Positions 1 to 42,224 of a stretch of DNA of 42,224 nucleotides are shown here, piece by piece. The stretch is from a virus, in IMG/VR virus record IMGVR_UViG_3300033153_006335, positions 1 to 42,224 of that record; one strand, written 5' to 3'. The notes under the pieces were generated by a model, which was given only the letters and a program-made list of their open reading frames with translations, was not told the origin of the DNA and did no database searches. How positions within the stretch are numbered: the stretch's first letter is position 1; every line of letters begins with the position of its first letter. A program made the translations under genes and the position numbers.

Positions 1-64
1 CAATAGTGGTCTAAGTTCCTCTACTCACCCTGAGTTTAAACAACAAGAGTTACTTGATATAATT
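1..64. repeat. Terminal direct repeat, left copy
   Basis: Bases 1-64 are identical to bases 42161-42224. The repeat lies inside an open reading frame that continues in frame across the join. The simplest reading is a circular assembly left with a 64-base overlap; it is too short and too gene-internal to look like a functional packaging repeat. Coordinates near the ends should be read as continuous. Confidence 0.95.
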
Positions 65-301
65 CACAATGCATATTGTTCCGTGGTTAGGGTTAAAAAC
101 GGTCACTTAGTTGAGTGGTGGATAAGTACAGAGGATGGAATGAGTAGGAGTTTTGACGCTTATTATGATGAGTTCCCATATGATAGTACTGATGTATTTT
201 TCATAGGTACAGGCATAGGCGACTCATGTAATAGTAAGAAACTTAAGAAAGAATACGAAACTAAAATGAAGGAATGGGGGATAAAGCCCTATGGTTGTTA
301 A
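1..301 (+). CDS. Cassette protein crossing the circular join (3' part)
   Basis: This is the C-terminal part of a gene that starts with ATG at 42060, behind a GGAG ribosome site, and runs through the 64-base overlap without a stop. The frame before the GTG at 83 is fully open back to base 2, so that GTG is not the real start. The whole protein is about 133 residues. I do not recognise the family; it is acidic, rich in Tyr/Ser/Asp and shows no membrane segment. Its stop TAA (299-301) forms the first three bases of the hairpin element at 299, as ORF ends do in integron cassettes. It lies between hairpins 41988 and 299, making a cassette of about 471 bp. Confidence 0.85.
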   Translation, partial: NSGLSSSTHPEFKQQELLDIIHNAYCSVVRVKNGHLVEWWISTEDGMSRSFDAYYDEFPYDSTDVFFIGTGIGDSCNSKKLKKEYETKMKEWGIKPYGC

Positions 302-345
302 CGGGATAGAACCACAAGCCGTTTATGGCTGGTAGTGCAGTGTTA
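299..345 (+). repeat. attC-like hairpin element A1
   Basis: A 47-nt element running from TAAC (299-302) to GTTA (342-345). These ends can pair. After a 6-nt left spacer and a 3-nt right spacer lies a 12-position stem in which 9 positions pair and positions 2, 5 and 8 do not, capped by a 6-nt loop. The same fold and the same mismatch positions recur at 4141 and 41988. The stop codon of the upstream gene overlaps TAAC, and the next gene starts 38 nt after GTTA. The arrangement resembles integron attC sites (R''/R' and L''/L' boxes). No hidden Markov or covariance search could be run here. Confidence 0.6.
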
Positions 346-383
346 GCGGTATGTTAATATTAAATTTAAGAGAGGATTGACAC

Positions 384-611
384 ATGAAAAAAGCAGAATA
401 CAAACAAACAAATAATAAGGTGGTTTACCCAAGAAACGAATGGAAGTGTGAATGTGGGTTTATATTTGTATTGATGGAGGGCTTTAACCCTGATTGGAAT
501 AGCTCTGAATATGGGGCAACAGTTATTCCAGACGGCAAATGTATGAAGTGTAAGGGTATGATTTTTGTTGATACTAATAGCATTAAAGACACTAGATCAT
601 TCAAACGATAA
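384..611 (+). CDS. Small zinc-ribbon-like cassette protein
   Basis: A 75-residue protein. It starts at ATG 384, 38 nt after hairpin A1, with GAGGA as ribosome site. Two cysteine pairs are visible: CEC near residue 23 and CMKC near residue 53. This suggests a Cys4 zinc ribbon of the kind seen in small phage proteins, but no catalytic signature is present. The stop directly abuts the inverted element at 612, so the gene is bracketed by an A element upstream and a B element downstream, like the genes at 4224 and 8851. Function unknown. Confidence 0.75.
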   Translation: MKKAEYKQTNNKVVYPRNEWKCECGFIFVLMEGFNPDWNSSEYGATVIPDGKCMKCKGMIFVDTNSIKDTRSFKR

Positions 612-662
612 TTACCGTTAACATGTATACTACTCGCCATACGACAATCAATGTCGCGGTAA
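612..662 (-). repeat. Inverted attC-like element B1
   Basis: Read on the minus strand, this element contains TATGGCGAGTAGTATACA followed by TGTTAACGG. That closely matches the right half of element A1 (TATGGCTGGTAGTGCAG then TGTTAGCGG). Its outer ends form a 6-bp inverted repeat (TTACCG 612-617, CGGTAA 657-662), and an inner CGACA/TGTCG hairpin is present. It follows the stop codon of the gene at 384 directly. Related copies lie at 4563 and 9235. I infer an A-type element in reverse orientation. Confidence 0.5.
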
Positions 663-720
663 AATCAAATTAAAAACTAACAATTAAACCACTTGACAAT
701 TAAATTAAAAGGAGTAAAAA

Positions 721-1353
721 ATGGCTAAAGATTCTAAAATAGAACAACTGCAAAGAGTAGCTAATGAATTGGTTATGATATTATCAGAGTTGAAAAATGA
801 GCATAAAGTAGAGTTGTCATACGATGGACATACCCTTGAAGAGTTTAAGGAATTAATTGAGAACGATTGTAGTAATATTGAATTGATTCCGAAAAAAAAT
901 ATACTTTGGGATGCTTCAGAATGGAAAGCCACAATCTGGAAAAACAAAGTAAGTCTATTAGAGCAGATAGAAATATTAGGATTAAATAAATTTCGCATCA
1001 AGCCCACACCTAAATACATACGCCCAAAAGTTGGCTTTCGTGGTAGTGTGATGTGTGAGGTGGTATCTTATGGCACTAGAGAAATAGTTGCAGTCGCGGG
1101 TTGCGGTTGTGTAGATAATAAGGGCGGTATTTATTCTTTAAAATACGCTAGACTCCTGCCATTCTCAGCAGAGAATCCACCACCAGTTGGAACTAGATTT
1201 AAAGTAGATGGACAGTTTTATAGTCATAGATTTTTAAAGTTTGATAAAAAAGGCGATACTATTGGAATAATTTCAGAATCGGGCGTATGGTTTAATTATA
1301 GTGAAGATTGTAAAGATAGATTTAAATGGCTAGACTTTGAAGAATGTAATTAA
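721..1353 (+). CDS. Hypothetical early protein, 210 aa
   Basis: ATG at 721 with an AGGAG ribosome site 6 nt upstream. The first 60 residues are Leu/Glu/Lys-rich and look helical, possibly coiled coil. The C-terminal half has alternating aromatic and charged residues typical of a small beta fold, including a Gly/Cys-rich patch (AGCGCVDNKGG) near residue 127. I do not recognise the family. It sits between element B1 and the leader of the PD-(D/E)XK-like gene. Confidence 0.8.
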   Translation: MAKDSKIEQLQRVANELVMILSELKNEHKVELSYDGHTLEEFKELIENDCSNIELIPKKNILWDASEWKATIWKNKVSLLEQIEILGLNKFRIKPTPKYIRPKVGFRGSVMCEVVSYGTREIVAVAGCGCVDNKGGIYSLKYARLLPFSAENPPPVGTRFKVDGQFYSHRFLKFDKKGDTIGIISESGVWFNYSEDCKDRFKWLDFEECN

Positions 1354-1394
1354 CTTTTCCACCAAAAAGATTGTATTTATTTTAAATTAAAGTA

Positions 1395-1423
1395 TTGACA
1401 TTTCAAAAGATTATATATAACTT
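1395..1423 (+). promoter_or_regulatory. Promoter for the early/replication operon
   Basis: TTGACA at 1395-1400, a 17-nt spacer, then TAACTT at 1418-1423. It matches the pattern TTGACW-N17-TANNTT seen at 5842, 16069, 40537 and, on the minus strand, 38079. It lies in the 220-nt gap before the gene at 1574, upstream of the structured leader at 1496. Confidence 0.6.
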
Positions 1424-1495
1424 GAGTGTAATACAAATTGAATGATTGATCCGAAAGCAATTAAACGATTTTGTTAAAAATGAAAATTATAGGTT

Positions 1496-1560
1496 TTAAG
1501 TTTGATCTCCTTTCGGAGCTACCTACTGGTAGTTAGGGGTCAAATTTAAGACCTTTTTTT
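1496..1560 (+). promoter_or_regulatory. Structured leader with two exclusive folds (attenuator or riboswitch-like)
   Basis: TTAAGTTTGA (1496-1505) can pair with TCAAATTTAA (1540-1549) to close a three-way junction. That junction holds two abutting hairpins, CTCC/GGAG (1507-1518) and CTACC/GGTAG (1519-1532). Alternatively, AGGGGTC (1535-1541) can pair with GACCTTT (1550-1556) and is followed by a T7 run, which is an intrinsic terminator. The two folds share bases 1540-1541 and 1549-1550 and cannot coexist. The GGGG ribosome site of the next gene follows directly. I do not recognise a known riboswitch class. Confidence 0.5.
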
Positions 1561-1573
1561 GTGGGGTTATTTT

Positions 1574-2182
1574 ATGAAAATAAGCGAAAAAGAGTTAGAG
1601 GATTGGATTTTAGAAAAAGTAAAAACTTTTGATGGGATAGAAGAACTGGAATCAAAGGGTCTGGTATTTGATCCCGATGCAAAAATCTTTAGTCAAGTGT
1701 CAATTGATGGTTACGGAATTGCGGATCTAATAGAAATACAATCTTCTTTTGAGGGTGTTTTCATAAGGGTTATAGAATTGAAAGTTGTAGAGGCAAATAT
1801 AGATGAGATTGCACAATTAACTAGATACATGGTAGGTCTTAAAAGGTATGTTAAAAGACTACATAGAGGTTATAGTGTTTTTATTAGTGGCACGCTAATA
1901 GCCCCTAGTTTTAGCGAAAAAGGCGATTTTGTATATTTGTGTAGCATGGTTAATCCAGAAGATCAAGAGTATGAGGAAATAAATTATTTAACATTTAAGT
2001 ATGATCTAGGAAGTGCCTTAGAGTTTAAAGCTTGGTCTCCATCAGATTACTACTCAATCAACGAAAAAGACAATCTAAAGGGCGAATTCGGTAAAGAGTT
2101 AGAGGAGCAAGTAGTAGCTCATGCTTTTGAAATGAAAGAGTATAATGACCAATTTCAAACTACAAAAAAAAAGGTTATTTAA
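1574..2182 (+). CDS. PD-(D/E)XK nuclease-like protein
   Basis: About 202 residues, starting at ATG 1574 with GGGG 7 nt upstream. An in-frame TTG at 1559 exists but has no ribosome site. The segment IDGYGIADLIEIQ followed by RVIELKVVEA, about 25 residues later, fits the D...(E)xK core of restriction-endonuclease-like folds. The following QLTRYMVGLKRY resembles the Q..RY helix of NucS/RecB-type proteins. It is directly joined to the replication gene, with stop and start adjacent, which suggests a role in replication or DNA processing. The family call is from motif spacing only. Confidence 0.5.
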   Translation: MKISEKELEDWILEKVKTFDGIEELESKGLVFDPDAKIFSQVSIDGYGIADLIEIQSSFEGVFIRVIELKVVEANIDEIAQLTRYMVGLKRYVKRLHRGYSVFISGTLIAPSFSEKGDFVYLCSMVNPEDQEYEEINYLTFKYDLGSALEFKAWSPSDYYSINEKDNLKGEFGKELEEQVVAHAFEMKEYNDQFQTTKKKVI

Positions 2183-2911
2183 ATGAGTAAAAACAGATAT
2201 GTAAACACTAGTTTCTGGACTGATCCATATATTGAGAATTTAGATCCTAGTGAAAAGTTGATATTTTTATTTTTATTAACCAATCCGTTGACTAATATTT
2301 CAGGCGTTTACGAGGTCTCAATTAAAAGAATTGCATACGATACTGGATTTGATAAAGATATGATTTTAAAGATTTTAGAAAGGTTTGAAAAGGATGAAAA
2401 AGTGTATTATTTTGGTGGTTTTATTATATTACCTAATTTCATAAAACACCAATCTCTAAATTCTAATGTCAAAAAAGGAATTATTGCTAATTTAGATAAT
2501 ATTCCCGACTTAGTAAAGGCTTCGAAAGGCTTTCAAAGGCTTTCAAAGGCTTTGAAATACTTTAACTTAACTTTAACTAAACCTAACTTAACTAAACTAA
2601 AACCTAAGTTAAAGATTAAAAAAGAAATACCCAGCTCCACTTTTTCTCAAAATATTTCTGAAACTACGGAACTATTTAAAACAGTACTAACAAGTTTAAG
2701 AGAAAAATATCCAGATACATATGATTTTAAAATAAATGTAGATAGGTTTAATGGAGAAGTTGCAAAGTTTCAGGAATGGGGAGAAAAAAACGAATGGACT
2801 AGAAAGGAAGGTAAAAAGCAAGTTCCAATCAAAGATATGAAGGCAACTGTTAGAGCTTGGCTGCAAAGAGAAATGGAGAAATTAAAAACAAAACCTTGGG
2901 AAATAGAATAA
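2183..2911 (+). CDS. DnaD-like phage replication initiator / replisome organiser
   Basis: A 242-residue protein. The N-terminus (RYVNTSFWTDPYIENL, then a short helical domain to about residue 90) has the appearance of the winged-helix domain of phage replisome organisers. The middle is Lys/Leu-rich and low in complexity. The C-terminal 90 residues are helical and end in a Trp/Arg-rich segment (MKATVRAWLQREM). ATG directly follows the upstream stop. The gene carries four tandem 10-bp iterons internally, like lambda O, which supports an origin-binding role. The family assignment is by appearance. Confidence 0.6.
   Translation: MSKNRYVNTSFWTDPYIENLDPSEKLIFLFLLTNPLTNISGVYEVSIKRIAYDTGFDKDMILKILERFEKDEKVYYFGGFIILPNFIKHQSLNSNVKKGIIANLDNIPDLVKASKGFQRLSKALKYFNLTLTKPNLTKLKPKLKIKKEIPSSTFSQNISETTELFKTVLTSLREKYPDTYDFKINVDRFNGEVAKFQEWGEKNEWTRKEGKKQVPIKDMKATVRAWLQREMEKLKTKPWEIE
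2515..2630 (+). other. Candidate replication origin: four 10-bp iterons plus AT-rich stretch
   Basis: Inside the replication gene, AAAGGCTTYS repeats four times with exactly 10-bp spacing (2515, 2525, 2535, 2545). An AT-rich stretch to about 2630 follows, with repeated TTAACT/CTAAAC blocks. A 10-bp period is not a multiple of three, so the repeat does not appear in the protein, and selection must act on the DNA. Iterons beside an AT-rich unwinding stretch inside the initiator gene are the arrangement of lambda-type origins. Confidence 0.6.
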
Positions 2912-3105
2912 TGATGTACGACCTAGAAGCTGTAACAAGATTATGTAAAAAATGTAATAAAAATGACTGTATATACTATTCAGATTATTTTAACAAAACT
3001 AGAGCTTATAAGGTTATCTGGTTTAAAGATGGGCATGCGGTTTGTGATAAATTTATTAAAATACAGAAATTAGTTGAAATAGATCAAAGTGAAGTTTTAT
3101 TTTAG
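2911..3105 (+). CDS. Small Cys-rich protein
   Basis: 64 residues. ATG 2911 overlaps the upstream stop (TAATG), so translation is probably coupled. An in-frame start further up would lie inside the replication gene and is unlikely. CKKCNKNDC at residues 11-19 and a Cys near residue 46 could bind a metal. Function unknown; it belongs to the replication operon. Confidence 0.7.
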   Translation: MMYDLEAVTRLCKKCNKNDCIYYSDYFNKTRAYKVIWFKDGHAVCDKFIKIQKLVEIDQSEVLF

Positions 3106-3115
3106 GAATTTTTTT

Positions 3116-3349
3116 ATGAAAAAAGAAGTTAAAAAAGAAAGAAAAAAAGTTGAGCAGGTTAATTGTAATAAATGCCACACTCCTAAATGGGCTAGAATAC
3201 AATGCGAGAAGCCGTATATTGATGAAATAGTACATGCTTTATGCAAATGCAAGCAAATGGAGTTTGACAGGAATACAGTAGCTATTGAAAAGAAAAACAA
3301 AGATAGGTTTTTTGCGAAAGTAAAAGAAACAAATAGTAAAACTATGTAA
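3116..3349 (+). CDS. Small basic zinc-binding protein
   Basis: 77 residues from ATG 3116, with AGGA ribosome site about 8 nt upstream. The N-terminus is Lys/Glu-rich. CNKC near residue 17 and CKCK near residue 43, with a further Cys at about residue 29, look like a degenerate zinc ribbon. It follows the previous gene by 10 nt. No function can be assigned. Confidence 0.7.
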   Translation: MKKEVKKERKKVEQVNCNKCHTPKWARIQCEKPYIDEIVHALCKCKQMEFDRNTVAIEKKNKDRFFAKVKETNSKTM

Positions 3350-3370
3350 TTAAAAGTAAAGGAGAACAAC

Positions 3371-3568
3371 ATGAACAAGGAAGATATGGTAAGTATAGCA
3401 AGTTATGCTATTATGAAAAATATGGATTATGAAACTTTGTATTATTGTGATGATATGTATGGAAAAGAAAAGTACTCCGATGATGTATGGGAATATGTTC
3501 GGGAGTGTAAAGAAATAGGAAATGTAGCTTTTAAAGAAAAATATAAAGGAATAAAATTATATATTTAA
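3371..3568 (+). CDS. Small acidic protein, possibly truncated by a frameshift
   Basis: 65 residues from ATG 3371 with GGAG ribosome site. The sequence is rich in Tyr, Asp and Glu and shows no known motif. Just after its stop another frame stays open to 3653 without any start codon and reads like a continuation (FNKCDSFNEALKKAENFIK). A single-base indel near 3562 would restore one gene of about 94 residues. Either the phage gene has decayed or the assembly has an indel. Confidence 0.6.
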   Translation: MNKEDMVSIASYAIMKNMDYETLYYCDDMYGKEKYSDDVWEYVRECKEIGNVAFKEKYKGIKLYI

Positions 3569-3653
3569 TAAGTGTGATAGTTTTAATGAAGCATTAAAGA
3601 AAGCAGAAAATTTTATTAAAGATAATAATTTGCAAAATCTTGTAGAGTTGTAA
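3555..3653 (+). pseudogene. Frame-shifted 3' remnant of the preceding gene
   Basis: An open frame from 3555 to the TAA at 3651-3653 encodes helical, clearly protein-like sequence (NEALKKAENFIKDNNLQN) but has no ATG, GTG or TTG start and no ribosome site. It begins where the gene at 3371 ends. Most likely it is the detached C-terminus of that gene. Confidence 0.45.
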
Positions 3654-3713
3654 AAATAGTTAACCAAATAACCTTTAAAGTTGATTTTAAAAGTAAAATA
3701 GGAGTGTGGAAGG

Positions 3714-3938
3714 ATGAAAGATTATAAGCATTTTAATGGAAGAAGTTGTATACAATTATGGTAAGGAGAATTTTATTCAAGAAAACAATGCAAGAAGTTC
3801 ATAAAAAACAGACTTAAGAAATTTGGATATATAAGAATAAAAAGTGTAGAAAAAATACCATTTCCAGAATTGGGAGTAATGGTGGAAATTAATAAATTAA
3901 ATAAGACTGCTGAAATTGTGAGTGGGCTTCCATTTTAA
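3714..3938 (+). pseudogene. Small gene interrupted by an in-frame TAA
   Basis: ATG 3714, with a GGA-rich ribosome site, opens a 75-codon frame ending at 3938. Codon 17 (3762-3764) is TAA. Both sides read as ordinary protein: a 16-residue head, then a basic 57-residue tail (SRKQCKKFIKNRLKKFGYIR and onward). Other genes in this window end in TAA, so a recoded stop is unlikely. The gene appears inactivated by a point change. Confidence 0.5.
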
Positions 3939-3977
3939 AACTAAATTTTATAAAGAAATGAGTAAGGGAGTGGGAAA

Positions 3978-4115
3978 ATGAAACTACACCAAAGAAGCCC
4001 ATACCACAAAATAACATCTAAAAGCAGTCAAGTAATAGTTAAATTTTTCATATCTCTTCTGGTGATTGCTGTTTTTTGTGTACTTGTTATTGATATTTTA
4101 AATTTGGAAGGGTAA
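3978..4115 (+). CDS. Small single-pass membrane protein, 45 aa
   Basis: ATG 3978 follows GGGAGTGGGAAA. The first 24 residues are basic and polar, then comes one hydrophobic segment of about 19 residues (FISLLVIAVFCVLVIDI), then a short tail. This is typical of phage single-pass inner membrane peptides. It ends 25 nt before hairpin A2. Function unknown. Confidence 0.6.
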   Translation: MKLHQRSPYHKITSKSSQVIVKFFISLLVIAVFCVLVIDILNLEG

Positions 4116-4140
4116 AAAAGAAATTAGGAAGATTAAAGCA

Positions 4141-4189
4141 TAACGGATCAGAACCACAAGCCGTTTCAATGGCTGGTAGTGCATTGTTA
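4141..4189 (+). repeat. attC-like hairpin element A2
   Basis: 49 nt from TAAC (4141) to GTTA (4186-4189), extendable to ATAAC/GTTAT. The inner 12-position stem pairs 4151-4162 with 4171-4182, with mismatches only at positions 2, 5 and 8, and an 8-nt loop (GTTTCAAT). It is nearly identical to A1, A3 and A4. The YopX-like gene starts 34 nt downstream. Interpreted as an integron-cassette-type recombination site. Confidence 0.6.
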
Positions 4190-4223
4190 TACACTGTTTA
4201 ATCTAAAAACTTGGAGAGATAAA

Positions 4224-4565
4224 ATGGAATTTAGAGTATTTGACAAAACGCTAAAGAAGTATGATGAAGAAAATGATTTTCGCATAAATAAAAATGCAGA
4301 ATTATACAAGAATAATATCTTCTGTAATTGTGACAGATATATTATAGAATATTACCCTGATATAAAAAAAGTAAAAGATAATAATGGCAAAAGTATCTGC
4401 GAGGGTGATGAGTGCATTCTAGAGGGCAATAAGAAATGTTACGTGATGCGAGATTATGGAATGTTTCTTTTTAATTACAATAAGTGTGCAATTTACTTGT
4501 GGAATGTAGATACAGAAAAAGAAGTTGAAATAATTGGAACACGCAACCAAAGTAATATTGTATAA
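4224..4565 (+). CDS. YopX-family protein (cassette cargo)
   Basis: 113 residues from ATG 4224 with GGAGA ribosome site. An in-frame ATG at 4179 lies inside hairpin A2 and is not used in my reading. The start (MEFRVFDKTLKKY) and the motif DNNGKSICEGDEC near residue 53 are hallmarks of YopX proteins, small beta proteins common in phages and prophages with no settled function. The C-terminal EIIGTRNQ also fits. Element A2 lies upstream, and the stop codon is the start of element B2, so this is a one-gene island. Confidence 0.75.
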   Translation: MEFRVFDKTLKKYDEENDFRINKNAELYKNNIFCNCDRYIIEYYPDIKKVKDNNGKSICEGDECILEGNKKCYVMRDYGMFLFNYNKCAIYLWNVDTEKEVEIIGTRNQSNIV

Positions 4566-4609
4566 CGGTCATACTACTGGACATAAGACAATCAATGTAT
4601 CGATGATAA
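4563..4609 (-). repeat. Inverted attC-like element B2
   Basis: TAAC at 4563 overlaps the stop of the YopX-like gene. The stretch CATACTACTGGACAT after it recurs at 9235 and, more weakly, at 612. Read in reverse it gives ATGTCCAGTAGTATGACC then GTTA, comparable to the right half of the A elements (ATGGCTGGTAGTGCATT, GTTA). ACAT/ATGT and TCAT/ATGA can pair. No second GTTA box is seen. Confidence 0.45.
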
Positions 4610-4664
4610 GACTAACTAAACTAGAGAAATAATTCTCTAAATTAAAACGAAACGGAGGTTTCAA

Positions 4665-5183
4665 ATGATCAAGAAAAAAGATGTGAAAGGAAAGAAAAAA
4701 GATGTGAAAGGAAAGAAAAAAGATGCTAAAAAGGTGGAGAAAAAAGATACTGCTTCTCCTGGAGTTGTGGAGAATGTCGAATTGTCTAATTTGGATGATG
4801 ATGTTTTAGTTGGTGATGATGCGGGTGAAAAGCTTGAAGAAATAGCTCCAACAGTTGCTTCAATTGAGGAAAATACCGATGAACTCTTTTCTAATGGTGG
4901 AATCGTAGGAGCTATAGCAGGCGAAAAGCTAAAAGAAGTTCTTGAAAAAATTAAGCTAGAGGTTAAAGACTTTTCTACAATGTATATAAACAGAATACCA
5001 CACTATCAGAAGCTAAAACAAAACTATCCTGAATGTTTAATTATTACCAGGTCGCAACTTGATTACGGTATGTTTGAAGTGAATCATTTAAGGCATGATA
5101 CTTCACCTGTTTTAAATAAAGTTGGTGCGTTTTGGAGTAAGATAATAACATTAGAATTTTGTGATAATTACGAATTTTTATAA
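4665..5183 (+). CDS. Hypothetical protein with Lys-rich tandem repeats
   Basis: 172 residues, ATG 4665 with GGAGG ribosome site. Residues 3-22 are KKKDVKG-type heptads encoded by an almost perfect 21-bp tandem repeat (about 4671-4730). An acidic linker follows (LDDDVLVGDDAGEKLEE), and then a folded-looking C-terminal domain from about residue 85. The C-terminus (residues 110-172) holds most aromatic residues. A basic tail next to an acidic patch suggests a nucleic-acid-linked role, but this is a guess. Family not recognised. Confidence 0.75.
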   Translation: MIKKKDVKGKKKDVKGKKKDAKKVEKKDTASPGVVENVELSNLDDDVLVGDDAGEKLEEIAPTVASIEENTDELFSNGGIVGAIAGEKLKEVLEKIKLEVKDFSTMYINRIPHYQKLKQNYPECLIITRSQLDYGMFEVNHLRHDTSPVLNKVGAFWSKIITLEFCDNYEFL

Positions 5184-5213
5184 AAAATAATTTATTTTGT
5201 AGTGATGGTATAT

Positions 5214-5250
5214 TATATTATATTATGTCCTTAGGACATAATATAATATA
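5214..5250. repeat. Perfect 17-bp palindrome
   Basis: Bases 5214-5230 and 5234-5250 are exact reverse complements with a 3-nt centre (TTA). The tip is GTCC/GGAC and the arms are AT repeats. There is no T run after it, so it is a poor intrinsic terminator. It lies in the 132-nt gap before the gene at 5316; GAATATAATATT follows at 5273, the same 12-mer found at 17018 just before the portal gene. Candidates are an operator, a recombination or replication site, or a processing hairpin. Confidence 0.8.
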
Positions 5251-5315
5251 TTGTAGTAAGCTTATGATTATTGAATATAATATTTTTCTAAATCTAAAAA
5301 AAAAGGTGAAAAATT

Positions 5316-5831
5316 ATGAGTACTGAGACTGTAATTAAAACTGATAAAGATCTTAAATATGATAAAGATATTGCTCGTATTAAAGAGCTTTCAGATCCCA
5401 AGAAAAAGTTAAACATGAAAGAAAAACAAGAATTAACCAAGCTAAACAAAAAATACATAAATGTAACTAGAAAAGAAATAAAAAGTGAAAAATGGAACAA
5501 TAGTACATGGTCTTATATTGTAAAATTTCTAGTTAAAATGTGTAATGCTAATAAGAGTGTTTCTGTAAAAAAAGGAAAAACGATTTATGATTTCGGTCAT
5601 ACTAAAATTATTGATTTTGAAAAAACTTTAAGAATAGCCAACGCAACATTGAAGATTGATGTTATTATTCCTGAAAAAGATTATACTAAGTCTGATTTTT
5701 TGAGAGGGAATCCAAGAAAATTAAAGAAATTGATTGAACTTAGGTTTAAAAAAGAACTTGAAATTGAATTAGCTGAAGAAGATGCTGAAAAGTTAAAGAA
5801 GGATAAAAAAATTAAATCTGAAAAGAAATAA
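5316..5831 (+). CDS. Highly charged hypothetical protein
   Basis: 171 residues, ATG 5316 with an AGGTG ribosome site. It is Lys/Glu-rich throughout. Residues 1-60 are helical, the middle (about 75-125) is a more compact mixed domain, and the C-terminus is again a long charged helix. No catalytic motif is visible. It lies just upstream of the recombination module promoter. Confidence 0.75.
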   Translation: MSTETVIKTDKDLKYDKDIARIKELSDPKKKLNMKEKQELTKLNKKYINVTRKEIKSEKWNNSTWSYIVKFLVKMCNANKSVSVKKGKTIYDFGHTKIIDFEKTLRIANATLKIDVIIPEKDYTKSDFLRGNPRKLKKLIELRFKKELEIELAEEDAEKLKKDKKIKSEKK

Positions 5832-5841
5832 AAGATTTTTC

Positions 5842-5870
5842 TTGACAAGAGAAAGAATAATAACTATCTT
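5842..5870 (+). promoter_or_regulatory. Promoter of the recombination module
   Basis: TTGACA (5842-5847), 17-nt spacer, TATCTT (5865-5870). It lies 140 nt upstream of the RecT start. The leader between them contains possible pairings (TGGAA/TTCCA, and AATGCC with GGCATT near 5938-5987). It shares the phage's TTGACW-N17-TANNTT pattern. Confidence 0.7.
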
Positions 5871-6013
5871 TCTAATCAGAAATAAATTATTTGCATATTG
5901 GAAGGTGTGAGTAGTTAACAATTATAAAAACTCTTGGAAATGCCACTTCCACTTTAGAAAATAATATTTTTTATTGCAGGCATTTTTAGGAGTTTTTGAT
6001 TTTAGGAGTTAAT

Positions 6014-6985
6014 ATGACGAAAAAAGAAGAGAATCAAAATCAATTAGTAGTAAGTTTAGGGGATGCAGTTACTAAAGGGATTAGCTCACAAAAACTACAA
6101 CATTTCGAGAAAGCTTTTGTGTTGGCTGAAAGTGTTGAAAGCTTGAAAACTTTACTAACTCCCGCTGTTTTAAAGCCTATATTAAGTTTGAAAAATACGA
6201 GTTTAGGGTTTAGAACAGACGAAAGGGCAAGTTATGTAGATTATTCGGGAAAAACTAAAAAAGGTGTTTCCTATAGTTTAGAGACAACTAGGGACTGTAT
6301 TATTGAGGCTTTGCTTTATGGTGTTAATATTACAGGCAACCAGTTTAATATTATATCTTATAAGACATACATTACTAAAGAGGGCTATGCGTATCTTCTA
6401 AAGCATATCAAGGAAACAGAGGATTTTACATATAGAGAAACTGCGGGACTTCCTGAGGCTATAAACACTAAATCTGCTAAAATTAAGATGACTTATACTT
6501 GGACTTACAACGGGAAAGAAGGGTCTCAAATTGTAGAAAGGACTATTAAGGCAGATTCTTATGCTACTGCTGACAGTATTATAGGTAAAGGAGAAAGAAA
6601 GGGTAGGAAATGGTTGTACGAATATATTACGGGACTTTTAACTCCTGATGGAGACGCGGAAGATAACACACTTTTAAACCCTGAGGATAAATTAAAAAAT
6701 GCTGGAGAAACGGATTTTACTGTTTTAACTGAAAACTCGAATAGTGAGCTAGAAAAAGAAGAAACAGTTGATTATCTTGAAAAAGCTCTTGAAGTTGTAG
6801 AAAAATCTCCAGTTTCTATTCTAGATATTGTCAATTGCCTAGTTCATAATAACCAACTTGAAAAGGTAATACCATTTGAAAAGTTAAATCCTTCATTTTT
6901 TGAAGAAATAGTCAAAAAGCCTAGAATAATAAATACTACACTTAATTATTTAGAAGCTTTTCCATCAAAAGAAAAGAAAGTTTAG
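6014..6985 (+). CDS. recT: RecT-family single-strand annealing protein
   Basis: 323 residues. The start is set at ATG 6014 (AGGAG 6 nt upstream) rather than an upstream in-frame codon. The middle carries the RecT signature region: an EALLYGVNITGNQFNIIS stretch, then YKTYITKEGYAYLLKHI, with a following beta-rich segment and a GKGERKGRKWLYEY stretch. RecT proteins anneal single strands during phage recombination and repair, usually beside an exonuclease. Here the DUF2800 nuclease follows directly. The C-terminal 90 residues are acidic and less conserved. Length fits the family. Confidence 0.85.
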   Translation: MTKKEENQNQLVVSLGDAVTKGISSQKLQHFEKAFVLAESVESLKTLLTPAVLKPILSLKNTSLGFRTDERASYVDYSGKTKKGVSYSLETTRDCIIEALLYGVNITGNQFNIISYKTYITKEGYAYLLKHIKETEDFTYRETAGLPEAINTKSAKIKMTYTWTYNGKEGSQIVERTIKADSYATADSIIGKGERKGRKWLYEYITGLLTPDGDAEDNTLLNPEDKLKNAGETDFTVLTENSNSELEKEETVDYLEKALEVVEKSPVSILDIVNCLVHNNQLEKVIPFEKLNPSFFEEIVKKPRIINTTLNYLEAFPSKEKKV

Positions 6986-7012
6986 TATCTGCTAGGAAAC
7001 TATTTAAATCAT

Positions 7013-7042
7013 AAGAGAGCTTGTTTAAAAGCGGGTTCTCTT
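7013..7042 (+). promoter_or_regulatory. Leader hairpin before the DUF2800 gene
   Basis: AAGAGA (7013-7018) pairs with TCTCTT (7037-7042), and GCTT (7019-7022) with AAGC (7029-7032). No T run follows, so it is not a strong terminator. The ribosome site and ATG follow within 30 nt. Comparable hairpins occupy the next two junctions of this module. Confidence 0.45.
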
Positions 7043-7071
7043 GAAGATTAAAAATAAATGGAGAATGTAAA

Positions 7072-8187
7072 ATGTCTGAAATAGAAGAAGTTGAAATTAT
7101 AAAAGAAAATGCACATCATGAATACGCCCCGTCGAGCATGAAAAGGTTAAAAGAATGCCCCGCAAGTTTTGAATTTTCAAAATTATTCCCTGAGCTACCT
7201 AGTCACGACGTTAGAGATTCGGGAGATAGGCTTCACGATGTAATGGAAAGTGGAGATGTAACAGGACTTTCAAAAGATGAACTTGCATTGGTTGATATTT
7301 GTAATGATATGCTTGAAAGAATTAAAGAAAAGTACGGGATTTCTGATGAAGATATTCACAAAGAGGTTAAAATTAAAGTTAGATCAATAAATTTTAAAAC
7401 TCTAACAGAAGGTACTGTTGATATTGAATTTGTGGTTTATGATAGAGTTGTGATTTTAGATTGGAAGTTTGGATTTGTTAAAGTTGAGGCTGTGGATAAT
7501 GAGCAATTAAGGACTTATGCAGTTGGAGCAATGCAAAAATACGGAAAGGAGAAAGCTGATGTTTATATTGCACAGCCAAGATTTGACTTTTTAGATTTTG
7601 AAAGTTTTGACTTAGAACCTTCTCTTATGAAAGTTGAAGAAATAATTGAAAATACTAAGATGCAGAATAATCCTTTTTACCGTGCTGGTGATCATTGTCA
7701 ATACTGCAAAGCTAAATTTGGTTGTGGAGTTCAAAGAAATTTTTACCTAGAAGTTGAAAAAAGAGAAGATTTAATATTGACTCAAATCTCGGATGAAAAA
7801 ATCTATGATCTTTATGAAAAGCAGAAAATTGTTAAAAAATATAGTGATTCTATTAAGAATGAATTTATTAGAAGAGTCACAGAAAATGAAAATCAAAGAT
7901 TATTTAATTATAGTCTTGTTTCAAAGATGGGAAATAGAGAGTTTGTAAATATTCCAGATTTATATTTTGCGATAAAAGACTACATGTCTGAGAAGGAGTT
8001 TATTGCATTGACCAGTGTTAAAGTTCCAGGTGTTGAGAAAAATTTAGTTGAAAAATTTAGAGCTATTGGTTTAAAAGTTAAGGATGCTAAAGAGAAATTT
8101 CAAGAGGTTTGTGGTGAGTTCATTCAGAGAAAGCCAGGCAAGCCTTCTGTTGTGAAGGATAAGAAGAAAAAAGAGAGTGTAATTTAA
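7072..8187 (+). CDS. DUF2800 / Cas4-RecB-like exonuclease
   Basis: 371 residues, ATG 7072 with GGAG ribosome site. It opens with HEYAPSSMKRLKECPASFEF, typical of DUF2800. A PD-(D/E)XK core is visible: GTVDIEF near residue 115, VVILDWKFG near residue 127, and the Q..YA motif (EQLRTYAVGA) near residue 144. A Cys near residue 29 together with HCQYCKAKFGC near residue 210 would form the Fe-S cluster typical of Cas4/AddB-like nucleases. It probably acts as the 5'-3' exonuclease partner of the RecT just upstream, giving strands for annealing. Membership is strong; the pairing is inference from context. Confidence 0.8.
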   Translation: MSEIEEVEIIKENAHHEYAPSSMKRLKECPASFEFSKLFPELPSHDVRDSGDRLHDVMESGDVTGLSKDELALVDICNDMLERIKEKYGISDEDIHKEVKIKVRSINFKTLTEGTVDIEFVVYDRVVILDWKFGFVKVEAVDNEQLRTYAVGAMQKYGKEKADVYIAQPRFDFLDFESFDLEPSLMKVEEIIENTKMQNNPFYRAGDHCQYCKAKFGCGVQRNFYLEVEKREDLILTQISDEKIYDLYEKQKIVKKYSDSIKNEFIRRVTENENQRLFNYSLVSKMGNREFVNIPDLYFAIKDYMSEKEFIALTSVKVPGVEKNLVEKFRAIGLKVKDAKEKFQEVCGEFIQRKPGKPSVVKDKKKKESVI

Positions 8188-8198
8188 TCAATAAATCT

Positions 8199-8246
8199 AA
8201 GCTCTCTTAAAAAGCGACAACTAATATTGTCGGGGAGCTTGTTTTT
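8199..8246 (+). terminator. Terminator-like leader hairpin
   Basis: AAGCTCTC (8199-8206) pairs with GGGAGCTT-type sequence ending at 8240. An inner CGACAA/TTGTCG stem (8215-8220, 8227-8232) is present, and GTTTTT follows. The next ribosome site (GGAG) and ATG come 14-30 nt later, so it could act as a partial terminator inside the operon. Confidence 0.5.
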
Positions 8247-8270
8247 AAAAATATTGTGGAGAAATAAAAA

Positions 8271-8771
8271 ATGTTAGGTGAAAAAATAAAAGGTTTTATA
8301 AATAGTGTATCTGCTGGTGTAAAAACTATAAAAGCAGAAGATGGTACAAAATTTAAACTTACTACATACAAAGTCAAATTAGAATCATCAGAAATTGATT
8401 ATGAAGCAATTGCAAGGTTTAACCCTTCAATTAGTGCTACACTTCTAAATATTCAACCTATGCCATTTAAAAGCGTTAATTTTGGCGACCAATCGGTTAT
8501 GAATACAAATATCGCATTTTACAGAGATGAAGAAGAAGAAGATGCAGAAAAGAGGACTTCTACTCAAGAAATGAATAATGAGTCTGATGCTGAATACGCT
8601 GGAGTTATGATTACTAATTTAACTATAACGGTGAAAGAGAATATTCCATTTTATCAATTCTTACTTGAAATACCGATGCAAGGGGCTAGTGGAAGCTTTC
8701 TTTTTCATGGGTTAAAGTCTAGAATTATGTTCGAGTTTAAAAAAGGCGCTGGTCAAGAGGCTATGTTGTAA
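8271..8771 (+). CDS. Recombination-module protein of unknown function
   Basis: 166 residues, ATG 8271 with GGAG ribosome site. It is beta-rich with an acidic Asp/Glu stretch (DEEEEDAEKR) near residue 90. It lies between DUF2800 and DUF1064 nucleases, where phages often place a single-strand binding or DUF2815-like protein. I do not see a clear OB-fold signature and leave the function open. Its stop TAA forms the first three bases of hairpin element A5, so the element abuts a core phage gene here. Confidence 0.75.
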   Translation: MLGEKIKGFINSVSAGVKTIKAEDGTKFKLTTYKVKLESSEIDYEAIARFNPSISATLLNIQPMPFKSVNFGDQSVMNTNIAFYRDEEEEDAEKRTSTQEMNNESDAEYAGVMITNLTITVKENIPFYQFLLEIPMQGASGSFLFHGLKSRIMFEFKKGAGQEAML

Positions 8772-8817
8772 CGGGATTGTGCAATTAGACGTTTTAATGT
8801 ATAATAACACTGTGTTA
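8769..8817 (+). repeat. attC-like hairpin element A5 (diverged)
   Basis: 49 nt, the same length as A2 and A3, from TAAC (8769) to GTTA (8814-8817). The inner sequence differs strongly from other copies, but the same stem register is kept: GTG/CAC, ATTA/TAAT and AC/GT pair in 9 of 12 positions around an 8-nt loop GTTTTAAT. Conservation of the fold and length while the sequence changes argues for a selected secondary structure. The next gene starts 33 nt downstream. Confidence 0.55.
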
Positions 8818-8850
8818 TAGTGCGTTTATATCTAAACAAGAGAGGATATT

Positions 8851-9237
8851 ATGAATAAAGATAGCGTTATAAAACAAATATTAGAAGACCTACCCACAAG
8901 AGATTGCAGGTTTGAGATGACTGACGAAGAGTGGTATGGTTGGTTTGAGGAAGCTTTTGATGCTGGTGAAAAAAAGGTAAAAGATTTATCATCCATGGAA
9001 GAGCTTAACAAGAAAAGGCTGACAGACAAAAGTGGAAATGAAATAATTGCTGGATGCACAATAGCTTATCAGGTAAATACTGTTTATAGGGCAGAATGCA
9101 ATCTTGAATATAGAGATGGTATTTTATGGTTTGTTGATTGGACTGATAAGAATGAAGACATAAGTGCTCTAGATTTTTGGAATGAAGAAACTGATAGTAA
9201 AATTACAAAGATATTAAAATACCCAAATGCACTATAA
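8851..9237 (+). CDS. Cassette protein with a YopX-like motif
   Basis: 128 residues, ATG 8851 with AGAGGA ribosome site. The N-terminal half is helical with a Trp/Glu-rich stretch (DEEWYGWFEEAFDAG), and the C-terminal half is beta-like. LTDKSGNEIIAGCTIAY near residue 57 resembles the D.NG..I..GD turn of YopX-type proteins, but the match is weak. It is bracketed by element A5 upstream and B3 downstream, and its stop is the start of B3. It separates two recombination genes and so looks inserted. Confidence 0.7.
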   Translation: MNKDSVIKQILEDLPTRDCRFEMTDEEWYGWFEEAFDAGEKKVKDLSSMEELNKKRLTDKSGNEIIAGCTIAYQVNTVYRAECNLEYRDGILWFVDWTDKNEDISALDFWNEETDSKITKILKYPNAL

Positions 9238-9280
9238 CACTCATACTACAGGACACACGCCAATAAATGTCGCACTAAAT
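9235..9280 (-). repeat. Inverted attC-like element B3
   Basis: TAAC (9235-9238) overlaps the stop of the upstream gene. TCATACTACAGGACACA and AATAAATGTCGC match elements B2 and B1. Read in reverse it gives GTGTCCTGTAGTATGAGTG then TTA, like the right half of the A elements. GACA/TGTC can form a small stem. It closes the one-gene island 8769-9280. Confidence 0.45.
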
Positions 9281-9297
9281 AAATAAAAAGGCTTAAA

Positions 9298-9663
9298 ATG
9301 TTTCAGATTAAAAAGGTAAAGAAAAAACCAAAGTATAATAATAAGAAAGTTATTATTGATAATATTACATTTCACTCTACAAAAGAGGGTAAAAGGTATT
9401 TAGATTTAAAAATACTCTTAAGAGTTGGTAAAATTTTTGATCTGAAACTGCAACCTAAATTTTTATTACACGATTCTTTTAGATATCAAGGTAAAACAGA
9501 AAGAAAAATTCATTATATAGCTGATTTTAGTTATATCGAGAATAAAAAGGTTATTATTGAAGATGTGAAAGGGAAAAAAACAGAAGTTTACAAAATTAAG
9601 AGAAAAATGTTCTTGATGAAATATGTTATAGATAATGATTTGATGGAATTTAGAGAAACTTAA
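9298..9663 (+). CDS. DUF1064 nuclease-like (resolvase-like) protein
   Basis: 121 residues, ATG 9298. The pattern KYNNKKVIIDNITFHSTKEG, then YLDLKILLRVGKI, LQPKF, YIADFSYIE and VIIEDVKGKKTEVY is characteristic of DUF1064, a phage family with a PD-(D/E)XK-type core (here D...E-D-VKG). Such proteins are thought to cut branched DNA, which fits the RecT/DUF2800 context. After the stop the same frame stays open for a further 13 codons (NEAIKEFDNYMRG), so the protein may once have been longer. Confidence 0.75.
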   Translation: MFQIKKVKKKPKYNNKKVIIDNITFHSTKEGKRYLDLKILLRVGKIFDLKLQPKFLLHDSFRYQGKTERKIHYIADFSYIENKKVIIEDVKGKKTEVYKIKRKMFLMKYVIDNDLMEFRET

Positions 9664-9812
9664 AATGAAGCGATTAAAGAGTTTGATAATTATATGAGAG
9701 GGTAGGAATGATGAAAGTGAAAGAAATAACTTGCTAATTATGGATTTTATATTTACATTTAGTTTAAATCATATCAACAACGACAATAGATATGAAAAAA
9801 GATAAAAATTTG

Positions 9813-9863
9813 AAGTTCATTGCTAGTTGGGAGTCGTTGCCCTTCTGGTAGTGAACTTTTTTT
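9813..9863 (+). terminator. Strong intrinsic terminator directly before the modification operon
   Basis: AAGTTCATTGCTA (9813-9825) pairs with TGGTAGTGAACTT (9846-9858) over 13 positions including three G-T wobbles. GGG/CCC pairs inside, and a T7 run ends at 9863. The ATG/GGAG start region of the next gene follows at once. It ends the recombination operon, or acts as an attenuator if transcription normally reads through; no clear promoter lies between it and the next gene. Confidence 0.75.
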
Positions 9864-9875
9864 ATGGAGCTGAAA

Positions 9876-11264
9876 ATGGAACAAATGAAATTATTTGAGG
9901 AAAAAATTGAACTAATTGAGGTTAAAAGTGTAATAGGTTCTGGATATGAAGAGGAGGTATCAAAGTTAGCTCTGATAGATGAAATAGCATATAGAGCTGC
10001 TAGGAAAAATATGCAAATTCATTCAGCTATTATTTTGAAGGTAGGTAATAATTTTGCAGGATTCTTTACTTTTGAGATAAATCATGATGCTAAAGAATAT
10101 TGCTTATTACAATCGGCAATGTACCCAGAGTATAAAGATGTAGAAGTGTATCAAAAGATGGTTAATAAAATAATCGAGGGCAATATTTATAATTATCCTA
10201 TGATTATGACCGTATCAAAAAAACATGATTTAGAAAAGCCGTCAGTATTTGAAGAAATAGGTTTTAAGGTTAATATAGATAAAAATGATTTTAAATACAT
10301 GTATTATGGAAAGCCAGAGCAAGTTAGAATGAAGTTATTAGTTCATACGGCAATGACAAATATATGGAAATCAACTTCAGGTTTATGGTTAAGAAATAAA
10401 AGAGAATGGAATTTAAAAATAGAAGAAGCAGGCAAAAAATATGATGTGCTTAATCCTAAATTTGCAAGTAGAGAAGGTTGCTGGCAAGGTTCAAAAGGAT
10501 TTTCAAATGTAGTATTATCAAAGAATAAAATTATAGATGGTAAAGTTGTTCATGATGATAAGAAGTCTTTAAATGGTAATGCTTCTGTTTTAGATCCTAC
10601 AGCATGTGAAATTATAGCAAGAATGTTCATGCCTAAAGATGGAAAACACATTTATAATCCTTTCGGTGGTGGTGTTCAAATGGGTTTTGTGGCTGGAGGT
10701 TGTGGTTTTAGTTATCTATCTTCTGAAATTAGGCAAAACCAATGCGATACTAATAATGCAATATGTCAAGATTTTGATAATGTGAAATGGCATAAATCGG
10801 ATACGTCAAAGTATATTCCAGAACAAAAAAGCGATTTAATATTTTCATGTCCTCCCTACTATAAAGTTGAAAAGTATGTTGATTATGATGGAATGCCACC
10901 AGAGGGAGAAATAAATCATTTAGGTAGCTATGAAGAGTTTAAGAATACGTTATTTGAAGGTTATAAGAATGCTATAAAAACTATGAAAGATAATACTTTT
11001 TTTGTTGTTATGACCGGTGATAGTAGAGATAGTAGCGGGGCTTATTATGGTTGTGAAGCTGAACACGAATTATTTTTCAAAGAACAAGGGTTGTATATTT
11101 ATAATAAAATTATATACCTAGAAAGTGAGTTTACAAGATTTTCACAAGCTAAAAAAACATTACATAGTAGAAAATATCCAAAAGCAGATCAAAAAATATA
11201 TATGTTTTATAAAGGTGATATGAAGAAAATTAAAGAATTATATCCAAATGTAGGTAGATTGTAA
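9876..11264 (+). CDS. GNAT-like domain fused to a DNA methylase
   Basis: 462 residues. I take ATG 9876, with GGAG 7 nt upstream, over the ATG at 9864 that overlaps the terminator. Residues 1 to about 165 resemble a GNAT acyltransferase fold (FAGFFTFEINHDAKEYCLLQ, then YPEYKDVEVYQKMV and FEEIGFKVN). The C-terminal domain is an amino-type DNA methylase: motif I-like YNPFGGGVQMGF near 258 and motif IV SCPPYY near 323. Phage Mu Mom is a GNAT-fold DNA modifier, so the fusion suggests adenine modification beyond methylation, but this is inference. The next gene starts 1 nt after the stop. Confidence 0.65.
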   Translation: MEQMKLFEEKIELIEVKSVIGSGYEEEVSKLALIDEIAYRAARKNMQIHSAIILKVGNNFAGFFTFEINHDAKEYCLLQSAMYPEYKDVEVYQKMVNKIIEGNIYNYPMIMTVSKKHDLEKPSVFEEIGFKVNIDKNDFKYMYYGKPEQVRMKLLVHTAMTNIWKSTSGLWLRNKREWNLKIEEAGKKYDVLNPKFASREGCWQGSKGFSNVVLSKNKIIDGKVVHDDKKSLNGNASVLDPTACEIIARMFMPKDGKHIYNPFGGGVQMGFVAGGCGFSYLSSEIRQNQCDTNNAICQDFDNVKWHKSDTSKYIPEQKSDLIFSCPPYYKVEKYVDYDGMPPEGEINHLGSYEEFKNTLFEGYKNAIKTMKDNTFFVVMTGDSRDSSGAYYGCEAEHELFFKEQGLYIYNKIIYLESEFTRFSQAKKTLHSRKYPKADQKIYMFYKGDMKKIKELYPNVGRL

Positions 11265-11265
11265 A

Positions 11266-12081
11266 GTGAAAAACTTTTCTAGTAAAATAAGTTTAATAAA
11301 AAATTTTAGGGGTGTTTATGAATTAGACACCTCTAAGGGTTGTTCTGCTGGAATGGATAATAACGAAAAAGGTTGTTATAATGAATGTTATGCTTATAGA
11401 TATTCTAAAAAGTGGGGGTATAATTTTAATAAAACAGTGTATCGTTATTTTGATAATATTAAACACAAGATTTTAATTATAAACCAAATAAATAAAATAG
11501 ATATGCCATTTATAAGATTTGGAGTAAGTGGTGATCCATCGGAAAATTGGGAACATACAATTAGTATATGCGAACAAATATTCAAATATATAAACAAAGA
11601 AATAGTTATTATAACTAAACATTGGAATAATTTAACAAATAAGCAATTGCAAAAAATAAAAGACATGGGAGTATGTGTAAATACTTCTATTTCAGCATTA
11701 GATTCTAATCTTCAAATAAAAAACCGATTAAAACAGTACAATAGGTTAAAAAAAGTAAGCAAATCAATATTAAGAATTGTAACTTGCAGTTTCAATATTA
11801 ACAGTAATAAAGGAATAAAATATAATAAAATACAAAAGAAGTTATTAAAAAATGAAAATGTAATTGAAACAGTATTTAGGGTTTACAAAAAAAACAAATA
11901 TGTAGAAGATGCGATAATCAATATTGAAAAAATTAAATTTCTAGGAAAATCCTGTTGTGTGAGTAGAAATAAAAAAAATACGTATTTTGGCAACTGTAAA
12001 AATTGTGTTGATAGATGCGGGATAGACAAAAAACATATTAAAGAAAATAAAAATAATAAATTTCAATTAAAATTATTCTAA
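11266..12081 (+). CDS. Cys-rich radical-SAM-like / DUF5131-like protein
   Basis: 271 residues, start GTG 11266. Cysteines cluster near the N-terminus (GCSAG at about 26, GCYNECYAY at about 36-43), followed by a TIM-barrel-like alternation (FIRFGVSGDPSENW, IVIITKHWNN, CVNTSISAL). A second cluster is at the C-terminus (CC, C, C, C between about 230 and 250). The first set resembles the GC...GC..CYA pattern of phage Gp37/Gp68-type proteins and radical SAM enzymes, but a canonical CX3CX2C is not present. Coupled to the GNAT-methylase gene, it probably supplies or alters a modification. It is unusually Lys/Asn-rich. Confidence 0.5.
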   Translation: MKNFSSKISLIKNFRGVYELDTSKGCSAGMDNNEKGCYNECYAYRYSKKWGYNFNKTVYRYFDNIKHKILIINQINKIDMPFIRFGVSGDPSENWEHTISICEQIFKYINKEIVIITKHWNNLTNKQLQKIKDMGVCVNTSISALDSNLQIKNRLKQYNRLKKVSKSILRIVTCSFNINSNKGIKYNKIQKKLLKNENVIETVFRVYKKNKYVEDAIINIEKIKFLGKSCCVSRNKKNTYFGNCKNCVDRCGIDKKHIKENKNNKFQLKLF

Positions 12082-12136
12082 AAGAAAAAAGAATATAAAT
12101 ACTGTAAAAGTTGTTTTTTATTGTAGGGAGGTTTAA

Positions 12137-12739
12137 ATTAAAATATTAGTTGCATGTGAAGAGAGCCAGGTGGTGACAACAGAATTTAGAAAACAAGGAC
12201 ATGAAGCATATTCTTGCGATCTTATAGATTGCTCTGGAAATCACCCCGAATGGCATATTAAAAACGATGCTGTGAAAATTGCTTATGATTTATCTTACGG
12301 TTGGGATGTGATGATAGGGTTTCCCCCTTGTACTTATTCGAGTAATTCAGGAGTTCAGCATCTTTGGAAAGATATAAAAAGATGGGACATGATGATTGAT
12401 GGTGCTTTATTTTTTAAAAAATTGCTAGATGCCCCTATTTCTGTAAAAGTTATTGAAAATCCGATAATGCACAAGTATGCATTAAAAATAATAGGCAAAA
12501 AGTATTCTCAGATTATTCAACCATACGACCATGGACACGCTGAAAGTAAAGCAACTTGTTTATGGGTTGAAGGGTTGCCGTTGCTTCAAAAATCCAACGA
12601 TGTCAAAGAGGAATGGAAACGACTTCCAAAAAATAAAGCTCAAAGATTGTTTTATTTGCCACCTGGAAAAGAAAGAGCAAAAGAAAGAAGTAAAACATAT
12701 ATTGGTATTGCAAAAGCAATGGCTAATCAGTGGGGTTAA
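12137..12739 (+). CDS. Phage cytosine-methylase-like protein, apparent ATT start
   Basis: 200 residues if begun at ATT 12137. The family normally begins M-K-I-L-V-A-C-E-E-S-Q. Here KILVACEESQVV is present in frame but is preceded by ATT, not ATG, with GGGAGG exactly 5 nt upstream and a stop just before. The next possible start, GTG 12170, would delete the conserved first strand and lacks a ribosome site. The motif GFPPCTYSSNSG near residue 60 is the Pro-Cys motif of C5-cytosine methylases. It probably modifies phage DNA together with the two preceding genes. Confidence 0.7.
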   Translation: MKILVACEESQVVTTEFRKQGHEAYSCDLIDCSGNHPEWHIKNDAVKIAYDLSYGWDVMIGFPPCTYSSNSGVQHLWKDIKRWDMMIDGALFFKKLLDAPISVKVIENPIMHKYALKIIGKKYSQIIQPYDHGHAESKATCLWVEGLPLLQKSNDVKEEWKRLPKNKAQRLFYLPPGKERAKERSKTYIGIAKAMANQWG

Positions 12740-12744
12740 ATAAG

Positions 12745-13035
12745 ATGGAAAGTTTGAAGCCTATAAAGAAAAAATACGCATGCCAACAAAGAAGTAAAAC
12801 GGTAGCTGAACTAATTGAAGATATTGAAGAGATTAAAAAAATAGCTCTTAATATTTCTGAATTAAAAGATTCTAAATCTTTCTGGAATAAAATAAATCCT
12901 TCATTTGAGAGAATATGTTTTAAAGATTTTAAGCTGATAGATATTCTAAGTATTGATAAAGCGGCTGTTAATTGGAAACGATTTATGAAACCTATTTGGA
13001 AGCAGGTAAAAAAAGAGTTAAATTATGTGCGATAA
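12745..13035 (+). CDS. Hypothetical protein, 96 aa
   Basis: ATG 12745, five bases after the methylase stop, with GGGG about 9 nt upstream. Helical and basic, with Lys and Ile common. The C-terminus has two tryptophans (NWKRFMKPIWKQVKKEL). Not recognised. It overlaps the next gene by 11 nt, so the two are probably translated together. Confidence 0.65.
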   Translation: MESLKPIKKKYACQQRSKTVAELIEDIEEIKKIALNISELKDSKSFWNKINPSFERICFKDFKLIDILSIDKAAVNWKRFMKPIWKQVKKELNYVR

Positions 13036-13294
13036 TAAAACAGTAAAAACAATAGGATATAAGGGTAAAACGCAAGTGTTAAACCTATTCTGTAATTGCG
13101 TATGTAGATATTATAATAACGAATTAGATAAGTTTATTCTTGATTTATCGGACAAATATTGTTATTCTTTGAAGGTATGGGATAAAGTTAGACTTCGAAA
13201 TGTTCCATACAAAAAGCTTGTAAACATGTATAAAAAGATGAAAGAATTAGAATTTTCTTACATGAAAAGAATGCTGCAATCTAAATTATCTTAG
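13025..13294 (+). CDS. Hypothetical protein, 89 aa
   Basis: GTG start at 13025 inside the end of the previous gene, with AAAGAG upstream. It contains four Cys in the first 45 residues (C2, then FCNCVC near 23) and a basic helical C-terminus. Family unknown. The short Cys cluster could bind metal. Confidence 0.6.
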   Translation: MCDNKTVKTIGYKGKTQVLNLFCNCVCRYYNNELDKFILDLSDKYCYSLKVWDKVRLRNVPYKKLVNMYKKMKELEFSYMKRMLQSKLS

Positions 13295-13334
13295 GGATTG
13301 AAATTGAAAACTAAACATAAAAGGAATAAAAATA

Positions 13335-13691
13335 ATGGAAGCTAAAGACTTAAGAATTGGAAATTTGATAATGACACGTAGAGAGGTAGTGACTGTTGAT
13401 TTTCTTAATCCAGTATCAATTGGGTGGGGCGAGGGTAATTTTGGAAGCTCCGATTCTCGATTAGCTAAATTTGAGCCGATCTTATTAACTGAATCTTGGT
13501 TAATTGATTTCGGATTGGAAAAAATGAAAGAATCTGAGTACACACAAGATTCATATTATTTTGGCAAATATCATTTATGGCTTACTAGTGGAGTGATTCT
13601 TTTTTCTGATAAAGATATTATACAATATGTTCATCAATTGCAGAATCTATATTTTGCTTTAACTGGTGAGGAGTTGAATTATGAATCTTGA
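13335..13691 (+). CDS. Conserved phage protein of the LRIGNL...LYFALTGEEL family
   Basis: 118 residues, ATG 13335 with AGGAA ribosome site. It begins EAKDLRIGNLIM and ends YVHQLQNLYFALTGEEL, with PILLTESWLIDFGLEK in the middle. This set is common among small phage and prophage proteins, often in low-GC and Bacteroidota genomes. The function is not known to me. The C-terminal helix overlaps the start of the next gene by 11 nt. Confidence 0.75.
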   Translation: MEAKDLRIGNLIMTRREVVTVDFLNPVSIGWGEGNFGSSDSRLAKFEPILLTESWLIDFGLEKMKESEYTQDSYYFGKYHLWLTSGVILFSDKDIIQYVHQLQNLYFALTGEELNYES

Positions 13692-13977
13692 AAAGTTATA
13701 TAATACAATAACCTCGAATGGTTGCAGAGAAATGGATTTAGAGAGATTTAAACAGGCTATTGAGGAATATGGCATTGAAGATAATAAAGAAGAGAAGATT
13801 AGGCGAATAGGTCGCTTGGATATGCTCCAATTGTTGTTTCTGTATCTTAAGCTAACAGATCAAATCCAATGGAGTTGGATGCTTGTCTTATTGCCTTTAT
13901 TGATTAGCCTTTGGGCGAAACTGGTAGTAAAAATAAATAAGCACGATGCTAAAAAAAAACGAGTAAATAATGGCTAA
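13681..13977 (+). CDS. Small membrane protein before the terminase
   Basis: 98 residues, ATG 13681 behind GAGGAG. Residues 1-50 are charged and helical. A single hydrophobic segment follows at about 63-86 (WSWMLVLLPLLISLWAKLVV), then a basic tail. It overlaps both neighbours by a few bases. Unknown role. Confidence 0.7.
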   Translation: MNLEKLYNTITSNGCREMDLERFKQAIEEYGIEDNKEEKIRRIGRLDMLQLLFLYLKLTDQIQWSWMLVLLPLLISLWAKLVVKINKHDAKKKRVNNG

Positions 13978-14566
13978 AAAACTAACAGAACAAATGAAAA
14001 TATTCTGTCATAATTATGTTATCGACTGGAACGGAACAAGAGTTGCTAAAATTGCCTATCCGAAAATTAAGAGTGATAATGTCGCTGCATCTACAGCATC
14101 TAGACTGTTAAGAAATGTTAAGATTATAGCTTATATTGAAGAGTTGAAATCTAAAATTGAAGAATTAGCAGGTGTTAGCAAGCTTAGTCAAGTGTTGGAA
14201 TATAAAAAAATTGCTTATAGTAATATGGCAAATTTTCATAAAACTTGGATTACTAGAAAAGAGTTCGAATTATTAACCGATGATGAAGCAGCTTGCATTA
14301 AAAAGATTAAAACTAAAAAATATGAACAGAATATAGGGAAAAAAGGCTCTCCAAATATTGTAACTATTGAAGAGATTCAAATTGAATTACATGATAAAAA
14401 TAAAGCTCTTGAGAATATTGATAAAAAGTTTGATTATAATACTACTCAAAAAGTTGATGTGACTAGCAAAGGCGAAAAACTCGAAGGTAATACAACTGTT
14501 AATATCACTATAGCCAACAGAGATGCTAAAAGTTTTTCAGAGTTAATGAGAAAAAGAAATGAATAG
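13970..14566 (+). CDS. terS: Terminase small subunit
   Basis: 198 residues, ATG 13970. LTEQMKIFCHNYVIDWNGT, then AASTASRLLRNVKIIAYI is the DNA-binding N-terminal pattern of the Terminase_2 (XtmA) family. The subunit recognises phage DNA for packaging and recruits the large subunit encoded just downstream, with an 8-bp gene overlap. The C-terminal part (from about 150) is Thr/Asn-rich and probably contacts the large subunit. Confidence 0.85.
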   Translation: MAKKLTEQMKIFCHNYVIDWNGTRVAKIAYPKIKSDNVAASTASRLLRNVKIIAYIEELKSKIEELAGVSKLSQVLEYKKIAYSNMANFHKTWITRKEFELLTDDEAACIKKIKTKKYEQNIGKKGSPNIVTIEEIQIELHDKNKALENIDKKFDYNTTQKVDVTSKGEKLEGNTTVNITIANRDAKSFSELMRKRNE

Positions 14567-16046
14567 CGTAGAGCCTACAGAATACCAGCTATTATTTCAA
14601 TATTCACCTGCTGATTTGACTTTAGCTGGAGCAATGGCGGGAGTAGGTAAAAGCTACGGTATACTTCAATTAGCATTAGCAAGATGCTTAAGCAATGAAA
14701 AATTTAGAGTCGGGATTTTTAGAGATAACTTTACATTGTTAGATTTGCCAGGCGGATTGATTGAAGATAGCCAAAGTTTGTATAAAGATTTTGATTGCAA
14801 ATATAATGCTTCTAAGCATAGATGGACTTTTAAAAATGGATCAACAATTACTTTTGGATATGTTAATTATCTAAATTATAGAAACTATTCTGGTTCTCAA
14901 TATGATTTGGAAATATTTGATGAGCTTCAAAATTTTACACTTAAAGAAATATTATTCATGTTCTCAAGGCTTAGAGGAAGTGAAGAAAATAAAAAAGATC
15001 GTGCTATATTTGCTACCTTAAACCCTGAGCCTCAACATTTTAGCCGTCAATGGGTAGATTATTATATTAAAAGTGATGGTTTTCCAGATAAATCAAAGTT
15101 AAGTCATGTTATATATTTTGTCAATATAGATGATGAACTCGTATTTGAAACTACAAAAGAAGCCTTAATCCAAAAGTACAACAGAAAAGAAGTTGATATA
15201 ATGAGTTTCGCTTTTATTCCTGCAAATGGACTAATTGACAATCCTAAAATTGGTGATGATTACGAAAGATTTTTAAATTCTCTTCCTGCGTCTGAAAGAA
15301 AAAAATTAAAGCATGGTAATTGGAATGAAAGCGACAGTGATAATATTCTTTTTACTTCAGATAAAATTATACAGCTAATGGGTAATAGACCAAAAATTAC
15401 AATTAGAAAAGCCTTGGCTGTTGATGTTGCAAGGCTAGGAAAAGATAAAGCAATTATAATACCTTTAATTGATAATGAGATAAAAGAAATTAGGATGTTT
15501 TCAAAAACTAAGTTTACATGTACAGGGCATAGAAATTCTGAAATCTTCTATCTTGACGAAGAAATTGAAATGATTGCAGGCAAATATAATATTCCAAATG
15601 AAAACATAGTTATTGATCAAGACGGATTAGGTGGTGGACTTACTGACTTATTCGATGGTTGTGTTCCTTTTTACAACAATGGTACACCCTTGGAAAATAA
15701 TGGAGTAGTTGAGATGTATCAAAACATTAAAACTCAATTATTTTATAGACTTTCGGAAATGATTGCAGATAATAAATTGAAGTTTAATTTTGCAAATGTT
15801 TATCTTGATAATGTTAAAATTACAGAATTAAAAAAAGGTAAAACATTTATTACTGTATTAAATTATATTAAAAAAGAATTGCAATCAATAAGAAAAGAGT
15901 CAAAGAAAAATGAAAAATATAGGATAAATGATAAAGAGATGCAGAAAGAATATAATAATGGTCAATCTCCTGACATTGCAGATACTTTAATGATGCTAAT
16001 GTACTTTTTATATAAGAATAATGAAACTTTCCAAATAGGTATCTAA
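14559..16046 (+). CDS. terL: Terminase large subunit
   Basis: 495 residues, ATG 14559 overlapping terS. Walker A GAMAGVGKS at 24-32. Walker B YDLEIFDELQ near 120 with the catalytic acid after it. A LNPEP coupling motif is near 160. The nuclease domain shows three acidic sites: AVDVARLGKDK near 288, VIDQDGLGG near 352 and PDIADTLMM near 472. It is the ATP-driven packaging motor and cuts the concatemer. Both domains appear intact and the length is normal. It is followed by a promoter at 16069 rather than directly by the portal. Confidence 0.92.
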   Translation: MNSVEPTEYQLLFQYSPADLTLAGAMAGVGKSYGILQLALARCLSNEKFRVGIFRDNFTLLDLPGGLIEDSQSLYKDFDCKYNASKHRWTFKNGSTITFGYVNYLNYRNYSGSQYDLEIFDELQNFTLKEILFMFSRLRGSEENKKDRAIFATLNPEPQHFSRQWVDYYIKSDGFPDKSKLSHVIYFVNIDDELVFETTKEALIQKYNRKEVDIMSFAFIPANGLIDNPKIGDDYERFLNSLPASERKKLKHGNWNESDSDNILFTSDKIIQLMGNRPKITIRKALAVDVARLGKDKAIIIPLIDNEIKEIRMFSKTKFTCTGHRNSEIFYLDEEIEMIAGKYNIPNENIVIDQDGLGGGLTDLFDGCVPFYNNGTPLENNGVVEMYQNIKTQLFYRLSEMIADNKLKFNFANVYLDNVKITELKKGKTFITVLNYIKKELQSIRKESKKNEKYRINDKEMQKEYNNGQSPDIADTLMMLMYFLYKNNETFQIGI

Positions 16047-16068
16047 ACAACTTAGCAAAAGATTTATC

Positions 16069-16097
16069 TTGACTTTTGTTTGTCTGAGGGTTATCTT
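16069..16097 (+). promoter_or_regulatory. Promoter downstream of terminase
   Basis: TTGACT (16069-16074), 17-nt spacer, TATCTT (16092-16097, followed by TG). The 16-nt context TTATCTTGACTTTT is repeated before the promoter at 40537. It reads into the membrane protein gene at 16135 and then the structured region before the portal. Confidence 0.7.
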
Positions 16098-16134
16098 TGA
16101 AGTAATTGAGTTAATTAAATTATTGGGGTGAATA

Positions 16135-16551
16135 ATGAAAGTATTACACTGTACGAACAAAACAATAAATATTATATATTATGCATTAGTATTACTTATA
16201 CCTTTTATTCTTATGGTAATAGGAGCTGTTTCAGATGGAAAACTAACAGAATCTATTGTATTAAATACTTGTATAATTATAGTTGTTAGTTTAGGTGTTG
16301 CAATATCTTATATTATTATTGGTTGGTTTATTATTATCTTTGGATTTCTTATTAAATATGGAAGTTGGATTATTGGGTTTTATATATTGGAGAAATTTTC
16401 TTTTATCGATTTTAGTAATACTGTGTTTTTTGATTATGATCTAACATTTTTAAATAATACTTATTTGCAATTAGGATTTGTATTTTATAGTATATATTCA
16501 TTAGCGACTATAAATGACGATGTATTGTTAATGATTCTAAGAGAGGAATAA
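16135..16551 (+). CDS. Polytopic membrane protein
   Basis: 138 residues, ATG 16135 with GGGG about 8 nt upstream. At least three hydrophobic segments are visible: about 11-33 (YYALVLLIPFILMVIGAV), 43-80 (a long double segment with VVSLGVAISYIIIGWFIII) and 110-132. No known motif. It is alone in its transcription unit between the terminase and the portal and may be a host-directed membrane factor such as an exclusion protein; this is a guess. Confidence 0.75.
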   Translation: MKVLHCTNKTINIIYYALVLLIPFILMVIGAVSDGKLTESIVLNTCIIIVVSLGVAISYIIIGWFIIIFGFLIKYGSWIIGFYILEKFSFIDFSNTVFFDYDLTFLNNTYLQLGFVFYSIYSLATINDDVLLMILREE

Positions 16552-16586
16552 ACTTTGCATTTTAATCTAAAAAAACGGGGTAAAAG

Positions 16587-16673
16587 ATGTTACTAACAGA
16601 CGAAAAACTAAAAGATCTAAATGCTTGTAAAAATATTAAAATACGGAATAAACCTATTAGACTAGGGTTTTAG
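16587..16673 (+). pseudogene. Truncated 28-codon gene next to hairpin A6
   Basis: ATG 16587 has a good GGGG ribosome site, and the encoded start (LLTDEKLKDLNACKN) resembles the N-terminus of a known kind of small phage protein (LT.E.L...ACK.G). The frame stops after 28 codons. The stop TAG lies within the first four bases (TTAG) of the worn hairpin A6. It is probably a gene cut off when the element or a deletion arrived. Confidence 0.4.
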
Positions 16674-16719
16674 CACACAAATATACTAAGCCGTTTTAAT
16701 GGATGGTTTTTATGCCTAA
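16670..16719 (+). repeat. Degenerate attC-like hairpin A6
   Basis: 50 nt from TTAG (16670) to CTAA (16716-16719), which pair in place of TAAC/GTTA. The centre, AAGCCGTTTTAATGG (16688-16702), matches the A-element consensus exactly, and TGG follows as in other copies. The rest of the stem is weak (GCA/TGC and a few A-T pairs). Length and position just after an ORF stop fit the family, so I read it as a decayed member. Confidence 0.4.
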
Positions 16720-16796
16720 ATTCCAAAAATACACGATAAGTATACAAATAAATTCCAAAAATACAAGATTTTAAATATATTGTATTGTATAATACA
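16717..16796 (+). promoter_or_regulatory. Direct repeats and TATAAT palindrome (candidate late promoter)
   Basis: The 17-mer TAAATTCCAAAAATACA occurs at 16717-16733 and again at 16749-16765 (32-bp period). Sixteen bases after the second copy, TGTATTGTATAATACA (16781-16796) is an inverted repeat containing a TATAAT -10 box. No TTGACA-like -35 is present, so the direct repeats could be activator sites for late transcription of the head genes. Confidence 0.45.
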
Positions 16797-16845
16797 TAAA
16801 TAAATCTTGCAATATTAAATAATCATACATATATTACTAATTCCG

Positions 16846-16948
16846 AAATGTAGCGTGAACTACATTTTTAGACCCTCGAAGCCTCTTGACCAAAGCTTAA
16901 TTCTCGGGGGTAGCTCATTAAGACTACTTTAAAAAGGTAGTCTTTTTT
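16846..16948 (+). terminator. Three consecutive hairpins ending in an intrinsic terminator
   Basis: Hairpin 1 is AAATGTAG/CTACATTT (16846-16867), followed by T residues. Hairpin 2 is ACCCTCGA/TCGGGGGT (16872-16911). Hairpin 3 is AAGACTAC/GTAGTCTT (16920-16944) with a T6 run. The last is a clear intrinsic terminator. With the preceding TATAAT at 16788 the segment could be a short non-coding RNA, or an antitermination-controlled leader of the late operon. The 16674-17044 gap holds no gene that I can support. Confidence 0.65.
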
Positions 16949-17017
16949 ATTTTACTTTTTTCTTGTGTTTCCCTCGAAAAGTTTGTATTATTTAATTTAA
17001 GAACATTTATTTCTAAA

Positions 17018-17029
17018 GAATATAATATT
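17018..17029 (+). promoter_or_regulatory. Possible -10 element before the portal
   Basis: GAATATAATATT, with TATAAT at 17021-17026, occurs 16 nt before the portal start and again at 5273 after the 17-bp palindrome. No -35 box is evident at either place. A weak or activator-dependent promoter is possible. Confidence 0.3.
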
Positions 17030-17044
17030 ATGGAATATTAAAAA

Positions 17045-18274
17045 ATGAGCCGTAGAAGTAAAAGAAAAGCCATATCAAAACAAATATACAATCCTAGAGA
17101 GCCCCTCCAGAGTGTTCTTATTGTAAATGACGAACAACCAAACCCAGATAGATTATTCGAAAATGCAAGTGTAGATTATGAAAAGTATCTTGATTTATTG
17201 TATTCTGATGTTGTAAAAAAGTGTGATAATGGAGCGAAGTCTTTTGCAAAAAACTATCCTTCTTCTATCGATCAAGGTGAAAGTTCTAAGGAGGTTTTTG
17301 AATACATTCAAGGATTATGGGATGGTAAAATTCAAGGGATTAACCTTAAAAAAGCACAAGACACCATATTGAACTATATCCTTCCTGGTTTCTCAGTCAC
17401 TCAGTTAATTCAAGGTTTTGACGATAAGGGTAATAAAACCATTGTCGAAGCTATTTCACAGCCTCAAAACTATTTTGTTTTTACGCAGAAAGGTGATTTA
17501 ATTCTTTCAAATATAGTTGTTGGGTCAAAGAAATTAGATCAAGATTTGGAGTTTTTGGTTGTTAGAGATGAAATTCAAGGTGGTAATTTTTACGGTGTTG
17601 GAGTTGCTCAATCTATTTATTATGATTCCGAAATATTAAAAGATTTAAATAAATTCGTGCATCAAACTGCTAGTAAAAGTGCAGTCCCTCCAGTTGTTGT
17701 TATTCATGAAAATTTAGGATCTACTAAAAAAGATGTACGAGAAAATTCACAAGCAACTTCAACGACATTTCAAAAGTTGAGAAGTGGTTCAGCTGTAAGC
17801 ATTGCTAAAGTTAAAGATGTCAAAGAGCTTAAAGGTGGTAATCCTCAAATACTTGTAAATGTCTTAAGAATTTATGAAGCTAAGATTGGTGAAAGATACA
17901 ATGGAAGTGCTGAATTTCTTCAGTATTTCACAGGTGGAAGTGAGGCGAAATTAAAAGTTCTTTGGGATGTTATAAAAGTATTTGCAGAGCCTAGAAATAT
18001 TATCCTAGAAGAGGGAATGAACGAGCTAATAAAAAGAGTTGTTCGGGTTCGTTTTGGGAATGTTGAAGTCCCTAGGTTAGTTTTTGATAGGAATGAGAAA
18101 CCAGATGCTAAACTGATATTAGAATATGTCAATGCTGGAATTGCTGTGAAAACTGAATCAATGCCCGACTTTGTGGGAGAAGATGAAGAAATATTTAGAA
18201 AAACTATTGAAACAACACCGACAAACTTTAGTGACAACAGTAAAAAAAAAACTTTGCAAGTAACCCTGAACTAG
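17045..18274 (+). CDS. Portal protein (DUF935, Mu gp29-like)
   Basis: 409 residues, ATG 17045. The start has little Shine-Dalgarno complementarity. The sequence has the DUF935 portal layout: an acidic N-terminal segment, ILPGFSVTQLIQGF, a QPQNYFVFTQKGDLIL stretch, then LVVRDEIQGGNFYGVGVAQ and a helical body (KFVHQTASKSAVPPVV; AKIGERYNGSAEFLQYFTGG). It forms the ring through which DNA enters the head. The reading frame ends shortly after an A10 run at 18242-18251, and the -1 frame beyond the run encodes the next head protein, so a longer fused product is possible. Confidence 0.8.
   Translation: MSRRSKRKAISKQIYNPREPLQSVLIVNDEQPNPDRLFENASVDYEKYLDLLYSDVVKKCDNGAKSFAKNYPSSIDQGESSKEVFEYIQGLWDGKIQGINLKKAQDTILNYILPGFSVTQLIQGFDDKGNKTIVEAISQPQNYFVFTQKGDLILSNIVVGSKKLDQDLEFLVVRDEIQGGNFYGVGVAQSIYYDSEILKDLNKFVHQTASKSAVPPVVVIHENLGSTKKDVRENSQATSTTFQKLRSGSAVSIAKVKDVKELKGGNPQILVNVLRIYEAKIGERYNGSAEFLQYFTGGSEAKLKVLWDVIKVFAEPRNIILEEGMNELIKRVVRVRFGNVEVPRLVFDRNEKPDAKLILEYVNAGIAVKTESMPDFVGEDEEIFRKTIETTPTNFSDNSKKKTLQVTLN
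18242..18251 (+). other. A10 run: candidate -1 frameshift site joining portal and minor head protein
   Basis: Ten consecutive A (18242-18251) near the end of the portal frame. A -1 shift gives KKK-NFASNPELESLNSIALKD, which continues without a stop into the minor head frame (ATG 18331). The -1 frame has no usable start before 18331, and that ATG lacks a ribosome site. An AAAGCT/AGCTTT hairpin follows at 18275-18296. Ribosomal or transcriptional slippage, or an indel in the assembly, would all explain it. The tail chaperone gene uses a similar A9 run. Confidence 0.5.
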
Positions 18275-18330
18275 AAAGCTTAAATTCAATAGCTTTAAAA
18301 GATGCAAAATTACTTGAAGATTCAACTGAA

Positions 18331-19179
18331 ATGTTTTTGACTGAATTTGAAGAAAGTAACCTTGAAATATTTGAAAAGAATTTAAAATTAAATAGATTAC
18401 CAAATGAAAAGAAATATATAAATAGCCAATATGAAACAATGCTTTCTTTCATTACCTTATGTTACGCAATTGGTAGATATACAGTATATAGACAAGTAAA
18501 AAAAGAAGTTCCAAACGAATTATTTAAGTTTGCAGATTTGACGCTTGAAATAGGATCTAAAACATTAACAGTTGATCAATACATTGAAACTCTTGAAGGT
18601 TTAATGAATTTAGAAGAGGGTAGTATTTTTAATACTGTTATTGCTGATGGTGGTGAAGATTTCGCAAAAGCTGCTTATGGAAAAAGTTATAGTGTTTTTG
18701 TGGAAAAGATAAATAGTAAGATGTTGAAAGCTGAAATAGTTTCTTATTCAACTTGGCTTGAAAGTTTAGTAGCTGAAGGAATTGATTTAAATACTGCTCT
18801 TGGAAATGCTGGTTATTGGCAAACTGTTTATGAAACAAATATGAGTTCTTTCTACTCTTATGGTAGACTAGTTGAAACAGACAGATTAAAAGAATATATA
18901 AAGTTTGAGAAGTATAATGCTATAATGGATGCCGTAACAACTGCTATTTGTCAAGATTTAAACGGAAAAACTAGAAAAGTTGGTGAATGGAATGGTTATT
19001 ATCCTCCAAATCATTATAATTGTAGATCGATAGTTGATATAATTACTAAGTACAGAGCAGGCGTTCAAGGATTAAAAGCTGATTCATTCAATTTAAACGA
19101 TGTTGAGTTTCCAGATAAAAATTTTAATAGAGTATTTAATATAAAAGAGTTGACAAAGGAATTGTTGAGATCAGCTTAA
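18331..19179 (+). CDS. Minor head protein (Mu gpF / SPP1 gp7-like)
   Basis: 282 residues from ATG 18331, but coding continues upstream in the same frame to 18244. The real N-terminus may come from a frameshift on the portal mRNA, giving about 30 more residues. The body is helical with GYWQTVYETNMSSFYSYGR. It ends with CQDLNGKTRKVGEWNGYYPPNHYNCRS, the PP.H..CR motif diagnostic of the head morphogenesis family. These proteins enter the head with DNA or assist portal assembly. Stop at 19179, then GGAG before the next gene. Confidence 0.75.
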   Translation: MFLTEFEESNLEIFEKNLKLNRLPNEKKYINSQYETMLSFITLCYAIGRYTVYRQVKKEVPNELFKFADLTLEIGSKTLTVDQYIETLEGLMNLEEGSIFNTVIADGGEDFAKAAYGKSYSVFVEKINSKMLKAEIVSYSTWLESLVAEGIDLNTALGNAGYWQTVYETNMSSFYSYGRLVETDRLKEYIKFEKYNAIMDAVTTAICQDLNGKTRKVGEWNGYYPPNHYNCRSIVDIITKYRAGVQGLKADSFNLNDVEFPDKNFNRVFNIKELTKELLRSA

Positions 19180-19191
19180 GGAGTGTAATAC

Positions 19192-19479
19192 ATGGGTGAA
19201 GGTCAAGAACTAAAAGGAACTAAACATAATATAAATCCAATTCAAGTTGCTCCAAGATTTGTAAATGATAATATCACGATTGCAACACCAACATCATTGG
19301 ACACTTCTGATATTATCTTAATTGATGTACATGGAACTTTGAGTTTTTCAGATGTTGTGGCAGGAACTTATATTGAAGTTACAGGTTATACTATACAATG
19401 TGCTGATATGGATAGTATATGGATTGACGGAGCTACGGCTTGTGATATTACAAAATATAAAGGCATTGAAGATGTTTAA
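19192..19479 (+). CDS. Small beta-rich virion protein
   Basis: 95 residues, ATG 19192 with GGAG ribosome site. After a short polar head it is rich in Thr/Ile/Val/Asp in a beta pattern (ITIATPTSLDTSDIILIDV). It resembles head decoration or appendage proteins in composition only. Its end overlaps the start of the fibre gene by 8 nt (ATGTTTAA). Function unknown. Confidence 0.7.
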   Translation: MGEGQELKGTKHNINPIQVAPRFVNDNITIATPTSLDTSDIILIDVHGTLSFSDVVAGTYIEVTGYTIQCADMDSIWIDGATACDITKYKGIEDV

Positions 19480-21355
19480 TTTTGGAAAACGAAAATTTTT
19501 TAATTTCTTTTCTCTTGGATTTTGGGATTTGTTATTTCCACCAAATCAAGCCGAATGTAAACAATGGCATGACGGTGAAACAAGAGTCAATTCTAATGAT
19601 GTTTATGAGTTGATAGATAATAAACAAAGTTCAAAAGGTTCAAGTGATAGGCTTCCAGAAAATGGACATTCTTACCTTGGAGATGGAACAGCACATATTT
19701 TAATAACTGGTTTGTTAACTAGCGATGTAATAACAGTTCCAGCATATTCAGACCTTCCAACTTGTACAGTAAACGGTCGTTTAGACATTGCTAATCTTGA
19801 TAAAGTCGCAGATGTAACAATTAAAAGATCAAGTGTTGCTATAGGTGTTTATTTTTGTGATGAAGACAGTAAAACAACAGGGAATATAAGTTATAATAGC
19901 ATTCCAGATGTTGCAAATGCTTTACCAAATGGAATAATAACAAGTCATGTAGTAGCTGATTTTTTTATTGATAATATTGATGTAACAATTAGCAAACAAA
20001 ATGATTTCGGATATGCAACTAAAACGGGAGTTGATGGAAAAATACCTCTCGATCCTTTAGGCGTTCCAGTTGCTGATTATGATGTTCTATACACTGGTGA
20101 TGTAAGAAACAATAGCAAGCTTGTAAATGCAGGTCATGGAGTGTTTACAGGTAGTGAATATTTAACTTGTACGCTTGTAGGGACTGAAACGGTTGTTAGC
20201 TCTTGGGGAACTTCAACGGCTTCAATTACCGCTAATAAAATAGACTTTACATCTGGAACAATGGGTTTATTGCTACTATCAAATGGTGATTTGTATAAAT
20301 TTTCTGATGGCTACGGGTTGCTAATCCAAGAATGTGTAAATGATAATCATGCAACTTTAGTTGGTGCTACATTAGCTGATTTTTGGAAAAATGATGCAAC
20401 AGGAACTTTAAGAAATAGCAATTTGTATGATGGCTTTAGTGGTGGTATTTGGTTTGATATGTCAACCTCATTATTAACTACAGCAACAAGACCAGCATCA
20501 TCAAATATAGAATTACATACTAAATTTCAATTAGGATCATCGCAACATTTGAGGTTTATCTCTAAAGCAGATGGTAATTATCTTGCTTACTGGAGTAGAT
20601 CGGTAAATACATTGTATTTAAAAAATGATACTGGAACATTAGTTGTTATAACAGGATTACCAACTGTAACAGATACAGAGTGGATAAATATAGACTTTAC
20701 ATTGTCAGGAGGCAATTATTCTTTAACAGTGAAGGATTTTACAGACACGGGAAGTCTTGCGGGTACTATGACCATAACTAATATTTATGTAGGTACTGGA
20801 CAAGAAATAAGAATGCCTCAAACAATTAAAAGTTATTCAATATCCATTGATGGGACTTTATATGACTATGATTTTAGTAATATAGGTGCAACATTAACCA
20901 GTCCTAACGGATTTGATGCTACATTAGTAAACTCTGAAATCATAAGCATACCGTCTAAGAATGACAATAGCGGGCTAGATATTGCAGGAGATACACTAAC
21001 AAACCCCCAAGCTTCTACAAAAGAAAATTATTACTATCACAACGGGGCAGAAGCGGAGATATTAAATTATAAAGTACCTGCGTTGTACTTAGCCGATGCA
21101 TTATTGACAACTCCAATACTGTATAATCATACTGCAGAAGAACCAATATCAATTTTATATTCTGAAAAAGAATATGACTACGGTAACGAGCATATTTTAT
21201 TTAGCAATACAGAGGATAAGGCTTGGAGAGATCAAATATTATATAGTGCTGTACAGAGTGGGCAAAATTTAGATGATATACTTGATTTTATTAGCGATCA
21301 TATTACTAATTATGTACCTTCAACAGCGTATGCGCCGACAACAACTTATTCTTAG
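19472..21355 (+). CDS. Large appendage protein with lectin-like domain (fibre)
   Basis: 627 residues from ATG 19472; an in-frame start further upstream would lie inside the previous gene. The first 30 residues are hydrophobic and aromatic (FFNFFSLGFWDLLFPP), unusual for a fibre and perhaps an anchor. The middle is Thr/Asp/Gly-rich beta sequence. From about 320 to 490 it looks like a concanavalin/laminin-G sandwich (GFSGGIWFDMSTSLL, LHTKFQLGSS, YSISIDGTLYDYDFSNIG). Probably a host-binding virion appendage. The family is not fixed. Confidence 0.6.
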   Translation: MFNFGKRKFFNFFSLGFWDLLFPPNQAECKQWHDGETRVNSNDVYELIDNKQSSKGSSDRLPENGHSYLGDGTAHILITGLLTSDVITVPAYSDLPTCTVNGRLDIANLDKVADVTIKRSSVAIGVYFCDEDSKTTGNISYNSIPDVANALPNGIITSHVVADFFIDNIDVTISKQNDFGYATKTGVDGKIPLDPLGVPVADYDVLYTGDVRNNSKLVNAGHGVFTGSEYLTCTLVGTETVVSSWGTSTASITANKIDFTSGTMGLLLLSNGDLYKFSDGYGLLIQECVNDNHATLVGATLADFWKNDATGTLRNSNLYDGFSGGIWFDMSTSLLTTATRPASSNIELHTKFQLGSSQHLRFISKADGNYLAYWSRSVNTLYLKNDTGTLVVITGLPTVTDTEWINIDFTLSGGNYSLTVKDFTDTGSLAGTMTITNIYVGTGQEIRMPQTIKSYSISIDGTLYDYDFSNIGATLTSPNGFDATLVNSEIISIPSKNDNSGLDIAGDTLTNPQASTKENYYYHNGAEAEILNYKVPALYLADALLTTPILYNHTAEEPISILYSEKEYDYGNEHILFSNTEDKAWRDQILYSAVQSGQNLDDILDFISDHITNYVPSTAYAPTTTYS

Positions 21356-21363
21356 GAGTTAAA

Positions 21364-21927
21364 ATGAACACATTACCAAGTAGCGGAAATATGGGTGATT
21401 TAATAAGTGATTTGAATGAAAATTTTAGTTCATTATTAACAGCGTATTTTAAAGATAATTTCAAAATACTTCCAACAAAGCCGGTTACTCATTTACATTT
21501 AAAAGCACCTATCACGGGTGTAGTACTCTCTGATAGTTGGTTAAAACTAGCTATGAGTGCTACAACATTCACAATAAAGAACGAAGGAGGATTTACTTTT
21601 GACGATGCTAATGACCGTGTATACTGGGATAGTGCTGATAATTTTAGTTTAGATATTGATGGAGCTTTTAAAGGTGATGCAGGTTTAAAAATTACAAGTG
21701 GTATTGGTGGTGGTGTTACTATCTCGCTAGGATTATTTGTAAACGGTGTTTTAAAGTTAGAAACGGGCTTAAATTTTTCTAACCAAGATTATGACAAACA
21801 TTATGGAGCTAATGGCTATCCAACTATAGTACAAGGTGATTATATTGAATTTTTTATAAAAGCAGGTACTAGCGAAACTCCAACAATTACACTTAATTAT
21901 TTTTATACAACAATAGAGGGTAGATAA
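21364..21927 (+). CDS. Fibre-like protein, paralogue 1
   Basis: 187 residues, ATG 21364 with AGGAG ribosome site. The N-terminal 24 residues (NTLPSSGNMGDLISDLNENF) closely parallel those of the next gene (KIIPTTGIMENLVNDVNSNF), and PITGVV/PVTGVV follows in both. This suggests a shared virion-docking module. The remainder is a Gly/Thr-rich beta domain unlike its neighbour. Likely part of a tail or head appendage. Confidence 0.65.
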   Translation: MNTLPSSGNMGDLISDLNENFSSLLTAYFKDNFKILPTKPVTHLHLKAPITGVVLSDSWLKLAMSATTFTIKNEGGFTFDDANDRVYWDSADNFSLDIDGAFKGDAGLKITSGIGGGVTISLGLFVNGVLKLETGLNFSNQDYDKHYGANGYPTIVQGDYIEFFIKAGTSETPTITLNYFYTTIEGR

Positions 21928-22784
21928 TGAAAATAATACCAACTACGGGAATAATGGAAAATTTAGTCAATGATGTGAATAGTAATTTTACAGAGCTAGA
22001 TGAAAAAATTAAAACTATTGAGTTTTCTATACCAGTAACGGGAGTTGTAGACACTATATTTAATTTTCTTGGTGAAGATCGCACACATTCAGCAGGTGAA
22101 ACGGGCGACTATTCAACTATATTTGGATTACAAAATCAACATTGTAGTTTAAAAATAAATAGCATAACAGGTTCGGGTACTGTAACATTTACTGGAACTT
22201 CAATCACAGAAGCAAGTGGAACGGTCACAACAGGTGATACAGAAGTTTTAAATATAACTACTGCAAACGAGCTACAAACAAGCAAGAAATGGCTAGAAAT
22301 GACTAGTATTGTATTTAGCGTAGGAGTTACAGCTATTGATTACGACATTGAAATACTTGGTTATATAGACATGGGGAACTCTAGCTGGGAATTATTAGGA
22401 TATAGAGCAGATTTAAGAACTTCGGGGAACGCCTCTGATTTCGCCTTGATATTAACTAAGATTCAAGATAATGGCAACGGGGTTCATAGTCATGTAGTTA
22501 TTGAAGATTATGGTCACGATTCGACAGCTTCAAATGGAAAATTCTTCGATAATAAAAGAAATATTAGAGATGCAACATTGACCTCTAATTTAGCCCCTAA
22601 TGATGCTATGATATGTTATAAATGCCTAGATTTTAGCACTTACTTTTCAAGTGATGAAAATATATTTGACGGATCAAAAAATGAGGGTTTAATTATTCAT
22701 TGTGAGGGAAGAGATGCAATAGGTGCAATTTCTGGAATAAGTCAAATAGATTATTTAACATTAACATTGTATTATACTAATTAA
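21927..22784 (+). CDS. Fibre-like protein, paralogue 2
   Basis: 285 residues; ATG 21927 overlaps the upstream stop (TAATG). The docking-like N-terminus is shared with the gene at 21364, followed by a different beta-rich C-terminal domain with HSHVVIEDYGHDS near residue 190. Divergence after a common anchor is typical for phage receptor-binding or adaptor proteins. Not recognised further. Confidence 0.65.
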   Translation: MKIIPTTGIMENLVNDVNSNFTELDEKIKTIEFSIPVTGVVDTIFNFLGEDRTHSAGETGDYSTIFGLQNQHCSLKINSITGSGTVTFTGTSITEASGTVTTGDTEVLNITTANELQTSKKWLEMTSIVFSVGVTAIDYDIEILGYIDMGNSSWELLGYRADLRTSGNASDFALILTKIQDNGNGVHSHVVIEDYGHDSTASNGKFFDNKRNIRDATLTSNLAPNDAMICYKCLDFSTYFSSDENIFDGSKNEGLIIHCEGRDAIGAISGISQIDYLTLTLYYTN

Positions 22785-22796
22785 GAGGGTTATAGC

Positions 22797-23318
22797 ATGA
22801 AAGTAAAAGTTAATAGTGTTATATTTAGAAATAACAATAAATTTAAAAAGTATAAAGATTCTTTATATAGCTCTTGGATAGAGATTTTAGAAGCAAATGA
22901 AGAAGAAGAGTTTGTTAATATAGATGCTGATGAAATAATTCAAGATGATCTTGATATAATCTTAAGTGAGCCAAGTACAAAGCTTTCGGGATTTCATTTT
23001 TATGCTGAAATTGACAGCGAATTATTAGAGTTAGATACTCCTTTAGCTTTTCCAAATTCTAAAGTTTTAATTGATGAAGTTGAAGAGCAAAAATTATTAA
23101 AAGATTATATTTTCGGGAATATGAAGATAAAAAATGATAAAGCTTTGATTAAAATAGATTATTGTACTTTAGCTAATAGGTCTAAGATTGATCATAATAA
23201 TTTAACACATGAATTTTTAGAGTTATTTTTAAACGAATACGCAAATAATCAGTTAACTAATATCTTTACTTCAAAAGATGCTATTGCAGAGAAAAAAGCA
23301 GAATATGAGGTTGTTTAA
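22797..23318 (+). CDS. Hypothetical acidic protein following the fibre genes
   Basis: 173 residues, ATG 22797 with GAGGG ribosome site. It is Asp/Glu/Leu-rich with mixed secondary structure. Its place after fibre genes suggests a tail-fibre assembly chaperone or a small appendage part, but no motif supports either. The next gene follows directly. Confidence 0.65.
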   Translation: MKVKVNSVIFRNNNKFKKYKDSLYSSWIEILEANEEEEFVNIDADEIIQDDLDIILSEPSTKLSGFHFYAEIDSELLELDTPLAFPNSKVLIDEVEEQKLLKDYIFGNMKIKNDKALIKIDYCTLANRSKIDHNNLTHEFLELFLNEYANNQLTNIFTSKDAIAEKKAEYEVV

Positions 23319-23702
23319 ATGGGTGAGGAATTGATTGCTAAAATAGCTGAAAGCTTCACAAATAAGATGCACGCTAAAGATGCAGATCATAAACTCGAAA
23401 TTGAGAATCTTGTCAAAGATCAAAAAAAAGATAACAAAAGTGTCTATGATAAGTTAGATGTGATAATTGAGCGTACAGTCCCTAGATGGGTATTTGGAAC
23501 ATTCTCTACACTAGTAGTTTTAGCACTCGTCGGTTTGCTTAATATGAGAAATGTTGATTCGGGTAAAATAGCAACAAATGAAGCTAAGTTAGAGTATCAA
23601 GTTGCCTTTAAGACGGAATTGATAGACTTAAAGGTAGTAACAAATAATCATTATATTGAGTTGGTTAATTCTATGAAAGAAATTAAATCGCTGATTAAAT
23701 AA
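23319..23702 (+). CDS. Membrane-anchored coiled-coil protein (lysis cassette)
   Basis: 127 residues, ATG 23319 right after the upstream stop. Residues 1-55 are charged and helical, one transmembrane segment lies at about 61-78 (WVFGTFSTLVVLALVGLL), and a helical C-terminal 45 residues follows. A single pass with helices on both sides fits a spanin-like or XhlA/holin-accessory protein in a block that ends with an endolysin. The exact role is unknown. Confidence 0.6.
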   Translation: MGEELIAKIAESFTNKMHAKDADHKLEIENLVKDQKKDNKSVYDKLDVIIERTVPRWVFGTFSTLVVLALVGLLNMRNVDSGKIATNEAKLEYQVAFKTELIDLKVVTNNHYIELVNSMKEIKSLIK

Positions 23703-23703
23703 T

Positions 23704-23952
23704 ATGAAGAAAAATATTACAATAATAATATTGACTATAGCGTTAGGTCATTTTGCATCTGTTGATTATGTGCGAAAAAAGAGAAATATCCAAATAGTAG
23801 GTTTGATAGAGAACTTTATTTCAGCGCTGGAATCTTATGAAGATGCGAATAAAATAGGTGTTATAGGATCAATAAAAAAAATAAAAGAGGGTTTTGATGG
23901 TAAAGACAGCACAAGAACAAACAAAGAGTTTAGCCGAACTATGGGAAGATAA
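23704..23952 (+). CDS. Small protein with N-terminal hydrophobic segment
   Basis: 82 residues, ATG 23704 one base after the previous stop. Residues 1-20 (KKNITIIILTIALGHFASV) look like a signal anchor; the rest is a charged helix. The gene overlaps the next one by 56 nt in another frame, a layout seen for nested inner and outer spanin genes. Assignment is tentative. Confidence 0.55.
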   Translation: MKKNITIIILTIALGHFASVDYVRKKRNIQIVGLIENFISALESYEDANKIGVIGSIKKIKEGFDGKDSTRTNKEFSRTMGR

Positions 23953-24139
23953 GTTAACAGCTAAAGAAAATTTGATAATAGAATTAAAAAAAAGTAACTC
24001 GTTAACTCTGCAAGTTTCGGCATTGATCAAAGAAGAGCTTGAGCTTGATGAAAAGATAATAGTTAATATGACTACTGATGGTGCATTTATTCAAGCTGTA
24101 ATTAAATTTCTTAAAAAGTTAATTTCAATGCTTTTATAA
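23897..24139 (+). CDS. Small helical protein of the lysis block
   Basis: 80 residues from ATG 23897, with GAGGG 6 nt upstream, inside the end of the previous gene. It is amphipathic and helical, with a hydrophobic C-terminus (FIQAVIKFLKKLISMLL) that could sit on the membrane. It may be a holin or holin-like peptide, but there is no clear transmembrane span. It ends 12 nt before the endolysin gene. Confidence 0.55.
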   Translation: MVKTAQEQTKSLAELWEDKLTAKENLIIELKKSNSLTLQVSALIKEELELDEKIIVNMTTDGAFIQAVIKFLKKLISMLL

Positions 24140-24151
24140 TATGGGATTATA

Positions 24152-24526
24152 ATGAAAGATCATTTTACAGATAAAGAAATGTCATGCCCTTGTTGTGGAC
24201 TTGACAAAACAAAACCAGAAGATAGAAAGAAACTTAATCTATCTAGGGTGATGTCCGATTTTCCTTATAATGTTAACTCTGGTTGCAGATGCAAGAAGCA
24301 TAATAAAGAAGTTGATGGAACTGATAATTCGGATCATATTTACGCAACGGGTTGGGATATTGAATATTATAATCCAACTCAATTATCTGCAATAATTCAC
24401 AACTCAAGATTTGCAGGATTTACCAGATTCTTTATTTATAAAAATTTTATTCATATCGGATTGCCAAGAGAAGGAAAAAAGAATAATATATTGGAAGTTG
24501 TGATTGGAGGAAAGTATGGGTTTTAA
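24152..24526 (+). CDS. Peptidase M15-type endolysin
   Basis: 124 residues, ATG 24152. HFTDKEMSCPCCG at the start and SDHIYATGWDI near residues 60-70 correspond to the SxHxxGxAxD zinc motif of M15 peptidases, with the third zinc ligand His in FIHIGL near residue 103. Members of this family cut peptide cross-links in peptidoglycan and serve as phage endolysins. Four Cys in the first 50 residues are extra. It overlaps the next gene by 11 nt. Confidence 0.8.
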   Translation: MKDHFTDKEMSCPCCGLDKTKPEDRKKLNLSRVMSDFPYNVNSGCRCKKHNKEVDGTDNSDHIYATGWDIEYYNPTQLSAIIHNSRFAGFTRFFIYKNFIHIGLPREGKKNNILEVVIGGKYGF

Positions 24527-25025
24527 TATTCGAAATAAAATAATACCTGCGGGATTTAAAAACTTAACAGAAGCTGAAAAAAAGAAAATATGCAACGGCT
24601 TTGGGAGTAAGAAAGGTTTAAAATTCCCTTCTACTTTCTACGGTTTAAATATGCTTTCATGTGCAGATTATCACGATTACGGATATGAAAAAGGTCGTAC
24701 TTCTTTCGAAAAATTTATTACTGATGCTCTTTTTCTTTGGAATATGTATGAAGAAATAGAAAGAAAATCCAACTGGATAATGAAACCTTTAAGAAAAAGA
24801 AGAGCTAGAGTATATTGTAAGCCTGTAGTTTTTGCGGGTGATAGTTCTTTTTATTTGAAAGAAAAAAGTAATCTAGGTGAAGAGCCAAAATTTAAAGGTT
24901 GGAATAGTTGGATCAGAGAATGGAAGTATAACAGAAGATTATGGTTGCTAATTGGGGAGTTTGTTAAAATTAAGAATGTAACTCAGGGTAATCATAGAAT
25001 AATGCTATCTGGCTTGTACTCTTAG
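24516..25025 (+). CDS. Phospholipase A2-like protein
   Basis: 169 residues from ATG 24516 with GGAGG 6 nt upstream. CNGFGSKKGLKFPSTFYG, then CADYHDYGYEKGRTSFE near residues 48-64 contains the C..HD..Y catalytic pattern of phospholipase A2 folds, in which His-Asp activates water. It is followed by a long helix (FITDALFLWNMYEEI) as in PLA2. The C-terminus is basic and Trp-rich. Next to the endolysin it may help break membranes at lysis or entry. The motif is good, but the rest is unverified. Confidence 0.5.
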   Translation: MGFNIRNKIIPAGFKNLTEAEKKKICNGFGSKKGLKFPSTFYGLNMLSCADYHDYGYEKGRTSFEKFITDALFLWNMYEEIERKSNWIMKPLRKRRARVYCKPVVFAGDSSFYLKEKSNLGEEPKFKGWNSWIREWKYNRRLWLLIGEFVKIKNVTQGNHRIMLSGLYS

Positions 25026-25044
25026 CGAGCAGGAGTTTTTGATT

Positions 25045-25110
25045 ATGGGAAATAACTTTCCAGATAAAGAATTGGACTTTCAAGAGAGAATAAAAAGAAT
25101 GAAATACTAA
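25045..25110 (+). CDS. 21-residue mini-ORF
   Basis: ATG 25045 behind GGAG at ideal spacing, then 21 codons of charged sequence (ELDFQERIKRMKY at the end). Too short to judge. It could be a small peptide or a translational remnant between the lysis block and the capsid genes. Confidence 0.35.
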   Translation: MGNNFPDKELDFQERIKRMKY

Positions 25111-25163
25111 TATGATAATCAATAAAATAAGTAGAAAAGTTTAAATATTATTTCTTGCTTTTA

Positions 25164-25212
25164 ATGAATATTATTCATACTTTATAATAAAGTGGTACTA
25201 TTTAGTACTACT
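25164..25212 (+). promoter_or_regulatory. Candidate late promoter/operator before the protease gene
   Basis: ATGAATATTATTCAT (25164-25178) is a perfect odd palindrome, followed by TATAAT (25183-25188). AGTGGTACT (25191-25199) then pairs with AGTACTACT (25204-25212) as a 9-bp hairpin near the 5' end of the expected transcript. No standard -35 is seen, as at the other TATAAT sites. It could start separate transcription of the capsid genes. Confidence 0.4.
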
Positions 25213-25233
25213 AAGGAAAAAGGAGTTTTGAGA

Positions 25234-26148
25234 ATGTGGAAAACATTTTATTTAGAAATTGCCAAAGTTGGCTTGTGGAACGGTCTTACAATCACTAAGG
25301 CAATGTTGAAATCAATGTTGACAAATTTTATAGATGAGGGTGTTATTCCTGTAACTCCTGATCATATTCCTGACGAATGGAAATCATCAAGAACATATTC
25401 AAAAATTACAAATATGGAGCTAAGTGAAGACGGTAAAGTCTTAAAAGCTGAAATGCAGTTAAAAGGGTGGATGCTTGAATCTTGGGAAAATGGAGAATTT
25501 TTAAAACCTTCTATTGAAGTACAAAATCATGATCAATTAGGATGGTTAATTTCTACAGTTGCATTATTAGGTGAACAGTCTCCAGGAATAAAAGGTTTAA
25601 AAGTTAACATTGAAGCTTTTAACGATGTTTATCAAAAGTTTGTATTCTGCGATAATTTTAATAAAACAAATATAAATAATGAAAATAACAATGAGGAGGC
25701 AAACATGCCAGTATTGACAGTAGAAGAAATTGAGAAAGAAGTAAATGACAAGTTAACATTGAAGTTTAAGGATCAAACTAAAGCTTCAGCTGATAAACTT
25801 ATAGTCTCTGAAAAAAGAGCCGAAAAAGCTGAAAAAGAACTACAAACTTTCAAAGATGAAAAGAAAGCTTCTGATGATTTAAAAGTTGCTGATGATCTTA
25901 AAAAGTTCAATGAAAAAGTGACTGAAGAAGCTGAAAAAATGAAGAAATTTGGTTATTCTGAAACTGAAATAACTAAGTTTTCAGAAAAATACAAGGATAA
26001 AGTCTTGTTTGCTGATTTCTTAGCTGATATTATTCACACTGACCAAACAGCTAATATCAATGAAAGATTTGAGTTTAGCGAAACTGGAGAGAAGATTAAG
26101 GCTTCAGATGCTAATGACGGTGGAAGTATTGCGGATATTCTAAAGTAA
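25234..26148 (+). CDS. Capsid maturation protease with C-terminal scaffold (Mu gpI-like)
   Basis: 304 residues; ATG 25234 with AAGGAG upstream is preferred to an upstream in-frame GTG. The N-terminal 140 residues match the Mu I-type prohead protease layout: WKTFYLEIAKVGLWNG, IPVTPDHIPDEW (candidate His), FLKPSIEVQ and STVALLGEQSPGIKGLK (candidate Ser). A linker rich in Asn follows, and then a Lys/Glu coiled coil (about 158-270) typical of scaffolds. An internal start at 25705 can produce the scaffold alone. Confidence 0.75.
   Translation: MWKTFYLEIAKVGLWNGLTITKAMLKSMLTNFIDEGVIPVTPDHIPDEWKSSRTYSKITNMELSEDGKVLKAEMQLKGWMLESWENGEFLKPSIEVQNHDQLGWLISTVALLGEQSPGIKGLKVNIEAFNDVYQKFVFCDNFNKTNINNENNNEEANMPVLTVEEIEKEVNDKLTLKFKDQTKASADKLIVSEKRAEKAEKELQTFKDEKKASDDLKVADDLKKFNEKVTEEAEKMKKFGYSETEITKFSEKYKDKVLFADFLADIIHTDQTANINERFEFSETGEKIKASDANDGGSIADILK
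25705..26148 (+). CDS. Nested scaffold protein (in-frame internal start)
   Basis: Within the protease gene, AGGAGG sits 5 nt before an in-frame ATG at 25705 - the strongest ribosome site in the vicinity - and lies exactly at the boundary between the protease domain and the coiled coil. It would yield a 147-residue scaffold (PVLTVEEIEKEVNDKLTL at its start). The same economy is known from Mu I/Z and lambda C/Nu3. Inference from sequence only. Confidence 0.65.
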   Translation: MPVLTVEEIEKEVNDKLTLKFKDQTKASADKLIVSEKRAEKAEKELQTFKDEKKASDDLKVADDLKKFNEKVTEEAEKMKKFGYSETEITKFSEKYKDKVLFADFLADIIHTDQTANINERFEFSETGEKIKASDANDGGSIADILK

Positions 26149-26180
26149 ACTTCCTAGCATTCCCTTTAAGATTTAAATAA

Positions 26181-26209
26181 GAAATAAAAATAAATAATTT
26201 GTGAGGTAA
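26181..26209 (+). promoter_or_regulatory. Twin leader, copy 1 (before decoration gene)
   Basis: GAAATAAAAATAAATAA (26181-26197), a 5-nt gap, then GAGGTAA (26203-26209). The same two blocks with the same 5-nt gap lie before the major capsid gene at 26894. An unstructured AT-rich leader with a strong ribosome site would favour high translation of abundant virion proteins. Confidence 0.6.
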
Positions 26210-26213
26210 CAAA

Positions 26214-26855
26214 ATGAATGAAATAACACAAGATATAGATAAGCAATGTATTATTGAGACATTTGGTAATACTGATTTAATAGCTACAGCTGGAAAACTA
26301 AAATCTGGCTATACTCCTGTGCAGTACGATGCTATTGTTGCTATTGAGACCGCTAAAATAACGGATGTCTTAAGTCAGGTAACTGCTAGTGCTTTAACTG
26401 GTGCTGATGGTGAAAATTCTGATGATGGAACTTTCTATATTGAAATTACTGAAAGTGGTTCTGATAATCTTCTTGAAGTTTTTAAAGATTCTGGAAGGGC
26501 AGCTCCTGATTTAGTTGCAAATGGTACAGATACTTCAAAAGCTGGTGGTGCAGTTACTTTAACAGCACAAAACACTTCAGGTCTTGGCGGTACAATTACT
26601 TTAATTGCTTCAGCCGTTGCCGATGCTGCCGCTTCAATTGAATACATTGAAGAAATAGATCGTTATGATGATGCTGTTGCAAGCCAAATTGTAAAAGGTA
26701 TTGCAAAAGAATACAACTCTGATAATGATTATATTGAAGTTTATCCGAAATGTAACGCACTTCTTGCTTCTGTTGGAAAAGATGGTGTTAATGATAGATT
26801 TGAAAAAAATACTATGATTGCATTATTTAGAGATGCTGGTATTCATTTAACATAA
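26214..26855 (+). CDS. Head decoration-type protein
   Basis: 213 residues, ATG 26214 with GAGGTAA. It begins with TDLIATAGKLKSGYTPVQYDAIV and has a central Gly/Thr/Ala-rich beta domain (residues 60-140, TLTAQNTSGLGGTITLIAS). Placement between protease/scaffold and the major capsid protein, and a leader nearly identical to that of the capsid gene, suggest an abundant virion protein such as a decoration or head fibre. No family match is certain. Confidence 0.6.
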   Translation: MNEITQDIDKQCIIETFGNTDLIATAGKLKSGYTPVQYDAIVAIETAKITDVLSQVTASALTGADGENSDDGTFYIEITESGSDNLLEVFKDSGRAAPDLVANGTDTSKAGGAVTLTAQNTSGLGGTITLIASAVADAAASIEYIEEIDRYDDAVASQIVKGIAKEYNSDNDYIEVYPKCNALLASVGKDGVNDRFEKNTMIALFRDAGIHLT

Positions 26856-26893
26856 TAGTATTTTGTTTCAAAGAAGAATTAATAAATTAATGA

Positions 26894-26922
26894 GAAATAA
26901 AAATAAATAAGCTGCGAGGTAA
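26894..26922 (+). promoter_or_regulatory. Twin leader, copy 2 (before capsid gene)
   Basis: Exact copy of GAAATAAAAATAAATAA (26894-26910), with GAGGTAA at 26916-26922, matching the leader at 26181. The start codon follows 3 nt later. It probably acts as a translational enhancer. Confidence 0.6.
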
Positions 26923-26925
26923 ACA

Positions 26926-27960
26926 ATGGCTAATCAATTTTCAACATTTGTAGATGCTTTTAATAAGCCTATAAATCAAAAGGATGCCTTAAAAACAATT
27001 ACAACTTATTCAACTAGAGTTGCGGATGAGGTTTTTAAGGATTCAAAAGGACATCCAGATTCAACTTATCCAGTTTCAAAGATGTCTAAAACTATCAAAT
27101 TGTCACTATCTGGAACTTTAGATAGCAAGTATGAACCAGTTGGTAAAAAAGACTTTAAGTTTGCTACAATTGACCCACTTTATGAGAAGACTACTAGTAA
27201 TGTTTCTGTTGAAGAAAAGGAATATCATGAGAAAGTTCTTGCTGGTGGTGCTGTAGCGTTTTTAAATGATGAAATGGAAACTCACGTTCAGACACTTAGT
27301 AGATTTGTCAACAATGCTAAGAACATGTCTTTAACTGGTATTTTTGAAAGTTTCTACAGAACGAATGAAGGGGTAATTGTTGGAAAAAAAGAGTATGACA
27401 ACTCTGCTGATATTGCTTCAGTTTCTCAAGGTACTTTTGGAGTTGATTTCTCAGATGCTAACACTACTAGAATGAATGTTTGGACAGCAATGGAAAATGT
27501 AAGAATTGCCTATAATATTTCTTCAGGTGGATTATTTGCAAATGCAAAAGACATTGTCACTTTTTGCCATCCAACACAATTTGCTTTCTTGGTAAACATT
27601 GCAGATACTAGAAGTAGTGATAATAACATATCAAAAATAAACCCTTCTGACATTGAAATATTAGGATATAGATTTGTAAATGATGCTATAAATTACACTA
27701 CATATGCTAAAAACTCTAGTAATGAGTATGTTGAAACTGCTGCAACTGTACTTACCAATAAGCAGATTCAAATGGTTGATATTACTGGTGGTAATAAATT
27801 TAGATACTTAAAAGTTTTAGGTACTAAAGGCGTTAAAGGTGATTACTTCTTAAAGATGGTTGAAAACGAAGATGAATCAGGATGGAAAGTTTTATTTAGA
27901 TCAAAGCCTTTGCCTATTGTAAATGGCAAGTCAATGATTAAAATTGCTTCAGATACATAA
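26926..27960 (+). CDS. Major capsid protein
   Basis: 344 residues, ATG 26926 with GAGGTAA. It is preceded by protease, scaffold and decoration genes and followed by connector genes, the expected position. The sequence is a mixed alpha/beta pattern with KDIVTFCHPTQFAFLVNI and SDIEILGYRFVNDAINY, a type of stretch common near the C-terminus of HK97-fold capsid proteins, and LGTKGVKGDYFLKMVENE at the end. Length is normal for Mu-type capsid proteins. Identified mainly by position and pattern. Confidence 0.75.
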   Translation: MANQFSTFVDAFNKPINQKDALKTITTYSTRVADEVFKDSKGHPDSTYPVSKMSKTIKLSLSGTLDSKYEPVGKKDFKFATIDPLYEKTTSNVSVEEKEYHEKVLAGGAVAFLNDEMETHVQTLSRFVNNAKNMSLTGIFESFYRTNEGVIVGKKEYDNSADIASVSQGTFGVDFSDANTTRMNVWTAMENVRIAYNISSGGLFANAKDIVTFCHPTQFAFLVNIADTRSSDNNISKINPSDIEILGYRFVNDAINYTTYAKNSSNEYVETAATVLTNKQIQMVDITGGNKFRYLKVLGTKGVKGDYFLKMVENEDESGWKVLFRSKPLPIVNGKSMIKIASDT

Positions 27961-28022
27961 ATTACAGGATGATTCAGGCGGGGGATTTCTAAAAACTTTC
28001 TTCGTCTGCTCCTTAAATTTAA

Positions 28023-28071
28023 TGATTTTTAGCCAAAAAGTTGTATATTATTGCTGATTTTTAGCCAAAAA
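28023..28071 (+). repeat. Pair of 17-bp direct repeats before the connector genes
   Basis: TGATTTTTAGCCAAAAA occurs at 28023-28039 and 28055-28071, a period of 32 bp, in the 125-nt gap after the capsid gene. The second copy runs into the ribosome-site region of the next gene. TTTTT and AAAAA in each copy can pair around a 4-nt loop. It may be a regulatory site or a transcript end signal lowering expression of the connector genes. Confidence 0.6.
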
Positions 28072-28085
28072 AGGGAACTCTTCAA

Positions 28086-28547
28086 ATGGGTAGCATCACA
28101 AAAACTAGTATAACATATGCGGATTTGCAAAAGAATATTGATGAGCAAACCCTTGATAATGTCTTATTTGATATTACAGGAGTTGAAGATGAAGAAGTTA
28201 GAGCAACGGATTTTATTGTTGCAACTTTCTATAAACTTCAAGCAATATCAATAAAAGTAACTTTTGATTTATCTAGTTTTGAAGATACTACTGGAGCTAT
28301 TGAAGAAACTTTAAAACAGGCTTTTATTTATTTAACTCTTGGAACAATTCTAAATTCTACTGGAAAAAAATTAGGATATGGAAAAATAAAGCAAGGTATG
28401 GAGTTATTAGAAAGCCTTTGGGGCAAAGGTATTTATTCCGAAAAAGAAGTTTCAGCTGATGAAAATGTCTTTTTTGAAGTAACTGAAGCTGCTTACACTT
28501 CAACTGGCAGAATGAAAGAATTATACGATAATGATTTATTTAATTAA
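28086..28547 (+). CDS. Head-tail connector (Mu gp36 position)
   Basis: 153 residues, ATG 28086 with GGGA upstream. Mostly helical (FIVATFYKLQAISIKVTFDL, ETLKQAFIYLTLGTIL). It follows the capsid gene as DUF1320-type connector genes do in Mu-like phages. The identification rests on order and size; no diagnostic motif was seen. Confidence 0.5.
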   Translation: MGSITKTSITYADLQKNIDEQTLDNVLFDITGVEDEEVRATDFIVATFYKLQAISIKVTFDLSSFEDTTGAIEETLKQAFIYLTLGTILNSTGKKLGYGKIKQGMELLESLWGKGIYSEKEVSADENVFFEVTEAAYTSTGRMKELYDNDLFN

Positions 28548-28559
28548 AGTTGCTTAATT

Positions 28560-29186
28560 ATGACTTTCAAAGTGATTAAAAATAATATAGCAAAAATAAA
28601 TACTTCAGATACTTATTTCAATAATTTTATAAAAGCTTTATCATTTGATATAATGGCAGATATTCAATCAAGATTTGGGAAAGTAGGAGTTAAGACTGCA
28701 AAAGGTGGTACTGTAAAGGCTAATAGTAACCTAACTAGAAATGTTAAAGGAAAGAACACTCCTTTAGTTGGAAGAACTGGAAAAGGTAGAAAATTAGCAA
28801 CAAATAAAGTATCTACAGGGCATTATATAATCGGTGTTACTCAATCTTACATGAAGCAAGTTTTACAAGGTGGTATGATTACCGCAAAAGGTAGAGGCTT
28901 GATAATTCCCGCTAATAAAGAAGCTGGAGCATTATTAAGAAAGTATTTAGTAGTCAATGGTGGTAAGGGTTCAGGATTGACAAGACTTATATTAGATAAT
29001 GAACCAAAAATGTTTATTCGTAAAAATATTATGTTTAAGCAAATGGCTAAAAAATTAGTTATAATGTTCATCTTTAAAAAGTCAATTACTTTACCAGATA
29101 GAGATGTTTTATATTTCTCTAGCATGAATAAAAAGTTTATAGAAAATGGAATTAAAAGTTACTTAAAAAGTGGTGGCAAAAGTTGA
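28560..29186 (+). CDS. Virion morphogenesis protein (Mu gpG-like tail completion)
   Basis: 208 residues, ATG 28560. It has the gpG-type ending: TPLVGRTGKGRKLATN, then GVTQSYMKQVLQGG and FIFKKSITLPDRDVLYFS, equivalent to the conserved ...iPaRpfL... motif. It is basic and probably acts at head-tail joining. It overlaps the next gene by 4 nt. Confidence 0.65.
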   Translation: MTFKVIKNNIAKINTSDTYFNNFIKALSFDIMADIQSRFGKVGVKTAKGGTVKANSNLTRNVKGKNTPLVGRTGKGRKLATNKVSTGHYIIGVTQSYMKQVLQGGMITAKGRGLIIPANKEAGALLRKYLVVNGGKGSGLTRLILDNEPKMFIRKNIMFKQMAKKLVIMFIFKKSITLPDRDVLYFSSMNKKFIENGIKSYLKSGGKS

Positions 29187-29632
29187 AAAAAGAGCTTGTA
29201 AAAGCATTAGCTGAAAAGATAACAGAATTAACCAGTCTTGTATCAAAGTATGGTACTAATCAAGTTGATCCTTGCACTCCACATTTTAATTTGATTTACA
29301 GAGGCTTGAAGGTATTAAAAAGAAAAGGCTCAAAAGTAAAGACAGGTGTATTAAAATTTGATTTAGTTTATCAAGCTCAATTAAATCTTGATGGTGATAT
29401 GGTTAATTTCATGGATTATGAAGATAAACTGTTAGAGCTATTTGATCATACTTTACCAAGTCAAGTTGAATATAAACCTTCTATTGATTTAGGCGATACG
29501 ACAACTTATAATCAGTTGAAATTATACCCTATTTGGAATGAAAATGATACCACTCAAGAAGTAGCTCTTTTCTCAGAAGATTTTAATATGACAAAAAGAA
29601 CATTTAAAATACAATTGGAATATAGAACTTAA
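29183..29632 (+). CDS. Tail terminator-like protein (Mu gp37 position)
   Basis: 149 residues, start TTG 29183 overlapping the previous stop. Pattern: an N-terminal helix (ELVKALAEKITELTSLV), then strands with FDLVYQAQLNLDGD and a C-terminal strand (FKIQLEYRT). This fits DUF1834 or tail-terminator proteins that sit between connector and tube. Assigned by context. Confidence 0.5.
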   Translation: MKKELVKALAEKITELTSLVSKYGTNQVDPCTPHFNLIYRGLKVLKRKGSKVKTGVLKFDLVYQAQLNLDGDMVNFMDYEDKLLELFDHTLPSQVEYKPSIDLGDTTTYNQLKLYPIWNENDTTQEVALFSEDFNMTKRTFKIQLEYRT

Positions 29633-29654
29633 ATATAAATAAATGGAGGCTATT

Positions 29655-30512
29655 ATGCCTAGTGGATTTAGCGGCGATGCTTTTTCTTTTGAGCCAAACA
29701 CAAGATTTTTTGGAAGACCACAAAACGATACAAGATTGTCAAAACTTGAAACCTTTGCTCTACAAAGAGCAGAGATTGAAGGAGTTAAGAATATTTCAAC
29801 TATTACTTGCGATGTTAACACTGCTGATTCTATTGATGGTGAAGGTTTTTATATTGAAACAACATTGGGAATTAGAGTTTATTGGTATTTCTCAACAGCA
29901 GGAACAAAACCTTCTGTAGTTGGTGCATTATCTTACCAAAAAATAACTATCTTAGCAACTGAAACAGCTGACGAAGTAGCAAGAAAAACAGAATTGATAA
30001 TAGATGATATCCCTGAATTGATTGTCTCTAGAGTAGGGGCGATTGTGACAACAAAAGGGACTGTTGGTGGTGCTGTTGATGGTATTGTAGATATTGACAC
30101 AGGTTTTGCAATTGCAAATCCAACTCCAGGAGTAGGAACTTTTTCTCAAATTGGAGACATTAAAGATGGTGTTGAATTTACTCCAGATGATGGTTTTACA
30201 TCTAAAAATAGTGAAAAAGTAGAAAAAGTATTATCTTATGTTTATAACGGTTCTGCTTTCATGACAAATTTAGGTGAAGAAACTTGGGATATTATCAGAA
30301 GCGAATTTCTTCTTGAAATTATTGATCTTGTAGCGTTAGACGTTCAAAATGAAAAGATAACTACCTTTTATGCAATTGGTGTAAAAAAGGCAAGTATCAT
30401 GACGGTTGGTGAAGAAGGTGGTGTTCAAATGGATTTTAATGCTACTTACCAAGCTAGAAAATTCAAAGGTAGTACACCTCCTATTGAGTTCTGGAGTTCT
30501 TGGTTAACATAA
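29655..30512 (+). CDS. Major tail tube protein
   Basis: 285 residues. ATG 29655 is chosen because GGAG lies 8 nt upstream; the ATG at 29643 would include that site. It is beta-rich with an inserted Thr/Asp/Gly domain at about 45-160, then GDIKDGVEFTPDDGFTSKNS and a tube-like C-terminal half ending FKGSTPPIEFWSSWLT. Immediately upstream of a terminator and the tail chaperone, it is the only candidate for the tube, and no separate sheath gene exists, so a siphovirus tail is likely. Confidence 0.65.
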   Translation: MPSGFSGDAFSFEPNTRFFGRPQNDTRLSKLETFALQRAEIEGVKNISTITCDVNTADSIDGEGFYIETTLGIRVYWYFSTAGTKPSVVGALSYQKITILATETADEVARKTELIIDDIPELIVSRVGAIVTTKGTVGGAVDGIVDIDTGFAIANPTPGVGTFSQIGDIKDGVEFTPDDGFTSKNSEKVEKVLSYVYNGSAFMTNLGEETWDIIRSEFLLEIIDLVALDVQNEKITTFYAIGVKKASIMTVGEEGGVQMDFNATYQARKFKGSTPPIEFWSSWLT

Positions 30513-30547
30513 TAAATAAATAAATAAATAAATACAAATAACTTGAG

Positions 30548-30593
30548 AAAGGGTAATAGAGCAAAAAATTAAATCTCTTTTACCCTTTTTTTT
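30548..30593 (+). terminator. Strong intrinsic terminator after the tail tube gene
   Basis: AAAGGGTAA (30548-30556) pairs with TTACCCTTT (30580-30588), AGAG with CTCT inside, followed by T8. Just upstream is a run of TAAA/AAAT tetranucleotides (about 30510-30534). It would reduce transcription from the abundant tube gene into the low-copy chaperone and tape measure genes. Confidence 0.9.
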
Positions 30594-30618
30594 ATAAATT
30601 TTTAAGGAGCAGGCAAAG

Positions 30619-31020
30619 ATGAAAAAGCAAATAGAAAAAAAAGTAAAAAAAGAAGTAGAAATTCCAAAGCCAAAGTATATTAAAAACATTAGTGATTATT
30701 CACAATGTTCAATTCTTTTTGATGAAATTGTAGATCCAAAAATAGGCAATTCGCTACTTATGGTAGCTAGAGGGGTAAATCCTCATAATCATTTCATTAC
30801 TGACAATGCGAAAAAAAGCCAAAAACACAAAGATCAAGGACTCGTTCAGTTTATGTCAAATTCGATTATGTTGATAGAGACTTATTTAGAAAAAAATCTT
30901 GTTCTAGTTGTTTCCATGGCTAAGGATTACACAGATAAAGATTTAGAGAAAAATCCATTTTTAGCTGTAACAATTGTTTCAGAGATGTTTTCAGAGTTTA
31001 TGCTCTTTAAAAAAAAATAG
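30619..31020 (+). CDS. Tail assembly chaperone, short form (G-type)
   Basis: 133 residues, ATG 30619 with AAGGAG. A basic head (KKQIEKKVKKEVEIPKPKY) precedes a helical domain. The frame ends at TAG directly after TTT-A9. Located between tube and tape measure genes, and followed by an open -1 frame, it is the equivalent of lambda gpG. It probably wraps the tape measure during tail assembly. Confidence 0.8.
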   Translation: MKKQIEKKVKKEVEIPKPKYIKNISDYSQCSILFDEIVDPKIGNSLLMVARGVNPHNHFITDNAKKSQKHKDQGLVQFMSNSIMLIETYLEKNLVLVVSMAKDYTDKDLEKNPFLAVTIVSEMFSEFMLFKKK

Positions 31021-31259
31021 ATGAAATAAAAAGTAAGTACTCTGTTACGGATTTAAGAGATCAAAAAGATAAAAAAGAATGGATTAAAAAAAGATTCAAC
31101 TATGTATGTCCATCTTCGGATGATTTAGTTAAAATTATGCATTGTAAAATGTTATTATTGAAAAATGGTTTCACAGAAAATGATTTAAAAATTATCCATC
31201 CAATAAAGGCATTTATACACTTCTTTAAATTATTGGAAAAGGGTTTTACATTAGGGTAA
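30619..31259 (+). CDS. Tail assembly chaperone, -1 frameshift form (GT-type)
   Basis: A -1 slip on the A9 run (31009-31017) after codon 133 reads IDEIKSKYSVTDLRDQKDKK and continues 80 codons to TAA 31259, four bases before the tape measure start. The extension has no start codon of its own and is protein-like (FNYVCPSSDDLVKIMHCKM). This is the conserved G/GT arrangement of long-tailed phages, giving a minor fusion of about 213 residues. Confidence 0.8.
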
Positions 31260-31262
31260 ATT

Positions 31263-33701
31263 ATGGACGTTGTATATGGGGTCGGTCTTGATGCTAGTAG
31301 TGTTTTAAAGTCAACTAAGAAAGTTAAAAGTTCTGAAAAGCAACTACAGAATCAGTTAAAAAAGACTAATAAAGAAATTGATAAGCAAGAAAAAGGCTTT
31401 AATAAAACCGCAAAAGCTGGCAAATCTCTTGCGAAAAGTGTTGTAGGTTACGGAGTTGCACTTGTTGGTCTTCGTGCTGGTTTTTCTGTATTGGCTGGTG
31501 GTGTAAAAACTAATATTGAATTTGAACAATCTTTAGCAAATATAAAAGCCGTAATGCGACCAACTGCTAAAGAATTCTCTGTAATGTCTAAAGTAATTCG
31601 AGATCAAGCCAAAGTCACAGAACATTCAGCTACACAAGTATCAAAAGGTATGGAACTTTTAGGAATGGCGGGTTTGGATGCTGTAACTTCCATGAAAGCA
31701 TTGCCTGGAGTGTTAGAACTTGCCTCAGCTGGTGCTTTATCAATGGCTGAAGCTGCAAATATTTCTACAAACATAATGTCAGCAATGAAACTTGAAGCTG
31801 AAGACTTAGCAAAAGTTAATGATACTTTAGCCTTTACAGCCTCCAATTCAAACACAAATATTCAGCAATTAGGCGAGGCTTTTAGGGTTACAGCTGGTAT
31901 TGCTAGTGCTACAAATCAAAATATAACTGAAGTTTCAAAAGTTCTAGGAGCTATGGCAAATAGAGGTTTGCAGGGTGCTAATGCTGGTGAAAAGTTTAAG
32001 CAAATGTTAACTCGTTTAATAAAACCGTCTGGAGCTGCAAAAGCTGCATTAGTCAAACTGGGAGTTGCTACTAGAGATGCTAACGACGAAATGAGACCGA
32101 TGTCCGAAATTATGAGAGATCTTGAAGCTGCTGGATTATCTGGGTCGGATGCAATCGCTATTTTCGGAAAATTTACAGGTTCGGCTGCTCTTGCGGTTGC
32201 TGGTGCAATTCCTGATATTGACAAACTTGGAAAAGGTCTAGAAACTGCTGCAGGATTTGCCAAAGAAACTGCGGATATTAGACTAGACACTTTAGCAGGT
32301 GATTTAAAATTATTAGCTAGTGCGTGGGAAGAAGTAATTTTATCAACAAATGAGTCAAATAAACAACTAAGAACTTTCGTTCAACTTATTACAAAAGGCT
32401 TATCTTTTATCGATCTTGGTAAAAGTTTTCAATTAGTCAGCGGGATAATGGGTGCAATTGCTAATTCTGTTGTATTTATGGTCGAAAGTGTTATTGATAG
32501 TATGCAATTATTGTCTAAAATTTTAGTAGCACCTTTTGAGTTAATGGCAAGAGCAGGGCAAAGAACCATTGAAAATATTACAAGAGCCTTAGTTGATTTA
32601 AGTGAAGGTGAATTTTCGAAAGCTCTAGAAAATGCTTTAAGTATAGACGATTTTGCTCAAGATCAAAAAAATATATTTGGCAGTATTAAAAAAGAATACA
32701 ATGATCTAGGTGAAAATGTTGTAAGGTTTCAAAGTGTCAATGCTCTTGCGTGGAAAGATATCACAATGCAAACAGAAAAACAAGCTGTAGCATTAGAAGA
32801 CCTAGAAAAAACAAGTACTGAAAAGACTGGAATTGTAAGTGCAAATACTTCTGAAATAAAAGATGAAGTCGTTAAATTAAATAAAGCTCTATTAGAAACT
32901 AAAGATCTATTCCCAAAAGAGAAAGTAGTCGATTTCGAACCTCTAGATATTGTTCCTCCTGAAATGGTAAATATTGACAATATCAAAGGTGGCACATTAG
33001 CACTAGAAACATTTGCAACTACAGGCGAAAGAGTAGCTTTAAGTCTTAAAGAAAGTTTTGCAACAATAGCAGGAGGTGGATTAAAAAGTTTTATTTCTGC
33101 TGGATTAAAGGGAACTAATGCTCTTGAAGCTGGCGTAAATGCTCTGAAAGATTCTGTTATTGATCTTGCTACAACTTTAGCGAGTAAGGCTTTAACTTTT
33201 GGGCTTCTTAGCTTGTTGTCACCTGGTAGTAAAGCTGTTGGTGATGGGTTTTTGTCATTCTTAGGATTTAAAGATGGTATTGTTGGTTTCGACTCTGGCG
33301 TTATCGGAATGGGTGGTGCTGGCACCGGAACGAGCGACAGTAATTTAGCTAGACTTTCAAAAGGTGAATCCGTAATGACTGCAAAAGCTACTTCAATGTT
33401 TGCTCCATTATTGGCTAATATGGAGCGTTCTGCTAGTGGTTCGGTTAATTATGGCGGGAATGCTGGTAGTTCATATGCAAGTGGAAGTATTGGCATTCAA
33501 AGTACTGGAATGAGCAATGGGAATATAAATGTTTTAGTGGCAGAGATTAAGAGTTTGAAGAATCAAATTTTATTGAGTGGGAATGCTACTACTAGAGCAA
33601 TCATAGAAAATGATCCTTTTGAAAATGTTGAGTTTGCAGATGATAAAGATGTTGCTATGATGGTAAATATGGGAAACCCTAAACTTGGAACAATAGGTTA
33701 A
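31263..33701 (+). CDS. Tail tape measure protein
   Basis: 812 residues, ATG 31263. The N-terminal region is a coiled coil. The central region has the TP901-type tape measure core: FEQSLANIKAVMRPT, MSKGMELLGMAG-type repeats, ASNISTNIMSAM-like helices, and GAMANRGLQGANAGEKFKQM. From about 660 it carries hydrophobic segments (LATTLASKALTFGLLSLLS) and Gly/Ser-rich sequence. It sets tail length and is ejected ahead of DNA. The length predicts a tail of roughly 120 nm by the usual scaling (about 0.15 nm per residue). Confidence 0.88.
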   Translation: MDVVYGVGLDASSVLKSTKKVKSSEKQLQNQLKKTNKEIDKQEKGFNKTAKAGKSLAKSVVGYGVALVGLRAGFSVLAGGVKTNIEFEQSLANIKAVMRPTAKEFSVMSKVIRDQAKVTEHSATQVSKGMELLGMAGLDAVTSMKALPGVLELASAGALSMAEAANISTNIMSAMKLEAEDLAKVNDTLAFTASNSNTNIQQLGEAFRVTAGIASATNQNITEVSKVLGAMANRGLQGANAGEKFKQMLTRLIKPSGAAKAALVKLGVATRDANDEMRPMSEIMRDLEAAGLSGSDAIAIFGKFTGSAALAVAGAIPDIDKLGKGLETAAGFAKETADIRLDTLAGDLKLLASAWEEVILSTNESNKQLRTFVQLITKGLSFIDLGKSFQLVSGIMGAIANSVVFMVESVIDSMQLLSKILVAPFELMARAGQRTIENITRALVDLSEGEFSKALENALSIDDFAQDQKNIFGSIKKEYNDLGENVVRFQSVNALAWKDITMQTEKQAVALEDLEKTSTEKTGIVSANTSEIKDEVVKLNKALLETKDLFPKEKVVDFEPLDIVPPEMVNIDNIKGGTLALETFATTGERVALSLKESFATIAGGGLKSFISAGLKGTNALEAGVNALKDSVIDLATTLASKALTFGLLSLLSPGSKAVGDGFLSFLGFKDGIVGFDSGVIGMGGAGTGTSDSNLARLSKGESVMTAKATSMFAPLLANMERSASGSVNYGGNAGSSYASGSIGIQSTGMSNGNINVLVAEIKSLKNQILLSGNATTRAIIENDPFENVEFADDKDVAMMVNMGNPKLGTIG

Positions 33702-34924
33702 TGGATTACATAACTAAAATAGAGTTTATTTTATTCTCTGAATTTGGAGAAGTAACACCCGTAGTTTCTGAAACTTTCGATACTATTGATGAAGGCTCTG
33801 CATTAAGTATTAAAAGAGTAAGCACAGGATATTCAACTTTAAAGTTCCAATCTAGAACACTAGAGTTTGGTTTAGACTTAGAAGATACTTTTTTTAATAC
33901 ATTTACAAATTCAGAAAATTATATAAATGAAATAAACAGGCACTATATAAAAGCTTACGATGAAAATAATGATTTGTTTTTTACTGGTTTGGTTGGTCGT
34001 AATGATTTTAAAATAAATAATGCAGGAAGTAGAATAGTTATAACTGCAAAAGATTTAACCTCGCTTTTGTATTATATTCAGAAAAATATTGTAACACCTG
34101 TAAATGTATTAGATTTTTCTCTAAAAAGTATAGAAAATTTATATAATTATTATTTAGATTTAGGATTTAAATATTATTTTGGTTCAAGTTTTGTTGCAAC
34201 TAATTATAAAGATCTTGCTTATGACGAAAGTTTTCTAAATATTTCAGAAATAGAATATGCAAATAAGGATTTAACTATTCAAGATTTAATCAATATGTTT
34301 TTCTCTGTAAACTCTCATATTGTAAGATATGAAGAAACTACAAATAAAATAGTTATAGATAATACAAATAGATTTAATTTTGACATTCCAAGTGCAACGA
34401 TACACGCAAATGATGACTATAGAGAAAATGAATCAAATTTAACTATCGGAAAATTGGAAAACGGGAAAATTAGCGATCTTGTGAGTGATGATCCTGGTTA
34501 TTTATTCCAGAAAAATCAAATTATTAGTTTAAATGATGCCAATTACAATCAATTTACCGAAGCTATAAATAAAAGCATCACAACAACAGTTTCAAGAAGA
34601 GTTAATAGCTATACTTTATCAATGAATCAAATTGTAAGATATAAAAACAATTCTTTTTCAATAAAGGGAATAAACCCAAAGCCAAAATATTATGATCTAA
34701 TTTTATGGAACAGTAGAAATCCTATTACAAATCATACGATTTGGGTTGCAACTAACAAGTTTGATAGTATCTCAAATAAACCACAAAATGATATAATAAT
34801 TGTAGCAACAAATGAAATTGATGGAAATAAAGATAATAACAATATAATTATAACCGCTTCAAATGAAATAACAGCAAATGAAGATAATAATAGAAATATA
34901 TTTACATCTACTAATAAATACTAA
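33701..34924 (+). CDS. Distal tail / tail-tip protein with C-terminal repeats
   Basis: 407 residues; ATG 33701 overlaps the tape measure stop. The N-terminal 120 residues form a beta domain with LKFQSRTLEFGLDLEDTFF. The position directly after the tape measure is that of the distal tail protein. The last 60 residues contain three tandem units of about 17 residues of the form I-I-(I/V)-(A/T)-(T/S)-N-E-I-D.N.DNN, which is unusual for this position. Confidence 0.6.
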   Translation: MDYITKIEFILFSEFGEVTPVVSETFDTIDEGSALSIKRVSTGYSTLKFQSRTLEFGLDLEDTFFNTFTNSENYINEINRHYIKAYDENNDLFFTGLVGRNDFKINNAGSRIVITAKDLTSLLYYIQKNIVTPVNVLDFSLKSIENLYNYYLDLGFKYYFGSSFVATNYKDLAYDESFLNISEIEYANKDLTIQDLINMFFSVNSHIVRYEETTNKIVIDNTNRFNFDIPSATIHANDDYRENESNLTIGKLENGKISDLVSDDPGYLFQKNQIISLNDANYNQFTEAINKSITTTVSRRVNSYTLSMNQIVRYKNNSFSIKGINPKPKYYDLILWNSRNPITNHTIWVATNKFDSISNKPQNDIIIVATNEIDGNKDNNNIIITASNEITANEDNNRNIFTSTNKY

Positions 34925-34934
34925 GGATTAAATT

Positions 34935-36290
34935 ATGAGCGAAACAGTATATGCATCCTATAGAGATGCTTCAAATAATTGGAGTCAAATAGAAGTTACT
35001 AGTGATGCTAAAAATGATAAAGTTTTTTCCATAAAAAATTACAGTGGCACACATTCAGTAATGGCATGGGTTAGTGAAGCTTTAGACACTAGGGTTTATG
35101 TGGTTAAAGTCGAAACCGATGGAACTATTACGCCGATTGATGGAACTGGATATATTACAATTACAAGTGGTTCCGGACATGATATTTTCTTGAATTTCAC
35201 TAGAGGTCAGCAAGTTGTTTATATTGGGGTTTATGGAGAAACTGGTATATATAAATATAATACTGGCGATATGACCGCAGGAACTCCTATAACTACTGAA
35301 GCCCCGACTGATCCAATAAAAGCCATGAAGATTGATAAAAACGGACTATTGACAGCTCTTTCAGGTGATAATCTTGTAAATCAATACGATGTTAACAATT
35401 CAGATTCTCACGATACAGACGAGCAGGTTCTTTTTGCATCGGGAACTTATTTGTTCAATGAAACGACAGCGGTATATTTCGATGTAAATAATTATTTAGT
35501 TTGTATAGCTCAGAAGGTTTCTGATAGTAATTTTGTTTACATGCGGATAAATACTTCTGGTTGGGCAAATGTAGAAACTGTCGCTTTTAACACTTCGATT
35601 AATAATATTTATGATGCCAGCGTAAATATGAGGGTAGGTGTCGATATGTTAGTTGATCCTTTTGATAATGTAATATGCTTGTTCTCTATGAGACCATGGC
35701 AGGGAACAGGCATAGCAGCAGCCATAACAATGACTGTATGTGACTTCTTTGTTCCAAATAAAGTTAGCTTAGCGACTGAAATGTGGGGTGATGTCGGCAA
35801 TTTAGGTGGAAATATGGTGATAACCATACATTCAGATGCCGCCAGACTTAATCCTGTAGGGGCTGTCACTGTAACACCTGGAGAGGGTGCAGGAACTTAC
35901 AACCTCGCACAATCTAATAATTCAGGGATATACGGGACTGTAACAGTAGATACGTTCAATACTAATTCTGACGATTTTACAGTTACAGGAGGTACTGGAT
36001 ATGTTTCAGTATTAACAAGAAACGATTCATCAATAAGCACTTCTATAATAGAGGATAGCGGATTTTCTCCTTTGAGTAGTTTAAATTGTAATTACCTAGG
36101 AGATTATATTTATAGCAAAACTCATATTACGCAAAGTTTAAGAGATATAAAAAAATATATTACAGATGGTGGGAGTGGTGATTTATCAGCTGGGACAACG
36201 ACATTTTTAGTTCATAATATTTCAAATAGAGCGTTTCGAGGGGATATTACGGGCTATGATGTAAGTAGCACTGGAACTGCGGGAAGATAA
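34935..36290 (+). CDS. Tail protein with propeller-like repeats
   Basis: 451 residues, ATG 34935 with AAGGA ribosome site. A repeated beta pattern with VYASYRDASNNWSQIEV, VVYIGVYGETGIYKYN and KAMKIDKNGLLTALSG suggests a beta-propeller-like N-terminal part. The C-terminal half is Thr/Gly/Asn-rich. It resembles the protein at 39059 in style. Likely tail tip or fibre. It is followed by the bidirectional terminator. Confidence 0.55.
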   Translation: MSETVYASYRDASNNWSQIEVTSDAKNDKVFSIKNYSGTHSVMAWVSEALDTRVYVVKVETDGTITPIDGTGYITITSGSGHDIFLNFTRGQQVVYIGVYGETGIYKYNTGDMTAGTPITTEAPTDPIKAMKIDKNGLLTALSGDNLVNQYDVNNSDSHDTDEQVLFASGTYLFNETTAVYFDVNNYLVCIAQKVSDSNFVYMRINTSGWANVETVAFNTSINNIYDASVNMRVGVDMLVDPFDNVICLFSMRPWQGTGIAAAITMTVCDFFVPNKVSLATEMWGDVGNLGGNMVITIHSDAARLNPVGAVTVTPGEGAGTYNLAQSNNSGIYGTVTVDTFNTNSDDFTVTGGTGYVSVLTRNDSSISTSIIEDSGFSPLSSLNCNYLGDYIYSKTHITQSLRDIKKYITDGGSGDLSAGTTTFLVHNISNRAFRGDITGYDVSSTGTAGR

Positions 36291-36292
36291 TT

Positions 36293-36332
36293 AAAAAAAG
36301 CCTTTTCAACTAAGAGAAGGCTTTTGTTTTTA
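36293..36332. terminator. Bidirectional terminator between tail genes and the moron
   Basis: AAAAGCCTTTTC (36296-36307) pairs with GAGAAGGCTTTT (36314-36325) over 12 positions. T runs follow on the plus strand (36327-36331) and on the minus strand (complement of A 36293-36299). It stops both the tail gene ending at 36290 and the minus-strand gene ending at 36330. Confidence 0.9.
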
Positions 36333-36785
36333 CTGATCTTTATCCATTGTCATTCTGTAATTAGGATCATACCAATCATATAAAATTAAAGTACTGTCAT
36401 TTTTAAATTCATAAATCCATTTTTCATTGACTATGATATCTTGATTCGGGTAGTTTTCAATTAAATGAAAAACTCCCCCTTCTAAGTCAATATCAAAAAT
36501 TAAAGTATCATTATCAATTTCGTAATGAACTTTATTATACAATTGCCACGGCGACCCGTGAGTATGCATAATTTCAACACTATCATCAATGAAGTTATAA
36601 AAAGAAAAACTTTCCCAAGCATAAGAACTAGAATCTGTTTCCCAGAAAGAACTATCAACACTCCAAAACCCCTGCAAACTCTCGCTATACCCTTGATCCT
36701 CATCATTTCCGACTATTCCATCCACTGAACAACTAAATGTAAGCAACAACACTAAAAGTGATATTAAAAGATTTATTTTTTTCAT
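36330..36785 (-). CDS. Lipoprotein (moron gene)
   Basis: 151 residues. A signal peptide (KKINLLISLLVLLLTFSCS) has a lipobox-like Cys at about residue 19, indicating an exported lipid-anchored protein. The mature part is beta-rich with GFWSVDSSFWETDSS and ends in YEFKNDSTLILYDW, resembling lipocalin-like small lipoproteins of bacterial chromosomes. Phage lipoproteins often block superinfection or alter the lysogen surface. It is the last gene of the minus-strand operon and ends inside the shared terminator. Confidence 0.75.
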   Translation of the reverse strand: MKKINLLISLLVLLLTFSCSVDGIVGNDEDQGYSESLQGFWSVDSSFWETDSSSYAWESFSFYNFIDDSVEIMHTHGSPWQLYNKVHYEIDNDTLIFDIDLEGGVFHLIENYPNQDIIVNEKWIYEFKNDSTLILYDWYDPNYRMTMDKDQ

Positions 36786-36851
36786 TTTACTACTCCATGT
36801 TTTATTTTATCTTCTCAATACTAGTAAATGTAATTCAAATAGATATGAAAA

Positions 36852-37244
36852 TCAAGATAAATCTTTTATACTTCCCACTCTTCGGGGCTTACACTCAAAA
36901 TTACAACCAAGAAACCCCATTCCCTCGCTAATTCCCTTCCCTTGAATAAATACATTATCATGAGAAATTTGAATTTTTTCCCAATCGATTTCAATAACCT
37001 TATCAAATCCATGTTCATCTTTGGTAAAAACTTTATCACAACCCCAGCAGTCAAAGAGGGATTTAGTTCCTGCTGGTGCAAGTTGGTAAGCATATGTTAA
37101 ATTCCCGCCAAATAAGCTTTTTAAATCTTTATGTCTCGATATTTTATAGATTCCTTTTTTAAAATCGAAGACAATGATATGTTTATCTTTGTTGAATTTT
37201 CCTAGTCCTAATATTATTTCGTTTAAACTCATTTTTTTATCCAT
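36852..37244 (-). CDS. Moron protein, unknown
   Basis: 130 residues, ATG at 37244 behind GGGG. HIIVFDFKKGIYKISRHKD, then FDCWGCDKVFTKDEHGFD and GMGFLGCNFECKP. Several Cys and Trp suggest a compact cytoplasmic protein, and there is no signal peptide. Family not recognised. Confidence 0.65.
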   Translation of the reverse strand: MDKKMSLNEIILGLGKFNKDKHIIVFDFKKGIYKISRHKDLKSLFGGNLTYAYQLAPAGTKSLFDCWGCDKVFTKDEHGFDKVIEIDWEKIQISHDNVFIQGKGISEGMGFLGCNFECKPRRVGSIKDLS

Positions 37245-37261
37245 GATTCACCCCGTTTTTT

Positions 37262-37525
37262 TTATTTTTCATTTATAATTCTTTTATAATCAACTACAAG
37301 TGTTATTCCATTTTCAATTTTAGGATAATAAATTTCAAATAACTCAACACCATCTAAAAGATATATTGTTTTCTTATTGTAACTATCAAATAATCTTTGA
37401 CCAAATTTTCCTTTAACTATTTCAAGAAAATTAGATCCGTAAATTTCAATCATCATTTTTTTTACTATAGATTCTTTTATTTTATTAGCTTCATCTAATA
37501 TGTGTTCTAAATTTTCATTATTCAT
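37262..37525 (-). CDS. Moron protein, small
   Basis: 87 residues, ATG at 37525 with GAGAGG upstream. It is helical at the start (ENLEHILDEANKIKESIVKK) and then mixed. It overlaps the end of the 51-residue gene by 8 nt, so the two are probably coupled. No known motif. Confidence 0.65.
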   Translation of the reverse strand: MNNENLEHILDEANKIKESIVKKMMIEIYGSNFLEIVKGKFGQRLFDSYNKKTIYLLDGVELFEIYYPKIENGITLVVDYKRIINEK

Positions 37526-37673
37526 TTTTACCTCTCCCGTTCAATCTAAAAAGAAAAGTCACAACACAGATATTTAGTATCAATACTGGATAAATTAAAC
37601 AGTCTGGAGTTTTATATTCAATTAACAAAATTCTGTATTTTATTTTATGTGGAAGCAGACCTATACTATCCAT
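37518..37673 (-). CDS. 51-residue small membrane protein in the moron
   Basis: ATG at 37673 on the minus strand, with AGGAGAA 9 nt upstream. It encodes a basic N-terminus, then one hydrophobic stretch (CLIYPVLILNICVVTFLF) and a basic tail. Its stop (37518) overlaps the next start by 8 nt. Too short for most gene callers, but the ribosome site, membrane segment and overlap support it. Confidence 0.6.
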   Translation of the reverse strand: MDSIGLLPHKIKYRILLIEYKTPDCLIYPVLILNICVVTFLFRLNGRGKNE

Positions 37674-37709
37674 TATTCACTTCTCCTATAATTCTTATAA
37701 AAGCACCCG

Positions 37710-37753
37710 TTACGCAAAGCAAGCAGTCAACTAGTATAGCTCACCGTGCGTAA
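37710..37753. repeat. 44-nt inverted-repeat element after a moron stop codon
   Basis: TTACGCA (37710-37716) and TGCGTAA (37747-37753) are perfect 7-bp ends. Between them, on the minus strand, CTATACTAGTTGAC resembles the CATACTACTGGAC of the B elements. It abuts the stop codon of the minus-strand gene ending at 37754 and has no T run. It may be a further attC-like or B-like element; similarity is limited. Confidence 0.4.
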
Positions 37754-38005
37754 TTAAGCACTTTTTAACCTATTTATATTATCATATATATCTTTACCCA
37801 TTTTACTACATATTGAATTCGGATTTGTCAAAGTATCATTGTGTAATTTGTTGTAAAATTCATTACTTTCAATGTATGCCTGACAAACAACTTGTTCTAA
37901 ATTCTCTTTGATTACTTCCATGTAATTCTCTTCGTTTATATCACTTCTGTTTGATAATTTTTCTAATATTCTTAAAAACATTTCTGATTCTTTTATATTT
38001 TCCAT
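37754..38005 (-). CDS. First gene of the moron operon
   Basis: 83 residues from ATG 38005 on the minus strand, with GGGG 6 nt upstream. Helical and acidic (ENIKESEMFLRILEKLSNRS), with two Cys. No family recognised. It lies 46 nt after the -10 box of the minus-strand promoter. Confidence 0.65.
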   Translation of the reverse strand: MENIKESEMFLRILEKLSNRSDINEENYMEVIKENLEQVVCQAYIESNEFYNKLHNDTLTNPNSICSKMGKDIYDNINRLKSA

Positions 38006-38050
38006 CTCAAACCCCAAATTTTAAATTTTTACCATCTCATCAACACCCCT

Positions 38051-38079
38051 AATCTAACCCCAAATAAAACAAAAGTCAA
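38051..38079 (-). promoter_or_regulatory. Minus-strand moron promoter
   Basis: On the minus strand, TTGACT (complement of 38074-38079), 17-nt spacer, TAGATT (complement of 38051-38056). It is of the same type as the promoter at 40537 (TTGACT-N17-TAGATT). It drives the operon 38005 to 36330. Confidence 0.75.
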
Positions 38080-38140
38080 GGTTTTTCTTTGATAAACGCA
38101 AATTAAATTACTTTCACCGTCATTTTTAAACAATTTTTTC

Positions 38141-38155
38141 TATTGTGAAACAATA
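38141..38155. promoter_or_regulatory. Operator-like palindrome upstream of the tail gene
   Basis: TATTGT-GAA-ACAATA (38141-38155) is a perfect 6-bp inverted repeat with a 3-bp centre, between the divergent minus-strand promoter and the plus-strand gene at 38206. It could bind a dimeric regulator, for example the small HTH protein encoded at 40207. Confidence 0.4.
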
Positions 38156-38205
38156 ATATTTCTCTTATATTACAATTATCATGATAAATAAATAAAGGTT
38201 TCATA

Positions 38206-38604
38206 ATGTCTGATATTAAAATTTTAAATAAACCTAAGTTTGTCGCTGTTCTAATCGACAGTCCAGTTACTATTTTATCTCAAACAACTAAAGTAGTAAA
38301 GTATGATAAAAAAGATGAAAAGAATATTCCTAATACGAAAAAACTAGGTAACTTTACTGAATGGGAAATACAGATTTTTCAAGAAGATAGGACTGATGAG
38401 GATTGGGCGACTTTAAAGGTTAATCTAAAATTATTAAGCACAGGTACTCTACAATATTTCTATCCAGATACAGTTGATAATTCAAGTATAAAATATTTAT
38501 CTTATTTTTTTATTAAAGTCGATGAAATAAATGAATCTCCCGTTGATTTTATCTGGGCTAGAATTTTAAGGTATTACAGCGATGGCAACGAGGTGATTAT
38601 ATGA
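38206..38604 (+). CDS. Tail-region protein, 132 aa
   Basis: ATG 38206 behind AAAGG. A beta-rich segment (KFVAVLIDSPVTILSQTTK) with acidic turns, then FTEWEIQIFQEDRTDEDW. It is in the same transcription direction as the tail genes and overlaps the next gene by 4 nt. Likely a small tail component, not further identifiable. Confidence 0.65.
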   Translation: MSDIKILNKPKFVAVLIDSPVTILSQTTKVVKYDKKDEKNIPNTKKLGNFTEWEIQIFQEDRTDEDWATLKVNLKLLSTGTLQYFYPDTVDNSSIKYLSYFFIKVDEINESPVDFIWARILRYYSDGNEVII

Positions 38605-39059
38605 ATGATTTAAACCCCGCAATTACAGGAATAGAAATCACACAGGGAATCATCCAAGAAGTATCATATTCTTATAAAGAAGTGATTAAAAATGATGATT
38701 TTAGTTCTAACGGAATTACACGACAAACTGACATAAAAGTTGTTGATGGTATAATCAAATTCGATGAAAGATTTGCATTTAGTATTTTTGATGTTTCTGA
38801 AGATGAGAAGAATGATTTATTAGCTCTTAATGGTAGTAATGATGTTGAATTTACTTTAAAAGGTGTTAAATATCTTTGCACTTGTACGACCTTTGATTAT
38901 GAAGCAGACGAACAGGGGCAAATTATTGATAGTGTTGATCTAACTTTAAAAATAAAATATCGTTTAGCAACTAGATTCAGCATGAGAATTGCACATATAC
39001 CAATACCTAACCAATCATTAATACAGGGTCAATTGACTCAAAGAATAGAGGCTATATAA
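38601..39059 (+). CDS. Tail-region protein, 152 aa
   Basis: ATG 38601, overlapping the upstream stop. It is beta-rich with GIIKFDERFAFSIFDVSEDEK and a CTCTTFDYEADEQGQIIDS stretch. The C-terminus is basic (RLATRFSMRIAHIPIP). No known family. It overlaps the next start by one base. Confidence 0.65.
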   Translation: MNDLNPAITGIEITQGIIQEVSYSYKEVIKNDDFSSNGITRQTDIKVVDGIIKFDERFAFSIFDVSEDEKNDLLALNGSNDVEFTLKGVKYLCTCTTFDYEADEQGQIIDSVDLTLKIKYRLATRFSMRIAHIPIPNQSLIQGQLTQRIEAI

Positions 39060-40102
39060 TGGCAAACATAACAACGGATTATTTTGAAGATTTAGAAACT
39101 GGAATAATAAAGTTAAATCAAGATGCTACTGCTGATGGTGAAGATGGAAGAGTCTGGAGGGATTTAACGGGAAATAGTTTCTATATTACTGATGATTATA
39201 AGATTGCTAAAAAAACACTTGCTGGAGCTGTAACTAAAAGTTCAGCAATTTCTTCTATTACAAATACAAATCAAATAACAATGGCATTAAATAAAGTTCA
39301 AGATATTGTTTATATCCTTGCAGATAGGGGGAATGTTTATCTATATGAAGTTACAGTTTCAACGATGACATTAAACGGTGGCGTTGATCTAGGTACTACG
39401 CCAAGACCACTGAGCATGGTTATTTCAAAATCTCCAGACCCTAAGATATGGTGGAACGCAGACAACGAAAAAGTTTATAAAATGGATTTAGATGGAGGCA
39501 ATATAAGTAACGTTTCCTTAACGGAAGCTGGAGCTGGAGATAGTCCGACAAATTTTTCATTATCTCTTGATAATATTGGTTATGTTCAGACAGTTAGGAA
39601 TACTCTAGCTATTACTATAGAAAAGATTACTATTATTGGTGGAAATTTAAGTATTGAACATTATTATTCTTCAAAAACGGATGGTGAAAACGGAATAGGT
39701 AGTTTTATAATTGACGATCATTTCTACGTGCTAAGTAAATATTTTTTAAATTGGACTAAAATAAAATTATACAAGATACCGTTAGCAACATGGGATAATG
39801 ATGCAACCTGGACAATAAAAGATATTAAAACGGATTATTCTCTTACGGAAATTACTCAGTTTTTTACAGATGGGACTTATGGGTATTTTTACGAAAACGA
39901 CGACGGTGCTAATCAAAAAATGTGGCGGGCTGATCTATCCGATCTATCCTGCATAAGTTTAAAACAACATAGTTTAATAGATTTAGAATTTAAATTTGAA
40001 GCAAGCGGAACAGAGCAAACAATAATATGTCTTATAGGTAGTGATAATTGTGATCCTGCGGGGTTTTTAGTTAGCGGGAAAGGTGCTACAGGTGGAGTTT
40101 AA
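39059..40102 (+). CDS. Propeller-like tail or receptor protein
   Basis: 347 residues; ATG 39059 (TAATG). Repeating strands with DIVYILADRGNVYLYEV, KIWWNADNEKVYKMD and HFYVLSKYFLNWTKIKLYKI suggest a beta-propeller like the gene at 34935. Being the last gene of the structural block, it may be the receptor-binding protein. It ends with CDPAGFLVSGKGATGG. Confidence 0.55.
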   Translation: MANITTDYFEDLETGIIKLNQDATADGEDGRVWRDLTGNSFYITDDYKIAKKTLAGAVTKSSAISSITNTNQITMALNKVQDIVYILADRGNVYLYEVTVSTMTLNGGVDLGTTPRPLSMVISKSPDPKIWWNADNEKVYKMDLDGGNISNVSLTEAGAGDSPTNFSLSLDNIGYVQTVRNTLAITIEKITIIGGNLSIEHYYSSKTDGENGIGSFIIDDHFYVLSKYFLNWTKIKLYKIPLATWDNDATWTIKDIKTDYSLTEITQFFTDGTYGYFYENDDGANQKMWRADLSDLSCISLKQHSLIDLEFKFEASGTEQTIICLIGSDNCDPAGFLVSGKGATGGV

Positions 40103-40206
40103 TTTATTATACAAATAGATTTGCTTAGTCGCATAATAAAGAATTTTCTTGCAATGTTGCTATTTAATTCGTATATTACTTTCTTTTAACATAAAAAGGA
40201 GTAATC

Positions 40207-40419
40207 ATGCTATTATCAGAAACAATCGATAAATCAATAATGAATCAAACCGAATTATCTAAAAATATTGGTCGCAATGGGAAATGTACTACTGAAACAA
40301 TCAAAGTATGGAAGAAAGAGCCTGTAAATAATAGGTCAGGTAACGACATTATAAAACTATCTGAAATATATAATATTCCAGTTTATAAGTTAATGGGAAT
40401 AGAGAAAGAGAAAGTTTAA
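40207..40419 (+). CDS. Small helix-turn-helix regulator (Cro/XRE-like)
   Basis: 70 residues, ATG 40207 with AGGAG. NQTELSKNIGRNGKCTTETIKVWKKE, then DIIKLSEIYNIPVYKLMG follows the five-helix XRE/Cro layout: Q.ELA-type first helix, recognition helix, and ..L...L.V....L. It is flanked by its own terminator. No partner repressor was found in the window, so the regulatory circuit is unclear. Confidence 0.7.
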   Translation: MLLSETIDKSIMNQTELSKNIGRNGKCTTETIKVWKKEPVNNRSGNDIIKLSEIYNIPVYKLMGIEKEKV

Positions 40420-40454
40420 TATTTTATAAAAATATCATCTTACCCCAAAGAGAG

Positions 40455-40493
40455 AAAAAGAGTTTACTTCAATTTAAAGTGGCTCTTTTTTTT
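40455..40493 (+). terminator. Intrinsic terminator after the HTH gene
   Basis: AAAAAGAG (40455-40462) pairs with CTCTTTTT (40483-40490), with a further inner stem of TTACTT/AAAGTGG type (one bulge), followed by T residues to 40493. It ends the tail/HTH transcript. Confidence 0.8.
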
Positions 40494-40536
40494 ATGGTTA
40501 AAATAAAGTTTATTAGCTACGGGCAACAGATTTATC

Positions 40537-40565
40537 TTGACTTTTAGAGGTTTAAGTGTTAGATT
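40537..40565 (+). promoter_or_regulatory. Promoter of the accessory cassette region
   Basis: TTGACT (40537-40542), 17-nt spacer, TAGATT (40560-40565). Preceded by TTATC, as in the promoter at 16069. It lies just after the terminator and about 50 nt before the first accessory gene, and would drive the genes running across the circular join. Confidence 0.75.
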
Positions 40566-40616
40566 CCTTTTGTTGGGAATGTTGCGGAATATTAATTTAA
40601 AAAAAATGGGGGAAAT

Positions 40617-40802
40617 ATGAACTGGGTCAAATCTGAAGATTATCCGATATGGTTATTTAAAACCAATCGGACTAGCAAGCTTAACGATCCTAACATAAAA
40701 AGGTTGAGAATTAAACCTATTATTAGGTATTGTTCAAGTTGTGGTTTGTCGAACCAAGCTAGCAGATGGTATAGGTGTAAAGAATGCTATCGAACTTCTT
40801 AA
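40617..40802 (+). CDS. Small zinc-ribbon protein
   Basis: 61 residues, ATG 40617 with GGGG upstream. The C-terminal half contains CSSCGLSNQASRWYRCKECY, a clean CX2C...CX2C zinc ribbon; the N-terminal half is basic. Such proteins often bind nucleic acid. First gene after the promoter at 40537. Confidence 0.75.
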   Translation: MNWVKSEDYPIWLFKTNRTSKLNDPNIKRLRIKPIIRYCSSCGLSNQASRWYRCKECYRTS

Positions 40803-40820
40803 AACTGAAAAGGATCTAAA

Positions 40821-40931
40821 ATGCAGAAAAAAATAACTTCACCACGAGATAAAAGATTAAAAAAAGCACTAATTTTAATAGGAATGTTCATTATAGTTGG
40901 CTTAGGATATTTAGGTCATATTGGTAATTAA
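40821..40931 (+). CDS. 36-residue single-pass membrane peptide
   Basis: ATG 40821 behind AAAGGA. A basic head (QKKITSPRDKRLKKA) is followed by one hydrophobic segment (LILIGMFIIVGLGYLGHIG). The layout resembles the small protein at 3978. Function unknown. Confidence 0.6.
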   Translation: MQKKITSPRDKRLKKALILIGMFIIVGLGYLGHIGN

Positions 40932-40946
40932 AAAAAGGGGTATGGT

Positions 40947-41255
40947 ATGAGATTTAAAGAAACTGAGATAGTGAATAAACTGGTTGAAGTCACTATAAAA
41001 GATGAGCTTAAGTGTGATAAATGTGGATGTCTTATTTTTGGAGAATGCAGATATGATAAGATGGTTACAGTTCCTGATGGATACAGCCACTTTGATGCTT
41101 TTAATTTTACGTTTAAAGTTAAAACTGGATATCAATATCCTGAATGCCAGGGAGGCGAGCAACATAATCTTGATTTATGTGAAAAATGTTCGGACGAAGC
41201 TATGGAGTTACTATTGAAGAACGGATTTGAAATAAAAACTGAAGATTGGGACTGA
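40947..41255 (+). CDS. Zinc-binding hypothetical protein
   Basis: 102 residues, ATG 40947 with AGGGG. CDKCGCLIFGEC near residue 23 and DLCEKCSDEAME near residue 76 form a split Cys4 site, with a beta-rich insert between (FDAFNFTFKVKTGYQYP). It resembles small phage zinc proteins; no enzymatic motif. Confidence 0.7.
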   Translation: MRFKETEIVNKLVEVTIKDELKCDKCGCLIFGECRYDKMVTVPDGYSHFDAFNFTFKVKTGYQYPECQGGEQHNLDLCEKCSDEAMELLLKNGFEIKTEDWD

Positions 41256-41261
41256 TATTAA

Positions 41262-41369
41262 AAACAAAACAAAGCACAATCACCACAAGACAGCATTAAA
41301 TCAGCACACAGCGATAGTTTAATAGTCGAGTTAATCAGCACTCTAAAAGACTTCGAAGAAGCTAAATAA
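41262..41369 (+). pseudogene. Start-less coding remnant
   Basis: An open frame encodes KAQSPQDSIKSAHSDSLIVE and continues ISTLKDFEEAK to TAA 41369, but no ATG, GTG or TTG lies between the preceding in-frame stop (41259-41261) and the coding part. It looks like the C-terminus of a lost gene. Confidence 0.35.
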
Positions 41370-41381
41370 AAGAGGGTAATC

Positions 41382-41696
41382 ATGGAATGCGTAAAATGTA
41401 ACAAACTAAACACTATGACCAGAGTAGTCAATAAAGAAGTATTCTGCAAGCATTGTAATTCTAATTTAACAAAAGCTGCTGAAATGGCTAAGCCTAAATT
41501 ATTCTGGAAAGTATACGAAAACAAAGATATGCTCAAATATTTTATAGATAGACTAGAGAATATTATTGAGATGTACGAGATGGAAGAAGAAGAGAGTTTT
41601 AAAGATTGTACTTACAACGATAATATTCCACTTTTAGAGCCTGTCTTTTTGAGTGAGAATGAATTTAATGATTTGCCCGAATTTGAAGGGTTTTAA
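41382..41696 (+). CDS. Zinc-ribbon protein upstream of hairpin A3
   Basis: 104 residues, ATG 41382 with AGAGGG. CVKCNKLNTMTRVVNKEVF then CKHC at residues 3-25 is a compact Cys4 ribbon. The rest is acidic and helical, ending with LSENEFNDLPEFEGF. Element A3 starts 5 nt after its stop, so it could be the 5'-most cargo gene of the array or simply the gene next to which the array grew. Confidence 0.7.
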   Translation: MECVKCNKLNTMTRVVNKEVFCKHCNSNLTKAAEMAKPKLFWKVYENKDMLKYFIDRLENIIEMYEMEEEESFKDCTYNDNIPLLEPVFLSENEFNDLPEFEGF

Positions 41697-41701
41697 TAGT
41701 G

Positions 41702-41750
41702 TAACGGATCAGAACAACAAGCAGTTTTAATGGCTGGTAGTACATTGTTA
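41702..41750 (+). repeat. attC-like hairpin element A3
   Basis: 49 nt, TAAC (41702) to GTTA (41747-41750). Identical to A2 except at a few positions. Changes at stem positions 2 and 5 fall on sites already unpaired in other copies, while one change (position 12) opens the loop-closing pair. The next ORF starts 26 nt downstream, and element A4 is 286 bp further on, giving a typical cassette length. Confidence 0.6.
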
Positions 41751-41776
41751 GTAACCGTAAACTTTTGAGGGATTAT

Positions 41777-41977
41777 ATGCATATTTATAGAAAGGCTAGA
41801 AAAATACATAACTGCGATGATTGTGGTAGAGAAATTAAAAAAGGTGAGATTTATTTCTATGGAGAATGGAAAGAACCAAAATATGAAAATAATTATGATG
41901 AGTTAAAACAGATTGGTATATATTATGAAAAAATTAAAATTTGTGGTGATTGTGATACTACTTTTAGTGATCAATAA
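41777..41977 (+). CDS. Cassette zinc-finger protein
   Basis: 66 residues from ATG 41777 with GAGGG at good spacing; the upstream in-frame TTG lacks a site. NCDDCGREIKKGEIYFYGEW and later CGDCDTTF form a CX2C...CX2C zinc site. The only gene between hairpins A3 and A4. Function unknown, as for many integron-cassette proteins. Confidence 0.75.
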   Translation: MHIYRKARKIHNCDDCGREIKKGEIYFYGEWKEPKYENNYDELKQIGIYYEKIKICGDCDTTFSDQ

Positions 41978-41987
41978 TTATGGATGC

Positions 41988-42035
41988 TAACGAGTAGAAC
42001 CACAAGTCGTTTTAATGACTGGTAGTGCAATGTTA
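41988..42035 (+). repeat. attC-like hairpin element A4
   Basis: 48 nt, TAAC (41988) to GTTA (42032-42035). In the stem, AGTC pairs with GACT where A1 and A2 have AGCC/GGCT: a two-sided compensatory change that keeps the pair. Mismatches again lie at positions 2, 5 and 8, and the 8-nt loop is GTTTTAAT. The next gene starts 24 nt downstream at 42060. Confidence 0.65.
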
Positions 42036-42059
42036 ACAAACGTAGAACAGGAGAAAACA

Positions 42060-42224
42060 ATGAGGATTATAAATAAATTTACTGAATTATCAATGAATAA
42101 ATGTCGTATAGAAATACATGTATTAGAAAAAATCCCAACATTAGTGGACATTAAAATTTCCAATAGTGGTCTAAGTTCCTCTACTCACCCTGAGTTTAAA
42201 CAACAAGAGTTACTTGATATAATT
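42060..42224 (+). CDS. Cassette protein crossing the circular join (5' part)
   Basis: ATG 42060, with GGAG 7 nt upstream, opens a frame that runs into the terminal repeat and continues in frame at base 2 of this window, ending at 301. The N-terminus is RIINKFTELSMNKCRIEIHV. See the entry at 1-301 for the remainder. Bracketed by hairpins A4 and A1. Confidence 0.85.
   Translation, partial: MRIINKFTELSMNKCRIEIHVLEKIPTLVDIKISNSGLSSSTHPEFKQQELLDII
42161..42224. repeat. Terminal direct repeat, right copy
   Basis: Identical to bases 1-64. Removing one copy closes the genome into a circle of 42,160 bp and restores one uninterrupted gene. Confidence 0.95.

Follow-up and report, generated by a model that had tools for sequence, protein, structure and literature searches.

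attC-like sites between single-gene cassettes of a phage genome and a candidate phage-borne, integron-like cassette system

Described cassette systems and the sites of the phage genome

Phage morons are accessory genes of small size that have been inserted among the conserved genes of a phage. The cassettes of the viral genome examined here (the window, that is, the whole contig of 42,224 nt, with a GC content of 31%) differ from morons in that they stand in tandem and have recombination-type borders which are common to unrelated phages.

attC sites and clusters of attC sites without an integrase (CALINs) have already been published for phages (Qi et al. 2023, PMC9892861). In that study, the sites were predicted with the existing IntegronFinder/HattCI models, and five out of six phage attC sites tested with IntI1 recombined with attI1, including one of the two from Polaribacter phage P12002L (PMC9892861). 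The phage CALINs resemble the window in having attC-like sites between single ORFs and no integrase in the genome, and P12002L carries the same R1 family of sites as the window. By contrast, the parts of that study consulted here report neither a recombinase lacking the IntI-specific segment (the IntI patch), nor complete arrays of jumbo phages, nor the B-type site presented below. In the literature searched, whose coverage excludes preprints and most subscription papers, that study was the only one on integron-like platforms of phages or on jumbo and huge phages with integrons, and a patch-less phage recombinase accompanied by arrays was not reported.

The nearest layout is found in the integrons of Treponema, which have short sites (63–68 nt in the attC of T. 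denticola; PMC3607928). In both Treponema and the phage family, cassettes of one ORF form arrays with short attC ends, and the recombinase lies on the strand of the array. However, the sedentary chromosomal integron of Treponema has an IntI (PMC3607928), whereas the array recombinase of the phages is devoid of the IntI patch. Moreover, the phage sites measure 47–49 nt, their GTTTTAAT loop is conserved and their right spacer has 2–3 nt. Among protein families and PDB entries, the array recombinase matches Xer/XerA best (NF040815, PDB 4a8e), but it scores below the NF040815 cut-off and is associated with cassette arrays instead of a single dif site.

A and B elements of the window

The window contains the phage genes for a terminase, a Mu-type portal, a tape measure, capsid E, a putative recombination exonuclease (phrog_69) and a DnaD-like protein. 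A terminal repeat of 64 nt (1–64 identical to 42161–42224) points to a genome of 42,160 nt that is probably either circular or circularly permuted, and the elements at 41702, 41988, 299 and 619 consequently form one array. The look-up of the terminase, the exonuclease and a protein of the replication region indicated no host. Since a further copy of this phage did not turn up, cassette turnover in the window itself is not directly seen.

The original prediction of five elements of 47–49 nt, running from TAAC to GTTA, was borne out at all five positions. When every TAAC...GTTA pair with a distance of 40–60 nt was scanned for pairing at 12 stem positions, these elements (hereafter A) were the top five of the + strand, with 9, 9, 9, 9 and 8 paired positions. 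Out of 100 Markov-simulated genomes, 72 had no element with nine or more pairs, and the maximum was two per genome. A second repeat (B), absent from that prediction, was located at 619, 4563 and 9235. It has the form TAACnnnnATACTAC...CAATnAATGT and begins with TAAC, with neither a GTTA end nor a stable hairpin. The features are as follows (R1 is the covariance model described in the next section, and its E-values are rough):

41702..41750, + strand: attC-like site A4, which opens array 1 (R1 20.2 bits, E 0.11; repeat D1)
41777..41977, + strand: cassette ORF c1, 66 aa, CxxC-type, no family
41988..42035, + strand: attC-like site A5 (R1 28.0 bits, E 0.0017)
42060..42224, + strand: cassette ORF c2, 133 aa, 5′ part (no phage homologue found)
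1..301, + strand: cassette ORF c2, 3′ part, ending on a TAA stop that belongs to the A1 core
299..345, + strand: attC-like site A1 (R1 16.8 bits, E 0.63; the weakest alone)
384..611, + strand: cassette ORF c3, 75 aa
619..654, + strand: B1, single-core (TAAC) site that closes array 1 on the 3′ side, candidate attI (repeat D3; position; TAACnnnnATACTAC)
4141..4189, + strand: attC-like site A2 (R1 26.0 bits, E 0.0049)
4224..4565, + strand: cassette ORF c4, YopX-like, 113 aa, ending on a TAA stop that belongs to the B2 core
4563..4598, + strand: B2, candidate attI (repeat; position)
8769..8817, + strand: attC-like site A3, with other arms and the same ends and loop (R1 28.7 bits, E 0.0012, the best of the window)
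8851..9237, + strand: cassette ORF c5, 128 aa, whose stop overlaps the B3 core
9235..9270, + strand: B3, candidate attI (repeat; position)

In circular order, array 1 reads A(41702)-c1-A(41988)-c2-A(299)-c3-B1, array 2 A(4141)-c4-B2 and array 3 A(8769)-c5-B3. The three arrays hold three, one and one cassettes, each of a single ORF with attC-like ends, as in an integron array. An A element precedes each of the five small ORFs and a B element closes every array. ORF c2 continues from the 42224 side into 1–301 because 42161–42224 repeats 1–64. ORF c4 matched PF09643 below the cut-off (E 9e-4) and phrog_98 (5e-5). At 299, 8769, 4563 and 9235, the TAAC core shares bases with a stop codon, which in the case of A3 is that of the ORF 8271–8771.

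The position of B is that of the attI-like site in the relatives presented below, and by this analogy each array most likely has, in its B element, the attI-type counterpart to A at its 3′ end. The attI label is drawn from position, as the attI matrix of jumbo phages gives B no notable score (ranks 10, 37 and 50 among the 415 TAAC sites of the window, with no match). This matrix does not pick out B and was set aside as a detector. Its best match in the window, at 34355 on the minus strand, scored 10.0 versus 17–20 for the source sites and lies inside a coding ORF; it was taken as chance. In B, a box ATACTAC is situated four nt after TAAC, and a similar ACTAC adjoins the core in the right arm of A read in reverse.

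All five A sites have the R″ AAC and R′ GTT cores. The motif of the R1 family in the flank after GTTA (positions +7 and +8) is GT in four copies and TG in one. The boxes RYYYAAC/GTTRRRY were not found in the A elements, which have, for example, TGTTAAC, GTGTAAC and GCATAAC on the left and GTTAGCG and GTTATAC on the right; a strict search for these boxes was uninformative even on published phage integrons. In comparison with attC of the IntI type, A also differs in geometry, with a right spacer of 2–3 nt.

Two further claims on the arms were correct in substance and misplaced in labelling. The two-sided change from AGCC/GGCT to AGTC/GACT is real and belongs to the copy at 41988, and the nearly entirely different arms which retain 9 of 12 pairs belong to the copy at 8769; the labels A4 and A5, under which they had been announced, disagree with that prediction's own order of the copies. 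The proposed folding of the bottom strand, carried out as DNA for both strands, placed no single A copy ahead of its shuffled versions (z from −0.85 to +0.55). Energy folding of single copies is uninformative, and the argument for a hairpin rests on comparison and not on energy.

The wider family of sites and its recombinase

Sequence searches with the A arms or with B in viral and genome collections gave no true relative, and the matches inspected were due to chance. A 49-nt site of P12002L, with ends, spacing and loop as in A and different arms, provided the lead for a search of viral contigs with the frame TAACN{16,17}CGTTTNAATGN{12,13}TGTTA. At least 119 viral contig stretches were recovered, with 140 sites among the matches listed, P12002L included. 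The relatives keep TAACG...CGTTTTAATG...TGTTA while the stem varies. Across 37 diverse sites from outside the window, 11 of the 12 stem pairs show changes in both partners, and the covariation score is 0.498 versus no more than 0.162 when the partners are slid.

The covariance model R1 was built solely from these sites, without any sequence of the window. It recovered the five A elements and nothing else up to E=5. The A elements share with the family the TAAC...GTTA ends, the stem of about 12 pairs, the GTTTNAAT loop and the spacing, and three of the five have E<0.005. Their scores range from 16.8 to 28.7 bits versus up to 68.8 in relatives, with A1 and A4 not significant alone. The relatives are strongly paired with one extrahelical T. 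The window copies agree with the family in ends, spacing, loop and flank, but their stems are weaker and not stable alone.

Phage records with family sites are P12002L, LR756500 and LR745206, and R1 matched two phage records, one of 462 kb and one of 635 kb. In P12002L, five full-length sites (30008, 30909, 32223, 38035 and 38879) are located around methyltransferase genes; two attC sites of this phage were tested in the published work. Intervals between sites in the relatives (n=204) have a median of 304 nt, and 142 of them contain an ORF on the array strand, whose stop is the TAA of TAAC in 24 cases. The cargo of the cassettes often resembles DNA methyltransferases by eye (L044, L066, L092, L106, L122, L125, L128, L142 and others). 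Longer attC-like sites of about 120–150 nt, with unchanged ends and larger loops, recur in the arrays of jumbo phages (L020, L039, L046, L023, L135, L138 and L146), and in some of them a small ORF lies inside the loop, e.g., MKDLTHIKRFNESEENLNISDV.

The integron-integrase model matched a tyrosine recombinase of the Xer/IntI superfamily in 9 of the first 20 records, and a further 50 records added five recombinases and one broken copy. In all 12 contigs examined (L133–L139 and L144–L148) the arrays have the structure ORF-site-ORF-site followed by the recombinase, which is located at the 3′ end on the same strand. Directly before it, 11 of the 12 have a one-core attI-like site with the consensus ATTRNNNATAACTAnnwTATAT; in the diverged L148 such a site was not found. 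The T4-type Gp23 capsid gene was above the cut-off in 7 of 13 recombinase contigs versus none of 14 control genomes, and the findings for tail sheath and terminase agree with the phage nature of these contigs. The smaller contigs mostly have no recombinase, as in the window; LR756500 has only a fragment, and LR745206 and P12002L have none.

The conserved residues of tyrosine recombinases are present in the array recombinases, but the IntI-specific insertion between KGRKDR and HxLRH is absent. The integron integrase model matches them at both ends, with a gap at the insertion and a score below the cut-off. The closest solved structures are the XerC-like 4a8e and then IntI4 (2a3v). In the tree, which has few rows and some long branches, the array recombinases stand apart from two IntI. 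A related recombinase (about 47% identity) is encoded at 2043–2708 of plasmid pJAT2044 of Acinetobacter baylyi (L155), where a family-like hairpin ending in CCACTTGTTA lies at about 2840–2890, between the recombinase and tet(X3) (2898–4064). A cassette origin of this resistance gene is possible and is offered as a lead only.

The contigs L133 and L147 are 99.4% identical over 900 nt from the attI-like core and 40% before it. Judged from the two sequences, this is a natural junction, in which one attI-like site is joined to two different cassettes. Segments common to L020/L071, L058/L128, L030/L090 and L060/L126 end within a few nt of GTTA, and several common segments start inside the repeated element itself. 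The latter starts, together with the exonuclease of the window, would suit A elements that serve merely as conserved borders for ordinary homologous recombination of small genes, with no site-specific enzyme. This explanation is highly improbable, as the L133/L147 junction lies at a core of 4–6 nt with one flank unrelated, the arms vary freely while pairing is retained, and the recombinase is adjacent in 12 contigs.

A signal at the RNA level (terminator, processing or translation) at the ends of operon genes was also considered. On the coding strand, the A elements are located at stop codons and upstream of ribosome-binding sites, and canonical attC sites are thought to hold weak terminators (PMC9892861). 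However, the Rfam scan of the window gave nothing above threshold at A and only two sub-threshold matches elsewhere, and neither A nor B has a stable fold. In addition, the TAAC/GTTA ends of the relatives are invariant, the recombinase lies where the array ends and homology is lost from the core onward, which makes an RNA signal very unlikely. The original prediction would have been abandoned if the same hairpins occurred throughout unrelated phages without cassette turnover; the sites do occur across phages, yet with turnover.

A proposed phage-borne cassette system in relation to integrons

No tyrosine recombinase was detected in the six frames of the window and no intI gene is present, in agreement with the expectation of a phage lacking an evident integron integrase. 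A4, A5 and A1 lie within 0.8 kb of the circular genome with no integrase, an arrangement that recalls CALINs, a class defined by the attC models of IntegronFinder/HattCI. The missing recombinase, the conserved stem mismatches and the low model scores could also indicate inert remnants of an older array, recognised by no enzyme now. This is unlikely, because identical mismatches are retained in three or four copies, the arms at 8769 keep 9 of 12 pairs although their sequence differs, and all three arrays follow one regular A/B layout.

Mobilisation of the window sites as classical integron attC by an IntI of the host is quite unlikely as well. P12002L carries five sites of the R1 family, and attC-like sites had been predicted in this phage, one of which recombined with attI1 through IntI1 (PMC9892861). 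On the other hand, the published IntI-type attC loci (L011–L013) gave no R1 match, the spacer geometry and the consensus of the R boxes differ, and the recombinases of the family have no IntI patch.

In conclusion, the A elements very likely belong, as attC-type recombination sites, to an integron-like cassette system borne by phages, with B as candidate attI and a recombinase that would be supplied in trans. The attC reading of the original prediction holds insofar as the sites are attC-like with single-ORF cassettes between them, the phage has no recombinase gene, and in relatives the cassettes form arrays next to a recombinase, with junctions that fall on the core. Its filing as integron attC sites does not, since the geometry differs, RYYYAAC/GTTRRRY is lacking, and the recombinase has no IntI-specific segment and stands apart from IntI. 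As the array recombinase has no IntI patch, the system is integron-like and not a classical integron.

A patch-less tyrosine recombinase of the Xer/IntI superfamily would recognise the folded site and join cassettes at the TAAC/GTTA core. The complete platform of array, attI-like site and recombinase is found in T4-like jumbo phages. The window has the integron-like layout but no recombinase, and the best reading is therefore that it carries cassettes and is served in trans: its A cassettes, folded as single strands, would be exchanged at B by the recombinase of the host or of a co-infecting element, if the sites are active.

Relatives of A are spread across many phages, and the giant T4-like ones have the recombinase; phages therefore appear to own an integron-like system. 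It is likely, though with less confidence than the reading of the A elements, that this platform of cassette exchange is separate from IntI integrons, being complete in jumbo phages and served in trans in small phages whose arrays have attI sites but not the recombinase. Among its cargo are YopX-like proteins and, judged by eye, DNA methyltransferases. Integron searches which require the IntI segment would call such arrays CALINs or miss them. Because the recombinase accompanies attC-like arrays without the IntI-defining segment, the system, if true, would offer an intermediate that links Xer recombinases with IntI and is open to testing. A site-specific machine shuffling single phage genes would also, if true, be a new explanation for part of phage mosaicism.
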